DNA of 64,000 bases from Leeuwenhoekiella polynyae (lineage in GTDB: Bacteria > Bacteroidota > Bacteroidia > Flavobacteriales > Flavobacteriaceae). A program made the translations under genes and the position numbers. The first letter of the stretch is position 1, and every line of letters begins with the position of its first letter. The notes beneath the pieces are model-generated. The model saw nothing but the letters and a program-made list of their open reading frames with translations, ran no database searches and was not told the origin of the DNA. The stretch lies in the NCBI RefSeq assembly GCF_004104075.1, contig NZ_QOVK01000005.1, positions 62,001 through 126,000 on the forward strand, in the 5' to 3' direction. Below, piece by piece: positions 1 through 64,000 of this stretch.

Positions 1-288
1 ATGGAAGATATTGAGCGCTTTAATTTGTCTATGTTCATACTGCCGTATATAAATGATTCTACTGCGACTCACGTCTGTGGCCGTTTTTAGTAGAAGTCAT
101 CAGCTTCATTTGAAGCGGTTTGAGGCAGACCTCATTGCCTTTAATTTAAAGAGCAAAGATAACAGAAATCTTGAAAGGATTTTGATGAAATACAATTTTC
201 ATATTCAAGTAGGTTATTCTACTCTAAAATCAATTGAGATTAAGTTGATTCTTAAACTAATATTGAATTGTAGTCAATAGAAAATACT
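1..288. other. Left edge, no supported gene
   Basis: No convincing gene is visible here. A plus-strand reading frame open from base 1 stops at 88-90 and could be the tail of a gene that begins outside the window. A second frame (53-280) would encode 75 residues without recognisable domain, signal or membrane segment. I treat both as unproven. The neighbouring gene (289-678) ends at the right side of this stretch. Confidence 0.4.
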
Positions 289-678
289 CTATTGATTCTG
301 ATCAAATAGTACTTTAACATGCGGTTTGTTGATCTCTAAAATAGCAAAAACACCCAGAAGAATACCTAAAATCCCCGTAAGACAGTTCATTATTGAAGCT
401 ATAAGAACAAAAGTATAATTACGTGCTTCGCCAATATATTTAGCCGCTATGAGTGTCACAATCCCAAAAATAAGACAGACAACAAAACCTAAACCGCTTA
501 TGATACCAAAGAATGTAGACATTTCAAAAGGTGCCGAAGCATCGTGTCCTACTTCACTAAAAAGCATATTCATAAAAAAGCCGTAACCCACAAAGAATAA
601 AGCACCGAGAAGATTGAAGATTCCTTTTATGATAAAAAGAACTCTAAAGGTACTGAGGTTGTTAGGTTGAATTTCCAT
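289..678 (-). CDS. Small four-helix integral membrane protein, unknown
   Basis: The 129-residue product is almost entirely hydrophobic. I see about four membrane segments, near residues 10-35, 52-80, 88-110 and 105-122, with short loops and a charged tail (EINKPHVKVLFDQNQ). There is no signal peptide cleavage site and no catalytic motif. It resembles the many short flavobacterial membrane proteins annotated only as hypothetical. It stands alone: the upstream neighbour on the same strand, the M1 peptidase, is closed by a strong hairpin terminator at 753-781, so it probably has its own promoter in the 75 bases between. The function is unknown. Confidence 0.7.
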   Translation of the reverse strand: MEIQPNNLSTFRVLFIIKGIFNLLGALFFVGYGFFMNMLFSEVGHDASAPFEMSTFFGIISGLGFVVCLIFGIVTLIAAKYIGEARNYTFVLIASIMNCLTGILGILLGVFAILEINKPHVKVLFDQNQ

Positions 679-752
679 AATTAATTGATGATTTGTTTAA
701 CTATAAGTAGTGCAAAACAAAAGTTTGTTACACTCCGCATACGAGCATAAAA

Positions 753-781
753 AACCCCCGAATGATAATCATTCGGGGGTT
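753..781 (-). terminator. Intrinsic terminator of the M1 peptidase gene
   Basis: A near-perfect inverted repeat with 14-base arms (AACCCCCGAATGAT) and one central base lies 21 bases past the stop of the minus-strand peptidase gene. Read on the minus strand it is followed by a run of six T, the standard intrinsic terminator layout. Confidence 0.9.
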
Positions 782-801
782 GTAGTTATAAAACAGAATT
801 C

Positions 802-2745
802 TTAATTCTGGTATTGAGATACCGGCCAGCTGTCGTTAGAGAAGTTTACATCTGGTAAGATCTTGTTAGGATCAAGCTCCACTTTGCTCACTTTCTTATC
901 TGTGTTCAGCATATAATTCCAGCTGTTTTCACGTTGCCAGATTTCTACTGGTAATTCGACCAATTGCGTGGTTTTATCATCAAAAGTTACCAGCATTTTA
1001 ACCGGCATTGGGATATCACCTTCATTAGAAATACTAATTACATAATTACCTTGATAGGGTCTTACACTGTTTACAGCCAGATCAATATTTCCGGTACCGT
1101 AGAACCATCCTTTAAAGAACCAGGCTAAGTTTTCACCGGCTACATTTTCCATATGATTGAAAAAATCTCGCGGTTGTGGATGTTTGTACGCCCAGGTTTT
1201 GATGTAAGACTTAAATGCGTTGTCAAAACGTTCTGGTCCTAAAATATACTCACGCAACATAAGCAGACCTTGTGCTGGTTTTGCATAAGCGATCATACCT
1301 AAGTTTCTCAAATTAACGGCATCTGGATAGGTGTCTATTCCCTCACGCGATGGACTTGTGTACCAGCTTACAGAATTACGAGTTTGATTCAATCGTGCAG
1401 GATATTCACCATTGTTGAATTTCATTGTACTGTAATAGTTGATAAAGGTGTTGAAGCCTTCATCCATCCACGCATAGCGGCGTTCGTTTGTGCCCACAAT
1501 CATTGGGAACCAGTTGTGGCCAAACTCGTGATCTGTAACGCCCCAAAGTCCGGCACTTGTAGATTTCCAGCTGCAAAAGCTCAGTCCCGGATATTCCATT
1601 CCGCCTATATCTGCAGCTACATTTACTGCAACAGGATATGGGTATTCATACCACATTTCAGAATTATTTTCAATTGAATGCTTGGTGTATTCAGTAGAAC
1701 GCGTCCAGGCTTCCTGACCATCACTTTCAATAGGATAAACCGATTGTGCTACTGCTTTTTTTCCGCTAGGTAAATTGATTTTTGCGGCATCCCAGATAAA
1801 AGCTTTAGAAGAAGCAAAAGCTACATCACGGGTGTTTTCCATTTTAAAATTCCACGTTAATGTACCGCTTTGTTTTGCGCGTAAAGACATATTATCTAAT
1901 TCTTCAGGTTTAACAATATAAACCGTCTCGTCGCTATTTTCTGCTTTTTCCATACGATCACGCATTGTAGCAGAAAGCACATCTTTTTCATTTTGTAATG
2001 CTCCAGAAGCCACTACAATGTGGTTATACGGTGCAGTAATTTTGAATTCATAATCACCATAATCTAAATAGAATTCACCAGCGCCTAGATAAGGCTCAAT
2101 ATTCCATCCTTCAATATCATCAAGAACAGCTGCACGAGGATACCACTGAGCTAACGCGTAGATGGTGCCATTTTTGGTTTCTAAACGTCCCATACGATCC
2201 ATTCCTTTCACCGGAATTTTATAGGTAAAGTCCATAGAAATGGTTGCTTTACCGCCATCAGCGGGAATCGGTTCATCAAAAAACACTTGCATACGCGTAT
2301 CTGTAATGATGTGTTTTGATGAAGTGCTGCGTTTTACTTTTGCCTTAAGATTTGTAATGGTGTAACCGCCGTCTACATCGCCGTTATAGCGATTACCGCC
2401 TATAGGAGTTGTTAGATTTCCACGTGAATTTTCTGTAAAGCGATTTTGCTCCAGATGCATCCAGATAAAATCAAGTGTTTGTGGACTGTTGTTAGTATAT
2501 TCTAAAGTAAGTTTACCGGTTATGGTATGTGCTTTATCATCTAGTGTGGCTTCAATTTTATAATCGGTTTCGTTTTGCCAGTAGTGCTCACCCGGTTTGC
2601 CGGTTGCGGTGCGAAACTCATTACCGCTATGTTCTAAGAACTCACTAAAAAGTTGTTGATTGCCTTGCGCTTCTTGCGCGATACCTATTGCAACCCCTCC
2701 TAAAACAAGAGTTGCTAAGGTCAATTTTCGATTGAAAAAATTCAT
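802..2745 (-). CDS. Secreted M1 family metallopeptidase (aminopeptidase)
   Basis: This 647-residue protein is a zinc-dependent gluzincin aminopeptidase that probably trims peptides outside the cytoplasm. The zinc site is explicit: H406-E-F-G-H410, then exactly 18 residues to the third ligand E429 (in AWMDEGFN), the M1 signature HExxH-x18-E. The N-terminal beta-sandwich typical of M1 enzymes covers roughly residues 55-250. An N-terminal signal peptide (lysine/arginine then a hydrophobic stretch to about residue 23) indicates export. No type IX secretion sorting domain is seen at the C-terminus. The gene is monocistronic, with a terminator behind it. Substrate preference cannot be read from the sequence. 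Confidence 0.93.
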   Translation of the reverse strand: MNFFNRKLTLATLVLGGVAIGIAQEAQGNQQLFSEFLEHSGNEFRTATGKPGEHYWQNETDYKIEATLDDKAHTITGKLTLEYTNNSPQTLDFIWMHLEQNRFTENSRGNLTTPIGGNRYNGDVDGGYTITNLKAKVKRSTSSKHIITDTRMQVFFDEPIPADGGKATISMDFTYKIPVKGMDRMGRLETKNGTIYALAQWYPRAAVLDDIEGWNIEPYLGAGEFYLDYGDYEFKITAPYNHIVVASGALQNEKDVLSATMRDRMEKAENSDETVYIVKPEELDNMSLRAKQSGTLTWNFKMENTRDVAFASSKAFIWDAAKINLPSGKKAVAQSVYPIESDGQEAWTRSTEYTKHSIENNSEMWYEYPYPVAVNVAADIGGMEYPGLSFCSWKSTSAGLWGVTDHEFGHNWFPMIVGTNERRYAWMDEGFNTFINYYSTMKFNNGEYPARLNQTRNSVSWYTSPSREGIDTYPDAVNLRNLGMIAYAKPAQGLLMLREYILGPERFDNAFKSYIKTWAYKHPQPRDFFNHMENVAGENLAWFFKGWFYGTGNIDLAVNSVRPYQGNYVISISNEGDIPMPVKMLVTFDDKTTQLVELPVEIWQRENSWNYMLNTDKKVSKVELDPNKILPDVNFSNDSWPVSQYQN

Positions 2746-2761
2746 TGACTAAAAGGTTTTA

Positions 2762-2774
2762 CTCGGGCCCCGAG
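2762..2774. promoter_or_regulatory. Short GC-rich palindrome in the peptidase leader
   Basis: CTCGGG-C-CCCGAG lies 17 bases before the peptidase start codon in otherwise AT-rich leader DNA. It could be a small operator or an mRNA stem that affects initiation. The length (6-base arms) is short, so chance is possible. Confidence 0.3.
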
Positions 2775-2894
2775 ATTTAAAAATTATATTGTTTCTGTAA
2801 ATAAATAGAGAAGGGTAAACCCCAATAAATTTACATTGGCTTAAAAGTATAAGTTCTCTTTCGTTTATCGAAAAATTAAAGCGACAATAATGCT

Positions 2895-4169
2895 TTAGTC
2901 TTGAACAAATTTAAATCCGGCAGTGATGATGTTTGAACTGAGTCCGGTATTTCGTTTATAATTGTAGTATTTAAGATCAATGCTTTTAAGACCAAATTGT
3001 AGTAGATGGAAATTAGCAAAAATATCAGTATAGTTTATACCGAAACCAAACTGATTGGCATTATACTTAGACAGGTCATAATCTGATGTATAGAACGTAT
3101 CAGTAGAAAGGTGCGTTTCATAAGCCCCAAATTGATCTGCGGCTGTTTGCGTATAATAGCGGTAAGACGGATAAACAGTAAACTTATCGCCTAGTTTTAC
3201 AGGAATCTCAAGACTGGCGGTATGTGAGTTTATGCCCCAATCGTCTGTATAATACCGGTAATAGGAACGCAAAACTAGTGCAGCATTTATGTAATAATTT
3301 AACCTACCGCCTGCAGCAATTTTAAAGCGATTATTGGGTAAGCGTTCTACGTCATCAGCCAGTTGAAAATTATCAAAGAAGACATCTGGGCTGTCGCTAA
3401 AATAAACCCGTTGAAAAGGTGTAGATAATAAACCACTTTGCTGAACCAGATCTAGCGCTAGCGAACCTTGCACATTTTTAGATAGTATTTGAGAGAAACC
3501 AAAACCTAACGAATACGAGTTTCTGCCTTTATCATTAAATGGTGTAAAAGTGGGATTGTAGTTAGAATCGCCATAGGCAGCACCGGGTCTCAATTCGATA
3601 GGATAAATAGTAGTCCAGGTATCTAAATAAACATTAGCTCTTATGCTCAATTCGGTATTTTTTTCATTGAAGAGACGGGTATAGCTTCCACCAAAACCAA
3701 TAGAAAAATAGTCGTATTCTGAAGATACCGAAGCTTTTGCAGACCATATTTTGTTACGGTCATCTGAGTTGTGGGTGTAAGAACCCGTAAGATTAGCCCA
3801 GGTATCGCTGCGTGATGCTCCCGAAGATGCCTGATAAATATCAGCGCCATTACTTCCGTCAAAAGGATTGATGTTTGAAGAAGATGCAGATGTATATGCC
3901 GAAACCCCTGCATCTATGGTTAAAATAGCATCAGCATTTATAGGGATTGAGACCACAATAGTTCCTGTCGCATCAGTTAATTCTTCGGTTCCCAAACCAC
4001 CGCTAACCGCAGCATTATTACCTTGCTGCCCATAATAGCTACTCAATAGGTCAATTTCGGTAGTTTCTAAAACCCGTTTTTTATATGTGTTTTCAGATTG
4101 ATCTTGCTGTGCGAATGCTAATGTATTAATACAAAAGAATAGGGCTAAAATAGAGTAGTTTTTAAGCAT
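2895..4169 (-). CDS. DUF3570 outer-membrane beta-barrel-like protein
   Basis: The 424-residue product has a clear signal peptide ending near AFAQ21 and then repeated alternating beta strands with aromatic ends, as in an outer-membrane barrel, up to the final strand ending FKFVQD. It matches what I know of DUF3570, a Bacteroidota/Proteobacteria family of unknown function usually found beside DUF4266 and ApbE genes. It is the last gene of a four-gene operon: thioredoxin, ApbE, DUF4266, DUF3570, with only 11 bases between DUF4266 and this start. The segment D110...SSGAS119 faintly recalls the ApbE acceptor motif (D-x-x-S-G-A-T) but has Ser for Thr and a longer gap from Asp, so modification is speculative. 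Confidence 0.82.
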   Translation of the reverse strand: MLKNYSILALFFCINTLAFAQQDQSENTYKKRVLETTEIDLLSSYYGQQGNNAAVSGGLGTEELTDATGTIVVSIPINADAILTIDAGVSAYTSASSSNINPFDGSNGADIYQASSGASRSDTWANLTGSYTHNSDDRNKIWSAKASVSSEYDYFSIGFGGSYTRLFNEKNTELSIRANVYLDTWTTIYPIELRPGAAYGDSNYNPTFTPFNDKGRNSYSLGFGFSQILSKNVQGSLALDLVQQSGLLSTPFQRVYFSDSPDVFFDNFQLADDVERLPNNRFKIAAGGRLNYYINAALVLRSYYRYYTDDWGINSHTASLEIPVKLGDKFTVYPSYRYYTQTAADQFGAYETHLSTDTFYTSDYDLSKYNANQFGFGINYTDIFANFHLLQFGLKSIDLKYYNYKRNTGLSSNIITAGFKFVQD

Positions 4170-4180
4170 AGTTTTTTGAA

Positions 4181-4393
4181 TTAATTACAACCGCAACCTC
4201 CGCCGGTCTTACCTCCGTTAGCTCCTGCTGCCGCCTCACGATAAGAATGAAAAGTAGAAACATTGCGGTCTGCAGGTTTATCTGCTAGTGCCATATCAGG
4301 ATCATTAATGTTTACCTTCTCATATTCTTTAACAGCAACGCAACTGGTAAACATAAATGCCAAAACAACTACAAGACTTAGTTTTTTTATCAT
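4181..4393 (-). CDS. DUF4266 mini-lipoprotein with C-terminal GGGCGCN
   Basis: This 70-residue protein has a lipoprotein signal (MIKKLSLVVVLAFMFTSC) with C18 as the probable lipidated cysteine. The mature part is only about 52 residues, hydrophilic, glycine-rich at the end, and closes with GGG-C67-G-C69-N. The layout fits DUF4266. Its start codon overlaps the ApbE stop by four bases (ATGA), so translation is probably coupled. The C-terminal Cys-Gly-Cys could bind a metal, form a disulfide managed by the neighbouring thioredoxin, or carry a modification; none of these is shown by the sequence. No partner or activity is known to me. Confidence 0.85.
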   Translation of the reverse strand: MIKKLSLVVVLAFMFTSCVAVKEYEKVNINDPDMALADKPADRNVSTFHSYREAAAGANGGKTGGGCGCN

Positions 4394-5373
4394 GGTTTCT
4401 GAATTTCTATATGATCTGATTTATGAACGGTGCCATTCTCATCAATAATTATACATTCAATGTTAGGCAGTTGATTGATGCGATTGAGCCCAACTTCAAT
4501 CCCCATCACAAATACAGATGTCGCCAGAGCATCTGCCAGTTCTGCTTTTGAAGCAAAAACTGTTGCGCTAATGATTCCGGTAGCGGGGTATCCACTACGC
4601 GGATCTATAATGTGTGAATAACGGATGTTATTGAAAGTTACGTATTTTTCATAGTCTCCGGATGTTACAACGGCACTATTTATTACGGGCAATAATGCAA
4701 ACACCTTATTTTTATCTAGCGGGTTTGTAATGGCTACCTTCCACGGTTCGCCAGAAGTTTGCTTTCCCCAGGTATTCATATCACCAGATGCGTTTATAAT
4801 TCCTGAAGTGACACCATTTTGAATCAGTAATTCTTTAGCGCGATCAGCAGCATAACCTTTACCAATTGCACCAAAACCAATTTTCATTCCTTCTTTTTTA
4901 AGAAAGACAGTTTGTTCAACAGGATCTATAACTATATTTTCATAGCCTACTTTCGCTACAGATTGGGCAATTTTTTGCTCTGAAGGCATCATGGTCATAC
5001 TACCGTCAAACTTCCAGATTTTATCCATCGACGCGTAACTGATATCAAAAGCCCCATCAGTGAGTTTTGAAATCCCGAGTGACCGTTGTATGAGTTGTAT
5101 CAATTCTGGATCAACCTTAACCGGAATTTTTCCGGCATCGGCATTAATTTGAGAAGTTTGAGAATTGGGATCCCAGGATGAAATCAATTTTTCAATTCGT
5201 GTGATTTCGGCAACAGCCAAGTCTATATATGCGTCACCTTGAGTTTTATTTGCTGCAACTACCGTTATATCAAAACGACTACCCATCAGTTTGAGCGTGC
5301 GTTTATAAGTCTCTTGTGCACTTAAGATTTGACTGCATAAAAACAGTAAAATGGAAACCGTTGCAAATCGCAT
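4390..5373 (-). CDS. apbE: FAD:protein FMN transferase (ApbE family), exported
   Basis: ApbE enzymes use FAD to attach FMN covalently to a Thr or Ser of exported redox proteins. The 327-residue product has an N-terminal signal peptide (to about SAQ20) and the family landmarks: FDISYASMDKIW, GFGAIGKGYAADRA around residue 170, INASGDMNTWGK, SHIIDPRSGYP (about 255) and ADALATSVFVMG (about 290), the last carrying the Mg-binding region. It lies 4 bases after the thioredoxin gene and overlaps DUF4266. No NqrC, RnfG or other standard flavinylation target is encoded nearby, so its acceptor is either one of the two DUF proteins or encoded elsewhere. No lipobox is seen, so it should be periplasmic. Confidence 0.93.
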   Translation of the reverse strand: MRFATVSILLFLCSQILSAQETYKRTLKLMGSRFDITVVAANKTQGDAYIDLAVAEITRIEKLISSWDPNSQTSQINADAGKIPVKVDPELIQLIQRSLGISKLTDGAFDISYASMDKIWKFDGSMTMMPSEQKIAQSVAKVGYENIVIDPVEQTVFLKKEGMKIGFGAIGKGYAADRAKELLIQNGVTSGIINASGDMNTWGKQTSGEPWKVAITNPLDKNKVFALLPVINSAVVTSGDYEKYVTFNNIRYSHIIDPRSGYPATGIISATVFASKAELADALATSVFVMGIEVGLNRINQLPNIECIIIDENGTVHKSDHIEIQKP

Positions 5374-5377
5374 AAAC

Positions 5378-5815
5378 TTATAAAAAGGCGTTGAGGTTTT
5401 TTATATAAGCTTCAGGCGCGGTTTTCTCGTAGCCCGTTTTTCCTAAAACATTACCTTTTTCATCTAAAACGACAACGAATGGAAAATAACCATTGGGATT
5501 GTATTTTTCGGCAAGTTTATTATTAGCGGCCTGTAAATCTGCAGGAAGCGCATTTTTCTTTTTCCGTGGAAAATCTGCTTGTAGCATTATATAATGAGTC
5601 TTAGCATAGGTTTTAAAAGAATCTGCTTGCCAGATTTCTTTATCTAGTTTGATGCACGGTGCACACCAATCTGAGCCCTGAAAAACCAAAATAATAGGTT
5701 TATGTTCTTTTGCAGCCAATTGTTTTGCTTTGTTTATATCTGTTGTCCACTCTTGTGCGCTTGCTAGTTGAAAAGATGCTAGCATTAAAATAAAACTTAA
5801 AATTAGTTTTCTCAT
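5378..5815 (-). CDS. Exported thioredoxin-like protein (WCAPC)
   Basis: The 145-residue protein has a signal peptide (cleavage near ASAQ21) and one thioredoxin-fold domain with the active site W50-C51-A-P-C54 and the cis-proline region NGYFPFVVVLD. It belongs to the DsbD-gamma/thioredoxin_7 type rather than cytoplasmic TrxA. As the first gene of the operon with apbE, DUF4266 and DUF3570 it probably keeps cysteines of an operon partner reduced; the best candidate is the Cys-Gly-Cys tail of the DUF4266 lipoprotein. That link is inference from gene order. Confidence 0.9.
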   Translation of the reverse strand: MRKLILSFILMLASFQLASAQEWTTDINKAKQLAAKEHKPIILVFQGSDWCAPCIKLDKEIWQADSFKTYAKTHYIMLQADFPRKKKNALPADLQAANNKLAEKYNPNGYFPFVVVLDEKGNVLGKTGYEKTAPEAYIKNLNAFL

Positions 5816-5885
5816 AATTTATTATTTAAAGGGTGTAAGTGTTAGATACGCTTACAGCTCTATATTGCAAAAGAGGAACCAAAAG

Positions 5886-5916
5886 TATGCTAAAAATCTC
5901 TGTAATTTTTAGTATA
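5886..5916. promoter_or_regulatory. Inverted repeat overlapping the probable promoter of the thioredoxin-apbE operon
   Basis: TATGCTAAAAAT (5886-5897) and ATTTTTAGTATA (5905-5916) form 12-base arms with one mismatch and a 7-base spacer, 71-101 bases before the thioredoxin start. A minus-strand TACTTTTG (5880-5887), a match to the Bacteroidota -7 box TAnnTTTG, touches the repeat; I see no good -33 box. This placement suits an operator. It also lies 31 bases past the addB stop, so a weak terminator function is the alternative. Confidence 0.45.
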
Positions 5917-5946
5917 CTATATAACGAAAAAAATATGGAATTAGTT

Positions 5947-8646
5947 TTAAACTTCTTTTTCAATAAACGGAACAGAACTATTTACTATTTCATCAATAAG
6001 CTTGAGCAAATAGCTTTCAAAGGTTTCCAGAAGTTCTTGTGTAATGTTTGAGTTTTTATTTTCAGTGAGTTTTAAAAATCCTTTGTTCAGATTTTTAAAG
6101 GAAATAATACCGGCTTCAACTTGTTCAGGTAGCGTTTCTTTTTTAGAAATCATCAAAGCATAACACAAGACCTGAAAGGCTTTAGACTGCTTTTTATAAT
6201 CTGTGATTAATTCGTCCCAATCTTTAATTACTAATTGTGGGGTATCTACTTTTCCTGTTTTATAATCTAAAATACGGGTTACTCCATTTATTTGATCTAC
6301 GCGGTCAACGGTTCCTTTAATACAAATTTCAGGAGAAAGCTGAGCCACATATTTTGTCTCAAGATCTTTAATAATAATCTCGCTACCAGAGGTTATGGTT
6401 TGCAATTCCTGATTTAAAAAATTAGTCACAAATTGTTTTGCAACATTAAAAATAATGAGATTTTTCCCGGTTTTGATATTGATCGCATTGTAGTTGAGTT
6501 CAAACTGGCGCTTAACTTCCGCATCAATTGTGCTCAGCATTTTCTCTACAATTTCTTTAGAAAGTATGGTGTTTAGGTAAGGCTTGTATAGAGTATCTAG
6601 CGTTTCGTGAACAACGGTCCCTAATGTATTGTGTGCGATTACATCTTCAACTTCATCGAGCTCTTTAATACCTAAAACATATTTATAATAAAAATCAACA
6701 GGATTGCGTATATAGGTCGTTAATGCTGAAGGCGAAAACCCTGAAGCCGCATGCTTTTTTATAGCTTCGATTATAGTGGGTGTTTTTTCTATTTCTTTGA
6801 GCGTTTGGGGTTCAAGCCTTACTGAAGCAGAAGCACTTTGTTCAATGTATGTATAATTTGCGTCAGGATCTGTTGCTAACTGTAATAAAAATCTGCTTTT
6901 CTCACCGCTGTTTAAGCCACCAGCTTCATTGTTGTAAATGAGATTTATATGTTCGGCGCGTTGTAACAGTCTAAAAAAGTGATACGCATAAATCGCGTCT
7001 TTCTCGCGGTAGGTGGGCAGTTTATATTCAATCTTTAAATCAAAAGGGATGAAACTATTTTGACTTTTTCCTGACGGAAATGTGCCTTCATTTAAAGAAG
7101 TGATGATTATATTTTTAAAATCAAGAACCCGAGATTCTAGAACCCCCATAATCTGAAGTCCTTGATAAGGGTCACCTCTAAAATCTAAAGTCTCCTGACT
7201 CAGTAAATCTTTATAAAACTGTTTGAGGGTTTTAATATCGTTGAGGTATGGATAGGCTTCATTTAAGTTTGTTAATCGCGTAAATAGCTCTAAAAATGCG
7301 TGCAGAAATTCAAGCTGAAGCCAATTTTGCTCCGGAAACAGAATCTCTTTCAAACATTGAATACCTTTTAAAATTTGCTCTAAAGCTTTTGAGGTGTTTT
7401 CATTCCAAGAATTAAAAAGTAGCTTATAATTTTCTGAAGCTTCTTTATTAAGATCATTTGGCTTGACAAAAACCAAATTCTTTTGGGTGATTTCCTTTTT
7501 TAGATTTTTTCGCTCATCTCCTAGAAGATATATCGTATACTGCTGATCTAAAATGGAAAGTACATCTTTATAATAATATCCTTGTTCTTTATGATTGATT
7601 TGAAGTTGAAACCAACTTTCAAAAAAAGCAGCTTGTGCTACCTGCCCTAACGGAAGCCCCATCGTTACATTAAGATTCTTAACGGAAGCGGGCAAAGAGT
7701 TGAGTAACGGTAGAAGTAAAGCTTCGTCACCCAGAATAACGGCAGTATCTTCTAATTCTTCTTTTGAGAAGTCAGAAAGTAATTGACCGGTGTATTTAAC
7801 CTGACCAATATTTTGAGAGATACCGGTAGCGGTAATATTTTTTGGAGTATTGAAGCTTGAATTTTGCTTGGGAAGCAAGAGACTCTTTTCTTTAAGGCCA
7901 GGCCATTCTTTTAAATACGATTTTATAAACGTTGCTGTAACGTGATTGTTGTCATTTAAAAAATAAGGGTCAATATCCCAGTAAATTTTTGTTGTAGGTC
8001 GCTGTAAAAAGTTTTTTATGAGTTCTTGTTCTGCAGTATTTAGAGCGTTGAAACCACAAAAAATATAGTGTTGCTTGTCTTCACCTAAAAAAGAAGTGAC
8101 ATTGTCAACTGCTTTGCGATAAAGCATACCTTGATAACCTAAGCCTAAATCCTCTAAATGTTTTTTATAGCTGGTATAATAGGTGTTGATAGACTTCCAG
8201 AATATTAGGTAGTTTGTGACAAGTTGTGAACTGGTATCAGTTGACCAATGGTTGAGTTCTTTTACGGCAGATAAATAATCAAAGAATTTGTCAGTTGGGA
8301 TCAGATGGCGATCAATTTCATTAAAATCACCTAGTAAGGTTTGCCCCCAGCCTAAAAAGTTCAAAAAAGCTTCTGGAGTTTCTCCATCAAATTGACTTTG
8401 ATATACATGATACAATTCAACCTGAAGCTGTGTTTGAGAAGCAGCTGTTAATCCAGATATTTCCTCTATAAGTTCTTCAATACTTAGCGTCTGAGGAAGA
8501 AAGCAAACGTCATCTTTAAGATGCTCTTTCAATTTCTTTAAAAAGAAGCTTCCTGCTCTTTTAGAAGGTAAGATCACCACAGTTTCAGCTAGTGGTAATT
8601 TAGAATTTAAGATGTCTTCTATTACTTCGTCAATGAATGTAGTCAT
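5947..8646 (-). CDS. addB: AddB-like PD-(D/E)XK nuclease/helicase subunit
   Basis: This 899-residue protein is the probable AddB partner of the AddAB helicase-nuclease that processes double-strand breaks for RecA. N-terminal residues 1-30 carry a degenerate nucleotide-binding segment (VVILPSKRAGSFFLKKL). The C-terminal nuclease shows the RecB-type motif ILDYKTGK (about residue 765) with upstream conserved SPSALTTYIRNPVDFYYKYVLGI (split here into its FSPSALTTYIRNP core) near residue 650. The four cysteines of the AddB iron-sulfur cluster are not evident, as in other Bacteroidota homologues I know. The presumed partner addA lies at 11885-15028, separated by two OmpA genes. Confidence 0.82.
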   Translation of the reverse strand: MTTFIDEVIEDILNSKLPLAETVVILPSKRAGSFFLKKLKEHLKDDVCFLPQTLSIEELIEEISGLTAASQTQLQVELYHVYQSQFDGETPEAFLNFLGWGQTLLGDFNEIDRHLIPTDKFFDYLSAVKELNHWSTDTSSQLVTNYLIFWKSINTYYTSYKKHLEDLGLGYQGMLYRKAVDNVTSFLGEDKQHYIFCGFNALNTAEQELIKNFLQRPTTKIYWDIDPYFLNDNNHVTATFIKSYLKEWPGLKEKSLLLPKQNSSFNTPKNITATGISQNIGQVKYTGQLLSDFSKEELEDTAVILGDEALLLPLLNSLPASVKNLNVTMGLPLGQVAQAAFFESWFQLQINHKEQGYYYKDVLSILDQQYTIYLLGDERKNLKKEITQKNLVFVKPNDLNKEASENYKLLFNSWNENTSKALEQILKGIQCLKEILFPEQNWLQLEFLHAFLELFTRLTNLNEAYPYLNDIKTLKQFYKDLLSQETLDFRGDPYQGLQIMGVLESRVLDFKNIIITSLNEGTFPSGKSQNSFIPFDLKIEYKLPTYREKDAIYAYHFFRLLQRAEHINLIYNNEAGGLNSGEKSRFLLQLATDPDANYTYIEQSASASVRLEPQTLKEIEKTPTIIEAIKKHAASGFSPSALTTYIRNPVDFYYKYVLGIKELDEVEDVIAHNTLGTVVHETLDTLYKPYLNTILSKEIVEKMLSTIDAEVKRQFELNYNAINIKTGKNLIIFNVAKQFVTNFLNQELQTITSGSEIIIKDLETKYVAQLSPEICIKGTVDRVDQINGVTRILDYKTGKVDTPQLVIKDWDELITDYKKQSKAFQVLCYALMISKKETLPEQVEAGIISFKNLNKGFLKLTENKNSNITQELLETFESYLLKLIDEIVNSSVPFIEKEV

Positions 8647-8659
8647 AAGTTAAAAATAA

Positions 8660-8687
8660 AAAACGCCCTGATTTCTCAGGGCGTTTT
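8660..8687 (-). terminator. Terminator behind the first OmpA gene
   Basis: Perfect 12-base arms (AAAACGCCCTGA and its complement) around a TTTC loop, with T-rich sequence on the minus strand. It lies 38 bases past the OmpA stop and just before the addB start at 8646, so it separates the abundant OmpA message from addB. The A/T flanks would also allow function on the plus strand. Confidence 0.9.
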
Positions 8688-8724
8688 CCAAATATATTAT
8701 TTCAGATTTAAACTGAATCAAGTC

Positions 8725-10110
8725 TTACTTTAAAGTAAGCTTTACACGTCTGTTAAGTTGCATACCTGCAGCTGTAGTGTTAGGAGCGATAGGCTGCTCT
8801 TCACCGTAAGCTTTGATAGATAATTGGCTACCATTTACACCTTCTTTACTAGTTAAGTAATCAACAACAGATTGAGCTCTTCTTTCAGAAAGATCCATGT
8901 TGTATGCGTTACTCGCGCGGCTATCAGCGTGACCTTCAACTTCAAAAGAAGCAGTAGGGTATTCTTTTACGATATTAGCGATTGTAGTAAGAGTTGCATA
9001 AGAGCTTTTTCTAATTGTAGCTTTGTCAGTATCAAATAAGATACGACCAGCTTCACCATTTAAAGTCTCTAGTACACTAGCGTCAACTTCAGGACAACCA
9101 TTGTTAGAAGCAGGACCAGCTACGTTAGGACAGTCATCATCTTTATCAGCAACACCGTCACCATCAGCATCAGCAAATGGGCAACCGTTGTTAGATGCAG
9201 GACCAGCTTCGTTAGGGCACTCATCTTCTGAATCAATTACACCGTCACCATCAGCATCAGGACAACCATTAGTTGAAGCAGGACCAGCAACGTCAGGACA
9301 AGCATCTTCATTATCTGGGATACCATCACCATCAGAGTCAGGACATCCATTAAATTCTGGTAAACCAGCTACTTCTGGACAAGCATCTTCAGAATCTTTA
9401 ATACCGTCACCATCAGTATCAGGACATCCGTTGAATTCTTTTAAACCTGGAGTTTCAGGGCACTCATCTTCATCATCATAAATACCATCACCATCAGTAT
9501 CTGTTCCACCGAAAGTGAAACCTACACCCACTACGTGCTGCATATGTCTTGTATAATAAGTACCAGGCATCATTGCATGCTTATAAGTAGAAGATAAGTC
9601 AAGGTTAATGTTATCGCTTAACCAAATTTTTAAACCTACAGTACCGTTAAGGGTTCCGTGACTTGGCATATCGCCAATGAACACGTAACCACCACCACCA
9701 CCTAGGTAAGGGTCAAACCAACCGCCTTCTCCAAAAAGAGCATCACGGAAGCTATAAGAAAACATACCATCTACAGCGTAGTAAGCTAAATCATCAACAG
9801 GAAGATCTCCCATTTTGTCAATTTTGTTGATAGATCCTCTCACACCTAGAGCAAATCCTGCACCTATGTAACGACCTACATAAAGTGTAGAAACTGAAGG
9901 AAGAATATTCCAGTGATCAGAAACATTATAAAATTCATCAGGAAAACCTCCGGTTAAAGGTCTGTTGTCTGGTGGATATACAGGATAAGTATCAACTGCA
10001 TTCACACCAATACTAACAGCCCAAGGGTTGTTTTTGTCTTGTGCGTTTGCAGTGTTAAGACCTGCGAAGATCAAAACTGCAAACAGAAATAATTTAGTAA
10101 GATTTTTCAT
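8725..10110 (-). CDS. OmpA family protein with thrombospondin type-3 repeats (copy 1)
   Basis: This outer-membrane protein has four parts: a signal peptide (MKNLTKLFLFAVLIFAG...NAQ), an N-terminal eight-strand barrel-like domain (to about residue 205), about five calcium-binding TSP3 repeats ([15 protein letters not shown] and similar), and a C-terminal OmpA peptidoglycan-binding domain with VEGHADSRASNAYNMDLSERRA and final NRRVKLTLK. I chose the ATG at 10110 because the signal peptide starts there; a longer frame to 10179 would put 23 unrelated residues before it and would run through the promoter. It is a close paralogue of the next gene (10260-11636), sharing domain order and most residues. 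The likely role is envelope anchoring. Confidence 0.92.
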   Translation of the reverse strand: MKNLTKLFLFAVLIFAGLNTANAQDKNNPWAVSIGVNAVDTYPVYPPDNRPLTGGFPDEFYNVSDHWNILPSVSTLYVGRYIGAGFALGVRGSINKIDKMGDLPVDDLAYYAVDGMFSYSFRDALFGEGGWFDPYLGGGGGYVFIGDMPSHGTLNGTVGLKIWLSDNINLDLSSTYKHAMMPGTYYTRHMQHVVGVGFTFGGTDTDGDGIYDDEDECPETPGLKEFNGCPDTDGDGIKDSEDACPEVAGLPEFNGCPDSDGDGIPDNEDACPDVAGPASTNGCPDADGDGVIDSEDECPNEAGPASNNGCPFADADGDGVADKDDDCPNVAGPASNNGCPEVDASVLETLNGEAGRILFDTDKATIRKSSYATLTTIANIVKEYPTASFEVEGHADSRASNAYNMDLSERRAQSVVDYLTSKEGVNGSQLSIKAYGEEQPIAPNTTAAGMQLNRRVKLTLK

Positions 10111-10143
10111 GTTAAGTAAGTAAAATTTAAGTGTTAATTGAAG

Positions 10144-10174
10144 CAAATGTAATTTGTTAAAATCTAGCAACAAA
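10144..10174 (-). promoter_or_regulatory. Bacteroidota-type promoter of OmpA copy 1
   Basis: On the minus strand TTTG (10174-10171), a 19-base spacer, then TACATTTG (10151-10144) match the -33 TTTG / -7 TAnnTTTG consensus perfectly. Transcription would start about 28 bases before the ATG at 10110. Confidence 0.75.
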
Positions 10175-10259
10175 GTCAAATTTAATAAAAATCACATTTT
10201 TATAATTAAAATGGAATGATTCTCGACTTGATTCTGTTGCCAGATCTTTTATAATTACA

Positions 10260-11636
10260 TTATTCTATAAGTGATATTTCTACACGTCTGTTTTGTTGTC
10301 TTCCAGCTGCAGTTGCATTTGTAGCTACTGGCTTAGACTCTCCAAATCCTTCTGAAGAAAGTCTCGTTGCTGGTAAACCTTGTTTAATTAAATAGTCTTT
10401 TACTGATGCTGCTCTTTCATCTGATAATTTTAAATTATAAGCATCAGAACCCTGACTGTCAGTATGGCCTTCAATTAAGAATCTTGTGTTAGGATATTCT
10501 TTCATTGTTTCAGCAACTGTATTCAGAGTCTCGTAAGATTCAGCACGAATAGAAGCTTTATTCAAATCAAATAATACAGTTCTAACCTGTACGTTGATTT
10601 CTTCAAGAATTTCAACAGTTACTTCAGGACAACCATTATTAGCAACAGTTCCCGGTACAGTAGGACAATCATCATCTTTATCTAAAACACCATCGTTATC
10701 CTGGTCTTCGTAAGGGCATCCATCATTTTCAGCAGGGCCAGCCTCGTTAGGACAGTTATCTTCTGAGTCAATTACTCCATCACCGTCAGCATCAGGACAG
10801 CCATTAGTTTCTGCAGGTCCGGCAACATCAGGGCAAGCATCTTCTGGGTCAGCGATGCCATCACCGTCAGAGTCAGGACATCCATTAAATTCTGGTAAAC
10901 CAGCAACTTCAGGACAAGCATCTTCAGAATCTTTGATACCATCACCATCTGTGTCTGGACAACCATTAAATTCTTCTAAACCTGGAGTATCAGGACATTC
11001 ATCTTTATCATCATAAATACCATCGCCGTCAGTATCAGTTCCGCCAAAATTGAAACCTATACCAGCAGTATGTTGAAAATGTCTTGTATAATAGCCTTCC
11101 ATCGCATGCTTATACGTTGATGACAGGTTTAAATTAAGATTGTCTGATAACCAGATTTTTAAACCTACTGTACCGTTTAGAGTACCGTGGCTAGGAAGAT
11201 CTCCTATAAAAACATAACCACCACCTGCACCTAAATACGGATCAAACCAGCCACCCTCTCCAAAAAGAGCATCGCGGAAACTGTAAGTGAACATACCATC
11301 AACAGCGTAATATGCTAAGTCATTTGCTGGGGCATCACCTAATTTTTCAATTTTATTTAGTGAACCTCTAACACCAAAACTAAAACCACTACCTATATAG
11401 CGACCTACATAGATTGTTGATATTGATGGAAGAATATTCCAGTGATCATCTACATTATAAAATTCATTTGGAAAACCACCAGTAGTTGGTCTCTCACCTG
11501 GCCATACAGGATATGTGTCAACTGCGTTTACACCAATGCTTATATACCAAGGATTGTTTTCGTCTTGCGCACTTACACTTAATGAGCCTGCTAAGAAAGC
11601 AAACAACACCAGTAATAAACTAGTACTTCTAATCAT
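10260..11636 (-). CDS. OmpA family protein with thrombospondin type-3 repeats (copy 2)
   Basis: This is the tandem paralogue of the gene at 8725-10110, with the same layout: signal peptide ([18 protein letters not shown]...SAQ), barrel-like N-domain, TSP3 Asp-rich repeats ([15 protein letters not shown] and others, about residues 215-345), and OmpA domain ([24 protein letters not shown] in part; end [10 protein letters not shown]). The ATG at 11636 is preferred over an upstream in-frame codon because it begins the signal peptide and sits downstream of a good promoter. 149 bases separate it from copy 1, which has its own promoter, so the two may be expressed differently. Duplication is clear; the divergence in the repeats suggests it is not very recent. 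Confidence 0.92.
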
Positions 11637-11664
11637 AATTAAATGGTTTGTTAAATTATTGAGG

Positions 11665-11695
11665 TAAAAGTAGTTTGTTAAAATATACCTGCAAA
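11665..11695 (-). promoter_or_regulatory. Bacteroidota-type promoter of OmpA copy 2
   Basis: Minus strand: TTTG (11695-11692), 19 bases, TACTTTTA (11672-11665), 7 of 8 positions of the combined fixed bases of the -7 box region. It has the same geometry as the promoter of copy 1. Confidence 0.65.
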
Positions 11696-11884
11696 ACCAC
11701 AAGTGATAAAGTTTTATTAAACCTTTACTAAGAATTATAATTACTGTAAGTCTCTGTTAGACAGTATAAATATGCTTTGAGTTAATAAAAAATGTACTTT
11801 ACCTCCTTATAATTAGCATTTTAAATAGAGTCGTGAATATGACTGATTATGAATATTTTAAGATTTAAGATTGTATATAAAATG

Positions 11885-14800
11885 TTAAAGAACCTGTATT
11901 GGTTTTTTAGCATTCAGGTAGATTATGACTTTTTTCACTACTTGATAATTCATTTTTAGTAATACATTTTCATATTTTGTTATCTGGTTTTTGTGGTTTT
12001 GATGAGGCTCTCCGGTCTTATAATCTAAAAGCCATAGTTTATTTGTGGGATCAATTTCCACTCGATCTGGTCTGAGCATCTTCCCGGAAGTAAGAATTGC
12101 TCGTTCATTAAGAATTTGATGTTGAGGATTAAAAAAACCGTGTTCCTGCAATGCAACAATTAATTCTCTGAGTTTGGTCTCTAACGGTTCTAATTGCTTT
12201 GTTGTAATCATTCCTTTAGTTATAGCCTTTTTTAGCGCAGAATCTATATGCTTTTCGGTTTTGATTTCAGCCATCAATTCGTGGACGATATTTCCAAAAC
12301 TTATGGCTTCTAGTCGTGCGGTATCCCATAGTGCTTCTGCCTGTGTGACTAATATTAAATCATGAGATTCTTTAGCGGTGCTTATAAGTTTCAATTCATT
12401 TGAATTGTTTGCTAACGCTTTAGTGTGAGAGATACGCTGTTGATTGCCAAAGTAATACTTGTTTTGATCAGTATTGAATAAATTTTGATTTTCTAAATAA
12501 AGTCTCAATAGGTCAGAAAAATTTTTCGGTTCACCTCTGAGTTTGCTGCTTTTACTAATTATGTACAATTGCTCAACACTTCTCGTGAGTGCTACATATA
12601 ATACATTTATATTATCGAGTTGTTGTTGAATTCTTTTTTGGTGATACAGAACAGAGGTCTGCTCATTGTAATCTAGTAGTTCACTTTTTTGTCCCAACAA
12701 CAATGCTTCAAATCCTAAGAATTCATTTTCTTCCGGTAAATACCAATTATAAGAATCAGATTTAGTAGGATGGAGGTCAGTATGTGCAAAAGGGTAAATA
12801 ACCACCCGAAACTCCAGTCCTTTGGCTTTGTGAATAGTCATGATCTGTATAGCTTCTGAAGCAGGTGGTGTGCTGATGCTCAATTTATCTTTTTTGCGAT
12901 CCCACCATATTATGAATTCGGGAATACCACCGTAATTTTTTTGAGAGAAATCATAAATAGCATCTAAGAAAAACTGTAGATAAGACCCGCCTTCCAGATT
13001 CAGGTTAAAGCTTCTTATTATATATTCTACAGCTTCATAAATGGGTAAGGAAGAGCATAAATTAAAATCAAAATCATCAGAATCTTCAAAAATAGTGTTG
13101 AATAAAGTTTCTCCGGAATACGATAAGTAATATTTATAAAACTCATGCTTGTCTTCAATTTTTAAATGGAATTTCGCCAAATATTCAAGCAACTTGATGT
13201 TGATGGCATTAGAATCTGGTTCTAATGTAAAGTGCAATAAATTGATTATAAATTGAACTTGAGGAGACTGTTTAAGAAGCAAACTTTCACTAGATATAAC
13301 TGGTATTTTCTCTTCCTGAAGACGTTGCGCGATAGCAACTCCTTCGGCATTTCTTCTCACGAGAATGCAGAGCTCGTGAAGTTTAAAACCATTTTCTTGG
13401 CAAGATTTAATGGACTTTACAACTTCATCTAGGTATAGCGGTTCAGCATCTGTATTTGTATCGGCGTCTACAAATGAAATGGAAACATAACCTCCTGTTC
13501 TGGAGTTTTCCTTTTGAGCATTTCCAGAAGTATAGATATTTTTATACTCGTCGTAGGCAAAAACAGATGCTATTTCAGTAAAAAAGGAATTATTAAAATG
13601 TATGATTTGATCATAACTTCTGTAATTAAAAGGAAGATCAATGGTTTTTTTATCTCTGTTTTGAAACGGATTAACTTCATCTTTTGATAAGCTAATGAAC
13701 TGACCTGCTTCTCCGCCGCGCCATCTGTATATGGCTTGTTTGGGGTCGCCTACAAGCATTAAGCTGTTTGCCAGACTTTCAGGCTGATTGGTGCTTACGG
13801 CGTTATCTATTAGTGGTACTAGATTATTCCATTGCAAGACAGAAGTATCCTGAAACTCATCAATAAAGTAGTTTTCATAGCGCTCGCCTAAACGTTCATA
13901 TATAAATGGTGTTGGCTGGTTAGCAATGTTTTTATGAATAAGTTCATTAAAGTCTGAAATTAAAACTAAGTTATTTTCAGATTTAAGCGCATCAACTTCT
14001 TTTTGTATAGCTTGTAAAACAGAAAGGGGTGTCAGTTTTTTGTAAAGTTCCTCCTGAAATTTCAACTGAAAAATGTCAGATCTTATAGTGTTGAATTTGG
14101 TTGTAATTTCTGGAGCGATCTGATCTAAAGTTTGCTTAATGATATCTTTCTGGGTTTTGGTGTACATAGGTTCTTCACCCAATTTAATCACCCAAGCAGA
14201 AGAAGTATTTAATGCAAAATTTCCTTCTGAAAATTTGAAGACTGTCTTTGGAAGATATTTTCCTTTAAAGTGCGCTTCTTCAAGACCATTTGTACTGAAA
14301 AATTCTAATAAGGATTTTGCTGATTCTTTAATCTGAACTTCAAGTTTTTTATTAGAAGCTTTTAAATACTTTTTAAGTTCTGCAAATTCTTTTAAAGACT
14401 TGTTGTTTATTCTCTTTAAAAATTTGCGATCATTTTCACTAAGTAGCAGTCTGCTTATCTCATAGAAATCAAGTGAAATATCCCAGCTTTTATCGTCATC
14501 AATTTTTTCAAATGCATAATCTAGTAGAACTTGTGTGATAAGCGGATCTCTCCCCGCCTTATCAATCAAGTTGTCTACGGCTTGCTCTAAAACATCCTGA
14601 GTGTTGAGCTCAACTTCAAAGTTTTGAGGAATTTTAAGGTCATAAGCAAAGGTGCGAATGATGCGATGTGTAAAATTATCTATGGTAACCACATCAAAAG
14701 AGGCAAAATCCTGAACAATATTTTTCAGTAGGCGTTTTGATTTTTCATGAATTTCTTCTCGGCTCAGTTCAGTTTCTTCCTCGATTGTGAGAAGCATTGG

Positions 14801-15028
14801 ACTTGGATTTTCAAAAATAGCTTCATTTGAAAATTCCTGAAGGTTTTTTACAATGCGCATTTTCATCTCTGCCACAGCTTTGTTTGTAAAAGTTATGGCG
14901 AGAATACGACGGTATTTGAATTCGTTGTTACTTTTAAATAAGATGCTGAGATAATTCTTTACAAGAGCGAAGGTTTTACCCGCACCTGCAGAAGCGTTAT
15001 AAATAGAAATTGAAGGATGATTTTGCAT
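11885..15028 (-). CDS. addA: AddA/RecB-like UvrD-family helicase-nuclease
   Basis: The 1047-residue protein combines a superfamily 1 helicase and a C-terminal PD-(D/E)XK nuclease. Visible motifs are Walker A NASAGAGKTFALVKNY (residues 10-25), ITFTNKAVAEMK (motif Ia region), YFIDEFQDTS (Walker B, about 390), LVGDPKQAIYRWRGGE (motif III, about 430), LPFNYRS (motif IV), IMTIHKAKGLEF (motif V, about 735), VLYVALTRSVEQLYI (motif VI) and the nuclease motif LLDYKTGE (about 1010). It should drive resection at broken DNA together with the AddB-like protein at 5947-8646. Having the two subunits about 3 kb apart, interrupted by OmpA genes, is unlike the adjacent addBA order in Firmicutes. Confidence 0.9.
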   Translation of the reverse strand: MQNHPSISIYNASAGAGKTFALVKNYLSILFKSNNEFKYRRILAITFTNKAVAEMKMRIVKNLQEFSNEAIFENPSPMLLTIEEETELSREEIHEKSKRLLKNIVQDFASFDVVTIDNFTHRIIRTFAYDLKIPQNFEVELNTQDVLEQAVDNLIDKAGRDPLITQVLLDYAFEKIDDDKSWDISLDFYEISRLLLSENDRKFLKRINNKSLKEFAELKKYLKASNKKLEVQIKESAKSLLEFFSTNGLEEAHFKGKYLPKTVFKFSEGNFALNTSSAWVIKLGEEPMYTKTQKDIIKQTLDQIAPEITTKFNTIRSDIFQLKFQEELYKKLTPLSVLQAIQKEVDALKSENNLVLISDFNELIHKNIANQPTPFIYERLGERYENYFIDEFQDTSVLQWNNLVPLIDNAVSTNQPESLANSLMLVGDPKQAIYRWRGGEAGQFISLSKDEVNPFQNRDKKTIDLPFNYRSYDQIIHFNNSFFTEIASVFAYDEYKNIYTSGNAQKENSRTGGYVSISFVDADTNTDAEPLYLDEVVKSIKSCQENGFKLHELCILVRRNAEGVAIAQRLQEEKIPVISSESLLLKQSPQVQFIINLLHFTLEPDSNAINIKLLEYLAKFHLKIEDKHEFYKYYLSYSGETLFNTIFEDSDDFDFNLCSSLPIYEAVEYIIRSFNLNLEGGSYLQFFLDAIYDFSQKNYGGIPEFIIWWDRKKDKLSISTPPASEAIQIMTIHKAKGLEFRVVIYPFAHTDLHPTKSDSYNWYLPEENEFLGFEALLLGQKSELLDYNEQTSVLYHQKRIQQQLDNINVLYVALTRSVEQLYIISKSSKLRGEPKNFSDLLRLYLENQNLFNTDQNKYYFGNQQRISHTKALANNSNELKLISTAKESHDLILVTQAEALWDTARLEAISFGNIVHELMAEIKTEKHIDSALKKAITKGMITTKQLEPLETKLRELIVALQEHGFFNPQHQILNERAILTSGKMLRPDRVEIDPTNKLWLLDYKTGEPHQNHKNQITKYENVLLKMNYQVVKKVIIYLNAKKPIQVL

Positions 15029-15145
15029 GGGTTCAAGATAATAAATTACCGTGTGGAAGCTCGCAAGCCAATTGTAGAGATATGCTTTTATTTTAGAATT
15101 AATTGCTAAGAGGTTAAACCTTAAGAGTATTATAACACAGCATCT

Positions 15146-15176
15146 TTTAAATAAGGCTTATGAATCACTATCTTTG
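15146..15176 (+). promoter_or_regulatory. Putative promoter of superoxide dismutase gene
   Basis: TTTA (15146-15149), 19 bases, TATCTTTG (15169-15176). The -7 box matches TAnnTTTG exactly and the -33 box matches 3 of 4. The start codon is 40 bases downstream. Confidence 0.6.
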
Positions 15177-15215
15177 ACTATCAACTATTCTATTAACGAA
15201 AAAAATTAAATAAAA

Positions 15216-15824
15216 ATGTCATTTCAACTCCCGAAATTAAAATACGCGAAAGACGCACTAGAACCAAATATTGATGCTCAAACCATGGAAATTCACCATG
15301 ATAAGCATCACGCAGGTTATACCAGTAAATTAAATGCTGCTATTGAAGGAACAGATTTAGAAGGAAAGACTATTGAGAATATATTGATTAATCTTGATAT
15401 GTCTAACAAAGCTGTTCGTAACAATGGTGGAGGTTTTTACAATCACAGTTTGTTCTGGGAGGTCATGTCTCCTGACGGTGGTGGTGAGCCAACTGGTGAA
15501 TTAGCAGAAGCTATTAACGCTGCGTTTGGATCTTTTGACGCGTTTAAAGATAAATTTAGTAGTGCTGCAGGAACTCAGTTTGGTTCTGGATGGGCATGGT
15601 TATGTGTTCACGAAGGTGGAAAAGTAGAAGTTTGTTCTACTCCTAACCAAGATAATCCACTTATGCCGGAAGTAGGCTGTGGTGGAACTCCAATTTTAGG
15701 TATTGATGTATGGGAACATGCTTATTACTTAAAGTATCAGAACAAGCGTCCGGAATATATTGATGCATTTTTTAATGTAATCAACTGGCAAGAAGTTTCT
15801 AGCAGATATGCTCAGAACAAATAA
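15216..15824 (+). CDS. sodA: Superoxide dismutase, Fe/Mn type
   Basis: This 202-residue enzyme dismutes superoxide in the cytoplasm. The four metal ligands are visible: H27 (in [11 protein letters not shown]), H77 (FYNHSLFW), D164 and H168 (IDVWEHAYY). The protein has no signal peptide and normal family length. The [11 protein letters not shown] and GSGWAWL segments place it in the Fe/Mn family; residues such as [13 protein letters not shown] are more common in Mn-type enzymes, but the metal cannot be fixed by eye, so the symbol is tentative. The gene is monocistronic, with its own promoter and terminator. Confidence 0.95.
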
Positions 15825-15846
15825 TAAAAACTTTTTTATAGTAATT

Positions 15847-15872
15847 AAAGCCCGGTTTTACCGGGCTTTTTT
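15847..15872 (+). terminator. Terminator of superoxide dismutase gene
   Basis: AAAGCCCGG, loop TTTTA, CCGGGCTTT, followed by further T. It starts 23 bases after the stop codon. Confidence 0.92.
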
Positions 15873-16190
15873 ATGCCCTTTTTTTAAAAAAGCATATTTT
15901 TTAAATGAAAATTTATTGAATAGGTGTTTTGAAATCTAGGGATACTAGTTGATTTGAAGTTCTCAGAGAATTCATAACATTTAGATTATGGGAATTATTA
16001 GAAAAGGTAACTTCATTCCATATAAGGAAGGGTTGGAGAAGAATGTTTATTAGGATGCTTTTGATAGAACTGAAATAGTTTCTTGCCCAATAAAATACCG
16101 TGTTCTCTATAGTAACGTCCTCTTAAAGATTCTGAGCGAGCGTATTCAACAGTAATTAGCTTTTAAGTTCGAATTTATGCAAATAAAAAA
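15873..16190. other. Gene-free stretch before the repeat array
   Basis: About 320 bases without a supported gene. From ATG at 15988 a plus-strand frame runs to a stop at 16153-16155 with only one internal stop (16051-16053); its 55 codons show no domain I recognise. It may be a decayed short gene or chance. The rest is AT-rich and featureless. Confidence 0.4.
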
Positions 16191-16191
16191 A

Positions 16192-16306
16192 AGTGGAAAA
16201 AAGCGGAAGGCTGAAACGGCTCGCAGCAGCAGATATGTTTTTAATAGAAAATGAGTTTGTAATTGAGTCTATTTTGATATCAAGCACCGTGCATACTCGC
16301 CACCCC
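16192..16306. repeat. 136-base tandem repeat, unit A
   Basis: The unit begins AGTGGAAAAAAGCGGAAG, continues with CTGAAACGGCTCGC, and ends CTCGCCACCCC. The end segments can pair (GTGG with CCAC), which closes the unit as a long stem-loop on either strand. Compared with unit C (16465-16579) I find only three base differences over the unit and the following linker. The linker TTAAATTTTGGGCAAT leads directly into unit B. Confidence 0.85.
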
Positions 16307-16328
16307 TTAAATTTTGGGCAATAAAAAA

Positions 16329-16444
16329 GGTGGAATAAGTAGAAGGCTGAAACGGCTCGCGCTAATTTTTGTGGATTTGATTTAGCGTTGCTCTTAGATC
16401 GTAATTGCAGTTGATAGAAAAACGCAAAATAAGCTCGCCACCCC
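16329..16444. repeat. 136-base tandem repeat, unit B (different core)
   Basis: The unit keeps the ends of units A and C (GGTGGAATAAGTAGAAGG, CTGAAACGGCTCGC, and GCTCGCCACCCC) and the same total length (116 bases), but its central roughly 70 bases are unrelated to the A/C core. The core has its own inverted repeat, CGCTAA (16359-16364 region) with TTAGCG (about 16382-16387). It starts 137 bases after unit A and 136 before unit C. Confidence 0.8.
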
Positions 16445-16464
16445 AATTTGGTTCAAATAAAAAA

Positions 16465-16579
16465 GGTGGAAAAAAGCGGAAGACTGAAACGGCTCGCAGC
16501 AGCAGATATGTTTTTAATAGAAAATGAGTTTGTAATTAAGTCTATTTTGATATCAAGCACCGGGCATACTCGCCACCCC
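16465..16579. repeat. 136-base tandem repeat, unit C (near copy of A)
   Basis: The unit is nearly identical to unit A. Differences are GGAAGA against GGAAGG, ATTAAG against ATTGAG, and ACCGGGC against ACCGTGC. The linker after it begins a fourth copy (GGGCAATAAAAAAGGTGGAATA) that turns at once into the hairpin at 16589-16628. The array therefore reads A-B-A' and ends in a terminator built from the repeat's own start. Confidence 0.85.
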
Positions 16580-16588
16580 TTAAATTTT

Positions 16589-16628
16589 GGGCAATAAAAA
16601 AGGTGGAATAAATCCACCTTTTTTGCCC
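16589..16628. terminator. Bidirectional terminator between sod array and purF
   Basis: Perfect 12-base arms (AAAAAAGGTGGA at 16596-16607 and its complement at 16613-16624) with an ATAAA loop and T-runs on both strands; an outer GGGC/GCCC adds to the stem. It can end transcription from purF on the minus strand and from the array on the plus strand. Its left arm is the conserved beginning of the 136-base repeat. Confidence 0.9.
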
Positions 16629-16744
16629 CAAATCTACCATGAACTTAACCTACTTATGTTATGGCAGTCACTAAAGTATTATATGTTGTAGGATAGAACC
16701 AAATCTTTTAGATTAAGTGCTTAATTATTAGTTAAACAGTTGTT

Positions 16745-18643
16745 TTAATACGCTCTTTTCAAATTTCCCTCTACATAATTGATAAAAGCACGGTTTACGA
16801 CGCGATTTCCACCTGCGGTAGGGTAGTCACCTGTAAAGTACCAGTCCCCTAAGTTTTTAGGACATGCTTTGTGTAGATCAGCCACTTTTTGATAAATAAC
16901 ACTTACTTCTGGTTTAGTGGTTTCATCTTTAAGAAGTTCTGCAATTTTATCTGAAACTTCTTCGTCGGTAAATGGTTCGTAGATTTCTTTTACATAATTA
17001 ACAACTTCTGTATCTTCAAAATCTACCTGACTTAAACACTTTTGATAAACCTGATCTATGATGTCTTCTTTATTTTGCTCTTTTAAGAGGTCTATAGCCG
17101 CTCTAAATGCAATGAAGTCCTGAAGTTTAGCCATATCTATTCCGTAGCAGTCAGGATAGCGAATTTGCGGTGCAGAAGAAACAACAACAATCTTCTTAGG
17201 ATTTAATCGAGATAACATTTTTATGATACTTTTCTTAAGTGTTGTACCCCGTACGATACTATCATCTATTATCACCAAATTGTCAGATTCTTTTACAACA
17301 CCATAGGTAACGTCATAAACGTGAGCTACAAGATCATCTCTACTGCTGTCTTCGGTAATAAAGGTGCGTAGTTTTACATCTTTAATAGCTATCTTTTCAG
17401 TGCGTAATTTTTTTGAAAGAATCTCTTTAAGGCCTTCTTTGTCAAGTTCGTTTCTACGTTCTAAAATTTCATCTGCTTTTTGCTTATCTAGTTCTGCCTG
17501 TGCAGCTTCAACCATACCGTAAAAAGAAGTTTCGGCCGTATTAGGAATGTAACTGAAAACAGTGTTCTGCGTATCATGCTGAATATGCTTTAAAACTTCA
17601 GGCATTAATAAGCGCCCCAGTTCTTTACGCTCCTGATAAATTTCGGCATCGCTTCCTCTTGAGAAATAAATGCGCTCAAAAGAACATGCTTTGCGCTCTA
17701 AAGGTTCCTGAATTTTTTCGATTGAAGTTGCACCACTTTTTTTAATGATCATTGCGTGACCCGGGTCTAGCTCATGAACATCTTCAAAATTTGCATTAAA
17801 AACGGTTTGAATAACAGGGCGTTCGCTCGCAATAACTACAACCTCATCATCTTTATAATAATAAGCGGGTCTTATCCCTGAAGGGTCACGTAAAACAAAA
17901 GAATCTCCGTGACCTAATAAGCCGGCCATAGCATAACCGCCGTCCCAGTCTCTAGAAGCTTTCTTTAGGATTTTTGCAATGTTAAGACGTTCTGCAATTT
18001 GTGGAGAAGCTTCAAATTTAGAAAAGCCTTCCTTTTTTAATTTCTTATAAACCTTAGCAACTGCATCATCTAAAAAGTGACCTATTTTTTCCATCACCGT
18101 GATGGTATCTGCTTTTTCCTTGGGGTGCTGACCAAGCTCTACAAGCTTATCAAAAAGCTTAAACACGTTGGTCATGTTGAAGTTACCTGCAACAATAAGG
18201 TTACGGTGCATCCAGTTGTTTTGTCTTAAAAACGGGTGAACACTCTCAACACTATTTTTTCCAAATGTACCATAGCGCACGTGACCTAAGAGCAACTCAC
18301 CTATATAAGGCACGTATTTTTTTTGTAAAGCCACATCATCTGCATATTCCGGGTGCTCCAGTAAGGTCTGGTTGATACGAGAATTTATTTGTGCAAAAAT
18401 GTCTTGTATAGGTTGCTGCGCAATAGACCGTTGCCTACTTATGTAGCGCTCACCCGGAGCCATATCTAATTTAATACTGGCAAAACCTGCACCATCCTGA
18501 CCACGATTATGCTGCTTTTCCATCATTAAATACATTTTGTTTACACCATAAAATGCACTGCCGTATTTTTCTTTATAATACTCCAGAGGTTTCAAAAGGC
18601 GTATTACTGAAATTCCACATTCATGCTTAATTGCATCACTCAT
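16745..18643 (-). CDS. purF: Amidophosphoribosyltransferase (PurF)
   Basis: The enzyme catalyses the first committed step of purine synthesis, glutamine plus PRPP to phosphoribosylamine. The glutaminase nucleophile is C9 (HECGISVIRLL), which requires removal of the preceding eight residues, as in propeptide-bearing PurF types. The class II glutaminase domain follows with HNRGQDGAG and GHVRYGTFG; the PRPP loop is LVIIDDSIVRGTTLKKS at about residues 455-470. At 632 residues it is longer than the roughly 500-residue E. coli enzyme; the longer form is usual for Bacteroidota. purN lies 1.8 kb upstream on the same strand, so two purine genes sit in one cluster. Confidence 0.95.
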   Translation of the reverse strand: MSDAIKHECGISVIRLLKPLEYYKEKYGSAFYGVNKMYLMMEKQHNRGQDGAGFASIKLDMAPGERYISRQRSIAQQPIQDIFAQINSRINQTLLEHPEYADDVALQKKYVPYIGELLLGHVRYGTFGKNSVESVHPFLRQNNWMHRNLIVAGNFNMTNVFKLFDKLVELGQHPKEKADTITVMEKIGHFLDDAVAKVYKKLKKEGFSKFEASPQIAERLNIAKILKKASRDWDGGYAMAGLLGHGDSFVLRDPSGIRPAYYYKDDEVVVIASERPVIQTVFNANFEDVHELDPGHAMIIKKSGATSIEKIQEPLERKACSFERIYFSRGSDAEIYQERKELGRLLMPEVLKHIQHDTQNTVFSYIPNTAETSFYGMVEAAQAELDKQKADEILERRNELDKEGLKEILSKKLRTEKIAIKDVKLRTFITEDSSRDDLVAHVYDVTYGVVKESDNLVIIDDSIVRGTTLKKSIIKMLSRLNPKKIVVVSSAPQIRYPDCYGIDMAKLQDFIAFRAAIDLLKEQNKEDIIDQVYQKCLSQVDFEDTEVVNYVKEIYEPFTDEEVSDKIAELLKDETTKPEVSVIYQKVADLHKACPKNLGDWYFTGDYPTAGGNRVVNRAFINYVEGNLKRAY

Positions 18644-18660
18644 AGCTTGTTCTAATGTTT

Positions 18661-18688
18661 GCGCCCCCTTCGGTTAAGAAGAGGGCGC
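18661..18688 (-). other. GC-rich hairpin between PfkB gene and purF
   Basis: GCGCCCCCTT and AAGAGGGCGC pair with one mismatch around an 8-base loop. It lies in the 53 bases between the PfkB stop and the purF start. There is no T-run after it on the minus strand, so it is more likely a partial terminator, a leader structure of purF, or a REP-like element than a full terminator. Confidence 0.55.
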
Positions 18689-18696
18689 GCGTTGTT

Positions 18697-19620
18697 TTAT
18701 AGGTCTAAATTAAATTGCGTTAAGGCTTTAAATTTCAGCAAACGCTTTTCTATTTCGTCGGGTTTTAAATTATGCATACGCTCGGTTCCAAATTTTTCTA
18801 CGCAAAAGGAAGCTAGATTAGAGCCATATATGATTGCCCTTTTCATATTTTCAAAGGAAATATCACCACTGCTTGCCAAATAGCCTGCAAAACCACCGGC
18901 AAATGTATCACCGGCTCCAGTAGGGTCAAAAACTTCTTCAAGCGGAAGCGCAGGAGCAAAGAAGATATCATTATCTTCAAATAATAATGCGCCGTGCTCT
19001 CCTTTTTTGATAACCACAAAGCGTGGTCCCATCTCAGAAATTTTCTTTGCGGCAACTACTAGAGAGTACTCTCCACTCAACTGGCGTGCTTCTTCGTCAT
19101 TTATAGTAATAACATCTACTCGCGCTATAACTTTTTTAAGATCTTCAAGAGCACTGTCCATCCAGAAATTCATGGTGTCCAGAATAGCAAGCTTCGGCTT
19201 TTTATTCATCTGGTCTAGCACAGAAAGTTGTACCAGCGGATGCAAATTGCCCAGCATCACAATTTCTGCACCCTTATAATCTTCAGGAACTACAGGGTTA
19301 AAGTCTGCTAATGTATTTAACTCTGTGATTAAAGTATCTCGTGAATTAAGGTCGTTGTGATAACGTCCTTTCCAGAAAAAAGTTTTACCATCTTCAACTA
19401 CCTCAAGGCCTTGCATGTTTATGCCTTTATTTTTGAGTAAGTCTATGTATTCTTGCGGAAAATCTGATCCTACAACAGATACTATTGCCTGATCGACGTC
19501 AAAATTTGAAGCGGCAAGACCTATAAAGGTACCGGCGCCACCTAAAATTTTTCCTGTTTTACCAAAAGGAGATTCAATTTCATCAAAGGCACAAGTGCCT
19601 ACAATTACCAGTTTTTGCAT
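18697..19620 (-). CDS. PfkB family sugar/nucleoside kinase
   Basis: The 307-residue protein is a ribokinase-fold kinase. The N-terminal glycine motif GGAGTFIGLAAS (residues 29-40) and the C-terminal catalytic signature DPTGAGDTFAGGFAGYL (about 230-246, with the Asp of GAGD as catalytic base) are intact. The substrate cannot be read: the family includes ribose, adenosine, fructose and other kinases. Position directly upstream of purF, 53 bases apart and on the same strand, favours a nucleoside or ribose substrate, but that is inference. I see no signal peptide. Confidence 0.88.
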   Translation of the reverse strand: MQKLVIVGTCAFDEIESPFGKTGKILGGAGTFIGLAASNFDVDQAIVSVVGSDFPQEYIDLLKNKGINMQGLEVVEDGKTFFWKGRYHNDLNSRDTLITELNTLADFNPVVPEDYKGAEIVMLGNLHPLVQLSVLDQMNKKPKLAILDTMNFWMDSALEDLKKVIARVDVITINDEEARQLSGEYSLVVAAKKISEMGPRFVVIKKGEHGALLFEDNDIFFAPALPLEEVFDPTGAGDTFAGGFAGYLASSGDISFENMKRAIIYGSNLASFCVEKFGTERMHNLKPDEIEKRLLKFKALTQFNLDL

Positions 19621-19791
19621 TCAAAAATTTTAAGCAAATATACAGTTTTGATAACGCAATTTTAAACAATGGTCGTAAGACTGTTTCTAAACTTACTTGT
19701 ACAGCGCATTTTGAAAATTGAGTAGAAAATCCGTTAGTTATAATTCTATTAATAGATAAGCTAAAAACATTAGATTTCTTTTAGAAACGAA

Positions 19792-20427
19792 TTATTTTCT
19801 ACCGAAATCTGCAGGAATCTCGCCCCAAGCTTTAGTTTCCCATTTTACAATTACCGTTTTATACGTATTGGTTTTTAACCAATTTTCTGCGCGCCTTACT
19901 AATTCATAGACGTCTTTATTCTTAGAATTCTCTTTAAGTTTAGTGTTGCACTTCTTTTTTTTGACCCAACCAATAGCAATACGAGAGTCAGAATAAATGA
20001 TGCGATCACTATTATTCTTCTTAAGAAAAGCCAAGCCGTGTACAAGCGCTAAGAACTCTCCTATATTATTGGTGCCTTGTTTAAAAGGACCTTGATGAAA
20101 AAGCTGTTTAGTAGTTTGAGTATCAACGCCACGATATTCCATAATGCCAGGATTGCCAGAACTTGCGGCATCAACCGCTATAGAATAAAGATTAGGTTCT
20201 CCATATTTACGTTTTTCTTCAGGAGAAAGGACTTTCTTTTTTTTAGAATTTCCTTTTACGTCTTTAAAGTCTTTATTATAGGCTGTTTTGGCTTCAGCAA
20301 ATGAAAGAAACGATTTATATTGTGCTCCTGCAAAACCGTCAATCATCGCTTTGCAGTCTTTCCACGAAGTATAAATGCCGGGTTTTTTACCCTGCCAGAC
20401 TACATAGAATTTTTCCTTTTTAGCCAT
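19792..20427 (-). CDS. rnhA: Ribonuclease H with N-terminal viroplasmin domain
   Basis: The 211-residue protein cleaves RNA in RNA-DNA hybrids. Residues 1-50 (KFYVVWQGKKPGIYTSWKDC...FLSFAEAKTAY) are the viroplasmin/RNHBD hybrid-binding domain that is also found at the N-terminus of eukaryotic RNase H1. The catalytic domain starts near residue 75 with YSIAVDAASSGNPG (first Asp), continues NNIGEFLALVHGL (Glu) and RIIYSDSRIAIGW (Asp), and ends with WGEIPADFGRK. It is on the same strand as purN and the PfkB gene, with short gaps. Confidence 0.9.
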   Translation of the reverse strand: MAKKEKFYVVWQGKKPGIYTSWKDCKAMIDGFAGAQYKSFLSFAEAKTAYNKDFKDVKGNSKKKKVLSPEEKRKYGEPNLYSIAVDAASSGNPGIMEYRGVDTQTTKQLFHQGPFKQGTNNIGEFLALVHGLAFLKKNNSDRIIYSDSRIAIGWVKKKKCNTKLKENSKNKDVYELVRRAENWLKTNTYKTVIVKWETKAWGEIPADFGRK

Positions 20428-20473
20428 GAAAAACTTTTTTTAGTTCCGCGCAGGCGGAAATCATCTATATGGG

Positions 20474-21043
20474 TTATTGTTTCTTTAAAAATTCAGCAAT
20501 TACACTTGGAAAATGCTCGTATTCTAATTCATGAATTTTTGCAGCAAGACTTTCTGCAGTTTCTCCTTCTTCAAGTTGAGTCTTGGCCTGAAAGAGGATA
20601 GCGCCTTTATCATACTCGGCTGTAACTTGATGTATGGTGATGCCAGATTCTTTTTCCCCTGCCTCAACAACCGCTTTGTGTACACGCTCGCCATACATAC
20701 CCTTGCCGCCATAATCCGGGAGTAAAGCCGGGTGAATATTAATTATTTTGCCAGAATAAGCTTCTATTATATTTTGAGGAAACAACCACAAAAAGCCGGC
20801 TAACACTATAAGATCTGGTTGTGTTTGTTTAATTAGATCTAAAACTTGTGTCGTGTCGTAAAATGCTGTGCGATTAAAACTAAAGGCACTTATTTTAAGT
20901 TTATTTGCACGATCTAAAACTTTTGCGGTGTTTTTATTGCTCAAAATCTGAACAACTTGCGCGTCATCTCTATTTTTAAAAAATTCTGTGATACGTTGTG
21001 CATTGGTACCGCTTCCTGAAGCAAAAATTACGATTTTTTTCAT
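20474..21043 (-). CDS. purN: Phosphoribosylglycinamide formyltransferase (PurN)
   Basis: PurN transfers a formyl group from 10-formyltetrahydrofolate to GAR, the third step of purine synthesis. The 189-residue protein has normal length and the family landmarks: N-terminal ASGSGTNAQ (phosphate binding, residues 8-16), LAGFLWLFP, catalytic IINIHPALLPDYGGKGMYG (Asn and His near 104-106), and HQVTAEYDKGAILFQ containing the catalytic Asp. It is the first gene of the minus-strand run purN - rnhA - PfkB kinase - purF and is divergent from acpP. Confidence 0.95.
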   Translation of the reverse strand: MKKIVIFASGSGTNAQRITEFFKNRDDAQVVQILSNKNTAKVLDRANKLKISAFSFNRTAFYDTTQVLDLIKQTQPDLIVLAGFLWLFPQNIIEAYSGKIINIHPALLPDYGGKGMYGERVHKAVVEAGEKESGITIHQVTAEYDKGAILFQAKTQLEEGETAESLAAKIHELEYEHFPSVIAEFLKKQ

Positions 21044-21159
21044 ATATAGTATGTGTTGCGAGGGTGCAAAACAACGGATTATTATTCGTTTAAATAAGCA
21101 CTTTACATTGAATCTTAGAAAGGAAATGTTTAAATTAACGATACATTTTAGACAGGTAA

Positions 21160-21190
21160 TGTGGTAAAACGGTAAAGTTTGCTATTTTTG
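21160..21190 (+). promoter_or_regulatory. Putative acpP promoter
   Basis: TATTTTTG at 21183-21190 matches the -7 box TAnnTTTG. The -33 region around 21160-21163 (TGTG) is a weak match at 19-base spacing. The acpP start is 31 bases downstream. Confidence 0.5.
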
Positions 21191-21220
21191 CCTCCTAATT
21201 AAAATTTAAAATTAAATATT

Positions 21221-21454
21221 ATGTCAGACATTGCATCAAGAGTAAAAGCCATCATCGTAGATAAACTTGGCGTTGATGAGAACGAGGTTGTTGCAGAAGC
21301 TAGCTTCACAAACGACCTAGGAGCAGACTCGTTAGATACAGTTGAGCTTATTATGGAGTTTGAAAAAGAATTTGATATTCAGATTCCAGACGACCAGGCA
21401 GAAAATATAGCTACTGTAGGTCAAGCTATTTCCTATATAGAAGAAGCAAAGTAA
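21221..21454 (+). CDS. acpP: Acyl carrier protein
   Basis: The 77-residue acidic protein carries growing fatty acyl chains on a phosphopantetheine arm. The attachment serine is in [13 protein letters not shown] (about residue 39). Length and charge are typical. It is the first gene of the classic acpP-fabF-rnc run, with fabF beginning 19 bases after its stop. Confidence 0.97.
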
Positions 21455-21473
21455 GAAGAAAGCAAATTACCTT

Positions 21474-22727
21474 ATGGAGTTAAAGCGAGTCGTTGTAACA
21501 GGTCTTGGTGCGCTTACGCCAATCGGGAACAATATTGAAGAATATTGGGAAGGATTGAGTACAGGTAAGAGTGGCTGTGCCCCTATTACGTATTTTGACG
21601 CAGAAAAGTTTAAAACCAAATTCGCTTGTGAGCTCAAGAATTTCAATGCATTAGATCATTTTGACCGTAAAGAAGCCCGTAAATTAGACCGTTTTGCGCA
21701 GTATGCGCTAGTGTCTTCTGATCAGGCTATTAAAGATGCGGGCATAGATCTCGATGTTGTTGATAAATTTAGAGTAGGTGTTATTTGGGGAGCTGGTATA
21801 GGTGGTTTAGAAACCTTTCAGGACGAGGTTATTAATTTCGCTGAAGGTGATGGAACCCCAAGGTTCAACCCATTTTTTATTCCAAAGATGATTGCAGATA
21901 TCGCCCCGGGTAATATCTCGATCAAACATGGTTTTATGGGACCTAATTATACAACGGTTTCTGCTTGTGCATCATCTGCTAACGCAATGATAGATGCCTT
22001 AAATTATATACGTTTAGGACATTGTGATATTATTGTAACAGGCGGTAGTGAAGCTGCTGTGACTAAAGCGGGTATGGGAGGTTTTAATGCAATGCATGCC
22101 TTGTCTACACGTAATGAAAGTCCAGAAACAGCTTCAAGACCCTTTGATTCTACACGAGATGGTTTTGTTTTAGGTGAAGGTGCAGGAGCTCTTATTCTTG
22201 AAGAGTATGAGCATGCTAAATCACGTGGAGCAAAAATATATGCTGAAGTTGTAGGAGGAGGAATGTCTAGTGATGCTTATCATATGACAGCACCACACCC
22301 TGATGGTATAGGTGTAGAGCGCGTTATGCTTAATTGCTTAAGAGACGCTAACATTAAGCCAGAAGAGGTGGATGCTATAAACACCCATGGTACTTCAACT
22401 CCACTAGGAGATGTGGCCGAACTTAAAGCAATTACCAAAGTTTTTGGTGACCATGCGAAGGATATCAATATCAATTCAACAAAATCAATGACGGGACATT
22501 TACTAGGTGCTGCCGGAGCTATTGAGGCAATCGCTTCAATATTAGCTATGGAAAACAGTCTGGTACCTCCTACTATAAATCATACAACTGTTGATGAGAA
22601 TATAGACAGTTCTTTAAACCTTACTTTGAACAAAGCACAAAAACGTGAGGTTAACGTTGCAATGAGCAATACTTTCGGTTTTGGAGGTCACAATGCTTGC
22701 GTCTTATTTAAAAAGTATAGCGAATAA
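21474..22727 (+). CDS. fabF: Beta-ketoacyl-ACP synthase II (FabF)
   Basis: FabF elongates acyl-ACP with malonyl-ACP in fatty acid synthesis. The 417-residue protein has the thiolase-fold triad: Cys in VSACASSAN (about 165), His in NTHGTSTPLGD (about 305) and His in SMTGHLLGAAGA (about 342). The N-terminal VVVTGLGALTPIG and glycine-rich end FGFGGHNACVLFK are typical. Only six bases separate it from rnc. Confidence 0.97.
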   Translation: MELKRVVVTGLGALTPIGNNIEEYWEGLSTGKSGCAPITYFDAEKFKTKFACELKNFNALDHFDRKEARKLDRFAQYALVSSDQAIKDAGIDLDVVDKFRVGVIWGAGIGGLETFQDEVINFAEGDGTPRFNPFFIPKMIADIAPGNISIKHGFMGPNYTTVSACASSANAMIDALNYIRLGHCDIIVTGGSEAAVTKAGMGGFNAMHALSTRNESPETASRPFDSTRDGFVLGEGAGALILEEYEHAKSRGAKIYAEVVGGGMSSDAYHMTAPHPDGIGVERVMLNCLRDANIKPEEVDAINTHGTSTPLGDVAELKAITKVFGDHAKDININSTKSMTGHLLGAAGAIEAIASILAMENSLVPPTINHTTVDENIDSSLNLTLNKAQKREVNVAMSNTFGFGGHNACVLFKKYSE

Positions 22728-22733
22728 TCACAG

Positions 22734-23480
22734 ATGAGTGTGATTCGCAACATATTTACTTCCCGTTCTGACAAGGACGGGAATTTTTTTGTCACCATTC
22801 AGAAAATAATAGGATTTAAGCCTAAAACTATTCAGCATTATGAGGAGGCTTTTACACATAGGTCAATGGCAATCCAAAATAAAAGAGGACATGCTTTTAA
22901 TTACGAGCGTCTGGAGTTTTTAGGAGATGCTATGCTGGGTGCTGTAATCGCAGCACATTTATTTGATGAAGTAGGTAAGGGTGATGAAGGTTACCTGACA
23001 AAAATGCGTTCTAAAGTAGTTAGTCGTGAACATCTTAATGAACTGGGAAGAGATTTGGGTTTACTAAATTTAGTAAAGTCGGCTATTCCTAAAGAGAATT
23101 TTGGAGTGAACATACACGGGAATCTCTTTGAAGCTTTAGTAGGAGCTATTTATCAAGACAGAGGCTATAAATACACTAAAAAGTTTATCAATAAACGCGT
23201 GATAGATCCTTATGTAGACATCGAAAAGCTCGAAGGACGTGTAATAAGCTATAAAAGTCTTTTGATAGAATGGTGTCAAAAAGAAAAAAGGACCTTTGAT
23301 TTCAACACCTATGAAGATTCTGGTCAGGATGTAATTCGTCATTTTTCGGTGCGTTTATCTATTGATGATAAGCAAGTAGCAAAAGCACGATCAACTTCTA
23401 AGAAAAAGGCAGAAGAAAAAGCTGCTAAGCGGGCGTACTATGTATTTCAAAATAAAATAGATGTACACCGCTTTAACTAA
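22734..23480 (+). CDS. rnc: Ribonuclease III
   Basis: The 248-residue enzyme cleaves double-stranded RNA, including rRNA precursors. The signature NYERLEFLGDAMLGAVIA (about residues 58-75) holds the catalytic acidic residues, and the second conserved patch is NLFEALVGAIYQDRG (about 125-140). A C-terminal double-stranded RNA-binding domain runs from about residue 165 to the end (YKSLLIEWCQ ... STSKKKAEEKAAKRAYYV). It follows fabF in a conserved fatty-acid/RNA-processing cluster. Confidence 0.96.
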   Translation: MSVIRNIFTSRSDKDGNFFVTIQKIIGFKPKTIQHYEEAFTHRSMAIQNKRGHAFNYERLEFLGDAMLGAVIAAHLFDEVGKGDEGYLTKMRSKVVSREHLNELGRDLGLLNLVKSAIPKENFGVNIHGNLFEALVGAIYQDRGYKYTKKFINKRVIDPYVDIEKLEGRVISYKSLLIEWCQKEKRTFDFNTYEDSGQDVIRHFSVRLSIDDKQVAKARSTSKKKAEEKAAKRAYYVFQNKIDVHRFN

Positions 23481-23574
23481 ATTGATTTAAGTGTAGTCGT
23501 ATTTACATTTAGATAAAGCTAAATGCTGAGAATATCTCTTGAAGTTTGATTATATTTAACGCTTATTTAAGATT

Positions 23575-24063
23575 ATGCCTGCTCTGAAGCTTTTACTAGA
23601 TGATGTGTTTGATTTTGACTTTACTGTCATTGCAATACACTGTTCTTTAGAAGAGTATCGGATGGCATTTTTAATTAACAAGTATGCCGGTCTGAGGTTG
23701 AAAAGTTCTGATGACGTTGATTTTTTTGTAAAAAACGACAAGTATAGCTTTACAGTAATGCGTTTTGATGATCAGAAAAACTACCAGAGCTATACATTGA
23801 TAGCTAATAAGTACAAGTTGAAGTATGATAAGCGGGCAATTAACAGTGACCTGTTTACAGAATCTGAGTCAGAACATTACAAAACTCTTAACTTAGTTCC
23901 CGAAGTTAAAAACGCAGATTATTTGCTTAAAATAGAAAGTGACAATGGTAAAATACCCACCTTAGCACTTTTAGCACAACTAAACCAAATACCACAAATA
24001 ATTACAGCTTACAATGTAGAGGTAAGCTCCCTAAAGTCTAAACAAAATTTAATTTTTGAATAA
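23575..24063 (+). CDS. IPExxxVDY family protein
   Basis: The 162-residue protein belongs to a short Bacteroidota family named after a conserved C-terminal motif; here it reads LVPEVKNADYLLKIE (about 116-130). No catalytic residues or membrane segments are visible, so it should be cytoplasmic. Its stop overlaps the pyk start by one base (TAATG), indicating translational coupling to pyruvate kinase. The family is found next to pyk in other Flavobacteriia to my knowledge, but its role is not established. Confidence 0.85.
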   Translation: MPALKLLLDDVFDFDFTVIAIHCSLEEYRMAFLINKYAGLRLKSSDDVDFFVKNDKYSFTVMRFDDQKNYQSYTLIANKYKLKYDKRAINSDLFTESESEHYKTLNLVPEVKNADYLLKIESDNGKIPTLALLAQLNQIPQIITAYNVEVSSLKSKQNLIFE

Positions 24064-25499
24064 TGTCAAACACAAAGAAAACTAAGATTGTTGCTACACT
24101 AGGACCTGCAACCAGCAAGAAGGAAGTACTTCATGATATGATCAAGGCCGGTGTAGATGTATTCCGAATCAATTTTTCGCATGCAGATTATGATGCAGTA
24201 AAAGAGCGTATCCAAATGATACGAAGCCTTAGCGAAGAATTTGGATACAACACAGCAATACTAGCAGATTTACAAGGTCCTAAATTGCGAGTAGGGATCA
24301 TGAAAGATGAAGTAGTTGTTAATCCCGGAGATAAAATTATATTTTCAACTCAAGAAGAATTTGAAGGCACAAAAGAGCGTGTCTATATGAATTATCAGCA
24401 TTTTCCTCGTGATGTAAATAAAGGGGAGCGTATTCTTCTTGATGATGGTAAATTGATCTTTGAAGTTTTAAAGACCGATAATGAAAACGAAGTTGAAACT
24501 GTAGTAATTCAAGGAGGACCTTTAAAGTCTAGAAAAGGAGTTAACCTACCTAACACAAATATTTCACTTCCGGCACTTACAGAAAAGGATATTGAAGATG
24601 CGATTTTTGCAATAAGCCAAAAAGTAGATTGGATGGCACTTTCTTTTGTACGTCACGAAGGAGATTTAATTCAACTTCAAGACTTAATAAAAGAACATTC
24701 TGAGTATAAGATTCCTATTATTTCTAAAATAGAGAAGCCAGAAGCAGTAAAAAATATCGATAAGATTGTTGCGTATAGTGACGGTCTGATGGTAGCTCGC
24801 GGAGATCTTGGTGTTGAGATCCCAGCAGAAGAAGTACCGCTTATTCAAAAGCAATTAGTACTTGCTGCTAAAAAAGCGCGTATTCCGGTAATTATCGCTA
24901 CACAGATGATGGAGACAATGATAGACAGTCTTACTCCAACTCGAGCTGAAGTTAATGATGTTGCAAACTCTGTTATGGATGGTGCAGATGCGGTTATGTT
25001 AAGCGGTGAAACTTCAGTAGGTAAATATCCGGTTCAGGTGATTGAGCGTATGGCGTCGATCCTTTCTAAAGTTGAAGATTCAGAATTGATCAAAGTACCG
25101 CACACGCCTCCGCATATTCGCACCAAGCGCTACATTACAAAAGCAATTTGTTATCACGCTGCGCTTATGGCTAATGAGATTGATGCAAAAGCGATTACAA
25201 CACTTACCAATAGTGGATATACAGCTTTTCAAATTTCAGCTTGGAGGCCTAATTCTCATATTTTAGTGTTTACCTCAAACCGAATTATTTTGAGTCAGCT
25301 TAACTTACTTTGGGGTGTTAAAGCATTCTATTACGATAAGTTTGTTTCTACAGATGAAACGGTACGAGATATTAACCGAATTGCTCGTGATAGCGGATAC
25401 TTAAATATTGGTGATATGGTGATTAGCCTTGCAGCTATGCCAATTACTGAAAAAGGTATGGTAAATACGCTTCGCGTTCGCGAAATACAAGGGAATTAA
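24063..25499 (+). CDS. pyk: Pyruvate kinase
   Basis: The enzyme makes pyruvate and ATP from phosphoenolpyruvate and ADP, the last step of glycolysis. The 478-residue protein shows KTKIVATLGPAT at the start, the substrate-binding Arg in FRINFSHA, the active-site signature SKIEKPEAVKNI with its catalytic Lys (about 221), DGLMVARGDLGVEIP (metal-binding Glu/Asp region about 240-255) and ATQMMETM. A C-terminal allosteric-type domain is present from about residue 345. It is the last gene of its operon and is closed by the terminator at 25527-25556. Confidence 0.97.
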   Translation: MSNTKKTKIVATLGPATSKKEVLHDMIKAGVDVFRINFSHADYDAVKERIQMIRSLSEEFGYNTAILADLQGPKLRVGIMKDEVVVNPGDKIIFSTQEEFEGTKERVYMNYQHFPRDVNKGERILLDDGKLIFEVLKTDNENEVETVVIQGGPLKSRKGVNLPNTNISLPALTEKDIEDAIFAISQKVDWMALSFVRHEGDLIQLQDLIKEHSEYKIPIISKIEKPEAVKNIDKIVAYSDGLMVARGDLGVEIPAEEVPLIQKQLVLAAKKARIPVIIATQMMETMIDSLTPTRAEVNDVANSVMDGADAVMLSGETSVGKYPVQVIERMASILSKVEDSELIKVPHTPPHIRTKRYITKAICYHAALMANEIDAKAITTLTNSGYTAFQISAWRPNSHILVFTSNRIILSQLNLLWGVKAFYYDKFVSTDETVRDINRIARDSGYLNIGDMVISLAAMPITEKGMVNTLRVREIQGN

Positions 25500-25526
25500 T
25501 TCTAAGATTTCTTCCTTATAAATTAT

Positions 25527-25556
25527 AAAGCTCTTTCACTTGAAAGGGCTTTTTTT
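25527..25556 (+). terminator. Terminator of pyk
   Basis: AAAGCTCTTTCA and TGAAAGGGCTTT (one G-U pair), loop CT, then T-run. The short dispersed repeat at 25558 begins immediately behind the T-run. Confidence 0.9.
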
Positions 25557-25557
25557 A

Positions 25558-25594
25558 TTGGCACCACCAAAGGATATAATACTCCAAGGCTTAC
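25558..25594 (+). repeat. Short dispersed repeat, copy 1
   Basis: TTGGCACCACCAAAGGATAT followed by AATACTCCAAGGCTTAC. It matches the copy at 46391-46430 with about five substitutions and two one- or two-base gaps. Weaker similarity may continue for about 20 bases. Its first 13 bases are an interrupted palindrome. Both copies directly follow a terminator T-run. Confidence 0.7.
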
Positions 25595-25655
25595 TTTATA
25601 ATTAATATTAGGTTTACTTATAAATACCTCTTGAGCTTGCCGTTAGGTAGTTTAA

Positions 25656-26759
25656 TTAAAACTCAAATTTTAGCTGAACAACAATTTCTTTCTTGTCAGA
25701 GAGTTGTTCCTTTTTATCTTCTGTGTTGAGGTTTGCTAAAGTAATACCCAAAAGGCGCACACTATTTTTCATTTTTTCTTGGTAAAGCAGCTCTTTTGCA
25801 GTTTCAAGAATAACGTCTTTAGACCTGATATAATAGGAAAGTGTTTTGCTTCGGGTTTTTAATGTGAAGTCGCTATACTTAATTTTTAAAGTAACTGTTT
25901 TACCGGCAACATTAGACTTCTTTAAGCGGCGTTCAATCTCTTCGGCAATGTTCTCGAGACGCTCTAGCATAAAGATTTCAGAAGAAATATTTTCACTAAA
26001 TGTTCGCTCTGCACCTAATGATTTTCTAATTCGGTCTGGCTTTACAGGACTGTTGTGAATACCGCGCACCACATTATAATAATGCTTCCCGCTTTTACCG
26101 AATTTTTCCTCTAAAAACTCCAGTGTTTTAGTTTTAAGTTCATTGCCTGTGAATATGCCGAGTTGGTACATTTTTTCGGCAGTGACTTTACCCACACCAT
26201 AAAATTTTCTGATATCTAGAGCTTCGAGAAATGGGATTACTTCTTCTGGGCCAATGGTTTTTTGACCGTTAGGCTTATTGACATCGCTAGCAACTTTTGC
26301 AATAAATTTATTTACAGAAATCCCTGCAGAAGCATTTAGGCCTGTTTTTTCTTTGATCTTAGCGCGTATTTCTTTTGCAATGAGCGACGCGCTGGGATTT
26401 CCCTTTTTATTGTCACTGACGTCCAGATAGGCTTCATCAAGAGACAGCGGTTCTACCAGATCTGTATATTCATAAAATATTTGTCTGATTTGAGCACTTA
26501 TCTCCCGATACCTGTCAAAACGAGTCTTTACAAAAATGAGTTCTGGGCAGAGTCTGCGTGCTAAACCTCCTGCCATCGCGCTACGCACACCAAATTTACG
26601 GGCTTCATAACTCGCTGCGCTCACCACACCACGTTCAGAACCACCACCCACGGCTACAGGTTTTCCTCTCAGTTCAGGATTGTCCAGCTGTTCTACAGAC
26701 GCATAAAATGCATCCATATCGACATGAATAATCTTTCTGGATTTAGGTTCTTCTTCCAT
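25656..26759 (-). CDS. dinB: DNA polymerase IV (DinB, Y family)
   Basis: This translesion polymerase has 367 residues. The palm acidic residues lie in IIHVDMDAFYASVEQ (Asp14) and PLSLDEAYLDVS (about 103-114). The fingers segment SAASYEARKFGVRSAM, the thumb helix-hairpin-helix region FYGVGKVTAEKMYQLGI (about 180-196) and the little-finger domain to the C-terminus are all present. I see no beta-clamp-binding QxxLF-type tail beyond the final VVQLKFEF segment. The gene stands alone and diverges from the Rossmann protein at 26887. Confidence 0.94.
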   Translation of the reverse strand: MEEEPKSRKIIHVDMDAFYASVEQLDNPELRGKPVAVGGGSERGVVSAASYEARKFGVRSAMAGGLARRLCPELIFVKTRFDRYREISAQIRQIFYEYTDLVEPLSLDEAYLDVSDNKKGNPSASLIAKEIRAKIKEKTGLNASAGISVNKFIAKVASDVNKPNGQKTIGPEEVIPFLEALDIRKFYGVGKVTAEKMYQLGIFTGNELKTKTLEFLEEKFGKSGKHYYNVVRGIHNSPVKPDRIRKSLGAERTFSENISSEIFMLERLENIAEEIERRLKKSNVAGKTVTLKIKYSDFTLKTRSKTLSYYIRSKDVILETAKELLYQEKMKNSVRLLGITLANLNTEDKKEQLSDKKEIVVQLKFEF

Positions 26760-26886
26760 AGTATTTGCAAAAATACATCAAAGGGCTTTGCGCTCGGCTC
26801 TATTTTTAAACGCACAAAATTGTAAATTGGCTTTATAATTAATTCTTGTAGCATTTCAGTTTTAATTATCTAGCAAATCAAATAAA

Positions 26887-27552
26887 ATGGGAAAAACAGC
26901 AATTATATTAGGTATTACAGGACTAACTGGTAATCTTCTTGCTGAATCAGTTTTAGCTGATTCCAGATATGATAAACTCATCAGTTTTCATCGTAGAAAA
27001 TCTAATATAACGCATCCTAAACTAGAAGAGCACGTAGTAGATGTTCTTGATTTAGAGAAATATGAATCTTTATTTAAAGGTGATATTGTTTTCTGCTGTA
27101 TTGGTACGACTCAGTCTAAAACGAGTGATAAAGAAACCTATAGACAGATAGATTATGGCATTCCTGTAAGTGCTGCCCGGTTATGCAAACAAAATAATAT
27201 TCCCCAATTTATTGCTATTTCTGCGCTGGGTGCAAATGCAGAAAGCAGTGTTTTTTACAATAAAGTGAAAGGGGAGATGGAGCGTGATGTACTTAAACAA
27301 AATCTACAGGAAACTTATTTATTGCAGCCGGCATTATTAGCAGGAGATCGGGAAGAAAAGCGAATGACAGAAAAGCTGGCCATACAGGTTTTTAAGGTTT
27401 TCAACTTTTTTTTGATAGGACCTTTAAAGAAATTTCAAAGCATAAAACCAGAAGCTTTAGTAGCAGCAATGCAGTATCTTTCCTTTAACACATATGCAGA
27501 TAACAGAATAGAATCTGATGTAATCAAAAAAATCGCAGGAAAACATGCTTGA
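26887..27552 (+). CDS. NAD(P)-binding Rossmann-fold protein (HTATIP2/Semialdehyde-type)
   Basis: The 221-residue protein begins with a dinucleotide-binding loop, IILGITGLTGNLLAE (residues 5-19), followed by a typical Rossmann order: DVLDLEKYE, FCCIGTT, and FIAISALGANAESSVFYNKVKGEME, in which YNKVK resembles the Y-x-x-x-K pair of extended short-chain dehydrogenases. It resembles oxidoreductases related to human HTATIP2. The substrate is unknown. It overlaps the CYTH gene by eight bases, so the three genes 26887-28506 are one operon. Confidence 0.8.
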   Translation: MGKTAIILGITGLTGNLLAESVLADSRYDKLISFHRRKSNITHPKLEEHVVDVLDLEKYESLFKGDIVFCCIGTTQSKTSDKETYRQIDYGIPVSAARLCKQNNIPQFIAISALGANAESSVFYNKVKGEMERDVLKQNLQETYLLQPALLAGDREEKRMTEKLAIQVFKVFNFFLIGPLKKFQSIKPEALVAAMQYLSFNTYADNRIESDVIKKIAGKHA

Positions 27553-28021
27553 AATAGAACGTAAATTTTTAGTGAAAACAAAAGCTTTTAAATCAGAAGC
27601 TTTTTCGCAAAGCGAAATAAAGCAAGGCTATCTCAATAGCAGTCCTGAGCGCGCTGTGCGTATACGCATTAAAAAAAAAATAGGCTATTTGACCATAAAA
27701 GGTAAGTCTGACGAGTCTGGAACAACGCGTTTTGAGTGGGAAAAAGAAATTGATAAAGAGGAGGCCGAAGCTTTATTGAAACTGTGTGAACCCGGTGTGA
27801 TTTCAAAAATAAGGTATGAGGTTGAAGCTGGTGAACATGTTTATGAAGTAGATGAATTTTTTGATGAAAATGATGGACTTGTTTTAGCCGAAATAGAATT
27901 GAACACCTCAGATGAAAAGTTTATAAAACCAGATTGGCTGGGAGAAGAAGTTACCGGGGACGTGCGGTACTACAACTCACAGCTGAGTAAAAACCCATTT
28001 ACGTTATGGAAAGAAAATTAA
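27545..28021 (+). CDS. CYTH domain protein (triphosphate tunnel metalloenzyme)
   Basis: This 158-residue protein starts with the family hallmark MLEIERKFLVK (E-x-E-x-K) and continues through the charged strands of the tunnel fold: RAVRIRIKKKIGYLTIKGK, FEWEKEI, YEVDEFF and LVLAEIEL. Members hydrolyse inorganic triphosphate or related compounds with Mg or Mn; this short form is like bacterial TTMs with tripolyphosphatase activity. It overlaps both neighbours by 8 and 16 bases. Exact substrate is inference from family. Confidence 0.9.
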   Translation: MLEIERKFLVKTKAFKSEAFSQSEIKQGYLNSSPERAVRIRIKKKIGYLTIKGKSDESGTTRFEWEKEIDKEEAEALLKLCEPGVISKIRYEVEAGEHVYEVDEFFDENDGLVLAEIELNTSDEKFIKPDWLGEEVTGDVRYYNSQLSKNPFTLWKEN

Positions 28022-28506
28022 TTTTTAAACTGTTTACTCTATTGGTTTTTTTAGTGTCTTGTAAAGAACAACCGGCAAAAGAAGTGCCTCGTCGTAAGGA
28101 TGAACCACAACATAAAAGACTTGTTTCTGATATAGAAGCTGAACTCAAAGAAGCAGGTTATCTCACAATGAATTACGTAGATGAGAAAACAAAAGATACA
28201 GTGATTATGCAACAGTATTTTATGGCTTTTCTCAAAAGGGGTACTAATCGCAACCAGACTAAAGCTGAGGCAGACAGTCTTCAGAAGCTACACTTAGAAC
28301 ATTTAGGTAAAATGTATGAGTTAGGCTATGCAGATATTTCAGGACCTTTTGGAGATGATAGCACTATACGCGGTATTACTATTTACAATACGCCAACACT
28401 GAAGATGGCAGATAGTCTGGCAAATCTAGACCCTATGGTTCAAGCAGGTAGATTAGAGATTGAGTTACACCCGTGGTGGGCCGCAAAGGGATTCCCATTG
28501 CGCTAA
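28006..28506 (+). CDS. Lipoprotein with YCII-related domain
   Basis: The 166-residue product has a lipoprotein signal (FTLLVFLVSC19). The mature part, from about residue 65, reads like a YCII domain: DTVIMQQYFMAFLKRG, HLEHLGKMYELGYADISGPFG, ADSLANLDPMVQAGRLEIELHPW. YCII proteins are small ferredoxin-like folds, normally cytoplasmic; an exported, lipid-anchored version is uncommon. It overlaps the CYTH gene by 16 bases and ends the operon. The domain call rests on pattern reading only. Confidence 0.72.
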   Translation: MERKLIFKLFTLLVFLVSCKEQPAKEVPRRKDEPQHKRLVSDIEAELKEAGYLTMNYVDEKTKDTVIMQQYFMAFLKRGTNRNQTKAEADSLQKLHLEHLGKMYELGYADISGPFGDDSTIRGITIYNTPTLKMADSLANLDPMVQAGRLEIELHPWWAAKGFPLR

Positions 28507-28512
28507 AAACAA

Positions 28513-28541
28513 AAAGCCGAAACATCAAGTGTTCCGGCTTT
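28513..28541. terminator. Terminator between convergent operons
   Basis: AAAGCCGAAACA pairs with TGTTCCGGCTTT with one mismatch, around a five-base loop. It lies between the YCII-like gene on the plus strand and the efflux operon on the minus strand and could serve both. Confidence 0.75.
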
Positions 28542-28590
28542 AAGCTGTTCCTTTAGGGATAAAAGGCTCGATTAATTTTAAAAATTTTGG

Positions 28591-29991
28591 CTATTGCCAT
28601 CCACCTCCTAGAGCTTCGTAGAGGTCTACGATTGCTTGCAGTTGGTTAAAACGGGTGTCTATAAGGTCTAAGCTAGAACTAAGAGCATTTTGACGCGCGG
28701 TTAGTACTTCTAAGTAGTTTACGAGACCGTTATCTAAAAGCTCTTCAGAATAGTTTGTTGCCAGATCATAGGCTTCAAATTCATTTTTCTTCACTTCCAG
28801 TTTTTCAGTGGCAATTTCATATGAATATAAAGCATCAGAGACTTCCTGAGTTGCAGTTAGCAAGGCGCTTCTAAACTGAAGTTTAGCTTGTTCTTGCGTT
28901 GCTTGGGCTACTTCATATTTTGTTCGTATTTGTCTTCCGTTAAAAATAGGCTGAGTCAGACCAGCAACAATAGTTGAAAATAAAGAACTCGAATCAAAAA
29001 GCTTGTCAAATTCTAAACTCTGAAAACCACCAGTTGCTGTTAAGGTAAGCGAAGGGTAAAAGTTGCTTCGGGCTACATTCGTGAGTTCAAACGCATTCAG
29101 TAAATTAAATTCTGAAGCCATAACGTCTGGTCTGTTGCTCAACAATTCAGCAGGAACACCGGTTTTTAGCGGTGTTGTGATTTTCTGATCAACAAGATTA
29201 CCGCGTTCAATCGCACCCGCCTCTTTGCCTAAAAGTATAGAAAGACTGTTTTCTAAAAGGCGTATTTGTTTAAGGATGTCTAATCGTAAGGCTTTTGCCG
29301 TATACAGTTGCGCTTCTGTTTGCTTTACGCCTACTTCAGTAACATTACCGGCTTCTTTTAAAGCTTTTGTAGTTTCGAGGCTACTGCTTCTGGTTTCGAT
29401 GGTTTCTTCGGTAACCCGAAGTTGTTCATCTAAAGCTAAAAGCTGAAAGTAAGAGGACGCGATATTAGCAATCAAAGCAGTCTTTACAGCTTTATGAGCT
29501 TCTACAGTTTGTAAATAAGAAGCGGCATAAGCGCGTTTATTACTTCTTATTTTTCCCCAGATATCAGCCTCCCACGAAAGACTTCCGCTAAGCTGAAAAA
29601 CATCTAAACTAGAGAATTGACTTCCAAACTGACTGTTTGACGATAAATCCTGATGTGTGTATTGCCCGGTTCCGCTAAGGGTTGGGAAATAGCCCTGCTT
29701 GCCTTGCTTAAAGTAAGCCTGAGCAGCTCTGATCTGTTCTAAAGCAACACGAATGTCTATATTTTCCTGAAGTCCCTCTTGAATCAATTCCTGAAGAGCA
29801 GGATCTGTAAAAAGTTCGTTCCAAGAAATCAGCGTCACATTTGTACTGTCTTGCGGCAGCATATCTGTGCGGTAGTTGAGATCGTTAATCACTTCTTCCG
29901 GGCGCTCATATTCTTTAGCAGCAAAGCACGAAGCCAGCAATAAGGGAACAGCAATCAGTGTGAAAAATCTAAATATTGTTTGCTTTTTCAT
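28591..29991 (-). CDS. RND efflux outer-membrane factor (TolC/NodT type lipoprotein)
   Basis: The 466-residue protein is the outer-membrane channel of the tripartite pump encoded here. It has a lipobox (LLLASC22), the first conserved box WNELFTDPALQELIQEGL, long alpha-helical repeats with ALEQIRAAQAYFKQG, and the second half repeat LLSNRPDVMASEFNLLNAFELTNVARSNFYPSLTLT. It starts one base after the permease stop region (29993), so the two genes are tightly joined. Typical family length. Confidence 0.93.
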   Translation of the reverse strand: MKKQTIFRFFTLIAVPLLLASCFAAKEYERPEEVINDLNYRTDMLPQDSTNVTLISWNELFTDPALQELIQEGLQENIDIRVALEQIRAAQAYFKQGKQGYFPTLSGTGQYTHQDLSSNSQFGSQFSSLDVFQLSGSLSWEADIWGKIRSNKRAYAASYLQTVEAHKAVKTALIANIASSYFQLLALDEQLRVTEETIETRSSSLETTKALKEAGNVTEVGVKQTEAQLYTAKALRLDILKQIRLLENSLSILLGKEAGAIERGNLVDQKITTPLKTGVPAELLSNRPDVMASEFNLLNAFELTNVARSNFYPSLTLTATGGFQSLEFDKLFDSSSLFSTIVAGLTQPIFNGRQIRTKYEVAQATQEQAKLQFRSALLTATQEVSDALYSYEIATEKLEVKKNEFEAYDLATNYSEELLDNGLVNYLEVLTARQNALSSSLDLIDTRFNQLQAIVDLYEALGGGWQ

Positions 29992-29992
29992 A

Positions 29993-32900
29993 TTAATGAG
30001 TTTCTTCGGTTTGAGTAGTTGGTTTTCCAGAAATTTTCTCTTGTAACCATTGAAACATGATATAGAGAATAGGGATTACAAACACACCGAGTACGGTCCC
30101 TATTAATAATCCACCAACAGCTCCGGTACCTATTGAGCGGTTTCCAGCAGCACCTACACCTGTAGCAAGTACAAGAGGCATAAGCCCCAGGATAAAGGCA
30201 AACGAGGTCATTAAGATTGGGCGTAGACGCGCTTTTGCTCCATCTATAGCAGCGTCTACAATAGATTCCCCATTTTTACGCCGCTGTATGGCAAATTCTA
30301 CAATAAGAATCGCATTTTTTGCTAATAGACCTACCAGCATTATGAGTGCGATCTGGAAGTAAATATTATTCTCAAGCCCCATTAATTTGGTTGAGATAAA
30401 AGCTCCAAAAATACCCAGTGGTAAAGAAAGGATTACTGCCAGTGGTAGTAAGTAACTTTCGTATTGTGCAGATAGTAAAAAGTATACAAACAATACACAC
30501 AACATAAATATCATTAGGGTTTGATTACCAGAACTTACTTCTTCACGAGTCAGACCGGAGTAGGCTACATCATAATTATTTGCAAGTTTAGAGGCTTCTT
30601 GCTCAACGATTTTAATACCATCACCGGAACTGTATCCCGGGTTCATAGATACGTTTACTTTAGTCGAATTAAAAAGGTTGAATCTGGTTACAGCCTGCGG
30701 ACCGTAAACACGCTCAAAACTTACATATTCACTAAGTGGTGTCATATCTCCATTTTTAGTTCTGATAAACATGGAGTTTATATCATCTTTATCTGCGCGG
30801 AAATCTGGATATGCCTGTATGTAAACACGGTATTGTTTACCAAAACGTGAAAAATCTGCAGCATAAATCCCACCTATATAGCCCTGCATTGCAGAGAATA
30901 TATCACTAACGGTCACTCCTGTACGTTTAGCAAGGGGAATGTCAATATCCAATTGATATTGGGGATATTTTGTGTTGAAAGATGATTGTGCGTATTGCAC
31001 TTCAGGATGAGACATAATGTTACCCATAAATTCCTGATTGGCTTGATCCAGATCTGTTAATGTACCACTAGCTCGGTCTAATAAGTTTACCTCTACTCCA
31101 GATGAAATACTAAACCCAGGGATACTAGGAGGAGCAAAGAAAATAATATTCGCTTCAGGGTATTGAGCAGCCACTCCAAAGAGCTTTGCGGTTATAGCAT
31201 CTACAGATAAAGAATCTGCATCACGCTTAGAGAAGTCATCAAGCTTCATAAAACCTAAAGCGTTGTTACTACCCTGACCACTTATTAAACCACGACCAGA
31301 AACGGTGCTGATACCTTCAATGCCTGGTATGTCTTTAATGTCATTATAAAGTTCGGTAAGTACTTCGTTAGTTTTATCTAAAGAAGAACCCGGTGCAAGT
31401 GACATATCAATAAATAATACTCCACGGTCTTCATTAGGTACAAAACCGGTTCGTGTCGTACTTGAAGCCCAAAATATTCCCATACCTGCAAGTATGATCA
31501 TCGCAAAGGTGATCCATTTGTTTTTGTATAAGAAACCTAAAGACTTTCCGTAGTGATTAATAGTGGCATTAAAACCCCTGTTGAATCTGTCATAAAAACG
31601 CTGTAAAAAGCTTTTCTTCTTATGCTCGTCTTCTTCATTATGCGGCTTTAAGAATAAGGCACACAATGCCGGACTCAAAGTCAATGCGTTAACTGCTGAA
31701 ATTATAATCGCAACAATAAGTGTGATACCAAACTGTTCATAGAAAACCCCTGTAGGACCTTGTACAAAGGTTACTGGTATAAATACCGCAGCCATAACTA
31801 AGGTGATCGAGATGATCGCTCCAGATATTTCGTGCATTGCATCTAGAGTAGCACCAGATGCACTTTTAGCGCCTTCATCTAATTTGGCGTGAACGGCCTC
31901 AACAACTACAATTGCATCATCTACCACGATACCAATTGCCAATACGAGTGCAAATAGCGTAAGCAGGTTTATAGAGTACCCAAATAAGTTTAAGAAGAAA
32001 AATGTACCTATAATCGAAACCGGAACCGCAATCGCCGGGATTAATGTGGATCTAAAATCTTGCAAGAAAATAAACACAACGATAAATACCAAAATAAAGG
32101 CTTCTATAAGGGTGTGAACCACTTTTTCTATGGAAGCTTCCAGAAATTCATTGGTGTTATACGGCACAAAGATCTCTACACCTTCTGGCAGATCTTTTCT
32201 AATCGTTTCCAGTTCACCCTGAATGGTTTCAATAATATCTTGCGCATTAGAACCTTTAGTTTGATAGATAGCAAAACTCACACTAGGGTACCCTTTAGTT
32301 TGTGAGCTTGCCGCATAAGATTGCGCATCAAGCTGAATATCTGCAACATCTTTCAGTCTTAAAAACTGTCCGTTTTCGAGAGCTTTGATGATGATATCTT
32401 CATATTGTCCTTCTTCTTTATAACGCCCACTGTATTTAATAGTGTAAGAAAAAGTTTCTCCGTTATTCTGTCCCAAAGTTCCCGCAGCAGCTTCTAAACT
32501 TTGCTCGTTTAATGCCGCTGTAATATCTGCAGGTACTAGGTTATACGCTTTTAAACGGTCTGGTTTTAACCAGATACGCATTGCATAATCCTGTTGTGAG
32601 AATACGTTTGCATCGCCCACACCATTTACACGCTTAAATGCCGGAATGATATTAATATTCAGGTAATTGTTTAAGAACGTCGCATCATAGTCTGGATTCT
32701 TAGAATACATAGACATAAACATCAACGCTCCTGTTTGTCTTTTTTGGGTTACCACACCAGACTGTGTAACTTCTTGCGGGAGTAATGGGCTCGCAAGAGC
32801 TACCCGGTTTTGTACGTTTACCGCATCAATATCAGGGTCTGTATCCTGATCAAAATATACCGTGATCTCAGCAGTACCATTATTGGTTGCTGTAGAGGTG

Positions 32901-33133
32901 ATATAGCTCATCCCTTCAACACCGTTAATTTGTTCCTCAATAGGAATGATTACACTTTCCAGAATGGTCTCAGCACTGGCACCGGTGTAACTTGCAGTTA
33001 CCTGAACTGTTGGCGGTGCAATATCAGGATATTGCTCAACAGATAAGGTTGTAAGTCCAAGTACTCCAAGAATAACTATGATAATAGATATTACAGTAGA
33101 AAGTACCGGTCTTTCTATAAATGTTTTTAACAT
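29993..33133 (-). CDS. RND efflux permease, HAE1 (AcrB) family
   Basis: The 1046-residue inner-membrane transporter exports drugs or other hydrophobic compounds using the proton gradient. It opens with MLKTFIERPVLSTVISIIIVILG, shows the HAE1 signature of paired Asp in transmembrane helix 4 (IGIVVDDAIVVVEAVH, about 400-415) and the C-terminal half repeat with NAILIVEFA (about 935-943). Porter-domain loops are of normal size. Substrate cannot be inferred. It lies between the membrane fusion protein gene and the outer-membrane factor gene in one operon. Confidence 0.96.
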   Translation of the reverse strand: MLKTFIERPVLSTVISIIIVILGVLGLTTLSVEQYPDIAPPTVQVTASYTGASAETILESVIIPIEEQINGVEGMSYITSTATNNGTAEITVYFDQDTDPDIDAVNVQNRVALASPLLPQEVTQSGVVTQKRQTGALMFMSMYSKNPDYDATFLNNYLNINIIPAFKRVNGVGDANVFSQQDYAMRIWLKPDRLKAYNLVPADITAALNEQSLEAAAGTLGQNNGETFSYTIKYSGRYKEEGQYEDIIIKALENGQFLRLKDVADIQLDAQSYAASSQTKGYPSVSFAIYQTKGSNAQDIIETIQGELETIRKDLPEGVEIFVPYNTNEFLEASIEKVVHTLIEAFILVFIVVFIFLQDFRSTLIPAIAVPVSIIGTFFFLNLFGYSINLLTLFALVLAIGIVVDDAIVVVEAVHAKLDEGAKSASGATLDAMHEISGAIISITLVMAAVFIPVTFVQGPTGVFYEQFGITLIVAIIISAVNALTLSPALCALFLKPHNEEDEHKKKSFLQRFYDRFNRGFNATINHYGKSLGFLYKNKWITFAMIILAGMGIFWASSTTRTGFVPNEDRGVLFIDMSLAPGSSLDKTNEVLTELYNDIKDIPGIEGISTVSGRGLISGQGSNNALGFMKLDDFSKRDADSLSVDAITAKLFGVAAQYPEANIIFFAPPSIPGFSISSGVEVNLLDRASGTLTDLDQANQEFMGNIMSHPEVQYAQSSFNTKYPQYQLDIDIPLAKRTGVTVSDIFSAMQGYIGGIYAADFSRFGKQYRVYIQAYPDFRADKDDINSMFIRTKNGDMTPLSEYVSFERVYGPQAVTRFNLFNSTKVNVSMNPGYSSGDGIKIVEQEASKLANNYDVAYSGLTREEVSSGNQTLMIFMLCVLFVYFLLSAQYESYLLPLAVILSLPLGIFGAFISTKLMGLENNIYFQIALIMLVGLLAKNAILIVEFAIQRRKNGESIVDAAIDGAKARLRPILMTSFAFILGLMPLVLATGVGAAGNRSIGTGAVGGLLIGTVLGVFVIPILYIMFQWLQEKISGKPTTQTEETH

Positions 33134-33148
33134 GATTTGCTGCTTAGA

Positions 33149-34300
33149 TTATTGGAATAGTTGTTTAACAGGTTTTGCAATACTGTCAAAAGGAACTTCT
33201 TGAGGCTGTATAGTCATCCCGGCACGTACCTTATTGGCTCCTTTTGCAATGATTTTATCACCGGCTTGTAAACCAGAATCTACGATGTATAAGTTGCCTA
33301 CAGTCGCTTTTGTGGTGATCTCAGAAGTCACTGTTTTGTTCTCGCTGCTTACTTTGTAGGTAATGATCTTTCCCTGTTGTTCAAAAGTTGAATTTTGAGG
33401 CACTACGGCAACATCACTATAAACAATAGGAATTTTAAGAGTGCCACTATTACCATTTGTGATCAGCTGATTTGGGTTGTCAAAAATTGCTCTGAAACTT
33501 ACCGTACCGGTAGTAGGATCTACCTGGCCGGTTACCGTTTGTATCTTCCCTTTTTGATCATATTCTTTTCCGTTTGCCAGTTCAAGAGTTACTTGGGGGA
33601 AGTTATTTACCTTTTCCTGAAGCGATGCTCCTTCAGTATTCTGAATAAAGTCAAGATATTCAGATTCGTTCATAGAGAAAAATGCATACACTTTTTCTAT
33701 GTCTGAAACCGTTGTTAACGGGGTAGAATCACTAGGGCCTACAAGAGTTCCTTCTCGGTATGGTATAGCACCTACATAACCATCTACAGGACTTCTTACA
33801 GTGCCGTAACCTATATTTGCTGCAATACTTTCATAAGCACTTTGTGCCTGTTGTAATTGGGCTTTTGCCGTTTCTAACTGTACGTTACTAATGATTTTTT
33901 TCTCAACCAGGGGTCTTAGTTTATTAACTTCAACCTGTGCAGCATTTACATTAGCTTTTGCAGCATTGGCATCTTGAGAAAGAGACTGAGTTTCTAGTTT
34001 AAAAAGAACCTGACCTTTTCTTACTTTTTCACCCTCATCTACCAGTACATTAGAGATGTAGCCTTGTATTTTAGCGCGTACGCCACTGTTTACAATACCC
34101 TCTATGCTCGCAGGATAAGAACTATAACCGGTCACAGTTTGTTGAGGTATAGTAATTACCGGCAGCGCTTGAGGCTGTTGTTCCTCTCCTTTCTGAGCCT
34201 GTTTAGAATCACCGCAAGATGTTGTGGTTATAAAAACTCCTACCAGAGCAGGAATTAAATAAGATAAAACTCTTTTTTTCATTATTGAGGGTTTATTCAT
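33149..34300 (-). CDS. RND efflux periplasmic adaptor (membrane fusion protein)
   Basis: The 383-residue lipoprotein links the permease to the outer-membrane channel. Visible parts are the signal with lipobox TTSC29, the lipoyl-like halves around a coiled hairpin (VRAKIQGYISNVLVDEGEKVRKGQVLFKL ... TVRSPVDGYVGAIPYREGTLVG given here only as anchors YISNVLVDEGE and SPVDGYVG), and the beta-barrel domain afterwards. Two starts are possible: ATG at 34300, overlapping the regulator by eight bases, or ATG at 34282 (MKKRVLSYL), which gives a more standard signal peptide. Confidence 0.93.
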   Translation of the reverse strand: MNKPSIMKKRVLSYLIPALVGVFITTTSCGDSKQAQKGEEQQPQALPVITIPQQTVTGYSSYPASIEGIVNSGVRAKIQGYISNVLVDEGEKVRKGQVLFKLETQSLSQDANAAKANVNAAQVEVNKLRPLVEKKIISNVQLETAKAQLQQAQSAYESIAANIGYGTVRSPVDGYVGAIPYREGTLVGPSDSTPLTTVSDIEKVYAFFSMNESEYLDFIQNTEGASLQEKVNNFPQVTLELANGKEYDQKGKIQTVTGQVDPTTGTVSFRAIFDNPNQLITNGNSGTLKIPIVYSDVAVVPQNSTFEQQGKIITYKVSSENKTVTSEITTKATVGNLYIVDSGLQAGDKIIAKGANKVRAGMTIQPQEVPFDSIAKPVKQLFQ

Positions 34301-34799
34301 TGTTATTTTTTGCTGAAAGTTTTTCTCGAATCTTTCTTAGTGATTCACTGGCTTGCTCTAGATATTGTAGGTATTCTAAATGAAATTCCAGATCAAAGTG
34401 CAGCTCTTCGTTTTCGGGGTTATTGTGATTTATTTGCTCCTTATATTTCATAACAGCAACATGCAGTTGCTTTTCTTTTTCCCAGGTATCAAGGGTTTCA
34501 CCCATATGAATAAGGATGTGATTTGGATTCATCACAAAGTATTTTTTGCGATCCCCACAAACGGTATAATAGGTTATGGTCTTCTGATGCTGAAGATTAT
34601 TTAAATGGGTAGAAATGGTACTTTTACTGGCTTGTAAATTGGCTACAAACTCATCAAATGTGCACCCCTTTTTACCCGTTAAAATTAAGGTTGAGACAAT
34701 GCGCGCTGCAAGAGGAGGAATATTGTCTTTCTTCTCAATATGCACTCCTAAGCGTTCAATTAATTGTTGCTTTTCGGCATTTAGCTCTTCCAACTTCAT
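34293..34799 (-). CDS. GbsR/MarR family transcriptional regulator
   Basis: The 168-residue protein has a winged helix-turn-helix in its N-terminal half (AARIVSTLILTGKKGCTFDEFVANLQASKSTISTHLNNLQ anchored at ASKSTISTHL, about 57-66) and a helical C-terminal dimerisation tail. It is the first gene of the efflux operon and overlaps the adaptor gene, so it very likely represses its own operon; a perfect palindrome lies between the presumed -33 and -7 boxes at 34833-34852. GbsR-type regulators respond to small ligands; which one is unknown. Confidence 0.88.
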   Translation of the reverse strand: MKLEELNAEKQQLIERLGVHIEKKDNIPPLAARIVSTLILTGKKGCTFDEFVANLQASKSTISTHLNNLQHQKTITYYTVCGDRKKYFVMNPNHILIHMGETLDTWEKEKQLHVAVMKYKEQINHNNPENEELHFDLEFHLEYLQYLEQASESLRKIREKLSAKNNNE

Positions 34800-34819
34800 T
34801 TTTATTGTATTTGAAAGCG

Positions 34820-34854
34820 CAAAATTACGAGCGGTTCGGTTTTTACCGAACCAA
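34820..34854 (-). promoter_or_regulatory. Efflux operon promoter with perfect operator palindrome
   Basis: GGTTCGGT (34833-34840), TTTT, ACCGAACC (34845-34852) is an 8-base perfect inverted repeat. On the minus strand TAATTTTG (34827-34820) fits the -7 box TAnnTTTG and starts just downstream of the palindrome; TTGG (34854-34851) is the nearest -33-like sequence, though at a wider spacing than normal. The palindrome therefore occupies the promoter spacer, where bound repressor would block polymerase. The regulator start at 34799 is about 20 bases downstream. Confidence 0.7.
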
Positions 34855-34927
34855 TAAGACTTAAAAATTTGTTAAATGTAAGTTATCGTTATCTTAGGCC
34901 TAGTAAGGGCTCACAAGGAGAAGGTTT

Positions 34928-37294
34928 TTAAGAAGCTTTATCTATAACTACTTGTTGTTCAATACTGTTTCCGCCACTGTCTGTAACAAGGAGTTTATAA
35001 ATTCCAGAAGAAAGCTCTAAAGAGAGTTCATGAAAGTTGGTCGTGGTGCTTATGTATACTTCGTCAAGATACCAGTAAAGTTTAGTATCGGGGTTTCGGT
35101 GTGCAACTCTTAAAACCACTTCTTGTTCGCCATCAAAATCTTTAGGTAATAGAATTGTTTCACCACGTTTAGGATAAATAAACTCCATTAACTTTTCGCT
35201 TTCGCGGAAACAACCCGGAGCAAACTCTGGTAGCGGTTTGTATTCAGGATGCAAAGGTGCATAATAATATTCCCATACCGGGGGAAGACTAAACCAGTAT
35301 CTTGAAAGCATTTTTCCTAGCGGATAGCAAGAAGCCGTTACACGCTGGTTACCTTCTTGATTAAGAAATACCTGCTGATGAAATTTACATGCTTCAGTAC
35401 GTGTACCTTTTTTGGGGATCCATTCCTTTTTTGAAATAGGACAAAACAATCCAGCAAGTTTTCCGCTCTGCGGACAAACTTCAGCTTCTACGAGTTCGTC
35501 ATAGGGCATCTCAAACCAGTTTGAATCCGGAAGCACATCAAGCACTTCAAAAAGTATGGGCGCAGCAGCTTGAATCCCTGTAATACCCGGGCGACCTTCA
35601 CCGTCTGCATTTCCTACCCAAATACCTATTGCATAGTCGCCGGTAACTCCTACTGCCCAAGCGTCTTTAAAGCCATAACTGGTTCCGGTTTTCCAGGCGA
35701 GGGGCTGCGCATCGCTAAAAAATTCCCAGTTTTCTGAACCTTCCGGCCGGTTTACCTCGCGCAAGGTTTGTAAGGTTTGATAAATGGCTCCTGCATCAAA
35801 AAGCTCTGGATTCTGATTTTTTGAAGCTACACGATTTGTTTCCGTTTTTAAATAAACCGGTTCATCAAAAGCGTGATAAGGATATTCACTAGAAGTATTG
35901 TTAAAAAAATTGAGCGTAGCAGCCATACCTGCATAGGCATTGGTCAATTGCCACAGATTGCTTTCTGCCCCTCCTAAAATGAGGGACAAGCCGTAGTAAT
36001 CTGCAGCTTTATCAATGCTTTTAAAGTTGAGTTGGTGCAGATTATTATAAAAACGTTTCAGACCATATTCGCGCAAGAGGTTTACAGCCGGTACATTTAA
36101 AGATCGGGCCAAAGCTTCAGAAGCAGGGACTGCACCGTGATAACTTCGGTCAAAATTTTGTGGACTGTAGCCATTAATACTGGTAGGAACATCAGCGACC
36201 AGGCTGTTGGGTAATAACTCGCCTGCGCTCAACAGCGAAGCAAAAAGAAACGGTTTTAAGGTACTACCGGTACTGCGTTCTCGGGTGACGATATCTACAT
36301 AATTGGCGTGTTCTGCGGTTGTGGGAGCATTGCCTACGTAGCTCAAAACTTTACGGGAATTTACATCCAGAACCAAAACAGCAAGGTTGTGTATTTGATT
36401 CTGATCCAACCGGTAATAGGCTTCAGCAGTGATCTGATTGATGCGCTTTTGTAAATTGAACTGAATCGTGCTGTTTACATAGTTGCCAGATTGTTCCCGC
36501 ACCATCCTTTCAGTAAAATGAGGAGCTTCATCTGGTAACTCTCTGGGTTTCCCCGGAAGATCTTCAGCAACAGCGAGCTCATAAGTCGTCTTGTCTATAT
36601 AATTCTCGTTTTTTAATTTTTGAAGTAAGCGATCTCGTTTTGCTTTAAAAAGACTTTCATTTTTCCCCGGAAAAACAAGTGAAGGTGCATTGGGCAAAAC
36701 AGCTAAAGCTGCAGCTTGTCCCCAACTCAATTCACTGGAAGGAATACCAAAATACCGCCAGCAGGCACTCTCCAGCCCAACTACATTGCCGCCAAAGGGC
36801 ACATTAGAAGCATACAGGTTTAAAATTTCTTCTTTGGAGTAACCAGCTTCAACCCGGGTCGCCATAAAGGTTTCTATAATTTTTTCGAAGTATGTGCGCT
36901 TTTGATTTTTGCGTGAAAGTCGCACTACTTGTTGGGTTAATGTGCTTCCGCCGCGGCGGTTATTTGTTGTAAGGTTGCTCCATAAAGCTTTACTCATCGC
37001 CACAAGATTAAACCCCGGATGCTTATAGAAATAAGCATCTTCAAACTCCAGAATACAGTTTTTAAAACGACTTGGGACGCTATCAACTGCAGGAAATCGC
37101 CACTGGCCATCACTTGCAATGCGAGCCCCAAGAAGTTTACCTTCTTGGCTTACAACCACAGTAGCTGTAGGATCTTTAAAAAGTGGTTTAGGCAAACACA
37201 GTAACCAAAACAAAACCAGTATCAAGAATCCGCTTACTACAAATTTATAGCGCTTTATAATGTGAAATATGCGATTGCTGAGTGTTGTTTTCAA
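34928..37294 (-). CDS. pbpC: Penicillin-binding protein 1C
   Basis: The 788-residue bifunctional peptidoglycan synthase has a single N-terminal membrane anchor (residues 17-35), a GT51 glycosyltransferase domain with FEDAYFYKHPGFN (catalytic Glu) and RRGGSTLTQQVVRLSR, a transpeptidase domain with STGSTLKPF (active Ser, about 340), SLNVPAVNLL and KTGTSYGFKDAW (about 555), and the BiPBP_C tail from about residue 700. It lies just downstream of the alpha-2-macroglobulin gene, a pairing known from E. coli (yfhM-pbpC), and is thought to repair wall damage while the partner traps proteases. Confidence 0.95.
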   Translation of the reverse strand: MKTTLSNRIFHIIKRYKFVVSGFLILVLFWLLCLPKPLFKDPTATVVVSQEGKLLGARIASDGQWRFPAVDSVPSRFKNCILEFEDAYFYKHPGFNLVAMSKALWSNLTTNNRRGGSTLTQQVVRLSRKNQKRTYFEKIIETFMATRVEAGYSKEEILNLYASNVPFGGNVVGLESACWRYFGIPSSELSWGQAAALAVLPNAPSLVFPGKNESLFKAKRDRLLQKLKNENYIDKTTYELAVAEDLPGKPRELPDEAPHFTERMVREQSGNYVNSTIQFNLQKRINQITAEAYYRLDQNQIHNLAVLVLDVNSRKVLSYVGNAPTTAEHANYVDIVTRERSTGSTLKPFLFASLLSAGELLPNSLVADVPTSINGYSPQNFDRSYHGAVPASEALARSLNVPAVNLLREYGLKRFYNNLHQLNFKSIDKAADYYGLSLILGGAESNLWQLTNAYAGMAATLNFFNNTSSEYPYHAFDEPVYLKTETNRVASKNQNPELFDAGAIYQTLQTLREVNRPEGSENWEFFSDAQPLAWKTGTSYGFKDAWAVGVTGDYAIGIWVGNADGEGRPGITGIQAAAPILFEVLDVLPDSNWFEMPYDELVEAEVCPQSGKLAGLFCPISKKEWIPKKGTRTEACKFHQQVFLNQEGNQRVTASCYPLGKMLSRYWFSLPPVWEYYYAPLHPEYKPLPEFAPGCFRESEKLMEFIYPKRGETILLPKDFDGEQEVVLRVAHRNPDTKLYWYLDEVYISTTTNFHELSLELSSGIYKLLVTDSGGNSIEQQVVIDKAS

Positions 37295-37393
37295 AGTTTA
37301 CTCGATAATCGAGGTTTAAATACATCAAGACTATCCCCGAAGTCAAAACTGTTTCATTTTAAAGCTTTCTAAGCTTTTCTCAAGAGCATTTGT

Positions 37394-40300
37394 TTACTGC
37401 TGCACTTCGATCCATTTTCCTTTTGTACGCGCAAAATAATCATGATCATACATTGCCTCGACTTGCGTTCCCGGTAAATAATAGGTGCCTAGATACGATG
37501 CGTTGAGGTCAACTTCAAAGGTTCGGGTTGTTTTGGGTTTCAAATCAAAGTAAAAATATACGCGGTCATCTCTAATATCTTTGTATCGTGCTTTCCCTGA
37601 TGCACCGCCTCCCAGACTCGTAAAGCTCGTATTTACAATCTCCCATCCACTTGGGAATATTTGAGATAAGGCTACATTTTCTACAGCATTTGAGGTAGGA
37701 TTTGTAACCGTAATACGCGCTTTTATTGTCGTTGCTTGACGGAGTTGATCAACCGCTATCTTTTTGTTGTTTCCGTCTAAAAATTCAGTAGCAAGCGTAA
37801 GATTATTTTGCTCGGTTAACTCTTCTCCTAAAGGCAATTTACCTTGCTGAATGATGCTCACATAAACAGTATTGTCATTCATGTTTTTAAGTTCAATTAT
37901 ATTCTTATTTTCAGAAACTTTTAAAGGCATTTTTATGAAGCCTTTTTCGGTTTTTAAAGAAGTGGTATTTGCTGTAACAGCAATTGCTTTTCCGCCATTG
38001 GCGATAAGCATTTTTGCCAGACTTAATAATGCATAAGATGTAGTTTGTGTACTGTACCAGCTTGATGCTGTTAGATCTTTGGCAATTGATTTGGCTAAGT
38101 CTTGCTGGCGTTTGTCTTCTAATAAAACCAGTGTTTCTAACACCATTGCTTTGTTGCGCAGTACAGAGCCATAAGTATATTGTAACTCACGATCTGTATC
38201 AAAATTAAAGTTAGCCTTTGCAGCAAGGTCTGTTGCTACTTGCTTTTTACCGGCAAGTGCATAAGCCGCTGCCAGACGCCACCTAGAATCGTTATTAAGA
38301 TATCCAGATTCGCGCAGGCGATTCATCGCTGCAAGTTCAGGCTGACCGGCCAGAGCCAGTGTGTATAAGCGGTAAGCTTGAGTGAGACTGCTGTTGTATG
38401 AGGTCGCACCATTACGCCACTGTTTTGCCGCATTTTTTTGATAAGTAAGCCAGTTAGATAAAAAGGTTAGCGGCGGCGTGTAGCCCTGTTTCTGAGCATC
38501 GAGCATAAAGTGCCCCGCATATGATGTCGACCATGCATCAGAATCCCGTTCTCCCGGCCAGTAGCTTATACCGCCCGATGGATTTTGCAACATTCCCAGA
38601 CGCGCTATAGTTGCTTTGATATTCTCTTGTGCTTCTTTTTGCTGATTGTTATCCAGATCAAAAAGAGAATCTAAAAACAATTGAGGGAAACCACTAGATG
38701 TGGTTTGTTCTGCGCATCCGTAGGGATAACTGATAAGGTATTGCAAGCGATTTGTAAAATCAATTTGTGGTAAGGTAGATAGTTCTAGCGTTGCAGAATT
38801 GCTTCCGGAGATGCCAAAATTTTCATAGTCAATGGTGAGAGACTCATTAGGTTCAAGGGTATAATAGGTTGCTTTCTGTGAAATTGGATTCGGATTTTCA
38901 ACATCAATTTCTACGGAATAAGATGCAGTCTCGCCACCTCCTGAAGCTGTGATCTTAAACTTTTGTGGTACTTCAGCAGCTGTTACGGCAAATTCAAAAT
39001 TTACAATTTGTTCGCCTGGCTCGTTGAAGTTTATAGTTTTAGAACTTCCGTTTAGGGCTTTTAGTGAATTGCTTGTTTTTACTCGAACAGAAACTTGTTT
39101 CACTTTTTTATCCATCGCAAATACCGTTACCGGAAGCGTTAATTTTTCCTGAGGAGCTAATTTTCGCGGAAGCGATGCCAATACCATTAATGGTTTTTCT
39201 ACAGCTGTGGTTTGGTCTACACTGCCGTATGCACCCGTTTCATTATTGCCAGCCACGATCATCGTCTTCACTGAACCGATATAATTAGGCATATGCAATT
39301 TATGAGTAGCGGTTTTACCTGCTTCTAAATGAAATGGTCCTAGAAACTTGACCACTGGTTTAAAGCGATCGGCTTTTCGGTTTTTTGCACCAGCGGCGAT
39401 ATCACCACCACCTATGGCATAGATATTATCTACACTGCCAGAATAGGCACCTATTACATAATCATAGATATCAAAAGTTTTGACACCTAGCGCCTGTGGT
39501 ACGTAAAAAGATTTATGAATTTCCGGAGTGTTGAAACGGGTCAGATCTAATAAGCCTTCATCTACAACAGCCACAGTATAGGTCATTGCTTTTTGAGAAG
39601 CTTCACTAACTTTTATGGTAAAATCCTGTTCGGGTTTGAGTGCTTCAGGCATTTTGAGTTGTGGTTCTAACAGGGTCGAAGGATCTTCAACAAGCAACGG
39701 AATTACTCCGTATAATCGGATAGGTCTGTCGTTTAAGGTTTGGGCGTGGGGTTGCAATAAAGTGATATGCGCATAAACATTAGGCGCCATTTCCTTAGTA
39801 ATAGGAATACGCACAGTTGTCTCTTTAGCTTTAGTTTTTACCCATTGTTTAGAAAGCACTTGGGTGCCGTTTTCAATACTCAAGAGAGCATTGCCTGAAG
39901 CTTCAGATGGAAAAGTGATTGTTGCTTCATCACCAACTTTATAATGCTCTTTGTCTGCTTTAAATATCAGCATTTTTGCACTCTCAGAACTTCCTGCCGG
40001 TGCATTGCCCCAGTTTCGGTAAAAATAAGTAGTGAGTCCGGTTGCGTGACCAGAGGCTTTGTCTATGATGCGCACGAGATAACGACCACCTTCTTTCTCC
40101 GGAATATTTACAGTTGCCTGAGCTTTACCGTTATTATTGGTTTTTACTTCAAAATCCTGCACGGGCTTATAAACCGAACTGTTCTCGTAACGCGATAAAT
40201 TATCACCGCCACGGCTGTACCACCAGCGCCATTCAATTTTAAAGATCTCAACGTTGAGTGTTCTGTTTGCACTGGGTTTGCCTTCTGCATTTACGCTAAC

Positions 40301-42970
40301 CAGATCAAAGGTCACATCCTCATCTGTATAATACGAGTCATATTCGTGAGCTTCTGGAGCCTTAATACCCGTAAAATAGGTAAAAGGGGCAAGATTTTTA
40401 GAAAATACATCAACCGAAAAATCACCGCCGCCTTCAAATACTTTTGTGAGAAAAGTAGCTTTTAACATTCCCGGTGCTTTTTTACTCAGGTCTATTTTCT
40501 CCGAAAACTTTATAAGTCCGGAGTTATCTAATGTTTTTTGATTGAGAATGGGTATTTCTACTTCATTAAAGCGTCTAACCGGATCTGTAAATTGATAATT
40601 TTTAAAGTCTATGAATGATGCCGTTGTGCTGCTCAACGTAGCAGTCATATCAATTTTGAGATTACGAGCAGGTGCGCCATGAAGCCAAGTCGCTTGTGCT
40701 GTGCCATTTATAGGAGTGGTAGCGCTTAAAAGATCCTGATTAAAATCAAGTTTTATCTTAAGTCGGTTAGGTTTAACCGTTGCAACCCGCAGCGTCTTAC
40801 TAAATTTTACACCGCCTACAGTAATGGTCGCATTCCAGTTTCCGGTAGGATCTGTAGTGTTTGTAGAAATTGGAAAATAGTAAAATCCGTTACTGCTCCC
40901 GCCGGTAACATTTTGATTGGTGAGTGTAGAGCTTAATAGACTGCGTTGTACGAGCTTTCCGCGGGCATCTGTAACTTCAAGTTTTACAGGATGTTCTTTA
41001 GGTAGAGGATTTGCTAAGTCATTAAGAACAAAACTGAGGTGTATAGTATCGCCTGGGCGATGGACGCCTCGCTCTGTATAAATAAATCCTTTTAATCCTT
41101 TTTGCAGTTTGGCTCCGCTGATATCAAAGTTACTTAACGATAATGCGTTACCGTCATCAAGCTTAGCATATGCAAAATCGTTGCGTTGCTGGGCAATTGC
41201 AAAAGCTATGTTTTTAGAGCTTTTACAAGATGCAAGACCGTTAAGGTCTGTTTTGATGCTTTTAATGAGTTGTTGCTGGTAATTGTAGAGTTTGATGTCT
41301 ACACCCATTTCGGGCTTTGCGTTTAATAAGTTTGTAGTGACAAAATCATAGGTGCCATTTTCACTTTTTTTAACGATGAGTCCCAGATCAGATCCTATAA
41401 GATTAGTCTGGGCAAAACGATCTTCGTTGTAATAAGCCGGATGGCACGGGTTGTCTTCTTCTTCCCAGTTGTAAACTCTATTTCTCCAAGAATACAATTC
41501 GTTATCCCAATAGCGTTCTTCACGCTGGTCTTGATCACTATCTGTACCAGTGTGGTAATACTCTTCATAAGATTCTTCAAGATAAGCCTCTTCTTTTGAG
41601 AGAGAAGTCTCTTCATTTTCATTAATGCAGGGGTAAAGACTGTAGTTTTGATCAAAGCTGAACTCAACACGGTACAAAGCTCCCGGATCAGCCTTAAACA
41701 ATTCTGATAGATCAACGGCGTACGCTTTCCACAAGCCAGATTGCCCAACACTATTTTTGATAAGTGGTATGGTTTTTTTAGCAACTCTTCTTCCTACCCG
41801 TTTTAAATCATAGGTATCTGTACTGTTGAGATTGGCACTTTGCAGGTATTGAAGTATATTGTTTTGATACACTTTAATAACACGCACATCTACCGCAGAA
41901 AGGTTTACCGCTTCAAAGTAAATAGGTGTTTTCATAGAAGCCGGTAGGATATTTCCTTTAGAAATAAGGCGTACTTGGGGTTTAAGTTGTTGAAAAGATA
42001 TGCTTTGTGTATAGGTTTGTCGTAAGCTGTATCCCGAAGCGTTCTTGATTCCTTTATTTATGGTTAAATCAAGTTCGCCAGAAAGCGGCTGTCTTGGGTA
42101 AACGTTTAAGACATTCCCCTGCACTTCATAGCGTAAACCCGTTAAGCTATCCAGCTGTACCAGTCCATCAAAATTTTGAGACATTTCTAAAGGATCAGAA
42201 AAATTGATACTAATGGCAGTTTCGGGGCTCAAAGCACTTACGACATCAACTACAGTAAAATTAGATTGGCCGGGTATATTGAGTGTGCTTTGACCTTGTG
42301 TTCTACTTGCAATAGGTTCTCCATCCCACGATATGCGTATCTGAGAATTTTCTTCTTTACGGTGAATACTGTCAATGGTAAAATTGAAGTAAGTTCCTTT
42401 TAATTCTTCTGTAGGCCAGTCTATATGAAGTTTATTGCCTTCCTGTTCTGCTTCTACCAACTGTTTTACCTGCTGTGCGGGAACCCAATCTGCTGTTTCT
42501 ATTGAGCCGGTGAGATATTGCCATTCTTTATTATAAGACTGCAGATTACCCAGAGTAATTTTGAAATTAGGCGTAATGGTCTTAAACACGAAGGTGTAAT
42601 TTTTATAATCGGGATCAACGTCTTCAAAAAATCTACTCAACTTCAGCGTTACGCTGTATTCAGTATCCGGGCGTAAATTCTTTTCAGGTCTAAAGGTCAG
42701 CGTGGTACCATTTTCGATAAGAAGCGTTCCTTCGGTTTTTGGATTAATAATTAAATACTCTGAAGGAATTTCTTGTGACAATTCAAACTGTGTGGTTTGT
42801 TGTGCAAGTTCCACACGTATAGGTTCTGTGATTGAAATATTACCAAAAGTGTTGAAAGAAATATACTCTTTAAACTTAAAAATATTGTCAGCATCAGGGT
42901 GTTTCCTGGTATTACAAGATTGAATAACCAGCAAAAAACACAGACTAAGAAGTACTTCAAATCTTCTCAT
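37394..42970 (-). CDS. Bacterial alpha-2-macroglobulin lipoprotein
   Basis: This 1858-residue protein is a periplasmic or surface protease trap. The chosen ATG at 42970 gives the signal MRRFEVLLSLCFLLVIQSC with lipobox cysteine at residue 19; a GTG eight codons earlier is possible but less likely. The family landmarks are MG2-type beta domains (GFIYTERGVHRPGDTIHLSF, about 635), the bait region, and an intact thioester motif YPYGC1419-A-E-Q1422, followed by alpha-alpha toroid repeats (GGISYWPGERDSDAWSTSY). It is paired with pbpC. The insert rich in Glu/Tyr (about residues 470-520) with two Cys is unusual. Confidence 0.94.
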   Translation of the reverse strand: MRRFEVLLSLCFLLVIQSCNTRKHPDADNIFKFKEYISFNTFGNISITEPIRVELAQQTTQFELSQEIPSEYLIINPKTEGTLLIENGTTLTFRPEKNLRPDTEYSVTLKLSRFFEDVDPDYKNYTFVFKTITPNFKITLGNLQSYNKEWQYLTGSIETADWVPAQQVKQLVEAEQEGNKLHIDWPTEELKGTYFNFTIDSIHRKEENSQIRISWDGEPIASRTQGQSTLNIPGQSNFTVVDVVSALSPETAISINFSDPLEMSQNFDGLVQLDSLTGLRYEVQGNVLNVYPRQPLSGELDLTINKGIKNASGYSLRQTYTQSISFQQLKPQVRLISKGNILPASMKTPIYFEAVNLSAVDVRVIKVYQNNILQYLQSANLNSTDTYDLKRVGRRVAKKTIPLIKNSVGQSGLWKAYAVDLSELFKADPGALYRVEFSFDQNYSLYPCINENEETSLSKEEAYLEESYEEYYHTGTDSDQDQREERYWDNELYSWRNRVYNWEEEDNPCHPAYYNEDRFAQTNLIGSDLGLIVKKSENGTYDFVTTNLLNAKPEMGVDIKLYNYQQQLIKSIKTDLNGLASCKSSKNIAFAIAQQRNDFAYAKLDDGNALSLSNFDISGAKLQKGLKGFIYTERGVHRPGDTIHLSFVLNDLANPLPKEHPVKLEVTDARGKLVQRSLLSSTLTNQNVTGGSSNGFYYFPISTNTTDPTGNWNATITVGGVKFSKTLRVATVKPNRLKIKLDFNQDLLSATTPINGTAQATWLHGAPARNLKIDMTATLSSTTASFIDFKNYQFTDPVRRFNEVEIPILNQKTLDNSGLIKFSEKIDLSKKAPGMLKATFLTKVFEGGGDFSVDVFSKNLAPFTYFTGIKAPEAHEYDSYYTDEDVTFDLVSVNAEGKPSANRTLNVEIFKIEWRWWYSRGGDNLSRYENSSVYKPVQDFEVKTNNNGKAQATVNIPEKEGGRYLVRIIDKASGHATGLTTYFYRNWGNAPAGSSESAKMLIFKADKEHYKVGDEATITFPSEASGNALLSIENGTQVLSKQWVKTKAKETTVRIPITKEMAPNVYAHITLLQPHAQTLNDRPIRLYGVIPLLVEDPSTLLEPQLKMPEALKPEQDFTIKVSEASQKAMTYTVAVVDEGLLDLTRFNTPEIHKSFYVPQALGVKTFDIYDYVIGAYSGSVDNIYAIGGGDIAAGAKNRKADRFKPVVKFLGPFHLEAGKTATHKLHMPNYIGSVKTMIVAGNNETGAYGSVDQTTAVEKPLMVLASLPRKLAPQEKLTLPVTVFAMDKKVKQVSVRVKTSNSLKALNGSSKTINFNEPGEQIVNFEFAVTAAEVPQKFKITASGGGETASYSVEIDVENPNPISQKATYYTLEPNESLTIDYENFGISGSNSATLELSTLPQIDFTNRLQYLISYPYGCAEQTTSSGFPQLFLDSLFDLDNNQQKEAQENIKATIARLGMLQNPSGGISYWPGERDSDAWSTSYAGHFMLDAQKQGYTPPLTFLSNWLTYQKNAAKQWRNGATSYNSSLTQAYRLYTLALAGQPELAAMNRLRESGYLNNDSRWRLAAAYALAGKKQVATDLAAKANFNFDTDRELQYTYGSVLRNKAMVLETLVLLEDKRQQDLAKSIAKDLTASSWYSTQTTSYALLSLAKMLIANGGKAIAVTANTTSLKTEKGFIKMPLKVSENKNIIELKNMNDNTVYVSIIQQGKLPLGEELTEQNNLTLATEFLDGNNKKIAVDQLRQATTIKARITVTNPTSNAVENVALSQIFPSGWEIVNTSFTSLGGGASGKARYKDIRDDRVYFYFDLKPKTTRTFEVDLNASYLGTYYLPGTQVEAMYDHDYFARTKGKWIEVQQ

Positions 42971-43296
42971 AAACCCTAAAATTTTATGAATCACTATTAA
43001 AACGGCATGATGTCGTAAAATACTTTTTTTATCATTCCTGAACTAGAAGAGAAAGCAACATTTTAAGAACAGCATCGATCTAACGGTTTTAAAGATTAAA
43101 TAGGTATTAAAACTACCAAGATAATTTTGTTTTAAATCCTTAGAGGTAAACAAGGATTAATTGATGAAAATTGGGAAGACCAAGCGCTTTCAATTTTTAT
43201 AAAAGTACTAGTAAAATCATTTAATTTTCTTTTGTCAATTTTTTAGTCTTACAAATCGTCTTAAAATGCCGTTAAGCGTCATTAAAACTTCAAAAT

Positions 43297-43314
43297 AATC
43301 GATGAAATACACAA
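43297..43314 (+). repeat. 18-base direct repeat, left copy
   Basis: AATCGATGAAATACACAA, identical to the copy at 43424-43441, 127 bases further on. Both lie upstream of the CAP-domain lipoprotein. Confidence 0.85.
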
Positions 43315-43423
43315 TTTGCTAAATTTTAAATAATTCGTCTAAATGTATTTAAACGACAAAATGCATTTTATGTTCGTTGAAATATGTTAAAATTCAATGT
43401 AATTATGTTAAAAAACTCTTTAA

Positions 43424-43441
43424 AATCGATGAAATACACAA
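43424..43441 (+). repeat. 18-base direct repeat, right copy
   Basis: Identical to 43297-43314. It ends 75 bases before the chosen CAP-domain start and so lies in or just upstream of the promoter. Confidence 0.85.
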
Positions 43442-43516
43442 AATAACAGTTTAAGTGTTGTAGGAATGAAATATCCTACCTATGTTTGTATCAACATAAC
43501 TCATAAACCCCAAATC

Positions 43517-44014
43517 ATGAGAACTTTTACTACCACTTTGATGGCGTTAACTTTCGCCGTATTCTTAACCAGCTGCTCACAAGATGAGGAGCTAATGCAA
43601 ACTGAAGAAGCAACCTTAGAATTATCTGCAGACCTTACTGTTGAAGAGACTTTTGCAAAAGAAATTCTTGCAGAAGTTAATGTGTATCGTGCCAGCATAG
43701 GCCTTACAGAGCTTCGGGCGAATTCAGATTCTAAAGTTAAAGCTACTGAGCATACCAAGTATATGGCTACTAAGGGTAAAATTAGTCATGATTATTTTCT
43801 AGAAAGATCAGACTATCTTAAAGCAAAAGGCGCAGGTCGCGTTAGCGAGAATGTAGCATATGGCTATCGTAGCGCTGCAGAAGTAGTTTCTGCCTGGTTA
43901 AAGAGCGAAGGACATAAAGAAGCTATTGAAGGAAATTTCACACATAGTGGTATTTCAGTGGTAAAAGATGAACGTGGAATTGCATTCTTTACGCAGATCT
44001 TTATTACAAAGTAA
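43517..44014 (+). CDS. CAP-domain (SCP/PR-1) lipoprotein
   Basis: The 165-residue product starts with a lipoprotein signal (MRTFTTTLMALTFAVFLTSC20); the ATG at 43517 is preferred to one 17 codons earlier because only it begins the signal. The mature part is a CAP domain of about 125 residues: ILAEVNVYRASIGLTELRANS, AEHTKYMATKGKISHDYF, RVSENVAYGYRSAAEVVSAWLKSEGHKEAIEGNFTHSGISV. The family cavity residues (His in EHTKYM and HDYF, Glu in SENVA, His in THSGI) are present. Exported bacterial CAP proteins have no settled biochemical role. Confidence 0.93.
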   Translation: MRTFTTTLMALTFAVFLTSCSQDEELMQTEEATLELSADLTVEETFAKEILAEVNVYRASIGLTELRANSDSKVKATEHTKYMATKGKISHDYFLERSDYLKAKGAGRVSENVAYGYRSAAEVVSAWLKSEGHKEAIEGNFTHSGISVVKDERGIAFFTQIFITK

Positions 44015-44154
44015 AAACCCCAAATCCTTTCTGATTTACCCCTAAAATCATAATTGATTACAAGTTCATTTACAATTTTTTAAAATCCCTCATAACCCAG
44101 CAAGGTTACAAGCCAATTACAATATTCAACATATCACAAAATAGACAGCTTTAA

Positions 44155-44280
44155 GTTGGTTTTGTTATGTTAGATGCAGCAGGCGGGGGCCTGCTGTTTC
44201 GCTTTTACCCACAGTTTGTGGGGATCAATTTTATGAAAGTCCCTTTAAGGTCTCATGTCTTTAAGGGACTTTTCTTTTTT
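44155..44280 (+). ncRNA. Candidate small RNA with three hairpins and terminator
   Basis: Behind the CAP gene I see three consecutive stems: GCAGCAGGC/GCCTGCTGT with GGGG loop (44176-44197), CCCACA/TGTGGG with a three-base loop (44208-44222), and AAAGTCCCTT/AAGGGACTTT (44236-44272) followed by TTCTTTTTT. The first two are GC-rich in an AT-rich region and no frame is open. This may be an independent small RNA or the structured 3' tail of the CAP mRNA. Which one is not decided by the sequence. Confidence 0.45.
44236..44280 (+). terminator. Terminator after the CAP gene / candidate RNA
   Basis: Ten-pair stem AAAGTCCCTT with AAGGGACTTT around a 17-base loop that can extend the stem, then T-rich tail. 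It works on the plus strand; the minus strand lacks a T-run. Confidence 0.8.
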
Positions 44281-44287
44281 ATGCTGA

Positions 44288-44602
44288 TCAGGATTTAGTG
44301 AAATGGTATTCACGTTCTACTTTGCAAACCCTAACGCTGTATTCAGCATACCATTGATGTTTACCCTTGTTTTGAGCTGCTAGATGGTCTGTTTGGGATT
44401 TCCAATTGAGAATAGCTGCTTCATTTTTCCAATAAGAAATCGTGATTCCTAGTTCACTGCGTGCGTGATCCATGCCTAGATAACCGGGCTGAAGTTTAGC
44501 GAGTTCTTCCATGTGTTCGGCCATTTCGGCGTAGCCATGACGCTCCGTTTGTTTTGAAGTAAAGATTACCGCATAATAACTTTCTTCTTCAGATAACTGC
44601 AT
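44288..44602 (-). CDS. Antibiotic biosynthesis monooxygenase (ABM) family protein
   Basis: The 104-residue protein is a dimeric ferredoxin-like ABM fold: YYAVIFTSKQT, YAEMAEHMEELAKLQPGYLGMDHARSELGITISYWKNEAAILNWKSQTDHLAAQNKG (anchors PGYLGMDHAR and ISYWKNEAAILNWK). Members include heme-degrading and quinone-forming monooxygenases as well as proteins without known activity; no heme ligand can be named here. It begins 6 bases after the asparaginase-type gene, so they form an operon. Confidence 0.87.
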   Translation of the reverse strand: MQLSEEESYYAVIFTSKQTERHGYAEMAEHMEELAKLQPGYLGMDHARSELGITISYWKNEAAILNWKSQTDHLAAQNKGKHQWYAEYSVRVCKVEREYHFTKS

Positions 44603-44608
44603 ACTTGC

Positions 44609-45667
44609 TTAATTCTCGTTTTCCTTATAAATACCTAACGTGAGCTCACCTTCATCATTCATATACGCACGATACATTCCTTCAGTATTAAACTCCATAG
44701 ATGGGTTGCCGTAGTGATCTAAAGCAACAATACCACCGGTTCCGCCCAGTTTGGTCAGTTTTTCCTGAATGACATTATGCGTTGCGTCTTTCAGGCTTTT
44801 TCCGGCATATTCCATCTGAGCACTGATGTCGTAAGCAACCTGCCCGCGGATGAAATACTCCCCCCAACCGGTTGATGAAACGCCGCAAGTGGCGTTGTTG
44901 GCATAGGTTCCTGATCCTATAATGGGTGAATCACCAATACGGTTATAGCGCTTGTTAGTCATTCCGCCTGTAGAAGTACCGGCAGCGAGGTTTCCATTTT
45001 TGTCCAGAGCAACACAACCTACCGTACCAAACTTTTCATCTTTGATAAAGGGATCAATAAAAGCCGAAGCTGCAGTTACGGAGTCATTTTTCTCACGCTC
45101 CAGAATGCGTTGTAAGGCATCATAGCGGTTTTGAGTAAAGAAATAGGAAGGATCTACCAGCTCGATGCCCTTTTCGGCAGCAAACGTTTCGGCTCCCTTC
45201 CCGCTTAATAAGACATGTTTTGAGTTGGTCATTACCTCGTAAGCCAGATTAATAGGGTTTTTTATATTTGTGACTCCTGCAATGGCTCCGGCATTAAGTG
45301 TAGCGCCATCCATAATAGAAGCGTCGAGTTCGTTTACGCCCTCGTGATTAAAAACTGCTCCTTTTGCAGAATTGAACAATGGAGAATCTTCCATAATATT
45401 TATAGTGCGCTGTACCGCCTCCAGACTGGTCCCTCCATTTTTTAGAATCTCATATCCTGTTTTAATGGCTTCACTAAGCTTTGCTTTGTAAGCAGCTTCT
45501 AGCGAATCAGTCATATTTTCTTTTAGGATGGTTCCTGCACCGCCGTGAATAATTATAGCAAAATTCTGTTGTTGAGGTGTGTTTTGTGCTGTTTTGGTCT
45601 CTGTGTTTTCCTGCTTGCAGGCTACAATAAAAACGAGGATTAGAAAAAGGAGTAAATGATTCTTCAT
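44609..45667 (-). CDS. Isoaspartyl peptidase / L-asparaginase family lipoprotein
   Basis: The 352-residue protein is an N-terminal-nucleophile hydrolase of family T2. Autocleavage before the Thr of FGTVGCVALD (about residue 205) should free the catalytic Thr; substrate residues are in STGGMTNKRYNRIGDSPIIG and GTGGIVALD. The N-terminal half starts FAIIIHGGAGT. The signal ends with lipobox IVAC17, so the enzyme is exported and lipid-anchored, probably acting on asparagine or isoaspartyl dipeptides outside the cytoplasm. It is followed closely by the ABM gene. Confidence 0.93.
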   Translation of the reverse strand: MKNHLLLFLILVFIVACKQENTETKTAQNTPQQQNFAIIIHGGAGTILKENMTDSLEAAYKAKLSEAIKTGYEILKNGGTSLEAVQRTINIMEDSPLFNSAKGAVFNHEGVNELDASIMDGATLNAGAIAGVTNIKNPINLAYEVMTNSKHVLLSGKGAETFAAEKGIELVDPSYFFTQNRYDALQRILEREKNDSVTAASAFIDPFIKDEKFGTVGCVALDKNGNLAAGTSTGGMTNKRYNRIGDSPIIGSGTYANNATCGVSSTGWGEYFIRGQVAYDISAQMEYAGKSLKDATHNVIQEKLTKLGGTGGIVALDHYGNPSMEFNTEGMYRAYMNDEGELTLGIYKENEN

Positions 45668-45810
45668 AGTTTGATTTTTATAGCTTCTAAAATACGGAAA
45701 AAGCAGGGTTAATGCTTCTAATCGTTTTATTTCTAAAACAGCATTGCACGAGAAGCCTTTATTTTTTAACCGTAATTAATATTGTAATTTTAGCTGTAAA
45801 CAAAAGAAGT

Positions 45811-46344
45811 ATGTCAATTGCAAAACCCTTTAATCTAACCCAATGGGTGGAAGAAAACCGGGAATTACTCAAGCCGCCGGTAGGAAATAAAAACCTGTAC
45901 AAAGATGCCGATGATTATATCGTGATGGCTGTTGCCGGACCCAACGCCCGTAAAGATTATCATTATAATGAGACCGAAGAATTGTTTTACCAGCTCGAAG
46001 GTGAGATTGAAGTACACATACAGGAAGATGGCAAAAAACGCACGATGAAATTAGGCCCGGGCGATATGTACCTGCATCCTGCAAAAGTGCCGCATTCTCC
46101 GGTGCGTAAGCCGGGCTCGATAGGTCTGGTAGTTGAGCGAAAACGCGCTGACCTGGAGGGTAAAGATGGTTTGTTATGGTTTTGCGACAACTGCAATCAT
46201 AAATTATATGAAGTTTATTTTCCTCTAAACGATATCGAAAAAGACTTCTTAAAGCATTTTAAAGAATTTTACGGAAGCAAAGAGTTGCGTACCTGCGACA
46301 ATTGCGGGACGGTGATGGAAGCCGATCCGCGTTTTACGGAATAA
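45811..46344 (+). CDS. nbaC: 3-hydroxyanthranilate 3,4-dioxygenase
   Basis: This cupin enzyme opens the ring of 3-hydroxyanthranilate in tryptophan (kynurenine) catabolism. From the ATG at 45811 it has 177 residues, and its metal ligands H51, E57 and H95 fall at exactly the positions known for the Cupriavidus enzyme. The second, rubredoxin-like iron site is also complete: C125, C128, C162, C165. A start 33 codons upstream would add a non-homologous hydrophobic leader and is rejected. A -7-like TAATTTTA lies at 45785-45792. No other kynurenine gene is seen in the window. Confidence 0.96.
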   Translation: MSIAKPFNLTQWVEENRELLKPPVGNKNLYKDADDYIVMAVAGPNARKDYHYNETEELFYQLEGEIEVHIQEDGKKRTMKLGPGDMYLHPAKVPHSPVRKPGSIGLVVERKRADLEGKDGLLWFCDNCNHKLYEVYFPLNDIEKDFLKHFKEFYGSKELRTCDNCGTVMEADPRFTE

Positions 46345-46362
46345 GCTTTTAATTCTGAAAAG

Positions 46363-46390
46363 AAAAAGTGCGCTACACGGCGCACTTTTT
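46363..46390. terminator. Terminator of the dioxygenase gene
   Basis: Perfect 11-base arms, AAAAAGTGCGC and complement, with loop TACACG and T-run. It is bidirectional in form. The short dispersed repeat copy 2 starts at the very next base. Confidence 0.92.
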
Positions 46391-46430
46391 TTGGCACCGC
46401 CAAACGGATTTAATACTCCCGAGGCTTGCA
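46391..46430 (+). repeat. Short dispersed repeat, copy 2
   Basis: TTGGCACCGCCAAACGGATT then TAATACTCCCGAGGCTTGC matches copy 1 at 25558-25594 in the same orientation, again abutting a terminator. The initial TTGGC-ACC-GCCAA is a perfect interrupted palindrome in this copy. Confidence 0.7.
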
Positions 46431-46577
46431 TCGAAATTAAAATTGTTTCTAACGAATGCCTTGTGTGCTTACCTCAAGGTATTTTATTGCGAATATGCTA
46501 AATAACGCTTTAAAACCCTTTTTGAATTTATTAACTTCGGAAGGTTTAAAATATAATTCTAAGAAAACTATAAAATA

Positions 46578-48131
46578 ATGGCAGATACCCTCACCAATGT
46601 TGCAATAGCCGAAGCGTTGAAAGCTTTGGAACTCGAACCCCAAAATTCAGGTACTTCTACCGGTTCTAAGTGGATGCATGGCGGCTCAACTTTTGAGTCG
46701 GTTTCTCCTGTTGACGGAGCGACCATTGCAAGCGTTACGCAAACAACGCCAGAAGAGTATGAGCAGGTGGTGCAAACTGCACAGGAAGCGTTTAAAACCT
46801 GGCGGGTTATGCCGGCTCCCCAACGTGGTGAGGTTGTGCGCCAGTTTAATGCAGAACTGCGTCGCTTAAAGGAACCTTTGGGCAAGTTGGTTTCGTATGA
46901 AATGGGAAAAAGCTATCAGGAAGGTCTGGGTGAAGTACAGGAAATGATCGATATCTGTGACTTTGCGGTTGGACTTTCGCGTCAATTGCACGGTTTAACT
47001 ATGCACAGTGAGCGTCCCGGGCATCGCATGTATGAGCAATACCATCCGCTTGGGATTGTAGGGATTATTTCGGCATTTAATTTTCCGGTTGCTGTGTGGT
47101 CATGGAATACGGTATTGGCCTGGGTTTGTGGTGATGTGTGTATCTGGAAACCTTCAGAAAAAACACCTTTAACCGGTGTTGCCTGCCAGAAAATAGCTGC
47201 GCGTGTGTTTGCAAAAAATAACCTACCGGAAGGTATTTCGTGCCTTATTAATGGCGATTATAAAGTAGGCGAACTGATGACTCAAGACGAGCGCGTGCCG
47301 CTTATCTCGGCCACAGGCTCTACCCGAATGGGAAAACAGGTTGCACAGGCTGTAGGTTCAAGATTGGGTAAGTCGCTTTTAGAATTAGGCGGAAACAATG
47401 CGATTATTGTGACACCGGATTTGGATTTAAAAATGACGGTAATCGGGGCGGTATTTGGTGCGGTAGGAACTGCCGGGCAACGCTGTACCTCTACCCGCAG
47501 GTTGATTATTCACGAAAGCATTTACGATAAAGTAAAAAATGCGATTGTAGATGCCTATGGTCAATTGCGTATCGGGAATCCGCTGGATGAAAACAACCAC
47601 GTGGGTCCGTTAATTGATACCGATGCGGTAAAGAACTATCAAAATGCTTTGAAAAAAGTAGTTGAAGAAGGCGGAAAAATTATTGTTGAAGGTGGAGTAC
47701 TCGAAGGCGAAGGCTATGAAAGCGGTTGTTATGTAAAACCGGCCATCGCCGAAGCTCAAAATAATTTTGAGATTGTACAACACGAGACCTTTGCACCTGT
47801 TTTGTATTTAATGAAATACAGTGGAAGCGTAGAAAATGCCATCGAACTGCAAAACGGTGTACGACAAGGACTATCGTCTGCGATTATGACCAACAATCTA
47901 CGTGAAGCTGAGCGCTTTTTAAGTGTTGCCGGTAGCGATTGTGGAATTGCAAACGTGAACATTGGTACCAGTGGTGCTGAAATAGGTGGTGCTTTTGGAG
48001 GGGAAAAAGAAACCGGTGGCGGTCGCGAGAGCGGCTCTGATGCCTGGAAAGTCTACATGCGTCGCCAGACCAATACCATTAATTATACAACAGAGCTTCC
48101 GCTAGCGCAAGGGATTAAGTTTGATCTGTAA
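46578..48131 (+). CDS. Aldehyde dehydrogenase, ALDH7 (aminoadipate semialdehyde) type
   Basis: The 517-residue NAD-dependent enzyme shows the Glu general base in LLELGGNNAII (about 270), the catalytic Cys in GTAGQRCTSTRR (about 304), and cofactor segments FNFPVAVWSWN and GSTRMGKQVAQ. The ELGGNN and GQRCTSTRR wording and the FGGEKETGGGRESGSDAWK end resemble antiquitin (ALDH7A1), which oxidises alpha-aminoadipate semialdehyde in lysine breakdown. Proximity to the 3-hydroxyanthranilate dioxygenase raises 2-aminomuconate semialdehyde as an alternative, but the sequence type favours lysine. The two genes are separated by a terminator. Confidence 0.9.
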   Translation: MADTLTNVAIAEALKALELEPQNSGTSTGSKWMHGGSTFESVSPVDGATIASVTQTTPEEYEQVVQTAQEAFKTWRVMPAPQRGEVVRQFNAELRRLKEPLGKLVSYEMGKSYQEGLGEVQEMIDICDFAVGLSRQLHGLTMHSERPGHRMYEQYHPLGIVGIISAFNFPVAVWSWNTVLAWVCGDVCIWKPSEKTPLTGVACQKIAARVFAKNNLPEGISCLINGDYKVGELMTQDERVPLISATGSTRMGKQVAQAVGSRLGKSLLELGGNNAIIVTPDLDLKMTVIGAVFGAVGTAGQRCTSTRRLIIHESIYDKVKNAIVDAYGQLRIGNPLDENNHVGPLIDTDAVKNYQNALKKVVEEGGKIIVEGGVLEGEGYESGCYVKPAIAEAQNNFEIVQHETFAPVLYLMKYSGSVENAIELQNGVRQGLSSAIMTNNLREAERFLSVAGSDCGIANVNIGTSGAEIGGAFGGEKETGGGRESGSDAWKVYMRRQTNTINYTTELPLAQGIKFDL

Positions 48132-48157
48132 TCAATCAAAATAATATGAAATACAAG

Positions 48158-48175
48158 AGCCGCTTTTGGGCGGCT
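48158..48175. terminator. Hairpin between convergent genes
   Basis: AGCCGC and GCGGCT with a six-base loop TTTTGG, followed by TGGTTTATTTATT. It lies between the aldehyde dehydrogenase stop and the zinc-ribbon gene stop at 48180. A weak T-run makes it a moderate candidate. Confidence 0.6.
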
Positions 48176-48179
48176 TGGT

Positions 48180-49271
48180 TTATTTATTAAATAAATAAAC
48201 CAAGCCAAAAACAAATAAGCCGGCAAGTACTGCTAGGAAAATCTTCCAGAAGGAATACGGTCGTTTACCGGAGATGCTTCCGTTTTCTCCGTTTACAAAA
48301 AAACTATAGTCTTTGTTTTTATAACGGTAGGCGCTTATGTAAACCGGAAGCAAAATGTGTTTAAAAGTTTCTTCTTCCAGCTGCATATTGAGGTGCGATA
48401 CGCGTTGTTCATCACCGCCAATATCCCGGCGGGCCCAGGTGTCTGCAATGCGTCGCATTTCATCCTGAGATTCCAAATGACCATCCTTTAAGGGAATGGT
48501 ATATTTTTCAGTCACAAAACCAGCGAGAAAACTGCTTTCAAAAGGTTGTAGTTTTTTGAGATTCCATAGTGCGACACCACGCGGAACTTTACCCGTATGT
48601 TGTTTAGACGCATTTATCAATGTGTCATCTACAAAGCCTGAGATGTTGCCCGAAACCGGTGTCCAACGGGTTTTGCGCACGCGCCTCGTGCGCCTTTTGC
48701 CATTACTGTCGCGGTAGCTTTGCGTTTCATAGTAATAATCCCCTCTAGAGCCAGTATACCGGCCGTAAAGTTGAGCGTCAAACGTCCAATAAGGCAAGTA
48801 TAATCCCTTTGTAAATTGCGGGTCTAGTGTAGCTTTCTGCAAATCGTTAGGCGCCCACCAAAGTCCTTTGACCCATTTTTTGAAGCGTAATATAGCTTCG
48901 TCTTGTGTTAGCTGAAAGGGCAAAACTCCTCCAGGCAAGATCCACTGCTCTGTTTTAGCATCTTCGCGAATAAGCGGTGTGCCGCAATATACACAATGCA
49001 GGGATTTGTAATTTTCTTCTACGTGCTGATTAGCCCCACAGTTTTTGCAATGCAGAATGCTTATTTCTTCACTGTTTGCCTGGCTTCCCTGACTTTCGAG
49101 ATATACACGTAGTGGTAATTCTTTGATAGGATCGGTATCCAGATTGATGTGCTCTTCGTGACCACAGTACTCGCAAGTAATGCTCGTAGTGCCGGGCTTG
49201 TATTTTAGCTCAGCACCACAGTTTTTACAGGCTTTTTTAAGTTCCGATTTTTGAATTACAGGTTCAGGCAC
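48180..49271 (-). CDS. Zinc-ribbon membrane-anchored protein (YdjG-like)
   Basis: The 363-residue protein begins with two zinc ribbons, CKNCGAEL...CEYCG (about residues 15-37) and CKNCGANQ...CVYCG (about 74-97). The middle is a conserved domain with WTFDAQLYGRYTGSRGDYYY, and the C-terminus has one membrane helix (FWKIFLAVLAGLFVFGLVYLF). No signal peptide is present, so the ribbons face the cytoplasm. The arrangement with the SPFH gene next door resembles B. subtilis ydjG-ydjI, which are linked to the PspA homologue YdjF; no PspA gene is present here. Confidence 0.75.
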   Translation of the reverse strand: MPEPVIQKSELKKACKNCGAELKYKPGTTSITCEYCGHEEHINLDTDPIKELPLRVYLESQGSQANSEEISILHCKNCGANQHVEENYKSLHCVYCGTPLIREDAKTEQWILPGGVLPFQLTQDEAILRFKKWVKGLWWAPNDLQKATLDPQFTKGLYLPYWTFDAQLYGRYTGSRGDYYYETQSYRDSNGKRRTRRVRKTRWTPVSGNISGFVDDTLINASKQHTGKVPRGVALWNLKKLQPFESSFLAGFVTEKYTIPLKDGHLESQDEMRRIADTWARRDIGGDEQRVSHLNMQLEEETFKHILLPVYISAYRYKNKDYSFFVNGENGSISGKRPYSFWKIFLAVLAGLFVFGLVYLFNK

Positions 49272-49404
49272 TGATTTGGAGGTTTGGTTTGATGCTTTTA
49301 AAAAGATTAATACGTATCAACGAAACATTGAAAATCGTCATTCAAAACCCCTGATTCTTCAGTAATTTTGAAGATTACTAAGCTTTTGATTAAATACTAG
49401 TGAG

Positions 49405-49425
49405 AACCTGAAACAAGTTCAGGTT
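49405..49425. repeat. Palindromic intergenic element
   Basis: AACCTGAA - ACAAG - TTCAGGTT, preceded by GTGAG and followed by GACGA. I recognise this wording from palindromic elements scattered in many bacterial genomes, including Flavobacteriia. It lies 20 bases past the SPFH gene stop and lacks a T-run, so a terminator role is uncertain. Confidence 0.55.
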
Positions 49426-49444
49426 GACGAAAATGACTAGCTAT

Positions 49445-50575
49445 CTATTGTCCTGGTAAAGGTGGTGGTGTGTTTCCGCCTAAAAAGGGCTTAAGCTCTT
49501 CGATTTCCTGCAGCGCTTTCCATTCAGTCATTCCTTGTTTCCAGATCAAAGAATTCCTATTAATGGTGCGTGAAGCAAAAAGTGCCTGTAATTGTTCAAA
49601 ACTTACCGGTCCCTGTTGTTGACTGTTATGTGCGTAAAAATACTGGGTTTCTGCTGGCATAGGCGGTGGAGTTGCCGCGGGCTGTGCAGGTCGTGGTGCT
49701 TGTGTACCGCCGCCTAGCATTGCGCCGCCCATTTGTTGTGCGAGGGCAAAGCCCATTCCCATTCCCATTCCGGCGCCGGCAGTGCCACCTTCATTATTGG
49801 CAGCCGCTTCAATAGCTTTTGCGGTTTTAAACTTGGTCAATTTATCAAGATCTAGCTTGTCGATACGGCTGTACTCAAAGATTTCTTTTTTGAGTTCTTC
49901 AGGCATGGAGACATTTTCGATATAGAATTTTTCTAACGAAATCCCAACGCTTAAAAACTCGGGCTGCATCACGTCCTTGCAAGTCTCAGAAAGTTCAGAA
50001 GTATTTGCTGCGTATAATTCTATAGGAAGATTGGCTTCACCAACGGTATCTGTAAAACGAGTAGCAATTAGGCTTTTTAAATGCTCGTTGATCTCAAAGT
50101 TGGTGAAGTTAGCATCGGTACCCACGATGTCTTTGATGAATTTTCCGGCATCACTGATGCGAAAGGCATAGGTCCCAAAAGCTCTGATCTCTACCAGGCC
50201 AAAACGCTCATCGCTTAGCGTGATCGGATTTTTAGTACCCCACTTTTCATCGGTAAATAAATGCGTGTTTACAAAATAAACTTCGGCTTTAAACGGACTG
50301 TCAAAACCGTATTTCCAGCCTTTGAGTGTAGTGAGTATGGGTAGATTTTGCGTGTCTAAGGTGTAGGTTCCCGGAGTAAAAAGATCTGCCAGCTGCCCTT
50401 CATTAACAAAAACTGCCGTTTGTCCTTCACGTACGATGAGTTTTGCGTTGTTTTTAATTTCGTTTTGATAGCGCTCAAAGCGGTGCGCGATGGTGTCATC
50501 TGTATAATCGAGCCATTCGATGATATCGATAAATTCGTGGCTGAGTTTTTCTTTTATTGTGTCAAAAATTCCCAT
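49445..50575 (-). CDS. SPFH domain protein with C-terminal GYF_2 domain (YdjI-like)
   Basis: The 376-residue protein is a YdjI-type SPFH (virion core protein) family member: residues about 25-240 give the SPFH fold (IVREGQTAVFVNEGQLADLFTPGTYTL region, anchors EGQTAVFVNEGQ and FGTYAFRI). A glycine/alanine linker follows (about 265-290), then a GYF_2 domain (YFYAHNSQQQGPVSFEQL, SLIWKQGMTEWKAL, about 310-365). It has no signal or membrane helix and probably scaffolds at the membrane with the zinc-ribbon protein downstream. The GYF_2 tail suggests binding of proline-rich or other short motifs. Confidence 0.86.
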   Translation of the reverse strand: MGIFDTIKEKLSHEFIDIIEWLDYTDDTIAHRFERYQNEIKNNAKLIVREGQTAVFVNEGQLADLFTPGTYTLDTQNLPILTTLKGWKYGFDSPFKAEVYFVNTHLFTDEKWGTKNPITLSDERFGLVEIRAFGTYAFRISDAGKFIKDIVGTDANFTNFEINEHLKSLIATRFTDTVGEANLPIELYAANTSELSETCKDVMQPEFLSVGISLEKFYIENVSMPEELKKEIFEYSRIDKLDLDKLTKFKTAKAIEAAANNEGGTAGAGMGMGMGFALAQQMGGAMLGGGTQAPRPAQPAATPPPMPAETQYFYAHNSQQQGPVSFEQLQALFASRTINRNSLIWKQGMTEWKALQEIEELKPFLGGNTPPPLPGQ

Positions 50576-50587
50576 AATCTATACTTT

Positions 50588-51034
50588 TTAATATCCTTTC
50601 TCTTTTAATTTACCCATTACTTCCTTACCAAGTTTCATCCCCCATTCTTGCCCTACCTGCATGGATTCTTGAGTAATGTCTGGAGTTTTTTCAGCAAACT
50701 TTTTTCCTGCCGGAGTTTGGTAAAAATCTATTATAGCTTGCAGATCAGATTGCGTTAGACTTTTCTTGTAAACAGGGGTTAGCATTTCGGCTAAGTCATT
50801 AATAGAAGTTTTACTAAATGAACTCTCAAGTTCTCCCCAAACTTCATCAGGTACACCCGGTTTTTGCTGCTTATACATATTAAAAACTTGTTTGATCGCT
50901 ACTTGAAAAGTACCCATGCTTCCAGATGCAACAAGCATTTCTTTGAGTGTATCTTTATAAGGGTCTGCATCCTGAGCTTGAGTGTTTAATGCAAAACTTG
51001 TAATTAATAGGGCAGTAAAAATCAGTTTTTTCAT
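50588..51034 (-). CDS. Secreted DUF2059 protein
   Basis: The 148-residue product has a signal peptide (MKKLIFTALLITSFALNTQAQ) and a helical mature domain. The segment SLTQSDLQAIIDFYQTPAGKKFAEKTPDI (anchor IIDFYQTPAGKKFAEK) is the DUF2059 hallmark. The function is unknown; members are periplasmic. It starts 12 bases before the SPFH gene in the direction of transcription, so they may be co-transcribed. Confidence 0.9.
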   Translation of the reverse strand: MKKLIFTALLITSFALNTQAQDADPYKDTLKEMLVASGSMGTFQVAIKQVFNMYKQQKPGVPDEVWGELESSFSKTSINDLAEMLTPVYKKSLTQSDLQAIIDFYQTPAGKKFAEKTPDITQESMQVGQEWGMKLGKEVMGKLKEKGY

Positions 51035-51094
51035 GATATGTTTTTAGGTTATAAATTGTTAGTAGCCAAAATGCTTCAATTGTTTCAAATTATT

Positions 51095-51823
51095 TTAATT
51101 ACGTCCGTCTTCATCATGATATAAAGTGTAAACTGGATCGCTTTGCCAAAACTCTTTAGTATCAACATCTATTATTGAAAGTGTTCCTTTAAATGCAGCA
51201 CCGGTATCCACATTCCAAACGTTTGCCATCTGTGTGGGTTTGTCTTTTGCGATGCGGGTGACGGGCGTATGGCCAATGTAAATCTCTTTGTGATGCTTAA
51301 GCCGTTTGGGGTATGCGACATCTTCCGGTTTTATGGTTTTGTCTAATGCGACTGCCATTTCCCAGAAGGTACGATCCCAATAAAAAGCAGTACTGTGGTG
51401 CTCATGTTCCGGTCCGTTATGATTCTGAAAACCGGCATGAACAAACATTCTGTTTTGATCATCAATGTGATAATTTAGTAAATCTTCATAAAATGTTACG
51501 TGTGCTTTGCGATCTTCTTCAGTAAGCTTATTGTAAGATTCAATAGTGCTTCTACCGCCATGATTGAGCCAAACTTCATTGAGGTCGTTCTCTTTAAGCC
51601 AATTGTATGTAAGCTCATCGTGATTACCTTTTATAAAAATGCAGTTTTGTTTTTGAGCCAGATTTATTAAATAAGAGACTGTTTCTGCGCTTTCACTCCA
51701 CCCGTCAACATAATCTCCTAAAAATATAAGGGTGTCTTCAGCTGTGACATTTGCACGCTTTAGAACCTGTTTTAAGCTTTTTAATCCTCCGTGAATATCA
51801 CCTATTGCTAATGTGCGTGTCAT
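51095..51823 (-). CDS. Metallophosphoesterase (PPP-type serine/threonine phosphatase fold)
   Basis: The 242-residue protein carries the full phosphoesterase signature: IGDIHGG (residues 7-13, D-x-H), FLGDYVDGWSES (GDxxD) and KGNHDELT (GNHD), then HAGF and YIGHTPV with the C-terminal metal-binding His. Length and order fit cytoplasmic bacterial PrpA/ApaH-like enzymes that act on phosphoproteins or dinucleoside polyphosphates. Its start overlaps the upstream AlbA/Schlafen gene stop by four bases (ATGA), indicating coupled translation. Confidence 0.92.
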   Translation of the reverse strand: MTRTLAIGDIHGGLKSLKQVLKRANVTAEDTLIFLGDYVDGWSESAETVSYLINLAQKQNCIFIKGNHDELTYNWLKENDLNEVWLNHGGRSTIESYNKLTEEDRKAHVTFYEDLLNYHIDDQNRMFVHAGFQNHNGPEHEHHSTAFYWDRTFWEMAVALDKTIKPEDVAYPKRLKHHKEIYIGHTPVTRIAKDKPTQMANVWNVDTGAAFKGTLSIIDVDTKEFWQSDPVYTLYHDEDGRN

Positions 51824-52959
51824 GAATTGTATTTTACTTTTCGCAGTATGCGAATGTTTTCTTTGTATGCGTTATAAAGTTTAGTACCGTATTTGCGTAA
51901 ATAAGGTCTTATGCTTTCAAGCTTGTCTAGGGCCGGCTCCAGACCGTTTAAATAGCAAATAAGATAGGTGGCCGGCAGATTGTATAAATCTTCAAGTTCA
52001 CCTTTGTTAAGTGCTTTATTTGTCAATATTTTTTTTAAAATCGAATTGTTATTGTTGTAGATGTGGTGAAGCAGTTTTTTATCAAATTGAGGCGGTTCAA
52101 AAACCAGATTACTATCTATGTTGTAAGAGCCGTTTTCCTTAAAATTAATAGTAAGTTCTTCTAACGGATAATATTTGTAATCATTCTGTATACCAAGCAA
52201 TACATATTCTAAAATGGTAAAATGATCATCGGTCATCGAGATGGAGACTTCGTCTAAAGCAGAATAAAACAGGCGTACCTGCTCATTTATAAGTTCAATA
52301 TCTACCCGACTGAAATACGTATTGCCTTTTACCTCTTTTTTATTTCCAGCCCAGCAAACCACAAATTGCTCTTTAAAAACTTTGTATTGCGTGAAAAGGT
52401 CTGCGTGGCGCACATTTATAAAGTCGATCACTCCGTCAAGAGTGAGTTCTATGCTATTGTGTGCGTGTTTCTCAATAGTTGCTACGATCTCGCTATTAAC
52501 ATCTTTGATCTCACTTTCAAAAACTTTAGGCATCGAGATGCTTCCGTCTCTAAAAAAAGCTGTTCCGCCCCAGTATTTCCAAATGTTTTTCCGTAGTGCA
52601 GTGAGTTTATTAATGGGTCTGATGGTAACTAAACCCACAACCTGATCTGATGGTAAATGCGGAAAAGGAATATTTTCATAAGAGATCAACGGTGGATTTG
52701 TCAAATACGCATTAACCAGATTTTGAATCTTACTATCATCAAAAAACGGGACACCTTGAATCTCGTTGGTTTCATCTTCAACACCAATTACAATATAACT
52801 GTTGTTCTTGGGGTTTGAATTTGAAAGTGCACAGACGTGCTTTAAAAATTTGGCTTTTCCTTCTTTGTTGCTGATATCAACTTTACGCTTTTTATCATAA
52901 AAACTGTTCTCGTCATTATGAGCGAGCAGGTTTTTAATGAGAAGGCGTTTGTTGATCAT
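51820..52959 (-). CDS. AlbA_2/Schlafen-type putative DNA- or RNA-binding protein
   Basis: The 379-residue protein begins with an AlbA_2 (Schlafen-related) domain: ENSFYDKKRKVDISNKEGKAKFLKHVCALSNSNPKNNSYIVIGVED (anchors KFLKHVCALSN and SYIVIGVEDETNEIQG) to about residue 145. The rest is not recognised and lacks an obvious winged helix or ATPase. AlbA_2 proteins occur in regulators and in defence contexts. Coupling to the metallophosphatase gene and the adjoining four-helix-bundle gene between inverted repeats are noteworthy, but no defence role can be shown. Confidence 0.78.
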   Translation of the reverse strand: MINKRLLIKNLLAHNDENSFYDKKRKVDISNKEGKAKFLKHVCALSNSNPKNNSYIVIGVEDETNEIQGVPFFDDSKIQNLVNAYLTNPPLISYENIPFPHLPSDQVVGLVTIRPINKLTALRKNIWKYWGGTAFFRDGSISMPKVFESEIKDVNSEIVATIEKHAHNSIELTLDGVIDFINVRHADLFTQYKVFKEQFVVCWAGNKKEVKGNTYFSRVDIELINEQVRLFYSALDEVSISMTDDHFTILEYVLLGIQNDYKYYPLEELTINFKENGSYNIDSNLVFEPPQFDKKLLHHIYNNNNSILKKILTNKALNKGELEDLYNLPATYLICYLNGLEPALDKLESIRPYLRKYGTKLYNAYKENIRILRKVKYNS

Positions 52960-52969
52960 TATGTTATTG

Positions 52970-52992
52970 CAATTATTATTTTTATTGCTATT
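52970..52992 (+). repeat. Left inverted repeat flanking the four-helix-bundle gene
   Basis: GCAATTATTATTTTATTGCT followed by ATT. It matches the reverse complement of 53415-53441 with one base and a short insertion as the differences. It lies 10 bases before the AlbA/Schlafen start codon and 4 bases past the four-helix-bundle stop region. Confidence 0.7.
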
Positions 52993-52995
52993 CTG

Positions 52996-53385
52996 TTAAT
53001 CAAATTTACTTCCTCGTTTTTCTGATTTTTTCAAATAGTTTGAGAATTTACCGATTTGATCTATCAATTCTTGAGCTTCAGTATTAAGTTTTTGAAATGA
53101 ACCTTTATCTAAGTAGTTTCGATCTAAACATCTTATTAATTGCGATTTTGTTTCACAGCACGAACCTTTCGCAAAACCTAAAAAGTTGATAAACTCCTTG
53201 TTACCTCCTCTTCCAAATCCCTCTGCAATATTATCCATAATAGATCCAGAGGAAGTATTTATTTGATTCCTTAATTCAAAATCCTGTTTCAACTCTATAG
53301 TTTGAATAATTTTCCAAACATTTTGAGAGAGCAAACGAGCTTTCTTAAAAACCTCAAGGTCTTCAAATGAATTGTAATGTGCCAT
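52996..53385 (-). CDS. Four-helix-bundle protein (23S rRNA intervening-sequence S23 type)
   Basis: The product (129 residues from the ATG at 53385; a TTG six codons earlier is possible) matches the S23/four-helix-bundle family: YNSFEDLEVFKKARLLSQNVW, NQINTSSGSIMDNIAEGFGRG, EFINFLGFAKGSCCETKSQL. The family was first seen inside intervening sequences of 23S rRNA genes, and free-standing copies are common in Bacteroidota. This one is free-standing and is bracketed by inverted repeats at 52970-52992 and 53415-53441. Molecular function is unknown; a related fold is the Avd accessory protein of retroelements. Confidence 0.9.
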   Translation of the reverse strand: MAHYNSFEDLEVFKKARLLSQNVWKIIQTIELKQDFELRNQINTSSGSIMDNIAEGFGRGGNKEFINFLGFAKGSCCETKSQLIRCLDRNYLDKGSFQKLNTEAQELIDQIGKFSNYLKKSEKRGSKFD

Positions 53386-53414
53386 CACTGAATACTTTAT
53401 CAAAAAGTAATAAT

Positions 53415-53441
53415 AATAGCAATAAAAATAATAATTATTGC
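53415..53441 (-). repeat. Right inverted repeat flanking the four-helix-bundle gene
   Basis: Reverse complement of the left repeat at 52970-52992. It overlaps the final codons and stop of the SDR gene (53435-53441), so the element boundary falls exactly at that gene's 3' end. AT-rich composition lowers certainty. Confidence 0.7.
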
Positions 53442-54190
53442 TTATTCACCACTGTACTCGAAGCCTGATCTACACTCATTACCACAAGATCTGCGATGTT
53501 AACATGATAAGGCCTTGTTACCACAAAATGAATGATATCTGCAATATCATCTGCTTGTAAAGGTTTGAAGCCTTGGTATACCTTATCTGCTTTTTCTGAA
53601 TCACCTTTAAAGCGTACCTCGCTGAATTCGGTTTCTACCATTCCCGGATTTACCGCACCTACGCGTATGTTGTAACCGTTGAGGTCTAAACGCATTCCTT
53701 GATTAATGGCGTCTACAGCATGTTTACTTGCGCAATACACATTGCCTTTAGGGTAAACTTCTTTACCCGCGGTAGAACCAATATTGATGATGTGGCCACT
53801 GTTTTGAGCAATCATTTTTGGGATGATCATATCGCTTACATAAAGCAACCCCTTTACATTGATGTCAAACATCGCATCCCAATCATCTGAGTTTCCGTCT
53901 TGAATAGGGTCTAGACCGTGAGCGTTTCCGGCATTGTTGATGAGAATATCTATTTTCTGAAAGTCTTCCGGCAAGTTTTCGATCGCTTCTTTAACTGCTG
54001 ATTTATCACGTATATCGAAGCTTAACGTATGAACATTTACATGATTTTTTAATTCTTCCTTTAAAGCAGTAAGTCGCTCCTGACGTCTTCCGCAGAGAAT
54101 TAGATGGATTTCATTTTTTGCAAAATATTTTGCAGTTGCAGCGCCTATACCACTAGTAGCACCTGTAATTAAAGCTGTTTTAGCAGACAT
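53435..54190 (-). CDS. Short-chain dehydrogenase/reductase (YdfG-like)
   Basis: The 251-residue classical SDR has the cofactor motif TGATSGIGAATA (residues 8-19), NNAG (about 88), catalytic Ser in IINIGSTAG, and Y-x-x-x-K in VYCASKHA (about 152-156). The C-terminal GMVETEFSEVRF resembles 3-hydroxy acid dehydrogenases of the YdfG type, which prefer NADP (Arg38-Arg39 in LCGRRQERL supports NADP). Substrate is probably serine or a 3-hydroxy acid, by family only. Its last codons lie in the right inverted repeat. Confidence 0.92.
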   Translation of the reverse strand: MSAKTALITGATSGIGAATAKYFAKNEIHLILCGRRQERLTALKEELKNHVNVHTLSFDIRDKSAVKEAIENLPEDFQKIDILINNAGNAHGLDPIQDGNSDDWDAMFDINVKGLLYVSDMIIPKMIAQNSGHIINIGSTAGKEVYPKGNVYCASKHAVDAINQGMRLDLNGYNIRVGAVNPGMVETEFSEVRFKGDSEKADKVYQGFKPLQADDIADIIHFVVTRPYHVNIADLVVMSVDQASSTVVNKQ

Positions 54191-54353
54191 GGTTTTTTAT
54201 TTTGTTTGAGTAAGTATTAAGTATAAAGTTGGTGATTCACTTTTTAGAGTTTATTAAAGGAATATTAAACTTCGTTAATTGCTGTTAAAGATTTTTTTGA
54301 CAGTAAGAAATCACCTCATTTTTGAAAATGTATTTAAAAACAAATAGAATATT

Positions 54354-55187
54354 ATGAAAAATACTTTGAAATATGGGCTGTTATTAGCCGGAATACTGGG
54401 ATTAAGTTCGTGTAGTGATGATGATAATAATTCAAGCTCAGAGCGCGGAACTGCTAAGATGGCTGTTCGTCTTGTAGACGCGCCTGGAGATTATAACAAT
54501 GTCTTTGTAGATGTAGAGGCTGTTGTTGTGAAATATAGTGATGATTTCATCGACGATGAGTTTGACGATGATGATGACTTTATACTTGTTGATGGTGAAT
54601 TAGAGCTTGATACTGATGATGAGGTTTACGATCTTCTTGAGCTTACTGGTGGAGCTTATGCAATACTGGCAGATGAAGATATCCCTGCAGGTTCAATTAG
54701 CCAGGTGAGACTTATTCTTGGTGATGATAATACGGTTGTTGTAGATGGTGAAACATTCCCATTGCAAACTCCAAGTGCGCAGCAATCTGGACTTAAAGTT
54801 CAGTTTAACCAAACGCTAGAAGCTGGTGTTGTGTATACTGTAGTTCTTGACTTTAATGTAGAAGAGTCTATAGTAGAGCAAGGTGATGGCGGTTATTTAT
54901 TAAAGCCTGTTATTCGTGCAAGTGCTATTGAAGCAACCGGCATGATCTCTGGTTCTTTATTGCCACTTAATGTGCCTGCAACAATAACTGCAGCAGGAGA
55001 AGGTATTGTAGTGAGTACTAATGTAAATAGTGACGGAGACTTTGTATTAAATGGCCTGCCGAAAGGAGTGTATGATTTAACTATAGATGCAGAACTTGTA
55101 GCAGATGTTATTACCAGTATTACTGTTGAAGATGTAGCTGTTGTAGATGGAGAAACTACCGCTCTAGGAAGTATTACAATTGAATAA
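54354..55187 (+). CDS. DUF4382 lipoprotein
   Basis: The 277-residue product has a lipobox (LLLAGILGLSSC20) and an Asp/Ser-rich linker, then the DUF4382 domain beginning TAKMAVRLVDAPGDYNNVFVDVEAVVVKY (anchors KMAVRLVDAPGDYNNVFVDV). A second beta-sandwich of carboxypeptidase-regulatory type follows (ISGSLLPLNVPATITAAGEG ... FVLNGLPKGVYDLTIDA). Very acidic stretches (DDEFDDDDDF) may bind calcium. The function is unknown; members are cell-surface lipoproteins. It has its own terminator. Confidence 0.9.
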   Translation: MKNTLKYGLLLAGILGLSSCSDDDNNSSSERGTAKMAVRLVDAPGDYNNVFVDVEAVVVKYSDDFIDDEFDDDDDFILVDGELELDTDDEVYDLLELTGGAYAILADEDIPAGSISQVRLILGDDNTVVVDGETFPLQTPSAQQSGLKVQFNQTLEAGVVYTVVLDFNVEESIVEQGDGGYLLKPVIRASAIEATGMISGSLLPLNVPATITAAGEGIVVSTNVNSDGDFVLNGLPKGVYDLTIDAELVADVITSITVEDVAVVDGETTALGSITIE

Positions 55188-55210
55188 AATTTAAATATCA
55201 CGTATATTTG

Positions 55211-55243
55211 AAAAGCAATCTGAAAAAGGTTGCTTTTTTTTTT
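55211..55243 (+). terminator. Terminator of DUF4382 gene
   Basis: AAAAGCAATC pairs with GGTTGCTTTT (one G-U), loop TGAAAAA, then a run of ten T. Confidence 0.92.
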
Positions 55244-55400
55244 GCAACATTTATTTTTAAAGACCGTCTTTAAAAGCACCCCTTATTCAGCTTCCTGAAG
55301 CCTTTAAAATATGGGGTTTTTAACGATTGATTAACAATATCATTAGTAATAAAATTTAACCTTGTAGACCTCAGAGTCATATTTTAAACAGCATAAACAT

Positions 55401-56405
55401 ATGGAAGATACAGGCGCATCTGTAGATATAGGAGCGATTAACGAAAAGATTGAAAAAGAAAGTGCATTTGTAAAGGTTCTTACTATGGAGATGAATAAAG
55501 TCATCGTAGGACAAAAGCACATGATAGAACGTTTGTTGATAGGTCTTCTGGGCCGGGGTCATATTTTGCTTGAAGGTGTTCCCGGACTGGCAAAAACCTT
55601 AGCAATAAATACACTTTCTCAAGCAGTACAAGGTAGTTTTAGTCGTATTCAGTTTACGCCAGATTTACTTCCTGCCGATGTTGTGGGAACGCTAATCTAC
55701 AATATGAAGCTCAATGATTTTAGTATTAAAAAAGGTCCCATTTTTGCAAATTTCGTATTAGCAGATGAAATCAACCGTGCTCCTGCAAAAGTACAGAGTG
55801 CGCTACTTGAAGCGATGCAGGAAAAACAAGTTACCATAGGTGATGAGACTTTTGTATTAGACAAGCCGTTCTTAGTAATGGCAACTCAAAACCCAGTAGA
55901 GCAAGAAGGTACGTATCCACTTCCTGAGGCTCAGGTTGACCGTTTTATGTTGAAGACTGTAATTGACTACCCTAAACTAGCAGACGAGCAACTTATCGTG
56001 AGACAAAATTTAAAAGGGTCGTATGAGAAAGTAAATCCTGTGGTTTCTGTTGAGCAAATTCTACGTGCTCAGGAAGCAGTTAAAGAAGTGTATATGGATG
56101 AGAAAATTGAGAAATATATCCTCGATATCATCTTTGCAACCCGTTATCCTGAGAATTATAAACTGGCAGATTTAAAGCCGTTAATCAGCTTTGGCTCTTC
56201 TCCTCGAGGTAGTATTAACCTTGCGACAGCTTCTAAGTGTTTTGCATTTATAAGAGGTCGTGGTTATGTGATTCCAGAAGATGTGCGTGCGGTAGTACAC
56301 GATGTATTGCGTCACCGTATTGGAATTACCTATGAGGCAGAAGCCGAAAATGTAACTACAGAAGAAATAATAAACAAGATCGTAAACGAGATCGAAGTAC
56401 CCTAG
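55401..56405 (+). CDS. moxR: MoxR-type AAA+ ATPase
   Basis: The 334-residue ATPase is the first gene of the Bat operon and probably acts as a chaperone that activates the VWA-domain partners. The Walker A loop reads EGVPGLAKTLAINTL (about 53-67), Walker B LADEINRAPAKVQSALLEAMQE (about 120-141, anchors LADEINRAPAK), sensor 1 in VMATQNPVEQEGTYPLPEAQ, and the C-terminal lid with SFGSSPRGSINLA. The product is cytoplasmic. The gene stop lies inside a GC-rich REP-like element. Confidence 0.95.
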   Translation: MEDTGASVDIGAINEKIEKESAFVKVLTMEMNKVIVGQKHMIERLLIGLLGRGHILLEGVPGLAKTLAINTLSQAVQGSFSRIQFTPDLLPADVVGTLIYNMKLNDFSIKKGPIFANFVLADEINRAPAKVQSALLEAMQEKQVTIGDETFVLDKPFLVMATQNPVEQEGTYPLPEAQVDRFMLKTVIDYPKLADEQLIVRQNLKGSYEKVNPVVSVEQILRAQEAVKEVYMDEKIEKYILDIIFATRYPENYKLADLKPLISFGSSPRGSINLATASKCFAFIRGRGYVIPEDVRAVVHDVLRHRIGITYEAEAENVTTEEIINKIVNEIEVP

Positions 56406-56430
56406 CCCCCTAACCCCCACGCGGGGGGAA
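56402..56430 (+). repeat. REP-like GC-rich palindrome, left copy
   Basis: TAGCCCCCTAACCCCCACGC then GGGGGGAA. It overlaps the moxR stop codon (56403-56405) and is the inverted partner of 56513-56538. The form CCCCCTaaCCCCC-n-GGGGGAA is one I associate with dispersed elements of Flavobacteriia. Confidence 0.8.
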
Positions 56431-56512
56431 CGCCAATCAGACCGAAAAAATTTCTTAAAATTTCTGAAAACAAAATTGATTTGAACGCTAATCAAAAAAG
56501 AGTAATTAATAA

Positions 56513-56538
56513 TTCCCCCTTCGGGGGCCAGGGGGCTT
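56513..56538 (-). repeat. REP-like GC-rich palindrome, right copy
   Basis: TTCCCCCTTCGGGGGCCAGG then GGGCTT; reversed, it reads like the left copy. It ends at the base before the DUF58 start codon, so the mRNA leader of DUF58 consists of a strong hairpin. The 80 bases between the copies are AT-rich and hold no gene. Confidence 0.8.
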
Positions 56539-57405
56539 ATGGACACTAAAGAGCTTTTAAAAAAAGTACGCAAAATTGAGATCAAAACCAGAAGGTTGTC
56601 TGATCACATTTTTGGTGGGGAATACCATTCTACCTTTAAAGGAAGAGGTATGACCTTTAGTGAAGTGCGTCAGTATCAGTTTGGCGATGATGTGCGTAAT
56701 ATAGACTGGAATGTCACCGCGCGTTACAACGAACCATACATTAAGGTCTTTGAGGAAGAGCGCGAACTCACCATGATGCTTGTAGCCGATGTGAGTGGTT
56801 CAGAATTCTTTGGTACAGACCAGCAGTTTAAGTCTGAAATTGTTACCGAAGTTGCTGCAACGCTTGCTTTTTCGGCATTACAGAATAATGATAAAATAGG
56901 TCTCATTTTATTCACTGATGAAATAGAGCTTTATATTCCTCCTAAAAAAGGAAAATCTCACGTTTTAAGAATTATACGTGAATTACTGGAGTTTAAACCA
57001 AAAAGTAAAAAAACCGACTTAACGCAAGCCTTAAAGTTTTTGTCTGGTGTGATGAAGAAAAAGGCAATTGTTTTTGTGCTTTCAGATTTTATAGCAGACG
57101 GTTACCGCGATACGATGAAAATCGCTGCAAAGCGACACGACATTACCGGGATTCGCATTTATGATAAACGAGAAGAAGAGATCCCTAGCCTCGGAGTTGT
57201 TCAGATGGAGGATGAAGAGACTGGTGAATTACTTCTGGTAAACACGACTTCAAAAAAGGTACGCAGTAATTATTCAAAATATTATCAGGACCGCGTTAAT
57301 TATTACAAAGAGAGCTTTACCCGTAGTGGTGCCGGTGTGATCGATGTGCGTACTGATGAAAGTTATGTAAAAAAACTATTAGGTTATTTTAAACGAAGAG
57401 GATAA
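56539..57405 (+). CDS. DUF58 domain protein of the Bat operon
   Basis: The 288-residue cytoplasmic protein carries the DUF58 core: FSEVRQYQFGDDVRNIDWNVTARYNEPYIKVFEEERE (anchors DDVRNIDWNVTAR and EPYIKVFEEER, about 40-80), followed by a VWA-like half starting LVADVSGSEFFGT (D-x-S-x-S-like) and LILFTDEIELYIPPKKG. Members work with MoxR ATPases. It is separated from moxR by the REP pair; 7 bases separate it from the next gene. Confidence 0.93.
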   Translation: MDTKELLKKVRKIEIKTRRLSDHIFGGEYHSTFKGRGMTFSEVRQYQFGDDVRNIDWNVTARYNEPYIKVFEEERELTMMLVADVSGSEFFGTDQQFKSEIVTEVAATLAFSALQNNDKIGLILFTDEIELYIPPKKGKSHVLRIIRELLEFKPKSKKTDLTQALKFLSGVMKKKAIVFVLSDFIADGYRDTMKIAAKRHDITGIRIYDKREEEIPSLGVVQMEDEETGELLLVNTTSKKVRSNYSKYYQDRVNYYKESFTRSGAGVIDVRTDESYVKKLLGYFKRRG

Positions 57406-57412
57406 AAATAAA

Positions 57413-59098
57413 ATGAATAGTAACCCTAATACACTTCAAAATACAACCTGCTTCTTAAAATACAAATCTATAGTTTTAGGTTTTGTACTTTCAGTTTTTG
57501 CATTGACTCAGGTACAGGCGCAGCAGGTTACAGGAGCTGTCGATACGACTTCAATCCGTATTGGAGAACAAATCACCTATGAAGTTTCGGTAGAAGCTGA
57601 TTCTACAGATCTTGTATTATTTCCAGAAGGGCAAACCTTTCAGCCTTTAGAGATGATAGAGGCTTATAAAATAGATACTTCTTTCGCCGGTGCAAAAATG
57701 AATTTGATAAAACGTTACGGCTTAACTCAGTTTGATAGCGGATCGTATACTATTCCACGCCAGTTGGTTTCCATTAATCAGAAACCTTTCTATACAGATT
57801 CTATTGCGATTGAAGTGAACAATGTAGTCGTTGACACAACCAAGCAAGGTTTATACGACATTAAAGATATTGTTTCAGTAGAACGTGCAACTAGTAAATT
57901 CTGGACGTATTTACTGTATTTTCTAATTCTTGCCGCTTTAATAGGTGCTTTTTTATATTTCATAATCCGTAGAAGTCGTAAAAAGGCTGAAGCCGAAAAA
58001 AAATTACCTCCCTTTGAACAGGCAATATTTTCTCTTAAACAATTAGACGAGGAATATAAAGAACCTGCTCGGGGTGTTGATGAGCGTGATGTAACTAAGG
58101 CTTACTACTCAAAACTTACAGACATTGTAAGACGTTATCTTGATGAAGAAGTCTATGATCGCTCTATGGAAAGTACTTCTTCTGAGTTGATAGATCGCTT
58201 GATGCAGGAAAAACAAGAAGGCAAGATTGATTTGAGTAAAGAAACAATTCTCAAACTGGATCAAATCTTAAGACGTGCCGACCTTACTAAGTTTGCCCGT
58301 ACCTCTCCGGGAACCGGTCAAGCTGAGGCAGATCGACTTGTAGCCGAAGAAATTGTAAAAGAAACTAAAGAAGCTATCCCAGAGCCTACTGAGGAAGAGT
58401 TGATGCGGGATGCAGCATATAGGGAGGCATTAGCAAAACGTCGTAAGAGAAAGCTCATTTTAACTTCGGTAATTGGAGTGTTTGGAATTTTAGTTATTGC
58501 AACTGGTATTTTGGTTGCAACTAAAGGTTTTGATTACGTAAAAGATAATTTTATAGGTCACCCGTCTAAAGATTTATTAGAAGGTGATTGGGTGCGTAGT
58601 GAGTACGGTTATCCACCTGTGATTGTGAGTACACCGCGCGTATTAGAACGCAATGAGATTGCGCTGCCGGATTCTTTAAAAACTCAGATGGATATGAGCA
58701 CTTTTACATACGGAAGCCTCATAGATGAGTTTTATATTGTGGTAAATAATACCCGTTTTGGTGGTAAAAATGAAGCTGATTTAGAAGCTTCGTCACAAGG
58801 ATTTATAAGTACACTAGAAGCGAGTGGGGCCAAGAATCTGATTGTAAAATCTGAAAAGTACACAACACCAGAGGGCACTGAAGGTTTACGCGTTTACGGT
58901 ACAGGTGAATTTCCAAACAGTATTAATGCACAGAAATTCAGTCCTGGGGCATACGAGATGTTGCTATTTACAGCTCCGGGAGTTTTGCAGCAGGTACTAG
59001 TAGCGCATCGTGAAGATGATCAATATGCAAAAGAAATGGCCGCCCGAATCATAAATTCAGTAGAACTTCAAAAAACAGTACCTACCGATGTTAAGTAA
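57413..59098 (+). CDS. BatD-like membrane protein, first copy in the operon
   Basis: The 561-residue protein has a signal peptide (to about QVQAQ), an N-terminal beta-sandwich resembling BatD (VDTTSIRIGEQITYEVSVEAD; GSYTIPRQLV), a membrane helix at about 165-187, a cytoplasmic segment with VTKAYYSKLTDIVRRYLDEEVYD (anchor YYSKLTDIVRRYL), a second membrane helix at about 345-367 and a further extracytoplasmic domain. The central part matches what is seen at the end of BatD (KLNI... family). It overlaps batA by 11 bases. It may be the DUF4381/BatD counterpart that pairs with DUF58. Confidence 0.75.
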   Translation: MNSNPNTLQNTTCFLKYKSIVLGFVLSVFALTQVQAQQVTGAVDTTSIRIGEQITYEVSVEADSTDLVLFPEGQTFQPLEMIEAYKIDTSFAGAKMNLIKRYGLTQFDSGSYTIPRQLVSINQKPFYTDSIAIEVNNVVVDTTKQGLYDIKDIVSVERATSKFWTYLLYFLILAALIGAFLYFIIRRSRKKAEAEKKLPPFEQAIFSLKQLDEEYKEPARGVDERDVTKAYYSKLTDIVRRYLDEEVYDRSMESTSSELIDRLMQEKQEGKIDLSKETILKLDQILRRADLTKFARTSPGTGQAEADRLVAEEIVKETKEAIPEPTEEELMRDAAYREALAKRRKRKLILTSVIGVFGILVIATGILVATKGFDYVKDNFIGHPSKDLLEGDWVRSEYGYPPVIVSTPRVLERNEIALPDSLKTQMDMSTFTYGSLIDEFYIVVNNTRFGGKNEADLEASSQGFISTLEASGAKNLIVKSEKYTTPEGTEGLRVYGTGEFPNSINAQKFSPGAYEMLLFTAPGVLQQVLVAHREDDQYAKEMAARIINSVELQKTVPTDVK

Positions 59099-60092
59099 TT
59101 TTGAATTTCAAAATCCTGAGTTTTTCTGGTTGTTTTTAATACTACCGGTAGTTGTGGTTTGGTATTTTTTTAAAAGAAATAAACTTACTGCACAGGTTAA
59201 AATTTCCAGTTTAAAAGGTTTTAAAACGGGTAGTGGTTTACTGGCAAAGTTTAGACCTATACTTTTTGTGTTGCGCTTGCTGGCTTTGGCTTTTTTAATT
59301 ACTGCTTTAGCAAGACCGCGTACGGTTGATGTTTCAACTAGAACAAATACCACGAGAGGAATTGATATTGTGATTGCGATAGATGTTTCGGCGAGTATGC
59401 TTGCAAAAGATTTAAAGCCTAACCGTTTGGAGGCACTTAAGAATGTTGCGGCACAATTTATTGCAGATCGTCCCAATGACCGTATTGGGCTAGTAGAATA
59501 TGCCGGCGAAAGCTATACACGTACTCCAATAACCAGCGATAAAAGCATTGTGTTGAGTTCGTTAAATGATATTCAGTATAACACTATTATTGAAGGCGGA
59601 ACGGCAATAGGAATGGGGCTTGCTACTTCGGTAAACCGATTAAAAGACAGTAAAGCAAAAAGTAAGGTGATCATTTTGATGACTGATGGGGTGAACAATG
59701 CTGGATTTATTGAACCGACCACAGCGAGTGAGTTGGCACAAGAATTTGGGATTAAAGTGTACACCATAGGTTTAGGAACTAATGGCACAGCACTTACTCC
59801 TATTGCATTGCGAGGTGATGGAGGATTTCAATACGGAAATGTTCCTGTAGAAATCAATGAAGAACTATTAAAGGAAATCGCAGATAAAACGGGTGGATTA
59901 TACTTTAGAGCGACAGATAACCAGTCGCTTGAAGAGATTTACGATGAGATCAATAAATTGGAGAAAACAGACGTTGAAGAGTTTAAGTATACCAATTATG
60001 AGGAGAAATACAGACCGCTAGTTTTATTGGCTGGTTTGCTGCTTATGTTTGAGCTGTTGCTGAGGTATACCGTTTTCAAGAGTTTCGTTTAA
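59088..60092 (+). CDS. batA: BatA, VWA-domain membrane protein
   Basis: The 334-residue protein has an N-terminal membrane pair (residues 10-28 and 55-75), a von Willebrand factor A domain with an intact metal-ion-dependent adhesion site D-V-S-A-S (IVIAIDVSASMLAKD, about 95-105), T in the ITSDKS region and LMTDGVNNAG, and a final membrane helix at about 312-332. This is the BatA order. It should assemble with BatB through the membrane and be acted on by MoxR. Confidence 0.94.
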   Translation: MLSNFEFQNPEFFWLFLILPVVVVWYFFKRNKLTAQVKISSLKGFKTGSGLLAKFRPILFVLRLLALAFLITALARPRTVDVSTRTNTTRGIDIVIAIDVSASMLAKDLKPNRLEALKNVAAQFIADRPNDRIGLVEYAGESYTRTPITSDKSIVLSSLNDIQYNTIIEGGTAIGMGLATSVNRLKDSKAKSKVIILMTDGVNNAGFIEPTTASELAQEFGIKVYTIGLGTNGTALTPIALRGDGGFQYGNVPVEINEELLKEIADKTGGLYFRATDNQSLEEIYDEINKLEKTDVEEFKYTNYEEKYRPLVLLAGLLLMFELLLRYTVFKSFV

Positions 60093-60122
60093 AAAATAGT
60101 AATAACAGTAATATTTTAATTT

Positions 60123-61172
60123 GTGTATTTACTAGAAGAAAAAATATGGTTTTGGGCATTTTTAGCTATTCCAGTAGTGGTTCTGCTTTATTTTGCAGTT
60201 ACACTTTGGAAAAGAACTGCACAAAAACGCTTTGTAGTAAACCGCGAATTGCTGGAGAAATTAACGCCGCAACGATCGGTTTTTAAACCTGTATTGAAGC
60301 TTATTGTGTTTTGTCTCGCACTTGCTTGTATGACTGTAGCTCTGGTAAATCCTAAGATAGGGACCAAATTAGAAACGGTTAAACGTGAAGGTGTAGATGT
60401 GGTTTTTGCGGTAGACGTTTCAAAAAGTATGGATGCAGAAGATATTGCACCCAGCCGAATTGATAAAGCAAAACAGCTGGTAACTCAGATCATTAATAAT
60501 CTGGGTAGTGACCGTGTAGGTATTATTGCTTACGCAGGTAGTGCATATCCACAATTGCCTATAACTACAGATTACAGCAGTGCAAAGATGTTTCTCAACT
60601 CGATGAATACAGACATGCTGTCAAGCCAGGGTACTGCAATAAAAGATGCTATAGAACTTGCGAAGACCTATTACAATGATGAAGAGCAGACTAATCGAGT
60701 TTTGGTTATCATTTCAGACGGGGAAGATCACGAGGGAGATGCCGCTTCAATTGCTGAATCTGCACAAGAGCAAGGCATTCGTATTTTTACGGTAGGAGTA
60801 GGTTCTGAAGCGGGTGATCGTATTCCTATTAAGCGAAACGGAGTGGTACAGTCTTATAAAAAAGACCAGAACGGTGAGACCGTGATTACAAAATTAGACG
60901 CTGAAACCCTTAAGCAAATTGCAGCAGAAGCCAACGGAGAATACATTGACGGAAACAGTACACAAAAGGTTGTAGATAAGATGAAAACTGCGCTCAGCCA
61001 GATGGATAAGAAAGAGTTTGAGGCCAAGCAATTTGCAGATTTTAAAGATCAGTTTCAGTGGTTTGTCGCTGCGGCATTATTCTTGTTATTTATAGATGTC
61101 TTCTTGCTTGAGCGCAAAACAGCTTGGGTTAGAAAACTGAATCTGTTTAATGAAAATAAGACTAAACCTTAA
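60123..61172 (+). CDS. batB: BatB, VWA-domain membrane protein
   Basis: The 349-residue protein is built like BatA: membrane helices at 10-28 and 58-78, MIDAS D-V-S-K-S in VVFAVDVSKSMDAEDIAPSR (about 92-96), ISDGEDHEGDAASI, and a C-terminal helix at about 310-330. The start is GTG at 60123, giving MYLLEEKIWFW, the usual BatB opening; no ATG alternative fits. It is 30 bases behind batA. Confidence 0.94.
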   Translation: MYLLEEKIWFWAFLAIPVVVLLYFAVTLWKRTAQKRFVVNRELLEKLTPQRSVFKPVLKLIVFCLALACMTVALVNPKIGTKLETVKREGVDVVFAVDVSKSMDAEDIAPSRIDKAKQLVTQIINNLGSDRVGIIAYAGSAYPQLPITTDYSSAKMFLNSMNTDMLSSQGTAIKDAIELAKTYYNDEEQTNRVLVIISDGEDHEGDAASIAESAQEQGIRIFTVGVGSEAGDRIPIKRNGVVQSYKKDQNGETVITKLDAETLKQIAAEANGEYIDGNSTQKVVDKMKTALSQMDKKEFEAKQFADFKDQFQWFVAAALFLLFIDVFLLERKTAWVRKLNLFNENKTKP

Positions 61173-61177
61173 TCTGA

Positions 61178-62047
61178 TTGAAGATGAAGTATTTTAAAAA
61201 TATACATACGCTACTAGCCATATTCTTTATGTTTTTAGTGGGTGTTGTTTTCGCGCAAAGCGAAAAACCAGATCCCGCGATTATAGAGGCGCAAGATTAT
61301 GTAGCTGAGGCAAATGATGACTTTGTTTCTAATGAATTTGCTGCTGCAGAATCTAGTTACAGAAAAGCTGTTGCTAAAGACCCTGCAAATACGACCGCAA
61401 AATACAATATGGGTAATAACTATTACCGAAACAAAAAATATGGTGAGGGTATGAACAGATATCTTCAGGCTGCTGAAGTAGCACAAACGAAGACTGAAAA
61501 GCATAAAGCGTTTCACAATTTGGGCAATGCGTTTTATCAGCAAAAAGATTACAAGAAAGCCGTAGAAGCATACAAAAATGCGCTGCGTAATGATCCTACA
61601 GATGAAGAAACCCGTTATAATTTAGCTCTAGCTAAAAAAGAAGAAGAGAAGAACGGTGGTGGCGGTGGTGACGACGATAAAGAAGATCAAAATCAGGATC
61701 AGAACGAAGATAAAAAAGATCAGGAAGGCGATGGTGATGATAAAGAAAGCGATGATGGCAAGCCAAAAGATTCTGATGATCAGGGAGATGAGAAGAAAGA
61801 TCAGGGCGACGATAAAAAAGACGATGAAGGAAAGCCTGAGGATAAAGATGGTGATCAGAAAGATAAGGGTAAAGATGGCGATAAAGAAAAAGAACAGCCT
61901 CAGCCACAACCGGGTCAGGGGCAGTTATCTCCTCAGCAAGTTAAAAGTTTGCTAGAGGCTATGAAAAACGAGGAAAATAAAGTACAGGATAAAATGAATG
62001 CTCAGAAAGTTAAAGGTGCTAAAGTTAAAACAGATAAAGACTGGTAA
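61178..62047 (+). CDS. batC: BatC, TPR protein with acidic-basic low-complexity region
   Basis: The 289-residue protein has a signal peptide (MKMKYFKNIHTLLAIFFMFL...FAQ), about three TPR repeats (residues 45-155; AAESSYRKAVAKDPANTTAKYNMGN, AYKNALRNDPTDEETRYNLA in anchors KAVAKDPANT and ALRNDPTDEE), then about 80 residues of Asp, Lys, Glu, Gln repeats, and a C-terminal segment ending QPQPGQGQLSPQQVKSLLEAMKN. This is typical of BatC. Frames opposite the low-complexity part are open only because of the repetitive codons. Confidence 0.92.
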   Translation: MKMKYFKNIHTLLAIFFMFLVGVVFAQSEKPDPAIIEAQDYVAEANDDFVSNEFAAAESSYRKAVAKDPANTTAKYNMGNNYYRNKKYGEGMNRYLQAAEVAQTKTEKHKAFHNLGNAFYQQKDYKKAVEAYKNALRNDPTDEETRYNLALAKKEEEKNGGGGGDDDKEDQNQDQNEDKKDQEGDGDDKESDDGKPKDSDDQGDEKKDQGDDKKDDEGKPEDKDGDQKDKGKDGDKEKEQPQPQPGQGQLSPQQVKSLLEAMKNEENKVQDKMNAQKVKGAKVKTDKDW

Positions 62048-62078
62048 GCTACAGCTGAGCGATAAAGCAGCAATTACG

Positions 62079-63824
62079 ATGAAGATGAAGTTAAAATTTT
62101 TGCTGATTGTCTTTTTTGCAGGCTTCTCTGCATACTCACAGGTAGCGTTTGATGCCGTAGTGAGTAAAGAAACATTGGGTGTTAATGAGCGCCTGCGTGT
62201 AGACTTTGAGATGAATAAAGATGGGGATAATTTTAGACCTCCCAGCTTTCAGGGATTTACAGTGGTAGGTGGTCCCAATCAGTCAATCAGCAAGCAATGG
62301 ATTAATGGGAAAGCAAGTTTTTCAAAAACATTCTCCTATTTTTTACAACCCAAAGCCACCGGAAAATTAAAAATAGGTCAGGCAGAGATAGAAATAGAAG
62401 GTACGGTTTACAAAACCATACCCATAGAGATCAATGTTACGGGTGCTGTAGATTTGCAGAAAGATCCTAACGATCCTCAAGTTGCCGCAACTGAAAATGT
62501 GCATTTGGTTGCTGAGGTTTCCAAATCTGACCCTTATTTGAACGAAGCTTTTACAGTGGTCTATAAGCTCTATGTTTCTCGTGAAACAGCTGTAAACGGC
62601 TGGAATGAGCTTGACGCACCTAAGTTTGCAGACTTTTGGAGTCAGAGTATAGATGAGAAACAATTTAAGGTTTATGATGGTTCGTTTAATGGGAAACCCT
62701 ATCGCTATGTGATCCTGAGAAGAACATTGCTCTATCCACAGAAAACAGGAGAATTAACTATTGAACCGCTCGCTTTAAATATTAATGTGGAAGCACCAAC
62801 TAATCGTAGAGATATCTTTGGGATGCGCATTACCAGACCGGCAAAAATTACTGTAACTGCTCCTACTCGCAAAGTCAATGTAAAAAGCCTGCCCGAAGAT
62901 GGTAAACCTGAAAGTTTTACAGGTGCTGTAGGTAGTTTTGATTTTGATGTAACTGCCAGCAAAACTAAACTGGATGCACAAGAAGCGCTTGATTTAACTT
63001 TAACAGCTAAAGGAAACGGGAATCTTAAGTTGTTCACCTTACCAAAACCAAAATTACCAAGTTCACTAGAAGTTTATGAGCCTGAGAATGATCAGGATGT
63101 TCGGGTTTCTCTGAATGGTATGGCAGGTTCAAATTCTGCACGATACACCATTGTTCCGCAACAAAAAGGAAATTATCCTATTCCGCCGATACGTTTTTCT
63201 TATTTTGATCCTTCTACAGAGCAATACAAGACATTGAGCAGTGATGAAATTATAATTGATGTAGAGAACGGTCCTGAAGTTTTAGCTTCAAACGATGATA
63301 ACAAAGTACCTGTTAAAGCTGTAAATCAATTCAATTATATAAAGTCTGATGCTAATCTGGTTGCTCAGAATAAGGATTCTTTTTTTGCGAGTACAACATT
63401 CTGGGGTATGCTGGCAACACCAGTTATTTTAATTCCGTTAGCGATTTTATTTGGAACTAAACGCAGAGCATATCAAAATGATGTAAAAGGGAACAGACTG
63501 CGTAAGGCAGATAAACTGGCTCGTAAATATCTGGGAGATGCCAAGAAAAGTCTGGGAGATCAGACCGCTTTCTATCTCGCCCTTGAAAAGTGTCTGCATA
63601 ATTTCTTAAAAGCTCGTCTCAATATACAGACTAGTGATATGAGTAAAGAGCGTATAAGTAAGTTGCTTCAAGAACGTGGTGCTACGGTTGAAACTACTGC
63701 AGATTTCCTGAAGCTTTTAGAAAGCTGCGAGTTTGCACGATATACACCATCAAGCAGTGATGCGATGCAACACGATTATGAGCAGGCTTCCCGTGTAATT
63801 TCTGAAATAGATAAACAGTTATGA
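62079..63824 (+). CDS. batD: BatD, large exported protein of the Bat operon
   Basis: The 581-residue protein has a signal peptide (MKMKLKFLLIVFFAGFSAYSQ); the ATG at 62079 is chosen for that reason over a frame beginning at 61998 inside batC. The exported part consists of BatD beta-sandwich repeats (VVSKETLGVNERLRVDFEM, VGGPNQSISKQWINGK), one membrane helix follows at about 450-472 (FWGMLATPVILIPLAILFG), and a cytoplasmic tail of helices resembles the tail of the earlier BatD-like protein. The stop overlaps batE by four bases (ATGA). Confidence 0.93.
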   Translation: MKMKLKFLLIVFFAGFSAYSQVAFDAVVSKETLGVNERLRVDFEMNKDGDNFRPPSFQGFTVVGGPNQSISKQWINGKASFSKTFSYFLQPKATGKLKIGQAEIEIEGTVYKTIPIEINVTGAVDLQKDPNDPQVAATENVHLVAEVSKSDPYLNEAFTVVYKLYVSRETAVNGWNELDAPKFADFWSQSIDEKQFKVYDGSFNGKPYRYVILRRTLLYPQKTGELTIEPLALNINVEAPTNRRDIFGMRITRPAKITVTAPTRKVNVKSLPEDGKPESFTGAVGSFDFDVTASKTKLDAQEALDLTLTAKGNGNLKLFTLPKPKLPSSLEVYEPENDQDVRVSLNGMAGSNSARYTIVPQQKGNYPIPPIRFSYFDPSTEQYKTLSSDEIIIDVENGPEVLASNDDNKVPVKAVNQFNYIKSDANLVAQNKDSFFASTTFWGMLATPVILIPLAILFGTKRRAYQNDVKGNRLRKADKLARKYLGDAKKSLGDQTAFYLALEKCLHNFLKARLNIQTSDMSKERISKLLQERGATVETTADFLKLLESCEFARYTPSSSDAMQHDYEQASRVISEIDKQL

Positions 63825-64000
63825 AAATACAGGGTTTAATGTCAAGATATAGCAGTATTTTAGTTGCGCTTGTTGTAGTGCTATGTGTTTTTTCAGCAAG
63901 TGCTCAGACTGCGCAACAATTGTTTGAGACTGGTAATTCACAATATGCGCAGAATAATTATGAAGAGGCAATTAAGAATTATGAGCAGGTTTTAGATGCC
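63821..64000 (+). CDS. batE: BatE, TPR-SH3 type protein, truncated by window end
   Basis: Only the first 60 residues are inside the window. They show a signal peptide (MKIQGLMSRYSSILVALVVV...SAQ) and the beginning of a TPR repeat, LFETGNSQYAQNNYEEAIKNYEQVL. Position directly after batD with an ATGA overlap supports BatE. The remainder lies past base 64000. Confidence 0.88.
   Translation, partial: MKIQGLMSRYSSILVALVVVLCVFSASAQTAQQLFETGNSQYAQNNYEEAIKNYEQVLDA

Follow-up and report, generated by a model that had tools for sequence, protein, structure and literature searches.

A tandem array of covarying RNA modules follows a conserved small RNA gene between purF and sodA in Leeuwenhoekiella polynyae

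The genome of Leeuwenhoekiella polynyae carries a conserved small RNA (sRNA) gene beside purF and, immediately downstream on the same strand, three tandem repeats that appear to be copies of one structured RNA module. The analysis covers a window of 64,000 nt (contig NZ_QOVK01000005.1, positions 62,001 to 126,000), and all coordinates given for the locus are those of this window. The organization of the locus and the structure of the repeat unit are firmly established. The array is most likely a multivalent binding-site RNA that would be produced by read-through of the sRNA terminator. The explanation in its entirety, namely an array of structured modules that turns over by recombination, is read through into RNA, and serves as a multivalent decoy, is held with confidence a little better than even.

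In the open reading frames of the window, purF (16745..18643, minus strand) and a sodA-type superoxide dismutase gene (15216..15824, plus strand) converge tail to tail, and the repeats are located in the gap between them. purF is the upstream neighbor of the sRNA both here and in relatives, and the convergent dismutase gene is likewise conserved as a neighbor in the genus and in many relatives. A first-pass annotation, made from the DNA letters and open reading frames, had described three units on the minus strand downstream of purF; these are present, with 38-nt shared ends at 16187, 16323, and 16460 (spacing 136 and 137 nt), and they follow the sRNA. Unit C, nearest the sRNA (16486..16579, minus strand; parsed at 3564 of locus L007), consists of GGGGTGGCGAGT, a 70-nt core, and GCGAGCCGTTTC, with ends conserved in 152 units. 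The middle unit B (16349..16444, minus strand; L007 3699) consists of GGGGTGGCGAGC, a 72-nt core unrelated to that of unit A, and GCGAGCCGTTTC, and is recognized by the covariance model of the unit with an E value of 1.2e-4. Unit A, far from the sRNA (16213..16306, minus strand; L007 3837), again consists of GGGGTGGCGAGT, a 70-nt core, and GCGAGCCGTTTC. Units A and C form a 153-nt repeat that is 97% identical; their near-identity was recognized from the start, with the number of differing bases now corrected from three to 4 in 137 positions. On the minus strand, units B and C finish in CCACC-T6, as had been stated for every unit, but unit A at the far end finishes in CCAC-T8.

The repeats are specific to this locus. 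Their shared 3' end, CTCGCCACCCC, has three occurrences in the entire 4.8-Mb genome, every one of them in the array, and searches with unit A and with the shared ends found no second copy or donor elsewhere in the genome. Neither a gene in the array units nor an exact -7 promoter box inside the units of the window was detected. Neither over the sRNA nor over the units of the window did any Rfam 15 family reach its gathering cut-off, and the sRNA gene and the array module are both absent from Rfam. Our literature searches returned no description of the purF-sodA array locus. Elsewhere in the window, a fluoride riboswitch (RF01734) is present at 84-148 on the minus strand (58 bits).

The sRNA gene (GCCAUAACAUAAGUAGGUUAAGUUCAUGGUAGAUUUGGGGCAAAAAAGGUGGAUUUAUUCCACCUUUUUU) spans about 70 nt with putative ends at 16597..16666 on the minus strand. 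In an alignment of 73 copies, its 5' 45 nt are near-invariant, the 5' part being CCAUAACAUAAGUAGGUUAAGUUCAUGGUAGAUUUGGGGC, and its terminator stem varies between relatives with compensatory changes. The promoter contains the -7 box TACTTTAG (16671..16678, minus strand), which matches TAnnTTTG with one mismatch. TAnnTTTG is the -7 box of Bacteroidetes known from the literature on the phylum. The box is conserved in the sRNA copies of relatives: 111 of 114 have it 10-15 nt upstream, 75 of them in exact form. The terminator is the inverted repeat AAAAAAGGTGGA-TTTAT-TCCACCTTTTTT (16596..16624, minus strand), with perfect arms of 12 nt and a compensating stem in relatives. This hairpin had been read as a fourth unit cut short; the hairpin itself is real, but it is the intrinsic terminator of the minus-strand sRNA rather than a truncated unit. 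A further exact match, TAGATTTG, lies inside the conserved sRNA (16629-16636, minus strand) and fits the Bacteroidetes -7 box; a G insertion at the equivalent position in several genera breaks the spacing of this internal -7-like sequence.

The sRNA was found only in the family Flavobacteriaceae, where most members have it. With up to 3 mismatches allowed, its 22-nt core was found in 313 of 400 genomes of the family (1-7 copies each). In an order-wide sample, the core was found in 24 Flavobacteriaceae genomes and outside the family in a single match with 3 mismatches, as would be expected by chance. The sRNA adjoins purF in about 100 fetched loci. In relatives that lack arrays, complete sRNA genes are often arranged in tandem about 200 nt apart, as at loci L056, L060, and L069 among others, and a genome may contain as many as 7 of them. 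Ahead of these tandem copies a GTTTAACTAAAATATTTT-like motif is found repeatedly, perhaps a regulator site. In much of the family the sRNA does without arrays, which are therefore dispensable for it. A search of the sRNA's own genome for mRNA targets through 18-nt complements gave no excess over a reversed-pattern control.

Some known RNAs resemble the sRNA or its arrangement. The tandem whole sRNA genes of array-less relatives are akin to the multicopy LhrC, csRNA, and Qrr genes; the array here differs from these in repeating another module that has no promoter of its own. 6S-Flavo RNA (RF01685) is also a flavobacterial small RNA, and identity of the sRNA with 6S RNA was ruled out, as the only 6S-Flavo match of the genome is on another contig (G000:C4:230763-230871) and none is found at the purF-sodA locus. 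Rfp18 and other Rfp sRNAs of Flavobacterium psychrophilum are likewise flavobacteria-conserved small RNAs with predicted structure; Rfp18 is described as having at least three stem-loops, and its description includes no array (PMC9723704).

On the minus strand, each unit reads GGGGUGGCGAGC, core, GCGAGCCGUUUC, a pyrimidine-rich tract, and usually a duplicate of the sRNA terminator's 3' arm. The two conserved blocks pair as the helix GGCGAGC/GCGAGCC. Among 71 distinct units, this helix and the first core pairs show change on both sides at 8 of 8 pairs. The number of double-change cells is 53, compared to 25.3 ± 3.8 in shuffled alignments, with none of 500 shuffles reaching the observed value, and the signal vanishes when the pairing is slid. 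While the selection of loci by pattern biases the sample towards the consensus, the covariation counts are made up of deviations from that consensus. Compensatory change at all eight counted pairs indicates that the unit is a structured RNA. Within the helix, two G.A appositions that form a tandem G.A step are kept in 98-99% of units, and the helix is accompanied by other conserved residues, namely a 5' GGGGU, a 3' GUUUC, and the pyrimidine tract. The first-pass annotation had likened the repeats to a family of structured, variable-loop RNAs, and its fixed ends, changeable insides, compensatory changes, and copies in relatives are all observed. The pairing that it had proposed between GGTGG and CCACC exists in the window but is not conserved: it depends on the terminator sequence of this genus and is not kept in other genera.

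Other pairings and the opposite strand were also considered. Pairing of GGGGU with GUUUC was rejected, as 94.6% of cases are nominally paired but mainly through G.U, and compensatory change is nearly absent. The other candidate partner of GGGGU, the pyrimidine tract, scores 0.59 versus 0.50 in shuffles, which is inside the shuffle range. An RNA from the plus strand was also rejected: C.U mismatches would replace the minus-strand G.A appositions, and the sRNA and its promoter are on the minus strand as well. In three short-core units (L092 991-1034 and 169-212; L117 6453-6496), the C-G pair usual beside the G.A step gives way to two consecutive appositions, G with A and then A with G, suggestive of an additional tandem G.A step.

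The conserved ends might instead act in DNA, as a single-stranded hairpin or a protein site, for example as a barrier to transcription or replication between convergent genes. The covariation is equally compatible with single-stranded DNA, in which tandem G.A steps are also stable, and the position between convergent genes would suit such an element. However, in every case read the units are on the sRNA strand directly behind the sRNA, an arrangement that a DNA element does not require, and we regard this alternative as very unlikely.

In contrast to the ends, the cores vary freely in sequence and share no common motif. The core of unit B, described at first pass as unrelated to those of its neighbors, has a best identity of 0.56 to any core of the genus, compared to a shuffled 95th percentile of 0.57. 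More generally, mean core similarity is 0.67 within genomes and 0.46 between genomes of the genus, the latter against 0.45 for shuffled cores. Cores fall into length classes of about 6-11, 31-40, and 64-75 nt. The shortest form small stems with 4-nt loops, and only these show paired stems in the alignment; long cores contain no structure beyond chance (z near 0). At L018 (genome G008), three copies of Flavo-1 RNA (RF01705), a flavobacterial structured element, lie within array units (3843-3921, 4102-4180, and 4361-4438), from which it follows that cores are open to invasion by another repeat and subsequent amplification. In relatives, these Flavo-1 insertions at L018 are the only matches to pass an Rfam cut-off; weaker ones occur near the arrays of L012-L014, and the units of the window do not match Flavo-1.

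Fixed ends around unrelated insides, which differ even between species with 98% identical PurF, might suggest a cassette system in which a recombinase exchanges cores, one of the possibilities raised in the first-pass annotation. Integron cassette arrays likewise have variable insides between fixed ends in tandem order. The array nevertheless departs from integrons in having no integrase nearby, no gene in its units, and a single fixed locus: unit A occurs at this locus only in the genome, while the insides of a cassette array would be expected at other places as well. Furthermore, cores are alike within most genomes, and arrays are found at one kind of place, beside the sRNA, with purF and sodA rather than a recombinase as neighbors. 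A cassette system is therefore highly improbable; the cores are variable loops. Their likeness within genomes and shuffled-level similarity between genomes instead imply turnover with homogenization.

The copies of the terminator 3' arm that end the units lie at 16446..16473 for unit C (TTCCACCTTTTTTATTTGAACCAAATT region), 16310..16337 for unit B (TTCCACCTTTTTTATTGCCCAAAATT region), and 16172..16198 for unit A (with its CCAC-T8), all on the minus strand. Other genera have GUUUACC, GUUUGCC, or GCUAGCC as the arm, in keeping with the local sRNA, while GGGGUGGCGAGC stays constant. Arms score 6.03 of 7 against the sRNA just upstream, compared to 5.43 for permuted sRNAs, and are mostly closer to the local sRNA than to the other sRNA of the same locus. 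This match might reflect a self-sponge, in which arms antisense to the GAUUUGGGGCAAAA-GGUGG segment would titrate the sRNA. Such an antisense sponge is the main functional rival of a decoy role. However, the arms are less conserved than the G.A residues: a match of at least 6.5 of 7 is seen in 44% of units, CAAAT is kept in 41%, and a T5 run in 71%. Tandem duplication with gene conversion would also account for the match without selection, and we consider the sponge unlikely.

The arms were also weighed as sites of termination. The suggestion that each unit is an independent terminated RNA is not borne out: in most genera a unit holds the 3' arm without the 5' arm needed for a terminator of its own, so that the array is not a series of intrinsic terminators each with its own hairpin and T run, and the window's units contain no exact -7 box. 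Alternatively, the sRNA terminator's only 5' arm could pair with its own or later 3' arms, producing the sRNA plus a variable number of modules. A 3' arm copy does close each unit, often with a T run, and the array of the window ends in one. Against this, the first hairpin would fold before the later arms exist, these arms are 80-700 nt away, and some arrays drop arms yet keep their modules. Alternative termination thus seems quite unlikely.

The array is not restricted to L. polynyae. purF is present in 13 of 13 genomes of the genus, and the intergenic sequences read contain the sRNA followed by units whose ends are shared and whose cores differ from species to species, decayed in a few cases. 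The units of Leeuwenhoekiella blandensis (L113) and L. parthenopeia (L121) are the same as those in genus genomes G011 and G004. A scan of named genomes for the sRNA with an array start yielded 48 records, including Aequorivita, Ulvibacter, Altibacter, Dokdonia, Marixanthomonas, Marinirhabdus, and Aureitalea. On the PurF tree, arrays fall into two groups (Dokdonia with Leeuwenhoekiella, and the Aequorivita/Altibacter/Ulvibacter side), requiring three changes. The exact module pattern was too strict, matching 5 of 400 family genomes, and a covariance model was used instead. This model detected units in 13 of 201 genomes, a lower bound as it was trained on cores of up to 40 nt and misses most long-core units; it found up to 13 copies in one genome, beside the sRNA wherever the position of the sRNA was known. 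In this largest case, the 13 units form two arrays (G114:C1:1083720-1084415 and 1087668-1088258), in some units of which the terminator arm is replaced and the module intact. Arrays contain 1-8 units, with a single unit in some genera.

These comparisons bear on whether the repeats have a function at all. They could be functionless local duplications that expand and contract neutrally: a site between convergent genes tolerates insertions, the cores diverge freely, and an Aequorivita-group genome (L059) has almost lost its array. However, two clades have retained the same 24 nucleotides at the ends even though their cores are no more similar than shuffled sequence, and the paired positions covary. 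Covariation therefore disfavors neutral repeats, which we rate as decidedly unlikely. Likewise, a chance duplication would be expected to have no copies elsewhere and no compensatory changes, and neither holds; the repeats are genuine.

The preferred reading, in which the array is a multivalent binding site, can be set out as follows. The tandem G.A helix would close each module and expose the core as a loop free in sequence. As each unit ends in an arm copy, modules are bounded by direct repeats, which allows unequal recombination; such recombination probably multiplies and homogenizes the units. If the array is transcribed, it is most likely read through from the sRNA promoter, since it contains no exact promoter box and no gene. 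Read-through would add to the sRNA a 3' extension bearing several like binding sites, and these could, in the manner of CsrB-type RNAs, serve as a multivalent decoy of an RNA-binding protein or a partner of the sRNA. A decoy or scaffold role is favored because a short compensating motif, variable copy number, and free loops are expected of a multivalent binding site. We nonetheless regard the decoy role as tentative. Among the points against it, a genus with a single unit has no multivalent decoy, an efficient sRNA terminator would mean little transcription of the array, and the sRNA does without arrays in many relatives.

The closest analogues in mode of working are the decoys CsrB, CsrC, RsmY, and RsmZ, of the type that sequesters CsrA or RsmA protein. 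Like these RNAs, the array repeats a short structured motif in one RNA, with key residues fixed, loops free, and copy number variable, and its tandem units with a covarying helix correspond to their repeated hairpins with a conserved motif. The GGA that CsrB and RsmZ carry in hairpin loops has no counterpart, as the cores hold no common motif; the conserved part is instead the helix base with its tandem G.A step, and the array follows the terminator of another sRNA. The array may thus be comparable to CsrB-type RNAs in its working, but is not a member of the family.

In a field where RNA regulation is poorly known, namely that of Bacteroidota, this work adds two RNA elements that Rfam lacks. 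One is an sRNA whose 5' part is almost unchanged across most Flavobacteriaceae; the other is a covarying module that occurs exclusively downstream of this sRNA. It is possible, though less likely than not, that the expandable tandem-G.A array, which the family-wide sRNA carries in two clades, works as a multivalent decoy that titrates either an RNA-binding protein or the sRNA, with a strength set by copy number through recombination between terminator arms. The compensating motif, free loops, and variable copy number point to a putative binding partner that can be fished for directly. In addition, the repeats offer a clear natural example of an RNA array evolving in concert.
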